From assembly GCA_947625635.1 (NCBI GenBank), contig CANQPA010000013.1:1-33182 (forward strand): a stretch of 33,182 nt of DNA. The letters are read 5' to 3'. The stretch comes from an uncultured Bacilli bacterium. GTDB lineage: Bacteria > Bacillota_I > Bacilli_A > RF39 > UBA660. The notes under the pieces were generated by a model. It was not told the origin of the DNA, did no database searches, and was given only the letters and a program-made list of their open reading frames with translations. Of the stretch, positions 1 through 33,182 are shown in pieces (the stretch's first letter is position 1; every line of letters begins with the position of its first letter). Made by a program: the position numbers and the translations under genes.

Positions 1-7
1 TTGACTA

Positions 8-39
8 AACAGAAATCGTTGAAAGACTTAATTTCTGTT
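8..39. repeat. inverted repeat / possible terminator of the upstream gene
   Basis: AACAGAAAT (8-16) is perfectly complementary to ATTTCTGTT (31-39), loop 14 nt; no strong T-tract. Confidence 0.35.
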
Positions 40-157
40 ACATATACTTTATAGACATTTCTTTTTTCAATTGAATATTTGGTTAATATTTAACTCTTAT
101 ATTTACTTATAGTACCTAAAATGATATAATAATACCATATGCATTTACTTGAGGTGA

Positions 158-2082
<1,925 letters not shown>

Positions 2083-2084
<2 letters not shown>

Positions 2085-2112
2085 AAAAATTTGAAATTAT
2101 TCAAATTTTTTT
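2083..2112. terminator. rho-independent terminator hairpin
   Basis: AAAAAAATTTGAA-ATTA-TTCAAATTTTTTT, perfect 13-bp stem with T-run. Confidence 0.75.
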
Positions 2113-2359
2113 AATTTATTAAAAATTGTATAAATTCAAAGACTTATAATCAAAGTGGAATATTATGTTTTATAAACCATTGGGATTACTTATAGATATT
2201 AGTAAAATTGAGTTAACTATTTTGTTTAATTTAATTTTAAGCAATTATATAATATTTTCTGTCATAGGTATAAATTTTTATTGTATATTTATCTATAAAT
2301 ATTATTTTTTCTATTTAAAAAATTGTATAATAATGGTATAATGATATAGGAGGATACGT

Positions 2360-3464
2360 ATGGAAGTGAGTGAAATTTTAAGTACCTATAATGGTTTAAA
2401 AAGTAGAATAGATGAATTATGGAGGTCACTTTGACCCTGAGTCAAAGCAAAAAAAAATAGTTGAATTAGAAAAAGAAATAAATAATTTAGAATTTTGGAA
2501 TGATAAAAATCATAGTGAAAAAGTTATAAATGAATTAAATAATTTAAAAAATAAATTATATAAGACAGGAAGAATAAAAAAAAGTATAGACTCTAATCTG
2601 GAATTAGCATTAATGCTCAAAGATAATTTGGATTTAGAGTTAAAAGAATTGGTTGAAAATGATATACAAGTGATAACAAAAGAATTAGATAGTATAGAAC
2701 TTGAATTACTATTGAATGGTCAGTATGATAAATGTGATTGTATTCTTGAAATACATCCAGGAGCAGGTGGAACTGAATCATGTGATTGGGCCTCAATGCT
2801 TTATAGAATGTATACTAGATGGTGTGAAAAAAATAATAAAAAAATAGAACTTTTAGAATATCAAGATGGTGAAGAAGCTGGGGTAAAAAGTGTTTCATTT
2901 ATAGTAAGAGGACTGAATAGCTATGGATATTTAAAAAATGAAAAAGGAGTGCATAGATTGATAAGAATAAGTCCTTTTGATTCAAATAAAAGAAGGCATA
3001 CATCCTTTGCCTCAGTAGATGTTACTCCCCTTTATAATGAAACACAAATAGATATTGAAATTAAAGATTCTGATATTAGAATTGACACTTATTGTGCTTC
3101 AGGTCATGGAGGACAGGGGGTCAATACCACTCCATCTGCTGTAAGAATAACTCATTTTCCAAGCAAAATAGTCGTTACTTGTCAAAACGAAAGAAGTCAG
3201 ATTAGAAATAAAGAAACTTGTATGACCATTTTGAAAAATAAGTTATATGATTTGGAAGTAGAAAAAAGAAATAATGAATTAAAAAAAATTAAAGGTATAA
3301 ATACTGATATTAATTTTGGATCTCAGATTAGAACATACATTATGTGTCCTTACACTTTAGTTAAAGATCATAGGACTAATACAGAAAATTCAAATGTTGA
3401 TAAAGTATTAGATGGAGATATAGATAAATTTATATACGACAACTTAAAAATGGGAGTGATTTAA
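2360..3464 (+). CDS. prfB: peptide chain release factor 2, with programmed +1 ribosomal frameshift at 2429-2435
   Basis: Zero frame ATG 2360 (MEVSEILSTYNGLKSRIDELWRSL) ends at TGA 2432-2434 within GGAGG-TCA-CTT-TGA-C; the +1 frame continues DPESKQKKIVELE...; GGQ motif (SGHGGQGVNTT). The track ORF at 2412 starts in the wrong place. Confidence 0.97.
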
Positions 3465-4369
3465 TGTTTTTTTTCAAAAAGAAAAAAATTAGTGATGAAA
3501 TACTAAAGAAAATTAATGAAAAAGATAGAGTAAAGAAATATAGCTTTTTAGTAATAGGATCATTTTTATTAGCTGTATCTTTTAATTTATTTTTTGCACC
3601 GAATAATATAGTAACTGGTGGCGTTTCTGGGCTTGCGATAGTTATAGAAAATATATGTGGCTTTTCATCCACATGGTTTATAAATATTTCATACGTACTA
3701 CTACTTTTGATAAGTTTAATTGTGCTTGGAAAAAAGGAAACCCAATATTCAGCAATTGGTTCAGTATTGTATCCTTTATTTGTATTTTTGACTAGGAATA
3801 TAGCCGATTATATACAGTTCGATGTTGATAATTTACTTTTAAATGCTGTGTTTGGAGCTTTAATTTCGGGAATTGGTTCAGGTGTGACTTTTAAGTATGG
3901 CTTTTCAACCGGTGGTATAGATATTATATGTCAAATAATGTCAAAATATTTAAAAATTTCTATAGGCGAATCTATGAAAATAATAAATTTTATTGTTATA
4001 TTAGGATCTGGATTTTTTATAGGTAAAGCTGGTCAAGTGTATGCTTGGGAAATTGTTATGTATGCGTTAATTGCGGTATATATAATTAGTTTATTAAATG
4101 ACAGAGTATTACTGGGAATATCTAATTCAAAATCATTTTATATAATTACCGATCATGAAACTGCAATAAAAAATTTTTTAATGAATGAACTTGGTATGGG
4201 TGTGACAGTATTAGAGGGTCGTGGAGGCTACACAGGGGATAGAAAAAAAGTATTAATGTGTGTTATTCCGACAAAACAATATTTTTTAGCAAAAGAAGGT
4301 ATACTTGAAGTTGATAAGGATGCTATATTGCTTATAAATGATGTATATCAATCATCGGGAATAGAGTAG
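3464..4369 (+). CDS. YitT family membrane protein (DUF161/DUF2179)
   Basis: FNLFFAPNNIVTGGVSGLAIV, GFSTGGIDIICQIMSKY, C-terminal DUF2179-like region; start overlaps the prfB stop. Confidence 0.92.
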   Translation: MFFFKKKKISDEILKKINEKDRVKKYSFLVIGSFLLAVSFNLFFAPNNIVTGGVSGLAIVIENICGFSSTWFINISYVLLLLISLIVLGKKETQYSAIGSVLYPLFVFLTRNIADYIQFDVDNLLLNAVFGALISGIGSGVTFKYGFSTGGIDIICQIMSKYLKISIGESMKIINFIVILGSGFFIGKAGQVYAWEIVMYALIAVYIISLLNDRVLLGISNSKSFYIITDHETAIKNFLMNELGMGVTVLEGRGGYTGDRKKVLMCVIPTKQYFLAKEGILEVDKDAILLINDVYQSSGIE

Positions 4370-4381
4370 AGGAGATAAAAT

Positions 4382-5077
4382 ATGGATTTAATTAGAATAA
4401 AAAATGTAAAAAAAACATATAAAACAGGTACAACGGCTATATATGATTTAAATCTAACGATACAAAAAGGAGAATTTGTATTTATTATAGGATCAACTGG
4501 GTGTGGAAAAAGTACCTTAATAAAAATGTTATATAGAGAAGAAAAACCTACTAATGGTAAAATTTTAGTAGGTGGTCTTGATGTAGGCAAAATAAAAAAT
4601 CGTAAAGTTTATAAATTGAGAAGAAAGATTGGTGTAGTTTTTCAGGATTATCAATTATTACCTAATTCTACTGCATACGAGAATGTGGCATTTGCATTAG
4701 AAGTTTTAGGCCTTCCAAAAGATGAAATTCATTCTAAAGTTATGAAAGTATTAGATCTTGTTGGTTTAAAAAATAAATCTCGACAATATCCTCATCAATT
4801 ATCAGGAGGTGAGCAGCAAAGAGTTGCTATTGCACGTGCAATAGTAAATGGTCCAAAAATACTCATTTGCGATGAACCAACAGGAAATCTTGATCCAAAA
4901 ACTAGTTTAGAAATAATGGAAGTTTTACAAGCAATAAATGATCTTGGAACCACTATAATCATGGTTACACATGATATAGATATAGTTGAGAAAATGAAAA
5001 AAAGAGTTGTACTGCTTGATTCAGGTAGAATAGTTAAAGATTATAAAGAAGGAGAATATAAGAATGAAAGCATTTAG
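4382..5077 (+). CDS. ftsE: cell division ATP-binding protein FtsE
   Basis: Walker A GSTGCGKST, LSGGEQQRVAIARA signature, Walker B ILICDEPTGNLD; followed by ftsX. Confidence 0.96.
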   Translation: MDLIRIKNVKKTYKTGTTAIYDLNLTIQKGEFVFIIGSTGCGKSTLIKMLYREEKPTNGKILVGGLDVGKIKNRKVYKLRRKIGVVFQDYQLLPNSTAYENVAFALEVLGLPKDEIHSKVMKVLDLVGLKNKSRQYPHQLSGGEQQRVAIARAIVNGPKILICDEPTGNLDPKTSLEIMEVLQAINDLGTTIIMVTHDIDIVEKMKKRVVLLDSGRIVKDYKEGEYKNESI

Positions 5078-5969
5078 AATATTAAATAGAAATATACGTG
5101 ATTCATTAAAAAGTGTATTTAGAAATTTCTCGTTATCTTTGGCTTCAATTTCTTGTATTACTATAACTTTAATAGTTGTTGCTGTTTCAATAATTTTATC
5201 ATTAAATGTTAATAATTTCACAAAAATAGTAGAAAAAGATGTTACAATAGTCGCATTTTTAGATGTAGACATAACTAAGGAAGAAATAGATGATGTATAT
5301 GATCAGATTATTGTATTAGATAATATTGATAAGCGAAATGTTGAATTTAAAGATAAAATGGATATATCAAAAGATATGATGTCATCTTCAGAAACTTTTA
5401 GAAGTATTATGTCTAATTGGACAAGAGAGGAAAGTCCTATACAAGATACTTATCAAATAAAGGTTACGGATATAAATCTTATTCACAAAACAGCTGAAGA
5501 ATTAAAAAAGATCGACAATATAGACGTTGTTAAATATGGCGAAGGAATGGTAGAACAATTGGTTACTGTATTTGATACAATTAGAAAAGGTACTATAGCT
5601 ATTGTAGTCGCTTTAATAATTGTTACGGCATTTTTAATTGCTAATACTATTAAGATAACTATAATGTCAAGAAAAAGAGAAATAGAAATTATGAGGCTTG
5701 TTGGAGCAAGTAATATAAATATAAAATTGCCTTTCATATTTGAAGGATTAATTTTGGGAATGTTTGGTTCAATTTTGCCTATTATATTAACTATTTATGG
5801 TTATACTACATTATATAATCATTTTGATGGAAAAATATTTTCAGATTTTATAAAATTAATTGGACCAACTCCATTTGTATATTATATTTCTATACTATTA
5901 TTATCTATTGGAATGATTGTTGGTATGTTTGGAAGTGCAAGAGCAGTAAAAAAATATTTAAAAATATAG
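5064..5969 (+). CDS. ftsX: cell division protein FtsX
   Basis: RNIRDSLKSVFRN, MSRKREIEIMRLVGASNINIKLPFIFEG; overlaps the ftsE end. Confidence 0.96.
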   Translation: MKAFRILNRNIRDSLKSVFRNFSLSLASISCITITLIVVAVSIILSLNVNNFTKIVEKDVTIVAFLDVDITKEEIDDVYDQIIVLDNIDKRNVEFKDKMDISKDMMSSSETFRSIMSNWTREESPIQDTYQIKVTDINLIHKTAEELKKIDNIDVVKYGEGMVEQLVTVFDTIRKGTIAIVVALIIVTAFLIANTIKITIMSRKREIEIMRLVGASNINIKLPFIFEGLILGMFGSILPIILTIYGYTTLYNHFDGKIFSDFIKLIGPTPFVYYISILLLSIGMIVGMFGSARAVKKYLKI

Positions 5970-6090
5970 ATTAGTAATAATGTGCATTATTAGTGCAAAA
6001 TTATAATGAATTAGTGTGATACAGTAATAATAATTGTATTTTGGGGTTGTTCATAATAAAATTATATTATTTTATCGAATAGGAGGAATT

Positions 6091-7545
6091 ATGAATTATG
6101 ATTTAATAGTGGTAGGTATGGGTCCAAGTGCAGTATTTCTTGCATATGAATTAATACAATTAAATAATTATAAAAATATATTATTAATTGATCAAGGTAA
6201 ACCTGTACAAGAAAGGTTTTGTCCTATCGAAAAAATTGGTAAATGTGCAAAATGTAAACCCCATTGCAATATTACTTGTGGATTTAGTGGCGCTGGAGCA
6301 TTTTCAGATGGTAAATTGAATTCATATCATTTATCATCAGGAAATAAAGATGGTAGTTTTTATCTTGGAGGAAACGGAGCAGAGTATTTTAGGAAATATT
6401 TTAATGAACAGGAAATATATGATTTATTAGTTTATACTGACAGTGTATATTTGAAATTTGGCGCAGATGAAAAATTGTATGGTCTAGAATATAGAGATAA
6501 AATAAAAAAAATTCAAGATAAAGCGTGCAAGGAAGGTTTGAATTTAATTTCTTATCCTATTAGACATTTGGGTACTGAAAAAGCCCATGTATTATATGAA
6601 AAATTAGAAAATTATTTAAAAGAACATAAAATAAATATGTTATTTGAAACAGAGGTTATTGATTTAATAATAAATGATGGTATTGTAAGTGGCGTGAAGT
6701 TACACAACATTAAAGAAAATACATATTATGATCTTATGTCTAGTAAAGTTGTACTTGCAGTTGGTAGAAAAGGCGCATCATGGTTAAGTAACATGTGTAA
6801 AAAATACAATATAACTACTAAAATTGGTAGTATAGATATTGGAATAAGGTATGAATTACCTAATAAAGTTATGTCGAAAATAAATAAATATATGTATGAA
6901 GGAAAGTTTATTGGAACCCCATATCCATATGGAGATAAGGTTAGAACGTTTTGTCAAAATCCAGGTGGTTTTGTTTCATCAGAGGTTTATGATAATAGCC
7001 TTACACTTGTTAATGGACATTCATACAAAAATAAAAAAAGTGCTAATACTAACTTAGCTATATTAGTATCTCATAATTTTACTTATCCATTTGATAAACC
7101 TATTGAATATGGAGAAAACGTCGCCCAAAATTTAAATAGATTAGGTGGAAATTCAATAATGGTTCAAAGACTTGGAGACATATATAGAGGAAAAAGAACT
7201 TGGCCTAATGATTTGAAAAACAACTCTGTAAAACCTACATTAAAGAGTGCTATTCCAGGAGACTTAACTTATGGATTAGGTTATAGAACTATGACAGATA
7301 TATTACAGTTTATCAGAAACGTGGATAAAGTTGTTGAGGGATTTGCTGATCCAGACAATTTATTATATGGTCCAGAAATAAAGTTTTATAGCAATGAAAT
7401 AGTGCTAGATAAAAATCTTCAAACCAATATAGAGGGATTATATTCAATAGGAGATGGTGGAGGACTAACAACTGGTCTTATGATGGCTTCTTGTTCAGGT
7501 ATAGTTATGGCAAGAATACTTACAAAAAACATGAAATGTACATGA
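6091..7545 (+). CDS. FAD-dependent oxidoreductase (COG2509-type)
   Basis: N-terminal dinucleotide-binding GMGPSAVFLAYEL, Cys cluster GKCAKCKPHCNITCGFSGAGAFSDGKL, C-terminal YSIGDGGGLTTGLMMASCSG. Start set at ATG 6091 behind AGGAGGAATT, not track 6034. Confidence 0.9.
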   Translation: MNYDLIVVGMGPSAVFLAYELIQLNNYKNILLIDQGKPVQERFCPIEKIGKCAKCKPHCNITCGFSGAGAFSDGKLNSYHLSSGNKDGSFYLGGNGAEYFRKYFNEQEIYDLLVYTDSVYLKFGADEKLYGLEYRDKIKKIQDKACKEGLNLISYPIRHLGTEKAHVLYEKLENYLKEHKINMLFETEVIDLIINDGIVSGVKLHNIKENTYYDLMSSKVVLAVGRKGASWLSNMCKKYNITTKIGSIDIGIRYELPNKVMSKINKYMYEGKFIGTPYPYGDKVRTFCQNPGGFVSSEVYDNSLTLVNGHSYKNKKSANTNLAILVSHNFTYPFDKPIEYGENVAQNLNRLGGNSIMVQRLGDIYRGKRTWPNDLKNNSVKPTLKSAIPGDLTYGLGYRTMTDILQFIRNVDKVVEGFADPDNLLYGPEIKFYSNEIVLDKNLQTNIEGLYSIGDGGGLTTGLMMASCSGIVMARILTKNMKCT

Positions 7546-7593
7546 TAATTATTAAATAATATTGTATAGTTATCCTATTTTTTATAAAAATAA

Positions 7594-7623
7594 AAAACTG
7601 ATAAATATTTAAATATCAGTTTT
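7594..7623. terminator. bidirectional terminator between convergent genes
   Basis: AAAACTGATA...TATCAGTTTT stem with flanking A/T runs. Confidence 0.7.
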
Positions 7624-7632
7624 ATTTTTATA

Positions 7633-7947
7633 TTATTTAAATTCTATTTTTTCATTTGTTTTTATGTCAATTGAATTTATTGGTAATTCAAATGTATAAT
7701 AAACATTTTTTTTAGGTAAAATTATTCTCCAAGGTTTGAAATTTTTATATATAAATAATACTTTATATTCCTTATCTGTCATGATAACATCGATAGGTTT
7801 AGACATGAAAAAAGTATGGATAGAGTTACATTTTGGAAAACATAGACCATAACTGATATTCTTTTTAAACATTAGGCCTTTGAATCGGTCAAATATGTTA
7901 CGACATATTTTAATAATTATAGTAGTGTTACCATCAGTAATTTTCAT
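7633..7947 (-). CDS. DUF192 family protein
   Basis: RFKGLMFKKNISYGLCFPKCNSIHTFFMSKPIDVIMTDKEYKVLFIYKNFKPWR matches the DUF192 pattern. Confidence 0.9.
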   Translation of the reverse strand: MKITDGNTTIIIKICRNIFDRFKGLMFKKNISYGLCFPKCNSIHTFFMSKPIDVIMTDKEYKVLFIYKNFKPWRIILPKKNVYYTFELPINSIDIKTNEKIEFK

Positions 7948-8032
7948 ACGATCACCTTTATAAATTATATCATGTTATTGACAAAAAAACAAAAAAGTTA
8001 TAAAATTATGTATAGTAATGGAGGCTACTTAT

Positions 8033-8233
8033 ATGGGTATGGTCAAATTGGACAAAAAGGGACAAGCTTTAGTTGAGTATTTACTTATAATTGCAGTAAT
8101 AAGTGTTATAGTTGTAAGTTTAGTTAAGTTATTAGGCGGATATTTACAGGATGCAATGACTAAATCTTCATGTGAATTACTTGATAAAACATATGTTGAG
8201 GGTTCGAAGCCTGGTGAGGCTGTATGTCAATAA
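8033..8233 (+). CDS. Flp/class-III-signal-like small pilin-type protein
   Basis: KKGQALVEYLLIIAVISVIVVSLVKLL. GGAGG (8020-8024) supports ATG 8033 rather than track 8018. Confidence 0.75.
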   Translation: MGMVKLDKKGQALVEYLLIIAVISVIVVSLVKLLGGYLQDAMTKSSCELLDKTYVEGSKPGEAVCQ

Positions 8234-8237
8234 ATAA

Positions 8238-8266
8238 TTGACATATATATTTTATTAGTTTATAAT
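8238..8266 (+). promoter_or_regulatory. sigA-type promoter of the glyQS leader
   Basis: TTGACA (8238-8243), 17-nt spacer, TATAAT (8261-8266). Confidence 0.85.
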
Positions 8267-8272
8267 ATAATT

Positions 8273-8395
8273 CAATTGAGTGTCAAATGCGATGACTGGC
8301 TTGGAAACCAAGAGCAATATAAAAATGAGATGTTCTTCTAGAATAAGTAAGGTGGAACCACGATTTATGCGTCCTTACATATCTAGGAGTTTTTT
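8273..8395 (+). promoter_or_regulatory. T-box leader (glycyl), compact
   Basis: Conserved AAGGTGGAACCACG...GCGTCCTT antiterminator at about 8349-8376; CTTCTAGA (8335-8342) pairs with TCTAGGAG (8382-8389), followed by T6 (8390-8395); lies directly upstream of glycyl-tRNA synthetase. Confidence 0.93.
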
Positions 8396-8413
8396 ATTTA
8401 AAGGAGGAATATT

Positions 8414-9787
8414 ATGGAAAATTTGACGATGGATAAAATAGTTAATTTATGTAAACAATATGGTTTTATATTTCAGGGAAGTGAAATATATGATGGACTC
8501 GCTAATACTTGGGATTATGGGCCTCTTGGAGTTGAATTGAAAAACAACGTAAAAAAGGCTTGGAACAAAAAATTTATACAAGAAGATCCAAATAATGTTG
8601 GACTGGATAGTGCAATTCTTATGAATCCTAAAGTGTGGGAGGCTTCAGGTCATTTGTCTACTTTTTCTGATCCTCTTATAGATTGTAAATCATGTAAAAC
8701 CCGTCATAGAGCTGATAAATTGGTAGAAGAAAATGGAATCGAAGACGCAGGTGGCATGAGTAATGATGAATTAATCAAATATATAAGAACACACAATATA
8801 GTATGTCCAAAATGTGGCAAAAGTGATTTTACTGATATAAGACAGTTTAATCTTATGTTTAAAACATTCCAAGGGGTAACTGAAGATTCAAAAAATACAA
8901 TATATTTAAGGCCTGAAACAGCTCAAGGAATATTTACTAATTATTTAAACGTTCAAAGAAGTTTGAGACTTAAACTACCTTTTGGTATAGGACAAATTGG
9001 TAAAAGTTTTAGAAATGAAATTACTCCCGGTAATTTTATATTTAGAGTTAGGGAGTTTGAACAAATGGAGTTGGAATTCTTTTGCAAGCCGGGTACTGAG
9101 TTAGAATGGTTTAAATATTATAAAGATTATTGCAAAAAATTCTTACTATCATTAGGAATAAATGAATCAAATTTAAGATTGAGAGATCACTCTAAAGAAG
9201 AATTATGCTTTTATAGTAATGCTACAACTGATATTGAGTATAAGTTCCCGTTTGGTTGGGGTGAATTATGGGGTATCGCAAGTCGAACGGATTATGATTT
9301 AACTCAACATCAAAAATTTTCAGGTGTTAATATGAGTTATTTAGATCCTGAAATAAATGAGAAATATATTCCATATGTAATAGAACCATCACTAGGCGTT
9401 GAAAGATTAGTTTTAACATTATTGTGTGATGCTTATCATGAAGATATTCTTGATGATGGTACAATTAGAGAAGTTTTGAGTTTACATCCATTTTTGTCTC
9501 CATTTAAAGTAGCGGTACTTCCACTGGTTAAAAAACTTCATAGAGAAAAAGCTCTTGAGTTATATAATAAACTATCAAAGAAATTTATGACAACATATGA
9601 TGAAGCTGGGAATATTGGTAAACGTTATAGAAGAGAAGATGTAATAGGAACACCATTTTGTATAACAGTAGATGATGAAACTATTAATAACGGTACTGTT
9701 ACCATAAGAAACAGGGATACAATGTCCCAAATTACTCTAGATATTGATAAGTTAGAAGAATATATAAATGAAAAAATACAATTTTAA
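8414..9787 (+). CDS. glyQS: glycyl-tRNA synthetase (dimeric type)
   Basis: [31 protein letters not shown]-like [51 protein letters not shown]. Confidence 0.98.
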
Positions 9788-9808
9788 AGGGACTATTCAA
9801 GCCCCTTT
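9786..9808 (+). terminator. glyQS terminator
   Basis: AAAGGG...CCCTTTTTT; overlaps the 3' end of the convergent sspI-like gene. Confidence 0.6.
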
Positions 9809-9999
9809 TTTATTGTTTCTAATATATAGTTTTTGTTTTCTTTATCAGAATTTTTCCATAAAAGTTCAAAAAATACTCCCAACCCTGGAAGGGTAATTTC
9901 TTCATTGTCTGCAATAGAATTATCAATAGAATTTTCCATATCATTTAATGAACTATTTTTGAAATTTTTTATTATACTTTTTCTAATATCTATGTTCAT
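9793..9999 (-). CDS. sspI: small acid-soluble spore protein, SspI family
   Basis: MNIDIRKSIIKNF...ADNEEITLPGLGVFFELLWKNSDKENKNYILETIKKGLE matches the SspI pattern (LPGLGVLFE.hW); RBS AAAGGAG. Confidence 0.88.
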   Translation of the reverse strand: MNIDIRKSIIKNFKNSSLNDMENSIDNSIADNEEITLPGLGVFFELLWKNSDKENKNYILETIKKGLE

Positions 10000-10017
10000 A
10001 AAATCTCCTTTCAGTAT

Positions 10018-10047
10018 TATAATGATACCGTTGTAAAATTATATACA
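10018..10047 (-). promoter_or_regulatory. sigG-like forespore promoter for sspI
   Basis: On the minus strand TGTATA, 17-nt spacer, CATTATA (consensus about TGAATA-N17/18-CATACTA). Confidence 0.6.
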
Positions 10048-10065
10048 AAAAGAAATATTTAAATT

Positions 10066-10335
10066 TTAAACCATATAATAATTAGAATCAGTATATTTGT
10101 TAGAATTATTATTGTTAAAATTTTCTAATCTACTAATTCTTTGATCCAACAAATTAATTTGTTGTTCAATATTGTTTAATTGTTGTTCTATCGTATTACT
10201 ACTAACTCCGTTAGTAGGTATACTTGTTTGAAAAGCCCCTGGATAGCCCATTGGATAACCCATCGGTGGAACCATCATAGGTTGCTGGTATACAGGATAA
10301 CTTATATTGCTTCCACAATTTCTTTTATCTTTCAT
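10066..10335 (-). CDS. small Pro/Tyr/Met-rich protein with C-terminal coiled coil, spore-coat-like
   Basis: VYQQPMMVPPMGYPMGYPGAF followed by EQQLNNIEQQINLLDQRISRLEN heptads; RBS aggagg. Confidence 0.6.
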   Translation of the reverse strand: MKDKRNCGSNISYPVYQQPMMVPPMGYPMGYPGAFQTSIPTNGVSSNTIEQQLNNIEQQINLLDQRISRLENFNNNNSNKYTDSNYYMV

Positions 10336-10411
10336 ATTACCTCCTACAATTAATTATATGCATATTGTTTATTATATTCACAAAATATGATATAATAAAC
10401 TAGGTGGTTTG

Positions 10412-11038
10412 ATGAGACTTAGAAATATAGCTGGAGCTGATGATATAGTATTAAGTTCTCCGTACGTAATAAAAGATTACAAAAAGTATAAAGGTAAATA
10501 TAATTCTTTATTTAAAAATTCAAATCCTATACATGTAGAAATTGGAATGGGAAAAGGATCTTTTATAATTGAAATGGCGAAAGCAAATCCAAATATAAAT
10601 TTTATTGGAATAGAGAAATATAATAGTGTACTTTTGAAAGCGTTAGATAAAATAAAAGATGAAATGCCAAATTTAAAAATAATAAGTATGGATGCCACAC
10701 AAATAGAAGATGTATTTATAAGAGAAATTGATGTAATATATTTAAATTTTTCAGATCCTTGGCCCAAAAATAGGCATAAAGATAGACGATTGACAAGTGA
10801 ATTGTTTTTAACAAAATATGATAATTTGTTTAAAGAGAGTAATACTATTATAATGAAAACAGATAATAGAAAGTTCTTTGAATTTTCCATTATGTCATTT
10901 GTTAATCATAATTATAAAATTGATGAAATAAGTTTAAATTTATATGAAGACCATATAGACAACAATGTTCCAACAGAATATGAAACAAAATTTCATAGTA
11001 TGGGATTACCTATATATAAGATTGTTGTAAAAAAATAA
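10412..11038 (+). CDS. trmB: tRNA (guanine-N7-)-methyltransferase
   Basis: VEIGMGKGSFIIEMA, NFSDPWPKNRHKDRRL; ATG 10412 preferred over TTG 10409. Confidence 0.95.
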   Translation: MRLRNIAGADDIVLSSPYVIKDYKKYKGKYNSLFKNSNPIHVEIGMGKGSFIIEMAKANPNINFIGIEKYNSVLLKALDKIKDEMPNLKIISMDATQIEDVFIREIDVIYLNFSDPWPKNRHKDRRLTSELFLTKYDNLFKESNTIIMKTDNRKFFEFSIMSFVNHNYKIDEISLNLYEDHIDNNVPTEYETKFHSMGLPIYKIVVKK

Positions 11039-11140
11039 CCTTATAAATTTTACGTTTATTTACATAGAGGTTGTAATAAAAAATATAAGGTATAGAAAAT
11101 TATATAAATATTTGATATAATAATGGTGGAAGGGTGTATC

Positions 11141-11746
11141 ATGAAAAAAATTATATTATTTTTGATAACGATTTTTCTTATTACTGGTTGCTCAGTTGTT
11201 AGAATAGATACTGATAACATTGATAATATATTAAATGTAATTTTAACTAAAGATAATAAACTTTTTAATCAATTTGGTAAAGGATATAAATATTATTTAC
11301 CAGGTGGGGTTACTTATATAGATAGTGACGATTTGAATGATATTTTGTACTGTAACGGTACATATTATTATTTATATGTCGATGCGATTAGTTATTATTA
11401 CAATGTTGAAGATGATTATAAAGTAAATAAAGATGCTTATTATTCTAAGGTATTATCCCAATCAGAAGGATTTAAGTATCCGGGCTATTTAGAGGTAATT
11501 GAGGAAAATGGTTTATATTATGTAGATTTTTTCTATAACTATGCAAAAATAGAAACTGTTGTAAAAAAGGAAAATTTAAATGATACAATTTTAAATGCGT
11601 CTTATATTTTATCAACTATTAAATATAATCATAACATTGTTGAATTAATGTTAGAAGAAGATTATTTTACTAACAAAACTGGAAAGTATAATAATTATAA
11701 TTCAAAAGATAATAGTGAGAAGTTTAAGTTAGAGACACAAAATTAA
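11141..11746 (+). CDS. putative lipoprotein
   Basis: Signal peptide with lipobox LITGC; SD ggtggaaggg supports ATG 11141. Confidence 0.75.
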   Translation: MKKIILFLITIFLITGCSVVRIDTDNIDNILNVILTKDNKLFNQFGKGYKYYLPGGVTYIDSDDLNDILYCNGTYYYLYVDAISYYYNVEDDYKVNKDAYYSKVLSQSEGFKYPGYLEVIEENGLYYVDFFYNYAKIETVVKKENLNDTILNASYILSTIKYNHNIVELMLEEDYFTNKTGKYNNYNSKDNSEKFKLETQN

Positions 11747-11769
11747 ATGGAAGAGGAATAGGTGAAATT

Positions 11770-12534
11770 ATGGGATTTTTTGATAAGGTAAAAAATATGT
11801 TTACAGAAGAAGTTGAAGATGATGATGTAAAAGTTGAACAAATAAAAAAAGAAGTGACTCATGTTTCAATTGAATCTCCTAATGCAAAAAAGGATGATGA
11901 TAATGAATTTGAAAGTGATATAATTAGTTTTAAAATGCCTAAAGAAGAAGAGAAAAGTAAGCCTGTATTTTTTGATGATAATGATTTTAATGATTTGAAT
12001 TTTGCTCAAAACATGGAGAAAAAAACAGAACCGATAGAAAAGAGAAAAGAAATTTATGGAATAAAACATGCTGTCGAAAAGCCTACTGAGGAGAAGAAAA
12101 TTTTTAAACCTACTCCAATAATCTCTCCTGTGTACGGAGTTCTCGATAAAAATTATCATAAAGAGGATATAGTATCAAGAAAGGTTGAGTCAAAAAACAT
12201 TGATCAAAATGGTGAACCATCTATAGATTCTATTAGAAATAAAGCATATGGAACACTTGAAGACGAACTTGAAAATACTTTGTTTGGAAGTAATTCAATA
12301 TTGTTTAAGCGAGATGAATCAAAAGAAGAAGAACAAGTTACAGAAGTGGATTCAGATGTACTTTCAGATTTAACTGATGATATAAGTAAAGAATTGGATG
12401 AGTTATTAATAAAAAAAGAAAAGTATTCTGATCAAGAAAAAAAATCTAGTAAAAATGAAGACACTAATATAGATGATGAAGATTTATTAGGATTTATAGA
12501 TTCGACTTTATATAAAAAAGGAGAGGATGAATAA
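11770..12534 (+). CDS. acidic, probably disordered protein with SepF-like N-terminus and a conserved-looking FKPTPIISPVYGVLDKNY motif
   Basis: MGFFDKVKNMFTEE start; highly charged low-complexity body; cotranscribed with DUF948/YtxH-type genes. Confidence 0.6.
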   Translation: MGFFDKVKNMFTEEVEDDDVKVEQIKKEVTHVSIESPNAKKDDDNEFESDIISFKMPKEEEKSKPVFFDDNDFNDLNFAQNMEKKTEPIEKRKEIYGIKHAVEKPTEEKKIFKPTPIISPVYGVLDKNYHKEDIVSRKVESKNIDQNGEPSIDSIRNKAYGTLEDELENTLFGSNSILFKRDESKEEEQVTEVDSDVLSDLTDDISKELDELLIKKEKYSDQEKKSSKNEDTNIDDEDLLGFIDSTLYKKGEDE

Positions 12535-12821
12535 TGGTTATAAATTTAAATGATTTCTTATTAGTTACAATCTACCTAATTTTAATAGTTTTATTAATAA
12601 TTTTAATAGTTTTAGGAATAAAATTAATTAAGACATTAAAAAAAGTAGATATTGTAATAGACGATGTAAATACAAAAATGAATAAAGTTAATGGTGTTTT
12701 CGATATAATAGACAGGACGACTGATTATGCTTGTTCTATTAGTGATAAAATAATAACTGCAATTTCTAATTTTATTAATGGCTTATTAAAAAAAAGGAAA
12801 GGAAATGATTTAGATGAGTAA
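12534..12821 (+). CDS. DUF948-like membrane protein
   Basis: N-terminal TM helix plus DVNTKMNKVNGVFDIIDRTTDYACSISDKI; adjacent to YtxH-like ORF. Confidence 0.65.
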   Translation: MVINLNDFLLVTIYLILIVLLIILIVLGIKLIKTLKKVDIVIDDVNTKMNKVNGVFDIIDRTTDYACSISDKIITAISNFINGLLKKRKGNDLDE

Positions 12822-13224
12822 AAATAAAAAAGGATTCGGTAAATTTTTGTTAGGTGCCGGAATAGGAGCTGGACTTGGAATGTTACTTACTAAAAAAAAT
12901 GGTAAAGAGAATAGAGAACAATTAAAAAGATCAATAAATGATTTAACTGATAAAGTAAAAAATATTGATTCAGAAGAGGTTAAACAAAATATAAAAAACA
13001 AAATTGATGATATAATGTTTGAGCTTTCTGATTTAGATAAAGAAAAAGTTTTAAAGATAGCTAAAAAGAAGGCTGAATCAATTAAAGCTAAATCAGAAGA
13101 ACTAGTTGAATATGTGATAGAAAAAGGTACACCTATGTTAGAGAAGACAGCGTCTGTGTTAAAAGAGAAAGCTATATTAGTTACTAAAGAAGTTTTGAAT
13201 AAACTGGAACAAGAAGAAAAATAA
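12814..13224 (+). CDS. YtxH domain protein
   Basis: FGKFLLGAGIGAGLGMLLTKKNGKENREQLK glycine-rich TM followed by Lys-rich helices. Confidence 0.8.
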   Translation: MSKNKKGFGKFLLGAGIGAGLGMLLTKKNGKENREQLKRSINDLTDKVKNIDSEEVKQNIKNKIDDIMFELSDLDKEKVLKIAKKKAESIKAKSEELVEYVIEKGTPMLEKTASVLKEKAILVTKEVLNKLEQEEK

Positions 13225-13254
13225 TTCTTCTTTGTTTGTTAACGAGGTGATATA

Positions 13255-13701
13255 ATGAAAAAGGGAAAAGATAATTCTAAGACTATAAAAATTATTATAT
13301 TTTCTATTATTGCTATTGTTGTAATTTTGCTATTTGTTTTGATATATAATAATTTATTTTCTGGATCAGGAAGTAATAGATTAGAAGGCATATCTAGTCA
13401 TATTATAACTAAAGATGAGATGGAATCTGTAAAAGGAAAATTGAATGAATTAGAAAATATTGACAGCGTAGATGTTAATACAAATCCTAAAACTAAAATA
13501 GTAAAGATATTTGTTAGATTGAAAGATGATATTGAATTTGATAAAGTAAAGACTATTAGTAATGAAGTACTAACAGATTTTAGTGAGGATAATTTAAAAT
13601 TTTATGATATTGAAATATTTGTAGAAAGTTTAAATTCAGAAAGTACGGTATATCCACAAATAGGGTACAAGCATAAAACTAGTTCGGAATTTGCATGGTA
13701 A
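13255..13701 (+). CDS. hypothetical single-pass membrane protein
   Basis: KTIKIIIFSIIAIVVILLFVLIYNN TM segment; RBS gaggtgat. Confidence 0.6.
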   Translation: MKKGKDNSKTIKIIIFSIIAIVVILLFVLIYNNLFSGSGSNRLEGISSHIITKDEMESVKGKLNELENIDSVDVNTNPKTKIVKIFVRLKDDIEFDKVKTISNEVLTDFSEDNLKFYDIEIFVESLNSESTVYPQIGYKHKTSSEFAW

Positions 13702-13711
13702 TAGGTGAGTT

Positions 13712-15787
13712 ATGAAAAAGAATAAGAAAAAAATTATAGTGTTAATAACGATCTTACTAATAGGTGTTATAATTGCTATATCTTATCATTTTTTGAGTTC
13801 AAAAAGAGAAAATTCATTGACATTGGATGAAAATAAATGGATAGATTCTAACAAGTATGATGTAATAGACATTGCTTTAACCAATGATATGCCAATTTTA
13901 AGTTATGATGGTTCGGGAATAATTTATGATTATCTTAACTATGTATCTGAAAAGTTATCGTTAGAATTTAATGTGGTAAATTATAAAGTAGATGACGTAT
14001 CGGAGTATTCACATAAAGTCAATATAGTAGATAAGGTTTCAGATGATGATATAGTTTTATTGGAAGATAATTTAATTTTAGTTATGAATAATAATATTAA
14101 ATATTCAAAAATAGAAGATATAGATAATTTGAAAATAGGAGTATTGTCTTCGGATGTTGATAAATTATCGCCATATTTTAATAACAAAAATATACAATTT
14201 ATAGAATATCAAACATATTCTGAACTTAAATCTAGTTTGTTAAATTCTAAGACGAACTTAGATCAAGAAATTAGTGATACTACTGTTGATGGAATAATTG
14301 TATTAAAAACAGTATTTACAAAAGAATTGATAGAAAATAATTATAATGTTTCTTTTCAATTCAATAATTTAAGAAAATATTTTGTTTTATCAATAGATAA
14401 TGATCCAATATTAAATAGTATATTATATAAAAATTTTAACATATGGAAAGAAGAAAATTATAATAATTCATACAACACAAATTTATTGGATAGTTATTTT
14501 AAATTCAAAAATATAAGTGATATTGATCAAAAAAATTTGAGAAGTAAAAATTATGTTTATGGATTCATAGATTATGGGATATATAATAACCTTAAAAACA
14601 ATAAAATTTCAGGTTTGAGTGAGATTATTTTAAAAGATTTTAATAAATTTTCTTCATTATCTATAACTTATACTAGATATAATAGTATTAGCAAATTATT
14701 AAAAGATTTTAATGAACATAAAGTAGATTTTGTTTTAAATATTTCTGATAGTTCTGATTATAACAACGAAACATATAATACTGTTGGAGTGTTTGATAAA
14801 AATTTGGCTATTGTTTCAGGAATAAATAACAATTATATAATAGATGATATTAATTCGTTAATAGGTAAAGAAGTCCTAATTATTAAAGATTCTTTTTTAG
14901 AAAAATACTTAATTGATAATAATGTAAAATTTAAATCTTATAATAATATGGATGACTTGATGAAAGATTTTAGTACAAATGATGTTTCTATAATAGAATT
15001 AGAAAACTATAATTATTACAAATCATCAGCCTTAAAGGATAGTAAAATAAATTGTCTATTAAATATACCTGGGCAATACAATTATGTTATTGATAATAAT
15101 AATGAAAATGCTATTTTTAAGGATTTATTTAATTTTTACTTATCTTATACTTCTATGAATAAATTATTAACTACTAACTATAGTTCTATAGCATATGAAA
15201 ATACTAACATAGTTCTTATTTTGGTTTTAATAATAATAATATTGTGTTTTTACTTAGTAATAGATTTTTCTAGTCACATTAGAACAATGATAAAGACAAT
15301 AAAGAAAAGTAAAAAGATTAAACTTTCAAAGGAAGATAAGATAAAATACATAGATCAATTGACCTCTTTAAAAAATAGGGCATATCTTAATAGTCAAATT
15401 GAAAAATGGGATGACTCTGAGGTGTATCCTCAATCAATAATTATAATAGATTTAAATAATATTTCTTATATTAATGATAATTATGGAAGAGAAGAGGGGG
15501 ATAAAGTAATAACTGAGGCAGCAAATATATTGATTCAACATCAGTTACACAATAGTGAAATTATACGTACTGATGGTAATGAGTTTTTAATTTATTTGGT
15601 TGGTTATAATGAGAAACAAATAATATCATATTTAAGAAAGTTGAATAAAGAATTAAAAGGCTTGTCTCATGGGTTTGGTGCAGCAAGTGGATATAGTATA
15701 ATAACTGATGCTATTAAAACAGTGGATGATGCAGTAAACGAGGCTACAATTGATATGAAAAATAATAAAGAGGATATTAATTATTAG
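13712..15787 (+). CDS. membrane protein with tandem extracytoplasmic SBP_bac_3-like domains and a degenerate GGDEF domain
   Basis: Two periplasmic-binding-like segments, TM near residue 500, then IDQLTSLKNRAYLN...IIRTDGNEFLIYL, where the GGDEF position reads DGNEF. Confidence 0.8.
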   Translation: MKKNKKKIIVLITILLIGVIIAISYHFLSSKRENSLTLDENKWIDSNKYDVIDIALTNDMPILSYDGSGIIYDYLNYVSEKLSLEFNVVNYKVDDVSEYSHKVNIVDKVSDDDIVLLEDNLILVMNNNIKYSKIEDIDNLKIGVLSSDVDKLSPYFNNKNIQFIEYQTYSELKSSLLNSKTNLDQEISDTTVDGIIVLKTVFTKELIENNYNVSFQFNNLRKYFVLSIDNDPILNSILYKNFNIWKEENYNNSYNTNLLDSYFKFKNISDIDQKNLRSKNYVYGFIDYGIYNNLKNNKISGLSEIILKDFNKFSSLSITYTRYNSISKLLKDFNEHKVDFVLNISDSSDYNNETYNTVGVFDKNLAIVSGINNNYIIDDINSLIGKEVLIIKDSFLEKYLIDNNVKFKSYNNMDDLMKDFSTNDVSIIELENYNYYKSSALKDSKINCLLNIPGQYNYVIDNNNENAIFKDLFNFYLSYTSMNKLLTTNYSSIAYENTNIVLILVLIIIILCFYLVIDFSSHIRTMIKTIKKSKKIKLSKEDKIKYIDQLTSLKNRAYLNSQIEKWDDSEVYPQSIIIIDLNNISYINDNYGREEGDKVITEAANILIQHQLHNSEIIRTDGNEFLIYLVGYNEKQIISYLRKLNKELKGLSHGFGAASGYSIITDAIKTVDDAVNEATIDMKNNKEDINY

Positions 15788-15789
15788 GA

Positions 15790-15827
15790 AAAAAGTAATA
15801 TCGAATTAACGTTTGATATTACTTTTT
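15790..15827. terminator. terminator after the GGDEF gene
   Basis: AAAAAGTAATATC / GATATTACTTTTT, 13-bp stem. Confidence 0.75.
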
Positions 15828-15874
15828 ATTGACTAAAACATTTGTTTGTGCTATTATTATGATGGTGATATTAC

Positions 15875-16648
15875 ATGATTATAAAAAAAATAATTAAAAT
15901 TAAAAATAATAAATATAAAATAGTTTTCGATGATATTTCAGTAGATACGTATGATGATGTTATAATCAATAATAATTTACTAAATAAAAAAAACATATCG
16001 AATGATATTTATAATAAAATATTATCAGATACTGCTTATTATAGTGCATATGATAAATCACTTAAATATGTGTTAAAAAAAAGAAGAAGTAAAAAAGAGG
16101 TTTTATTATATTTAGATAAAAATAATGTATCCAGTAAGTTTAAGAATAAAATAATTGATAGATTAGAATCTTTAAATTTAATAAATGATATAGAGTTTTG
16201 TAAATCTTATATAAATGATAAACTTTATTTAAGTAGAATTGGTATTAATAAGATAAAAACTGATTTGCTTGCACATGAAATATCAAATGATATTATTGAA
16301 AATGAGTTAAATAATATTGATAATGATTTTTTTTATAATCGGTTAGAAAAAATAATAGTAAAAAAAATAAATAATAATCGTCATTATTCTCAGAAATATT
16401 TAAAACAAAAAATTTTAAATGAAATGATAAATTTAGGATATCCTAAGGATACTATTTTGCAATTAATTGATAAAAATATGATAAAAAATGATGAAATAAT
16501 AAAAAATGAATTTTATAAATTATATAATAAATTAAAAATAAAATATAGTGAAGATATTTTGAGAAATAAACTAATGAATAAGTTGACACTGAAGGGGTTT
16601 GATGTTGACGATATAAATAATTTATTAAATGAAGAACTTAAAAATTAG
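15875..16648 (+). CDS. recX: regulatory protein RecX
   Basis: SLKYVLKKRRSKKEVLLYLDKNNV, LNLINDIEFCKSYINDK, IGINKIKTDLLAHEIS; typical RecX repeats. Confidence 0.9.
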   Translation: MIIKKIIKIKNNKYKIVFDDISVDTYDDVIINNNLLNKKNISNDIYNKILSDTAYYSAYDKSLKYVLKKRRSKKEVLLYLDKNNVSSKFKNKIIDRLESLNLINDIEFCKSYINDKLYLSRIGINKIKTDLLAHEISNDIIENELNNIDNDFFYNRLEKIIVKKINNNRHYSQKYLKQKILNEMINLGYPKDTILQLIDKNMIKNDEIIKNEFYKLYNKLKIKYSEDILRNKLMNKLTLKGFDVDDINNLLNEELKN

Positions 16649-16756
16649 ATATGTAAACAGATGTTTAATAAAATATTTATAAGTCATTATATGTTAAATC
16701 TTTGATGTAAAAAATACATTTATATTTAAAAATTTTTACTGATTTGTATAATAAAA

Positions 16757-16780
16757 AGAAGTAAGTTAATTCTTACTTCT
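16757..16780 (-). terminator. terminator of the prsA-like gene
   Basis: AGAAGTAAG/CTTACTTCT stem, T-run on the minus strand. Confidence 0.65.
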
Positions 16781-16825
16781 AATCATATAAAATTTTTTTA
16801 CAAAAACTTTTGAACTTTAAGAAGA

Positions 16826-18079
16826 TTATTTATCTTCTGTTTCTTGTTCATCAGTTTGTTTATCGTCTTCGTCATTCTTATTAGTTGCATTCTTAATAGT
16901 TGCTTTATATGAAGCCTTTATAGCGTCATCTTTTATAGATAATTTATACTGTTTTCTTAACTCATCCCATTTAGATACTTGTAAAGTTGTATCTTCAGAT
17001 AATAATTTTTCAGCATAAGCAAGTTTTACCTCTTCTTTAATGTCGTCATATTTTTCAACAGGTTTTGAACCTATTTTTAAAATTATATGATATCCATAAG
17101 AAGTTTTAACAGGTTCTTTTGTATATTCTCCATCTTTTAATTTATTTGATGCCTCAAAGAATTCTGATAAAACATCTGATTTAGAGAAGTCTTCAATCAA
17201 TCCACCCTTTGAGTAAGTTGCAGCATCATCCGAATTTTCTTTTGCTAATTCATCAAATTTATCTTCTAACTTGTCTTTACTAGTTTTTTCTAGTGTTTTA
17301 ATTAAGTCAGCTGCTTTATTATAGGCTTCTTTTTCGGCTTTTTCAGTGTCTTCAGCTTCAGAATCAACTTCAATTAAAATATGTTTAACTGTTAATTTGT
17401 CAGAGTAGTTATCTTTGTAATAGTTCTTTAAGTCTTTTTCATCTGCATTATCTCCTACAAATTTTTTAACAGCTAAAGTTTTTTTGTAATCTTCAAGAAC
17501 ATAATTCCTAAATTCATCTTCTGTAGTAATTCCTGTTAATCCTACATAATTTTTTAAGAATGTCTCTAGATCTACTCCATAATATTCAGCATAATCTTTA
17601 TAGTAATTTACAACCTCGTCAACATAATCTTCGTCATCTTTCGTTATTGAAACTTCTTTGTCAGCAATATAAGTATCTATTAAATCAACTAATGAATTTG
17701 TTCCATATGATTCTTTTAAATTTTCATATAATTCATTTGCAGTAATGGTTTTACCATTCAAAGTAGCAATAATTTCCTCACCTTTAGTAGTTTTTGGAAC
17801 TCTTTTTGTACTAAGAACTAAAAGTAAAATTCCAATAAGTAAAATTATTATACATACAGCTATAAAAAATGGTGTATCTTGTGTATATTTAACTATACAT
17901 TCTTTTATTTTTCCTTTTCTTTTCCTTTCTTTTTTTACAACTTTCTCAGCAATTTCTTCTTTTTTTGTTTCATTCTTTTTCACTTCAACTTTTTTTGCGT
18001 TGTTATTTTTAGAAACTGTAGATTTAGTCGTTTTTTTATTTTTATCCTTATTATTCTTTTCTGATGATTTCTTTGGCAT
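16826..18079 (-). CDS. PrsA/parvulin-type peptidyl-prolyl isomerase with Lys-rich cytoplasmic tail and TM anchor
   Basis: KHILIEVDSEAEDTEKAEKEAYNKA...LAKENSDDAATYSKGGLIEDFSKSDVLSEFFEASNKLKDGEYTKEPVKTSYGYHIILKI (parvulin domain). Confidence 0.88.
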   Translation of the reverse strand: MPKKSSEKNNKDKNKKTTKSTVSKNNNAKKVEVKKNETKKEEIAEKVVKKERKRKGKIKECIVKYTQDTPFFIAVCIIILLIGILLLVLSTKRVPKTTKGEEIIATLNGKTITANELYENLKESYGTNSLVDLIDTYIADKEVSITKDDEDYVDEVVNYYKDYAEYYGVDLETFLKNYVGLTGITTEDEFRNYVLEDYKKTLAVKKFVGDNADEKDLKNYYKDNYSDKLTVKHILIEVDSEAEDTEKAEKEAYNKAADLIKTLEKTSKDKLEDKFDELAKENSDDAATYSKGGLIEDFSKSDVLSEFFEASNKLKDGEYTKEPVKTSYGYHIILKIGSKPVEKYDDIKEEVKLAYAEKLLSEDTTLQVSKWDELRKQYKLSIKDDAIKASYKATIKNATNKNDEDDKQTDEQETEDK

Positions 18080-18230
18080 TTTAGCCTCTCCTTTCTATAT
18101 AAATACGATGTGTATTCATCATACACTTACTATTTTAACAAATAAAAGCTTAAATTTCAACATAAATGCTCACATATTTATAAAAAATTCATAAAATACT
18201 GTGAAATGATAAAAAAGGAGGAAAGATTAT

Positions 18231-18317
18231 ATGTGTTGTAATTCTGGTGTATCTGGAGCAGCTATTGTTTTAGTATTATTTATTCTTTTAATAATCATAC
18301 TTGGTGCATATATTTAG
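18231..18317 (+). CDS. YjcZ-family-like sporulation micro-protein (28 aa)
   Basis: MCCNSGVSGAAIVLVLFILLIIILGAYI; RBS aaaggagg; resembles the YjcZ pattern (GFALIVVLFILLIIVGA). Confidence 0.72.
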   Translation: MCCNSGVSGAAIVLVLFILLIIILGAYI

Positions 18318-18327
18318 GAGGTGTAGA

Positions 18328-18459
18328 ATGAGTACAAATAATTCTTGCTGTGAAAATAATAATACACAAACAGGATGCTGTAGAAATAATAGCGGTTTTG
18401 TAATAATAATAGTTTTATATATTTTACTTGCTATCATAATAGGCTCTTGTTTGTATTAA
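18328..18459 (+). CDS. YjcZ-family-like sporulation micro-protein (43 aa)
   Basis: MSTNNSCCENNNTQTGCCRNNSGFVIIIVLYILLAIIIGSCLY; RBS taggaggt, immediately downstream of the first micro-ORF. Confidence 0.72.
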   Translation: MSTNNSCCENNNTQTGCCRNNSGFVIIIVLYILLAIIIGSCLY

Positions 18460-18482
18460 AAAGAGGTTGCCTCTTTTTTTTT
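18458..18482 (+). terminator. terminator of the YjcZ-like pair
   Basis: AAAAAGAGG-TTG-CCTCTTTTTTTTT. Confidence 0.85.
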
Positions 18483-18593
18483 AGATAATAAAATAACATA
18501 TAACGTAGAATTTTTATTATAAATTTTTTATAAATATATTTACAGTCATATAAACTATTGATATAATTTATTTATTAGAACTTAGGTGATTTT

Positions 18594-19721
18594 ATGATTT
18601 ATTTAGATTATAGTGCTACCACAAAAGTAAATGATGAAGTACTTGATACTTTTATAAAATGTTCAAAAAAGTTTATCGGTAATCCAAATTCATTACATTT
18701 GTTAGGTGTTGAATCAAAAAAAATAATTGAACTTGCAACAAAACAAATAGCAAGTCTTTTGAATGTAAATGAGAATGAAATAATATATACAAGTGGTGCT
18801 TCAGAATCAAATAATATGGCTATAAAAGGGATTTGTGAAAAATATAAAAATAGAGGCAATCATATAATAACTACAAAATTAGAACATTCATCTGTTTCTA
18901 TGCCTATAAATTATTTGAAAGAATTGGGATATACTGTTGATTATGTAAAATTAGATAAAAATGGGCAAGTAGATTTGGAAAATTTACAAGAATTAATTAC
19001 AGATAAAACAATTCTTGTATCAGTATGTGCTGTAAATAGTGAAGTTGGCATACTCCAACCTATAGAAGAAATTGGTAATATTGTTAGTAACTACAAAAAG
19101 TGCTTTTTTCACTGTGATGTGACACAAGCTATAGGAAAAATAGATATAGATTTATGTAAAGTCGATTTAGCTAGCTTTTCAGCACACAAATTTTACGGAA
19201 TCAAAGGTATAGGATGTTTAATCAAAAAGGAAAAAATTGATATTATTCCATTAATACATGGAGGAAAAAGTACTAGTATTTATAGAAGTGGAACGCCTGC
19301 TTTACCTTTAATTGTATCACTTTCTAAAGCACTTAGACTTTCATATGAAAATATAACACAAAAAGAAAAATATGTTCATAAATTAAATAAATATTTAAAA
19401 GAAAAATTAGATAAATATGATAAAGTACGAATAAATAGTAATGATAAATCAATTCCCCATATACTTAATATAAGTATAATAGGGGTAAAACCAGAAACTA
19501 TGTTACACGCTTTAGAAAAATACAATATATACATATCGACTAAGAGTGCTTGTTCTTCATCCAATGCTAAATCAGAAGCGGTGTATGAAGTTACTAAAAA
19601 TGAACAAAGTGCAAAATCGAGTATTAGAATAAGTTTATCACATTTAACGACAATAAATGAACTTGATGAATTTATTAAATATTTTGATGTTTGCTATAAT
19701 GAATTGACATTCTTAAAATAA
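18594..19721 (+). CDS. cysteine desulfurase family protein
   Basis: YLDYSATTKV, TSGASESNNMAIKG, HCDVTQAIGK, SFSAHKFYGIKGIG (PLP Lys), STKSACSS (catalytic Cys). Confidence 0.95.
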   Translation: MIYLDYSATTKVNDEVLDTFIKCSKKFIGNPNSLHLLGVESKKIIELATKQIASLLNVNENEIIYTSGASESNNMAIKGICEKYKNRGNHIITTKLEHSSVSMPINYLKELGYTVDYVKLDKNGQVDLENLQELITDKTILVSVCAVNSEVGILQPIEEIGNIVSNYKKCFFHCDVTQAIGKIDIDLCKVDLASFSAHKFYGIKGIGCLIKKEKIDIIPLIHGGKSTSIYRSGTPALPLIVSLSKALRLSYENITQKEKYVHKLNKYLKEKLDKYDKVRINSNDKSIPHILNISIIGVKPETMLHALEKYNIYISTKSACSSSNAKSEAVYEVTKNEQSAKSSIRISLSHLTTINELDEFIKYFDVCYNELTFLK

Positions 19722-19841
19722 TTTTATTTACATTAAATATGTAAAGTTTTCATAAATATATTTATAATTATTGACAAGTATGGTTATGCGTTTGTTATAA
19801 TTAAGATACAAGGGTAATGATATATTTATGGAGATGATAAT

Positions 19842-20672
19842 ATGAATAACGTAATAGATGGAAAAGAAACTAGTATAACTATAGAGGAAGAAGTAAAACA
19901 ATGCATAAAAGGTTGTATAATAAGGCCTTCAGTGGCGGTTATTCAAGTAGGAGATAATGAATTAAGTGAGACTTTTATTAAATTAAAAGAAGATGCTTGT
20001 AATAGAGTAGGAATTTATTTCAGATATTATAAATTTGAAGACGGGACTTCAGAACTTACAATAATAAATAAAATAAAAGAATTAAATAATGATGATTATG
20101 TAAATGGAATAATGATCAAATTACCGTTACCAGAGAAATATAATGAAAAAAGATTGTTAAATACTATTATAAATAGTAAGGACGTGGATGGACTTACTGA
20201 TATAAATATAGGTAGACTCTTAAGTGGAAGAAAAACAATTATTCCAAGTGCTGTTTTATCTATATTGACTTTACTAAAAGAAAATAACATCGAATTAAAA
20301 GGTAAGGATGTTGTCATTGTTGGTAAGGGTAAAACTGTAGGCAGACCATTAATTAGTGTTTTATTGAATGAAGGTGCGACTGTTACAATCTGTCATTCAA
20401 ATACCTTAGATATAAAAAGACATACTCTTAATGCTGATATAGTTATTTCAGCAACCGGTGTAAAAAATATAATAACAGAAGATATGGTTAAAGAAAATGC
20501 TATTGTAATCGGAGTGGGATGTTGTATTGAAAAAGGAAAAATTTTAGATGATATAGATAGCAAAGTATTAGAAAAGAACTCTATAGTTATCAAGGCATTA
20601 GACTCTATAGTTCCACTAACAGTTTCAATGTTTTTAAAAAATACATTACTTTGTTATAGTAATAAAAAATGA
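19842..20672 (+). CDS. folD: divergent FolD-like methylenetetrahydrofolate dehydrogenase/cyclohydrolase
   Basis: GIMIKLPLPEKYN, SKDVDGLTDINIGRLLSG, KGKDVVIVGKGKTVGRPLISVLLNEGATVTICHS; several canonical motifs altered. Confidence 0.85.
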   Translation: MNNVIDGKETSITIEEEVKQCIKGCIIRPSVAVIQVGDNELSETFIKLKEDACNRVGIYFRYYKFEDGTSELTIINKIKELNNDDYVNGIMIKLPLPEKYNEKRLLNTIINSKDVDGLTDINIGRLLSGRKTIIPSAVLSILTLLKENNIELKGKDVVIVGKGKTVGRPLISVLLNEGATVTICHSNTLDIKRHTLNADIVISATGVKNIITEDMVKENAIVIGVGCCIEKGKILDDIDSKVLEKNSIVIKALDSIVPLTVSMFLKNTLLCYSNKK

Positions 20673-20702
20673 CCTATTATAAAAAATTATTTCATAATAG
20701 GT
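20672..20702. terminator. bidirectional terminator between folD-like and tmcAL
   Basis: ACCTATTAT / ATAATAGGT plus TTTTCTTT. Confidence 0.75.
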
Positions 20703-21823
20703 TTTTCTTTATATTCTTTTTCTATAAAAGATGTTTTATTATTTATTTTTCTATTTAGGGCAACAATATTGTTAATTTGTAAATCTTTATTTAAGTAGTT
20801 GTCGTCATAATTAGTAAGTATTTTAACATCTATATCTTTTTTTATTTTTTTCAATCTATTCATACCAACTTTATCAAAACCTAATACTCTTATATATTCA
20901 AGCTTTAAATTTGATACATCAAGTTTTGTTATTGAAAATAGTATGAATGTAAGTGTTCTTTTAAGTCTATTATACGTATATCTTTTTGTTTTTATTAGAC
21001 TTAATAATTCTTCTAAAGTTTTGGATTTATTTATATATTTTTTTATTCTATTTTGAATGCTTTCATCTACTCCCTGGTATATAGTAAGATTAGTTTCACT
21101 AATTATTTTATATTTTAAAAGATCAAAATAGTCATCCAAAAAAACTATATCATTTTTATTTAGAAATTGTAATGATTCTTTAGGAACATATTTCTTTACA
21201 TTTTTGCCATTTTTAAGAAGTTCTCTAATACTCCTTGCGCTGGTGATTTTTCCCTCTATTTTTTTAGAGTTAAAATTACTATTTCTTTTAATAGTTACGG
21301 GAGTAATATTATAGTTATTTTTTATAATTTCTTTAACATAACTTAGTCCAAGTAAATCATTAGGTGATGATATCGATTTTCCACATAAAATTTTAAATGT
21401 TTTACAAACTGCAGTAGGGTAATTAATACCTTCATTTATAAAATTTTTTACGAGTTTATTATATTTTTCTTCGTTTAATTGTATATTTGCTAGTTTGATT
21501 AGTAGATTAATATCATTTGATTCACTGCCAAAAACTATGGTATCACATTTTAACTTATTTAGTATTTCTATTACTCCTTTAGCAAATATGTCTGCACTTT
21601 GAATATATTTAAATGGTAATTCAACTACAAGATCTGCTCCACTTTCCAAGGCGATTTTTGTCTTTTTAAATTTATCTATTAAACTTAATTCTCCGCGTTG
21701 ACATATCCATCCAGTAAGAATCAAAGTTATATTAGAATCGGGATACAACTTTTTAATCATTTTTAAATGATATAAATGTCCATAGTGGAATGGATTATAT
21801 TCACAAATTATACCAATATTCAT
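20687..21823 (-). CDS. tmcAL: tRNA(Met) cytidine acetate ligase (YlbM family)
   Basis: GIICEYNPFHYGHLYHL, CQRGELSLIDKFKKTKIALESGADLVVELP, TIVFGSE. Confidence 0.93.
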   Translation of the reverse strand: MNIGIICEYNPFHYGHLYHLKMIKKLYPDSNITLILTGWICQRGELSLIDKFKKTKIALESGADLVVELPFKYIQSADIFAKGVIEILNKLKCDTIVFGSESNDINLLIKLANIQLNEEKYNKLVKNFINEGINYPTAVCKTFKILCGKSISSPNDLLGLSYVKEIIKNNYNITPVTIKRNSNFNSKKIEGKITSARSIRELLKNGKNVKKYVPKESLQFLNKNDIVFLDDYFDLLKYKIISETNLTIYQGVDESIQNRIKKYINKSKTLEELLSLIKTKRYTYNRLKRTLTFILFSITKLDVSNLKLEYIRVLGFDKVGMNRLKKIKKDIDVKILTNYDDNYLNKDLQINNIVALNRKINNKTSFIEKEYKEKPIMK

Positions 21824-21929
21824 AATGTCACCACCAATAATATAACATATTTTACAAAAAAAAATAACAAATATGTTGATTTTTGTAAAAAATAACTATA
21901 TAATGATATAGTTAAAAAGAGGAGATTAT

Positions 21930-22421
21930 ATGAATTTTGATATTATAAGGTTAAATAATAATATTGTTTCAAGTATACCCATTGATATAATTTATTCTTT
22001 TACTAAAGATCAAATTAGCGGAACTGATATTCTGCAGCTTGATAATATTAAAATACAAGGTGAAATATTTAAAAATAGCATGGGAAATATTGAACTTGAT
22101 TGCAATGTTGAAGGAGTAATGGTTCTTCCTTGTGCAATAACATTGAAACCAGTAGAACATTTATTTAGTATAAACATAGATGATGAAATTGAAAGTTTAT
22201 TTGGAGAAATGGGAGAAAAACAAATAAATTTTAAAAATACTATTGATATTTTTCCAATAATATGGGAAAATATATTGATGGAAGTTCCAACACGTGTTGT
22301 AAGTGAGGATGCTAAAAATATTGATATGTGTGGAGATGGATGGTCATTTACAACAAATGAAGAAAAAACAAATCCACTTAGCGAACTTATGAATTATATA
22401 GATGATAGTGAGGTGAAATAA
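21930..22421 (+). CDS. YceD/DUF177 family protein
   Basis: NVEGVMVLPCAITLKPVEHLFSI...; immediately upstream of rpmF. Confidence 0.85.
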   Translation: MNFDIIRLNNNIVSSIPIDIIYSFTKDQISGTDILQLDNIKIQGEIFKNSMGNIELDCNVEGVMVLPCAITLKPVEHLFSINIDDEIESLFGEMGEKQINFKNTIDIFPIIWENILMEVPTRVVSEDAKNIDMCGDGWSFTTNEEKTNPLSELMNYIDDSEVK

Positions 22422-22607
22422 ATGGCAGTACCATTTAGAAAAGTTAGTAATACTAGAGGTAGAAAAAGAAGAACACATTATAAAATAAGTGAAAATTCAA
22501 CAACTAAATGTCCAAAATGTGGGGCTGAGATAAGACCACATAGGGTATGTTTAGCTTGTGGAACTTATAAAGGTAAAGAAATAATAAAAAGCGAGGAAGA
22601 TAAATAA
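22422..22607 (+). CDS. rpmF: 50S ribosomal protein L32
   Basis: [22 protein letters not shown]...CPKCG...[13 protein letters not shown]. Confidence 0.97.
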
Positions 22608-22709
22608 TCTTCTTTTTCTTTACACTTTTATACATTAATATTAAATATTTTTTATACTAAATATTTGTTAGAAAGATAAATGTGTTAAAATTATATAGAA
22701 GGAGGTATT

Positions 22710-23243
22710 ATGGATTGGTTAGGTATAAAGGAATTTTTTAAAGATTTTTTTAAATATGTACTTTTGATAATAGTTATTCTTTTTATAGCTATATATATAA
22801 TAGGACTTCAACAAGTTGTTGGGCCATCAATGTCACCTAACTTGAAAAATAATGATATTCTTATTTTAGATAAGATAAGTTATAAATTTACCAATATAAA
22901 AAGAGGTGATGTTGTATCGTTATACTATGCAGATACTAAATATCTTATTAAAAGAATTATAGGTTTGCCGGGAGAATATATCGAATACAAAAATAATATG
23001 TTATATATAGATGGTAATTTATATTTAGAAGATTATTTAGATGATGTTATAACAGAAGATTTTTCTATAAAGGACTTAGGGTATGATAAAATTCCAAGTA
23101 ATCAATATTTAGTATTAGGAGATAACAGAGGTGATTCTTTAGATAGTCGGGATAAAACGGTTGGACTTATAGATCGGTCTGATATAATTGGAAAGGTTAG
23201 ATTTAGAATTTGGCCCTTAAATAAAATAAAAATTGTAAAGTGA
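22710..23243 (+). CDS. lepB: type I signal peptidase
   Basis: GPSMSPNLKNNDILILDK, RGDVVSLYY...YLIKRIIGLPGE, LGDNRGDSLDSR. Confidence 0.95.
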   Translation: MDWLGIKEFFKDFFKYVLLIIVILFIAIYIIGLQQVVGPSMSPNLKNNDILILDKISYKFTNIKRGDVVSLYYADTKYLIKRIIGLPGEYIEYKNNMLYIDGNLYLEDYLDDVITEDFSIKDLGYDKIPSNQYLVLGDNRGDSLDSRDKTVGLIDRSDIIGKVRFRIWPLNKIKIVK

Positions 23244-23401
23244 AAAGTTTAATAAAAAGAATTACAAATTTTGTAAAAAAAGTAAAAAAAAATATTAATT
23301 TTATAGACAAATTTTTTCAATTGTTTTATAATATTATTGAATTCAGAAGAAATGTATTTTCGTCGTATGTTTTGAACTGAATAACACAAGAGGAGGTTTT
23401 T

Positions 23402-26215
23402 ATGGAAAATAAGAAAAAATATATAATTGCAATTATCTTATTTATTTTTCTTGGACTTACAATATTTACTTTCGCAAATCCTAAAAAAGAGGAAATAAAA
23501 GAACAAGGTAGTGGAGAAAGTATAAAAGAAAATGTTGATAAAAGTAAAGATGGAGAAGATAGTTCCAAAAACAATACTAATATTAATACGAATGTAGAAA
23601 ATTCTGATAATTCTAATAATGTTAATTCACACGGAGTTAATGTTGAAGGATTAGTACATAATACATTTGTAAATGAAGAACAGAGTAATGGAGGTGTTGG
23701 AGGCGCTACTGTAGATGATTCATACGAACTTGCATTAAGAGCAGTTATAGAGGCTGAAGAAAAAATAGATGAAAATTCTGTTAAAAAAGCACAAGACTTA
23801 GTTGATAAAGTTGAAGATCAATCTAAAAAGAATGAACTTCAAAATAGGTTAGACGAAGTAAAAGATGAATTAGATGTTAAAGGCTTGGTAGAAAGTTTGA
23901 AAAATCAAACAAAAAGTGCTAAAAGTAAGGCAGAACTTGATAACGCAAGAGATTTTAGAAAAAATAAAGAAATTGTTAAAAAAGTTACTGATTTAACTAA
24001 TGAAAATTTAAAAGACGAATTAAATTCAACATTAGAAGAATTAGCTAGATTGCTTGATGATACAACTGCTCCAAAATTAAATGTTGAAAATGGCAAATTA
24101 TATAACAAATTTGTTAAAGTTGAAGCAAAGGATGAAGAAGGTAATGGAGCACAAGTTGTCATTAAAGATTCCGAAGGAAATGTTGTTGATAGTATCACAA
24201 AAGATGGAAGTTACACAATAACTGCAACAGATGATGCTTATAATACCGTTACTGTAACTATAACAGTTGATACAACTGCTCCAAAAGCGGAATTCTCAAG
24301 AATGTCAGTTTTAGGAGGAACTGGTAATGAAAAGAGTGTAAATGTAGGCAAAACAGTATGGGTTTATGTACGTTATAATGAAAAATTAGCTAGTGAGCCT
24401 AAAATTACAATTGCTGGAGTTGAGGCAAAAGTATTCTTAAATGATAAAAATGAAGATGAATCTAGGGATGTATATTATCTATATGTTGGTGAAGTAGTTT
24501 TACCTGACACTTTAACAGATGGTCAAAAAATTACATTTACAGTAACAGATGCATATGATGAAGCTGGAAATATGTCAGATGATGTTACAAGTGTAACGGA
24601 AGGTAATGTATTAGTTGTCGACAGAAAAGCTCCTTCATTAGTAGTAGATACGATAAATGAGAATGGATATTCTAATACACAAGATCCACAAGTACATGCA
24701 ACAGATGTAAATCCATTTAAAACAATAGTAAAATTGGATGGAAAAGTAGTAAGAGAAGATACAGCTTCTGAAAATGCAGATGGAACTTACTCAACTTGGT
24801 TTGGAATTGGATATTTAGATGATGGAGAATATGAAGTAACATCAGTTGATGAAGCTGGAAATATAACTGATGTAATTGATTTTATACTTGATAGAAATAA
24901 TCCAAGTTACAATTCCGTAGGAATAATGAATATAGATCAAAAAACTGAAGGTTATGCAAAAGTTGGAGATAGAGTTTGGGTGTATGTAGTAACAGATGAG
25001 CATTTATCTAAGGAACCAATAATCAAAATAAATGGAGTAGAAGCTAAGATAGTACAAACAGAAGACGGAAAAAAATTTGATGCAGATTGGTATAAGTATG
25101 TTGGTGAAGTAGTAATGACTGAAGATATGGAAGAAGGAGAAATTCAGTTCACAATCAGTGATTACTGTGATTTGGCTGGAAATAAAGGTCAAGAATTAAA
25201 TAACTCTAACATAAATAAAGGATTAGAAAAAATAATATTAGATAAAACAGCTCCAGTAATAACACTAGATACATATAATAATGGACTTACAAATGATAAG
25301 ACAGTAAATATAAAAGACGCAAATGAATTTAGCTATATAATACGTAAAAATGGAAAAGATGATGTAAGACCTTCAACAGCTAAAGAAGACGGAACGCAAT
25401 TTGCAAGGTTTGATGTATGGCAAGGTGATGGAGAATATACAATAATAGCAACAGATCTTGCTGGAAATACTTCAGAATTATCATTTACACTTGATACTAA
25501 ACCTATGACTGTTAATGGTATTGTGGCTAGGGTATTTGGAAACAACAATACAAGTAATAATACACTTGCAAAAATTGGGGATAGAATTCAAGTTGTAATA
25601 GATATAGCTGAAGAACTTGAGGTTATGCCATCACTTTCTATAAATGGCGAAACAATTAAATTTTCACCAACTGCTGGAACAAACGAAACTCATTTCGTAT
25701 ATGAAGCTAACTATATTGTAAAAGCAGGCGATAATGTTAAAAATGATGAAATTGTGTCATTTGAAGTTATAAATCTTAATGATAATGCTTTAAATGGGGT
25801 TAATTATAATAATAAAGAAAATACAACTAAATTGAATAATACAGATTTTAATGTAATTAAATACGATATTGTTGCTCCAAATGCGTCAGTTAATGGTAAA
25901 AAAATAAATGATGGAGAAACTATTACTTTTAAGTCAGGAACAAGTATAGATTCAAGAGATATTAATAAGTATGTTATTTTTGGTAGAAATATCAACGGTA
26001 GCAGAGATGGACAGATTGATCAATTCGGTTATAGGGATAGATTCAATATGGGATGGTTAGGCGAAGGAACATACAGTGTATCTGCGATGGATGAGGCTGG
26101 AAATGAGATAAAATTTAGTGTTATTCAAACAAACAATGATGTTGCTTCTTTAACCAGTTCTATACAAAATGAAGTTCAACAATCATATAATGATGAAGAA
26201 TTAAAGGCTTGTTAA
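23402..26215 (+). CDS. large secreted/membrane-anchored surface protein with repeated Ig-like domains
   Basis: N-terminal TM/signal, helical KKAQDLVDKVEDQ region, repeated DTTAPK..., EAGN.., Y.YVGEVV... Ig-like units; no LPXTG motif. Confidence 0.8.
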   Translation: MENKKKYIIAIILFIFLGLTIFTFANPKKEEIKEQGSGESIKENVDKSKDGEDSSKNNTNINTNVENSDNSNNVNSHGVNVEGLVHNTFVNEEQSNGGVGGATVDDSYELALRAVIEAEEKIDENSVKKAQDLVDKVEDQSKKNELQNRLDEVKDELDVKGLVESLKNQTKSAKSKAELDNARDFRKNKEIVKKVTDLTNENLKDELNSTLEELARLLDDTTAPKLNVENGKLYNKFVKVEAKDEEGNGAQVVIKDSEGNVVDSITKDGSYTITATDDAYNTVTVTITVDTTAPKAEFSRMSVLGGTGNEKSVNVGKTVWVYVRYNEKLASEPKITIAGVEAKVFLNDKNEDESRDVYYLYVGEVVLPDTLTDGQKITFTVTDAYDEAGNMSDDVTSVTEGNVLVVDRKAPSLVVDTINENGYSNTQDPQVHATDVNPFKTIVKLDGKVVREDTASENADGTYSTWFGIGYLDDGEYEVTSVDEAGNITDVIDFILDRNNPSYNSVGIMNIDQKTEGYAKVGDRVWVYVVTDEHLSKEPIIKINGVEAKIVQTEDGKKFDADWYKYVGEVVMTEDMEEGEIQFTISDYCDLAGNKGQELNNSNINKGLEKIILDKTAPVITLDTYNNGLTNDKTVNIKDANEFSYIIRKNGKDDVRPSTAKEDGTQFARFDVWQGDGEYTIIATDLAGNTSELSFTLDTKPMTVNGIVARVFGNNNTSNNTLAKIGDRIQVVIDIAEELEVMPSLSINGETIKFSPTAGTNETHFVYEANYIVKAGDNVKNDEIVSFEVINLNDNALNGVNYNNKENTTKLNNTDFNVIKYDIVAPNASVNGKKINDGETITFKSGTSIDSRDINKYVIFGRNINGSRDGQIDQFGYRDRFNMGWLGEGTYSVSAMDEAGNEIKFSVIQTNNDVASLTSSIQNEVQQSYNDEELKAC

Positions 26216-26219
26216 ATTT

Positions 26220-26241
26220 AAGAAAGTTTTAAAACTTTCTT
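26220..26241 (+). terminator. terminator of the surface protein gene
   Basis: AAGAAAGTTTT/AAAACTTTCTT palindrome followed by TTATTTTTA. Confidence 0.75.
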
Positions 26242-26284
26242 TTATTTTTATTCATATTGTGATAAAATTGTCTTGGGTGGTAAA

Positions 26285-26680
26285 ATGTCATATATTAAAT
26301 TTAAAGAATTAACAAAATATTTTGATTTAAAAACAGAAGTTAAGGAAGAAGAACTTCCAGAATATGCAAAAGAGTATGTATTAGATAATGAAAAAATAAT
26401 AATGTCCTATAAGAATAGTAAAGATTATGCTGTATTTACGGATAAAAAAATTATATTATTTGATAGGGATACATTAGCTGTTTATTATAAAAAAATACAT
26501 ATAATACCTTATATATCAATTTCTACTAGTGCAATTAATTTTAAACCTGGTAAGGTTGAACTTTTGTTTAGCTTAGACAGTGGATATCAAATTCATTTAA
26601 ATTTTATTGATATGAATCATGATAAGAAGGAAAATATTAAAAAGGTGTATAAGATAATAATGATGACCAAAATATTATAA
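26285..26680 (+). CDS. small protein resembling bacterial PH domain
   Basis: ILFDRDTLAVYYKKIHIIPYISISTSAINFKPGKVELLFSL; ATG 26285 preferred. Confidence 0.55.
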   Translation: MSYIKFKELTKYFDLKTEVKEEELPEYAKEYVLDNEKIIMSYKNSKDYAVFTDKKIILFDRDTLAVYYKKIHIIPYISISTSAINFKPGKVELLFSLDSGYQIHLNFIDMNHDKKENIKKVYKIIMMTKIL

Positions 26681-26881
26681 AATTAAATAAATCAAAAAAT
26701 AATAGTTGTTTTAATGTTAATGGAAAATTTGTGGTTGATAGAAACTAAAAAAGTTAAATTAATAAAATGCTTTTCAGTCTGGTGAAATGTTATAATATTA
26801 AAAACGATTAGTATTATTAATTAGGGTGTATTGTGTAAATTCACTTTTGGCCCTCATATATACTATATTTAGGAGGTTAAC

Positions 26882-27535
26882 ATGGAATTAAATAAATATA
26901 TAGATCATACTAATTTAAATAATACAGCTACTTTAAAAGATATAGAAAAATTATGTAATGAAGCTATAAAATATAAGTTTCAAAGCGTTTGTGTATATCC
27001 ATACTATGTAACTTTAGCTAAAAAATTATTAAAAGGGAGTAATGTAGATGTTTGTACAGTAATTGGATTTCCGAGTGGGGAATCGACTAAAGAAACGAAG
27101 GTATATGAAGCGATAGATGCAGTAGAAAATGGTGCTGACGAGATTGACATGGTTATAAATATTTCAGCTTTAAAAAATGGAGATTATGATTATATAAAAG
27201 AGGAAATAGAAGAAATTAGAGATGCTATTGATGGTAAAATTTTAAAGGTAATTATAGAAACCTGTCTTTTAACTTGTGATGAAATAATAAAAATGACACA
27301 AATTTGTAATGAAACGTATGTTAACTTTGTTAAAACTTCAACTGGATTTAGTGAATATGGTGCTAGAGTTGAGGATATTGAACTTATAAATAAATATAAA
27401 AATGATTTACTTGAAATTAAAGCAAGTGGAGGAATTAAAGATTATAAGACTTTGGAAGAAATGGTTACTGCCGGTGCTACTAGAATTGGCACAAGTAGTG
27501 GAGTCCAAATTATGAACGAAAAAGATAATTCTTGA
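26882..27535 (+). CDS. deoC: deoxyribose-phosphate aldolase
   Basis: YIDHTNLNNTAT, SVCVYPYYV, VCTVIGFPSGE, FVKTSTGF, KASGGIKDYKT, RIGTSSG. Confidence 0.97.
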   Translation: MELNKYIDHTNLNNTATLKDIEKLCNEAIKYKFQSVCVYPYYVTLAKKLLKGSNVDVCTVIGFPSGESTKETKVYEAIDAVENGADEIDMVINISALKNGDYDYIKEEIEEIRDAIDGKILKVIIETCLLTCDEIIKMTQICNETYVNFVKTSTGFSEYGARVEDIELINKYKNDLLEIKASGGIKDYKTLEEMVTAGATRIGTSSGVQIMNEKDNS

Positions 27536-27671
27536 AATCTAAAATAACATTATTTGAAGATTTAAAATGATAGATTTTATAAAATATATTAATTATTTAA
27601 AAAATATATATCGATTAAATGCATAATATATATTGTTATTGTGCTTTTTTTTATTCTAATATTAATTTATC

Positions 27672-27700
27672 TTGACAAAATTTTGTAATAGTGTTATTAT
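27672..27700 (+). promoter_or_regulatory. sigA-type promoter
   Basis: TTGACA, 17-nt spacer, TATTAT. Confidence 0.75.
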
Positions 27701-27730
27701 ATATGACATTAAAAAGTGAGGGGATTATAG

Positions 27731-29263
27731 ATGTACGATGATAGAAAAGAAAAATTTTCGTTTAAGAGTTTCTTTTTGACTCTTTTATTAGTGTTACTGT
27801 TTATATTTTTAATGCTTTGGTTATTCCCAACTAAAAGTTATTTAGATAGCAAATTAGATGATAGTCAGACAATTTATAATTTGGATAGACTATCTGTTTT
27901 ATATGATGAAATATTTGCGAATAATGTAGAGAGAATGAAAGATGCTGCTATCGGGTATTTTACTAATGAAAGAATGCCACAAAAAGTGGGTGAAAGTAAG
28001 AAACTAACTTTAAAAGAAATGTATGACTTACATCTAGTTCTTAAAATGAAGGATAAAGATGGAAATCCTTGTGACACAGAAAAATCATATGTACAAATGA
28101 CTAAGTACACAGAAGAATACAGATTAAAAGTTAATTTAAGTTGTGGTGATCAAGAAGATTATATTATAGTTTATTTGGGATGTTATTCATATTGTTCGAA
28201 TGGTATATGTGAAAAACAAGTATCAACACCGTCAAGTCTTACCTTAAAAGAAGAAAAACAAAAAGAGCAAGAAGAGCAGGAAAAAGAACATAATACTCAG
28301 GATCCTGATAACAAATATTCTTGTAAAGTTGTCGATGGTAAGTATTATGATTCAAATGGCAATATTGTAAGTAAATCTGATTATAATAGATTATGTAACG
28401 TTCCGTCAGATAACAAACATTATTGTGAGGTTGTCGATGGTAAGTATTATGATTCAAATGGCAATATCGTAAGTAAATCTGAATATGTACAATCATGTAG
28501 CACTGTTAGTAAGAAGTATATGTATGAGTATAAAAAAGAAACTAATGGTGGTACTACTTGTACTGCGTGGTCTAATTGGCAAAAAGAACCAGTGAAGGCA
28601 ACAGACAAAATAAAAGTACAAACTAAAACTGAAAAAGAAATTATTGGATATACGACTTCTAAAGTTAAGACTGGGACTAAAGTTGAAACTATTACAAAAA
28701 AAGTAACTGAGAAGTATATAAAAGGTTATACTACTGAATTAGTAGTTGTCGGAACAAAAGATGTAATTGTAGGTAGTACAACAAAACAGGTTACAGAAAA
28801 GGTTGCTGTTGGAACAGTGGAAAAATACTATGGAATTGATTCAGGAACTGTAGTTCCAAAAAGTACTGATACTGTTAAGTATAAGAACGTGACAGTTAAT
28901 AGACCAGATTCTTGTTCAAATTGTGAAACTGAAACTAGGTATACTTGGGAAATTTGGAAAGTGGAAACAGTATATGATGTTGTAACAAAAAATGTTACAG
29001 TTCCAGTTTATAGAACTATAAATGTATATGAAAAAAAGGAAATTCCGGTATATGATTATAGAGTAGTTGAAAAACAGGAAAAAGTATATACTCCTGTATA
29101 TGAAGAAATTAAAACTCCACAATATGGCGATATAACATATTATAGATTTAAAACTTGTGAAACAAAAAAAGGAGAAGTATCTATTGTTTGGAGTTATAGT
29201 CAACATGATGCTGATTTGATTGGTCAAGGATACAAATTAACAGGTAATGTAAAACAAGTATAA
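27731..29263 (+). CDS. membrane-anchored repeat protein, Cys-containing, beta-rich C-terminus
   Basis: N-terminal TM (SFFLTLLLVLLFIFLMLWLF), duplicated VVDGKYYDSNGNIVSKS units, Thr/Val/Lys-rich C-terminal region. Confidence 0.75.
   Translation: MYDDRKEKFSFKSFFLTLLLVLLFIFLMLWLFPTKSYLDSKLDDSQTIYNLDRLSVLYDEIFANNVERMKDAAIGYFTNERMPQKVGESKKLTLKEMYDLHLVLKMKDKDGNPCDTEKSYVQMTKYTEEYRLKVNLSCGDQEDYIIVYLGCYSYCSNGICEKQVSTPSSLTLKEEKQKEQEEQEKEHNTQDPDNKYSCKVVDGKYYDSNGNIVSKSDYNRLCNVPSDNKHYCEVVDGKYYDSNGNIVSKSEYVQSCSTVSKKYMYEYKKETNGGTTCTAWSNWQKEPVKATDKIKVQTKTEKEIIGYTTSKVKTGTKVETITKKVTEKYIKGYTTELVVVGTKDVIVGSTTKQVTEKVAVGTVEKYYGIDSGTVVPKSTDTVKYKNVTVNRPDSCSNCETETRYTWEIWKVETVYDVVTKNVTVPVYRTINVYEKKEIPVYDYRVVEKQEKVYTPVYEEIKTPQYGDITYYRFKTCETKKGEVSIVWSYSQHDADLIGQGYKLTGNVKQV
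28328..28482 (+). repeat. 102-bp-period intragenic tandem duplication (2 copies)
   Basis: gttgtcgatggtaagtattatgattcaaatggcaatat(t/c)gtaagtaaatctga at 28328 and again at 28430. Confidence 0.9.
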
Positions 29264-29287
29264 AAAAGTGTCTTTTAACACTTTTTT
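29262..29287 (+). terminator. terminator
   Basis: AAAAAAGTGT-CTTTTA-ACACTTTTTT. Confidence 0.8.
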
Positions 29288-29299
29288 CTTGATTTTTAT

Positions 29300-29328
29300 T
29301 TGACAAAGTATTTTGTATGTGTTACTAT
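29300..29328 (+). promoter_or_regulatory. sigA-type promoter
   Basis: TTGACA, 17-nt spacer, TACTAT. Confidence 0.7.
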
Positions 29329-29364
29329 TTATATAGAATAGAGTAGTGTAATAGGAGGTGAACT

Positions 29365-29784
29365 ATGAAAGAAACATACATATTTGATTATACTAATGAA
29401 AATGAGTTTAGAAAGCTAGAACGTTCAATAAAAAAATATAATACGTTAGCATATAAAAAATTGTATTTTGAGTATTATCCGTCATTAAAGGAAGGAAAAT
29501 TTTTGGGTAAGTTAATATCTACAAATAAATCAAATGGTACGTCTGCTTATGAGCTGAAACTTCCAACTGATGCTATGTTTTCTAAGGTTCACGGAGATAT
29601 TAGGCTATATTATATTGTTTATCATAAAGAAAAAATTGTTATGTTAGATAAATTTGAACCTATTGATATATTAAGCGAAGGACATGCTTCTGAGCTTGTG
29701 ACTTATAAAGGCGTAATGGTTTCAAAACAGCATGCAGAAAAGGACATGTTTAAAATAAATTTGCTTAATATGATTCAAAAGTAA
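29365..29784 (+). CDS. hypothetical protein (139 aa)
   Basis: Good RBS GGAGGTGAACT, own promoter and terminator; no recognised family. Confidence 0.65.
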   Translation: MKETYIFDYTNENEFRKLERSIKKYNTLAYKKLYFEYYPSLKEGKFLGKLISTNKSNGTSAYELKLPTDAMFSKVHGDIRLYYIVYHKEKIVMLDKFEPIDILSEGHASELVTYKGVMVSKQHAEKDMFKINLLNMIQK

Positions 29785-29824
29785 ACGTTATTTGGCAATA
29801 ATATATAATAGTTTGATTTGTCAA

Positions 29825-29857
29825 AATAAAACTACTTTAATTATAAGTAGTTTTATT
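29825..29857 (+). terminator. terminator
   Basis: AATAAAACTACTT-TAATTAT-AAGTAGTTTTATT, 13-bp stem. Confidence 0.8.
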
Positions 29858-29899
29858 ATTTATAATATGGTATAATAGTCCTAAATTGAGGTGATAATT

Positions 29900-31273
29900 A
29901 TGCCACACTTAGAATTAGGGTATTTATTTAAGAAAAAATATGTAACGTATAAAAAGAAAAAATATGAGATTTTTGAATTTATTGATTATGTTGCTGGTAT
30001 TAGTTTTATGAATAATCAATATGATAATATATGTAATATATTAAGTGGAAATAATGCTGGGATATACGCAGATGTTATCAACTCAAATGCCAATGAAGGG
30101 GAATATGTTTTTTTATCCGATGACATTGATCGTGCTATAGAATATAATGATAATTCTGTAGATTTTGATGCAATTCGAAAAAAAAGAATTAAATCAATTG
30201 CAAAATATTATTTAAGAAGTAATGGCATTAGATTATCAAAATTATCAGATGAAGATTTAATATCATTTATGGATAAGAATAATAAAATACAATCGGATTT
30301 TATCGAAGACATATTTGAGAATACTATTGATATATCATCTATGTATGCTCATATAAAAAAGACAATAATTTCACAGGATGAACAAATAATGCAAATACTT
30401 ACAGCGCTATTTAAAAATCAAAAAGTCGTTAATTCAGATTTGGACATGGACTTAATTGCTAAATTGAAAGAAAATATTTTAATTTGTGGCTCTACTGGTA
30501 CAGGGAAAACAGAAATATTAAAAAGAATTTCCAAATTATATAAAATTCCTGTTGTTATTGAAGATGCAACATCTCTTTCTGAAACTGGATATCAGGGAAG
30601 AAAAATTACTGATATGCTTGAAGATTTGTGTTTAGCATCAAATGGAGACCTTGATTTAGCTGAAAAAGGCATTTTAGTTATTGATGAATTTGATAAGCTT
30701 GCGGAAAGATCAAGCGATAGTGAGTCCCATGTTTCTAGATTAGGTGTGCAAAGATCTTTGTTAAAATTATTGGATGGTTCTTTATTTTATTTTGATAATA
30801 AAAAATTTGATACGTCTAAATTAACAGTAGTAGGACTTGGCGCCTTTACTGGAATAACTAATGATGATGGGTATAAACATCTTACAACTGATGATTTTAT
30901 GAAGTATGGAATTATGAGAGAATTGATTGGAAGGTTTTCAAAAACAATTTCTATGAATCCGTTAAAAAAAGAAGATATAATCAAGATATTAAATGAGTCT
31001 AATTTTAGTCCATTAAATACATATAAAAAATTATTTGAAATGTTAGGAGTTAGTTTTGAATTCAATGATGATTTTGTAGAATATATAGCGGAATTAGCTA
31101 TAGCTAAAAAGAGTGGTGCTAGAAGTTTAAAAACAGTTTTTGATGATTGCATTAGCAGTGCTCTATTTAGCATTTTTGCAGGAGAATATTCTAGAATTTC
31201 TTTAGTAAAACCAAACGATGAAAATAATAAACCTTATATTTTAACGAAATTAAAAACAAAAAAGAAAAAATAG
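29900..31273 (+). CDS. ClpX-like AAA+ ATPase with non-ClpX N-terminal domain (paralog 1)
   Basis: Walker A GSTGTGKTE, pore-loop GYQG, Walker B ILVIDEFDKLA, RELIGRF, sensor-2 SGARSLK. SD GAGGTGAT supports ATG 29900, not the track start at GTG 29891. Confidence 0.88.
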   Translation: MPHLELGYLFKKKYVTYKKKKYEIFEFIDYVAGISFMNNQYDNICNILSGNNAGIYADVINSNANEGEYVFLSDDIDRAIEYNDNSVDFDAIRKKRIKSIAKYYLRSNGIRLSKLSDEDLISFMDKNNKIQSDFIEDIFENTIDISSMYAHIKKTIISQDEQIMQILTALFKNQKVVNSDLDMDLIAKLKENILICGSTGTGKTEILKRISKLYKIPVVIEDATSLSETGYQGRKITDMLEDLCLASNGDLDLAEKGILVIDEFDKLAERSSDSESHVSRLGVQRSLLKLLDGSLFYFDNKKFDTSKLTVVGLGAFTGITNDDGYKHLTTDDFMKYGIMRELIGRFSKTISMNPLKKEDIIKILNESNFSPLNTYKKLFEMLGVSFEFNDDFVEYIAELAIAKKSGARSLKTVFDDCISSALFSIFAGEYSRISLVKPNDENNKPYILTKLKTKKKK

Positions 31274-31435
31274 TTTATAAAAAATAAATGTGATTATATA
31301 TTAATATTCTAATTATGTATTTTTTATTCTAAAAATTCCAATTTTCTATTCTATTATAATGATACGAGTGAGGTAAAGTTGATATTTTTAGATTTCGCGT
31401 TATAGTAAATCACCAATAAGGGGGGAGGGAAATAC

Positions 31436-32782
31436 ATGAATATTGTTATGAATTATGTTGGTTTAGCTGATTTATTAGAAAGAAAAGAGTGCATTGTTGA
31501 CGGGAAAAAACGAATATATTATGAAAAATTGGGACCTTGTATTGGTTTTGGCTACAATTTTAGTAATAATGGAAAATCATTTGCTGTTTTAACAGGAAAA
31601 TTGGCAGGGGAAGTAATAGATTCTAATTCTGTTTATTATTATGCTAATTTTAAAACGTTTAGAGACCTCTGTAAAGAAAATAATGATGTCTATGACTATA
31701 ATAAATTTATGTGTTACTATCAAAATGATATTGGCGCCTATTTCATTTATGATCACGATAAACTATGCTATTCAAAAATAACTGATCCAGAATTATTACG
31801 AAAAATGCAAGTTGCAGCTAAAGATCATGATGATGCAAATTTAAATAACAATATAAATATTTCTCAAATATATTCTGAAATTAAGAAAACAATTATTTCT
31901 CAAGATAAACAAATTATGCAAATATTAACCTCTCTTTTTAAAAATCAAAAAGTTATAAATTTACCGCTTAGTATTGATATGATAACAAGATTAAAGGAAA
32001 ATATTATTGTTTATGGTCCTACGGGAACAGGAAAAACTGAAATTTTAAAAAGAATTGCTAATATGTATAAAATTCCTATCGTTATTGAGGATGCAACGTC
32101 TTTTTCTGAAACTGGATATATTGGTAGAAATATTACAGATATGTTAGAAAATTTGTATTTAGCTGCTGGTAATAATATCGAAAAAGCCCAAAAAGGAATT
32201 TTAGTTATAGATGAATTTGATAAATTGGCAGAAAAAAATAATTCTTCCCACGACCATGTTTCAAGAATTGGGGTTCAAAGATCATTACTAAAATTATTAG
32301 ATGGTTCAACATTTTATTTTGGAGACAAAAAATTCAATACATCAAGACTTTCCGTTGTTGCTTTAGGTGCATTTACAGGAATAGTAGACAACGATGATTA
32401 TTCAAATGTATCATTAAATGACTTTGTAAATTATGGGATAATGCGAGAGTTAATAGGGAGATTCTCAAAATTAGTTGCTATGAATTCTTTATCAAAAGAG
32501 GATATTAAGAAAATTTTAAAAGAATCTAATTTTAGCCCATTAAATACATATAAATTATTATTTGAATCTATGAATATAAAATTTTCATATGATGAAGATT
32601 TTGTTGATTACATCGCAGAAAAGGCATTTGTATTAAATAGTGGCGCTAGGAGTTTGAAAACAATTTTTGATGATACTATTAATAGTGCTATGTTTAAAAT
32701 TTTCACAGGAGAGTATTCTGAGATAAGTTTAACAGGACCTACTAATGAACAAAGATCTTATTTATTAACAAAAAAAAGATGA
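31436..32782 (+). CDS. ClpX-like AAA+ ATPase with non-ClpX N-terminal domain (paralog 2)
   Basis: Walker A GPTGTGKTE, pore-loop GYIG, Walker B ILVIDEFDKLA, RELIGRF, SGARSLK; strong SD GGGGGGAGGG. Confidence 0.88.
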   Translation: MNIVMNYVGLADLLERKECIVDGKKRIYYEKLGPCIGFGYNFSNNGKSFAVLTGKLAGEVIDSNSVYYYANFKTFRDLCKENNDVYDYNKFMCYYQNDIGAYFIYDHDKLCYSKITDPELLRKMQVAAKDHDDANLNNNINISQIYSEIKKTIISQDKQIMQILTSLFKNQKVINLPLSIDMITRLKENIIVYGPTGTGKTEILKRIANMYKIPIVIEDATSFSETGYIGRNITDMLENLYLAAGNNIEKAQKGILVIDEFDKLAEKNNSSHDHVSRIGVQRSLLKLLDGSTFYFGDKKFNTSRLSVVALGAFTGIVDNDDYSNVSLNDFVNYGIMRELIGRFSKLVAMNSLSKEDIKKILKESNFSPLNTYKLLFESMNIKFSYDEDFVDYIAEKAFVLNSGARSLKTIFDDTINSAMFKIFTGEYSEISLTGPTNEQRSYLLTKKR

Positions 32783-33083
32783 TTGTATTGATGGAAGTTA
32801 AGCTTTTGAACAAAAAAATTAATTTCATACTAAAGTCGGGTATATTAAAAATCCTTGGCTTTTTATATGCACAAAAATCCTCCCTTAAATTATTGCTTGT
32901 AATATTACACAATTTAGTTTCTGCCAAATTTTACACAGATAAAAATGATTATATTTTCCAACTTAAAATAATAAAAATATTTTATACATATGTATATTAG
33001 TTGTAAATATGAAAGTGTGTTTTATGAATTGAAATAATTAATTAAAACTATAAAAATTATAGAATGAATTTAAACATTTTAAA

Positions 33084-33106
33084 ACTCGAACTATAATAGT
33101 CCGAGT
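33084..33106. repeat. 23-bp near-perfect palindrome
   Basis: ACTCG-A-ACTAT-A-ATAGT-C-CGAGT, one mismatch pair. Confidence 0.7.
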
Positions 33107-33115
33107 CAGACTGTT

Positions 33116-33155
33116 GACAAATAGGTAAAAAAATTACTTATTTGTCTTTTATTTT
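33116..33155 (+). terminator. rho-independent terminator
   Basis: GACAAATAGGTAA...TTACTTATTTGTC then TTTTATTTT. Confidence 0.8.
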
Positions 33156-33182
33156 GAAAAATTATAGATATTATTAGAAAAA

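Follow-up and report, generated by a model that had tools for sequence, protein, structure and literature searches.

Two adjacent genes of an uncultured bacterium, ORF A and ORF B, probably encode free-standing, ClpP-independent unfoldases or remodellers; judged from their sequences, each would join a ClpX-type motor to a fast-changing recognition domain, possibly in the service of genetic conflict. The window (the whole 33,182-nucleotide stretch that was analysed) is one entire contig (G000:C13); the genome bin to which it belongs measures 1.30 Mb, with 89.7% completeness and 7.8% contamination. The host is termed a gut bacterium, and its named relatives, uncultured Bacilli, mostly carry the sample label Lapin (rabbit). 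No description of the family turned up in the literature on this lineage or on ClpX paralogs that lack the zinc domain or the loop; this absence is weak evidence, because coverage was of open-access papers only.

ORF A (29900..31273, + strand) encodes a type A ClpX-like AAA+ ATPase of 457 aa that starts at ATG 29900, behind the ribosome-binding site GAGGTGA (29888-29894, +); the GTG at 29891, also listed as a start, is the less probable choice. ORF B (31436..32782, +) encodes a type B ATPase of 448 aa that starts at ATG 31436, behind the ribosome-binding site GGGGGGAGGG (31420-31429, +). Both proteins exceeded the curated cut-offs of Pfam AAA_2 and ClpB_D2-small. Alignment with ClpX and with members of the subfamily showed that Walker A (GSTGTGKT at 30488..30511 in ORF A and GPTGTGKT at 32015..32038 in ORF B, both +) and Walker B (DEFDK) were intact. 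So were the arginines of box VII (ELIGRF) and sensor 2 (SGAR) and the aromatic residue of the pore, and the pore-1 motif read GYQG in ORF A and GYIG in ORF B. An AlphaFold model of ORF B (pLDDT 86, pTM 0.65) had ClpX structures as its best structural matches. The Pfam matches and conserved motor motifs bear out the earlier note, which had claimed a ClpX-type AAA+ core for both ORFs.

Neither protein is a canonical ClpX. Scores against the NCBIfam ClpX models (TIGR00382 and NF003745 served as references) ranged from 155 to 183 bits for ORF A and ORF B versus cut-offs of 359–371; for TIGR00382 the values were 160 and 155 bits, respectively, far below the equivalog cut-off of 371. The HslU model likewise scored 124 and 130 bits for the pair versus a cut-off of 362. 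The C4 zinc domain, already noted as missing from the sequence alone, was indeed absent: zf-C4_ClpX was not among the Pfam matches listed for either protein, and the N-domain translations contained no CxxC pairs. Comparison with ClpX showed that the RKH loop was also missing from both window proteins.

In place of the zinc domain, both proteins carry a dedicated N-terminal domain, as the earlier note had proposed, and it belongs to no known family. It spans about residues 1–140 of ORF A (29900..30319, +) and about residues 1–137 of ORF B (31436..31846, +). There was no Pfam match to this domain and no relative in the PDB sequence set. The AlphaFold model of ORF B predicted, with good confidence, a beta-rich N-domain of five strands, two helices and two strands. 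The N-domain is common to types A and B, and an IGF-bearing relative showed the identical predicted order of strands and helices; the relative's model had low overall confidence (pLDDT 68), and only its N-domain element order was considered. ORF A and ORF B share 54% identity overall; their motors are closer (66%) than their N-domains (about 23%). Three genomes (G222, G316, G931) had genes that encode the N-domain with no motor attached (139–151 aa), at L212 335-766, L213 3657-4076 and L211 3389-3844. In two species of one genus the stand-alone gene occupied a matching position, next to one that encodes a 126-aa protein; the third genome supplied the remaining copy. These genes could be remnants, adaptors or decoys.

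The second departure from ClpX concerns protease docking, for which the IGF loops are the ClpP docking elements (PMC9035409). We measured the stretch from GAF to ELIGRF, that is, from sensor 1 to box VII. It was 33 residues long in both ORF A (30839..30937, +) and ORF B (32366..32464, +) and held no IGF tripeptide. In canonical ClpX (n = 14) it was 44–57 residues long (57 in seven of the 14) and carried IGF or VGF, so the short, tripeptide-free stretch described in the earlier note was real. In distant ClpX-like proteins from the window's GTDB family the stretch measured 44–54 residues and held I/V/LGF or, once, IGL. Within the window's subfamily the IGF-type tripeptide was lacking in 28 of 30 loops, and with it about 22 surrounding residues; because these are 28 distinct loops, the IGF-less stretch of A and B is not a matter of chance.

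The loss is not absolute, since two of the 30 members had a 55-residue IGF loop: L131 (genome G432), an intact gene, and L082 (G223), a broken one. Universal loss in the subfamily was thereby ruled out. Across the motor region used, with the loop excepted, L131 was 96% identical to an IGF-less member, and by this comparison the IGF loop is modular and can differ even between closely related members. The best tree placed L131 amid IGF-less proteins, and none of 200 bootstrap trees had a branch that separated the IGF-less proteins from all others; a constrained tree with all IGF-less members as a single clade was not rejected (p-AU = 0.18). Multiple origins of the loss, as read from these trees, are not proven.

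These proteins live in bacteria that possess the protease. ClpP was kept in 34 of the 35 genomes of the window's GTDB family (G000-G034), and canonical ClpX above the curated cut-off was found in none of the 35, while the identical search detected ClpX in 10 genomes from other families of the class. Genomes of the window's GTDB family also had ClpB-like proteins, and most genus mates had ClpC-like proteins; all three ClpC-like proteins read had a VGF or LGF tripeptide at the expected loop. In the window's own genome we detected ClpP and ClpB, and neither ClpC nor an IGF-bearing ClpX-like protein was found in the bin; at 90% completeness this absence is suggestive only. The same genome encodes a second, divergent ClpP-family protein (G000:C29:9267-9776; 81 bits), perhaps a phage-type protease.

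Such wide retention of ClpP, together with IGF-bearing versions inside the subfamily (including the near-identical L131), could mean that the proteins still serve ClpP as specialised ClpXP caps, either through another docking surface or in mixed rings with an IGF-bearing relative. We consider this unlikely, because the tripeptide and its flanks are missing from nearly all members and the window's incomplete genome yielded no IGF-bearing ClpX-like protein with which a mixed ring could form. Independence from ClpP, which the earlier note had also suggested, is the simplest reading of the window proteins.

Phylogenetic analysis separated ClpX from the subfamily and the zinc-less, IGF-bearing relatives, which stood together (SH-aLRT = 100). 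The window's subfamily formed one clade (support 100) containing two N-terminal types, A and B, and the window carries one gene of each. Of 295 genomes sampled from the window's GTDB family, about 15 had a member. Outside that family, 348 genomes sampled from the class and 398 from the phylum yielded no subfamily-strength member, and viral contigs yielded no relative. The phage and plasmid matches that we read were ClpX or ClpX-like proteins rather than subfamily members, with an IGF-type loop or a close variant and, in nearly all cases, a zinc domain. Other zinc-less ClpX-like proteins of the same bacteria were mostly 450–800 residues long, and those read had an IGF-type loop. Three IGF-bearing ClpX-like genes of the window's genus (L176, L177, L178) occupy a fixed locus with a sortase and a UvrD-like helicase (L177 and L178 tested) and SpaA-type pilin genes (L177 tested).

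The earlier note had described the two genes as a tandem pair whose products possibly form a hetero-oligomer, and the results did not support a functional pair or hetero-oligomer. The genes lie on the same strand, 162 bp apart, an arrangement that might suggest joint action as a hetero-oligomer or two-gene operon. However, this gap is wide, and ORF A and ORF B are each preceded by a separate ribosome-binding site. The proposed check for conservation across related genomes also failed to recover the tandem, which was seen nowhere else. At other loci the gene was solitary and its neighbours varied, except in genomes of one genus with common surroundings, and one genome (G270) had one type A and one type B gene on different contigs. 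A recent tandem duplication was ruled out as well, because A and B fell in separate clades with other genera; by this placement they are ancient paralogs. We therefore regard joint action as very unlikely.

Locus comparison located the pair in a variable site. The 5' border of this site is F1, a family-conserved gene for a 139-aa protein (29365..29784, +). In each of the 13 loci compared, F0, which encodes a 510-aa secreted-type protein (27731..29263, + in the window), adjoined F1 or was separated from it by a single gene; the window pair directly follows F0-F1. The DNA behind F1 (window position 29785 onwards; L164-L175) changed in content between genomes. A type A copy stood between F1 and cysS in G301, and a broken type A copy near cysS in G223. 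Some of the variable regions beside F1 contained serine recombinase and Mob_Pre relaxase genes. Neither the gene surroundings nor PADLOC revealed a substrate, a partner gene or a defence neighbour. Farther upstream, the window encodes a secreted-looking 937-aa protein (23402-26215) with weak matches to bacterial Ig-like domains.

A dispersed intergenic repeat of ~125 bp was found 59–84 nt upstream of the likely start in eleven copies of both types (L006, L007, L043, L071, L075, L077, L082, L130, L131, L214, L216). These do not represent eleven independent events, because many of the copies are related by descent. The repeat also occurred at sites without an AAA gene (e.g., L164 5145-5236 and L155 1277-1393), and in two genomes it lay behind F1. 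The window pair lacked a full repeat, with a partial copy at 33084-33106. No convincing RNA structure and no Rfam match was found for the repeat, which may mark an insertion or recombination site.

We compared the divergence of the motor region with that of two control genes, GlyS and Tgt. Fifteen gene pairs had a motor dS below 0.6 (0.14–0.57) where GlyS and Tgt gave dS values of 0.9 to >2 or were saturated. The clearest pair, from G330 and G331, had a motor dS of 0.14 versus 1.19 and 1.34 for the GlyS/Tgt controls. Of the 56 testable pairs, 14 had a motor dS below half the GlyS value and below half the Tgt value. These dS values show that subfamily genes were horizontally transferred between genera. 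The closest copies had conserved DNA reaching 143–201 nt upstream of the ATG and 4–58 nt past the stop codon, and nothing comparable beyond. These limits of similarity show the transferred unit to be the upstream region, the ORF and a short 3' region.

Selection differed between the two halves of the protein. Among the 15 close pairs, motor dN/dS was 0.08–0.25 (median 0.13), indicating that the motor is under purifying selection. The N-domain gave dN/dS values of 0.30–0.82 (median 0.56), and its dN was 4.4 times that of the motor. This rate would fit changing targets; because the median is below 1, relaxed constraint could be an alternative cause.

Mobility raises the question of whether these are selfish or accessory genes of no steady benefit, carried on mobilizable elements and maintained by transfer alone. 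Their occurrence is patchy, they have been transferred, they lie in variable sites, some copies are broken, and the recombinases and relaxases lie in some of the regions. Nevertheless, the low dN/dS of the motor implies that its function is selected, and we judge transfer alone to be an improbable explanation.

In the account that we favour, the product of each gene acts alone as an AAA+ ring motor derived from ClpX. Each protein would form a homohexamer, bind its target via the N-domain, pull the target through the pore and release it without transfer to ClpP; because there would be no handover to ClpP, the target would end up unfolded or disassembled rather than degraded. IGF-bearing close relatives could deliver identical targets to ClpP. 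The fast N-domain and the mobility of the gene suggest that targets vary, as the proteins of a competing mobile element or a phage would. Against this account stand the stop codons in at least two subfamily copies, which indicate that the gene is dispensable. It is conceivable, and we offer this only tentatively, that the genes are a mobile one-gene conflict system in which the ClpP-free ClpX motor unfolds proteins of phages or rival elements and the IGF version feeds ClpP.

These findings depict a radiation of ClpX-type motors among ClpP-bearing bacteria in which classic ClpX was undetected, with the protease hook kept in some motors and lost in others. The natural pair whose members differ in the presence of the hook, yet are 96% identical elsewhere, would allow a direct test of the value of protease docking. 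Moreover, the fast N-domain combined with transfer across genera provides a testable case of a mobile unfoldase in genetic conflict.

Among known systems, ORF A and ORF B resemble ClpX in the AAA+ core, the GYxG pore loop, the DExDK Walker B and the box VII and sensor-2 arginines, and they are about 30% identical to ClpX from other Bacilli families. They differ from ClpX in lacking the C4 zinc domain, RKH loop and IGF loop, and in the new N-domain. The zinc-less, IGF-bearing relatives (L025-L034, L055-L067) occur in the same bacteria, are likewise without the zinc domain and RKH loop, and match in N-domain element order where modelled; they differ in retaining an IGF-type tripeptide (one IGL) in the 44–54-residue stretch, and identity is 23–33%. 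The anti-phage ATPase IteA/IetA shares the AAA core alone. Scores of A and B for IetAS/IteA were at most 28 bits versus the NCBIfam cut-off of 510, and at most 34–35 bits in PADLOC; no paired partner gene was found. Mitochondrial ClpX is a housekeeping protein of mitochondria and is not known to be mobile. It can remodel ALAS independently of ClpP (PMC7077987, PMC12994072). Although human ClpX retains the zinc domain (PMC12994072) that A and B lack, the proposed activity of the window proteins would resemble that of mitochondrial ClpX in using a ClpX-type motor on a target that is remodelled, not degraded (PMC7077987).
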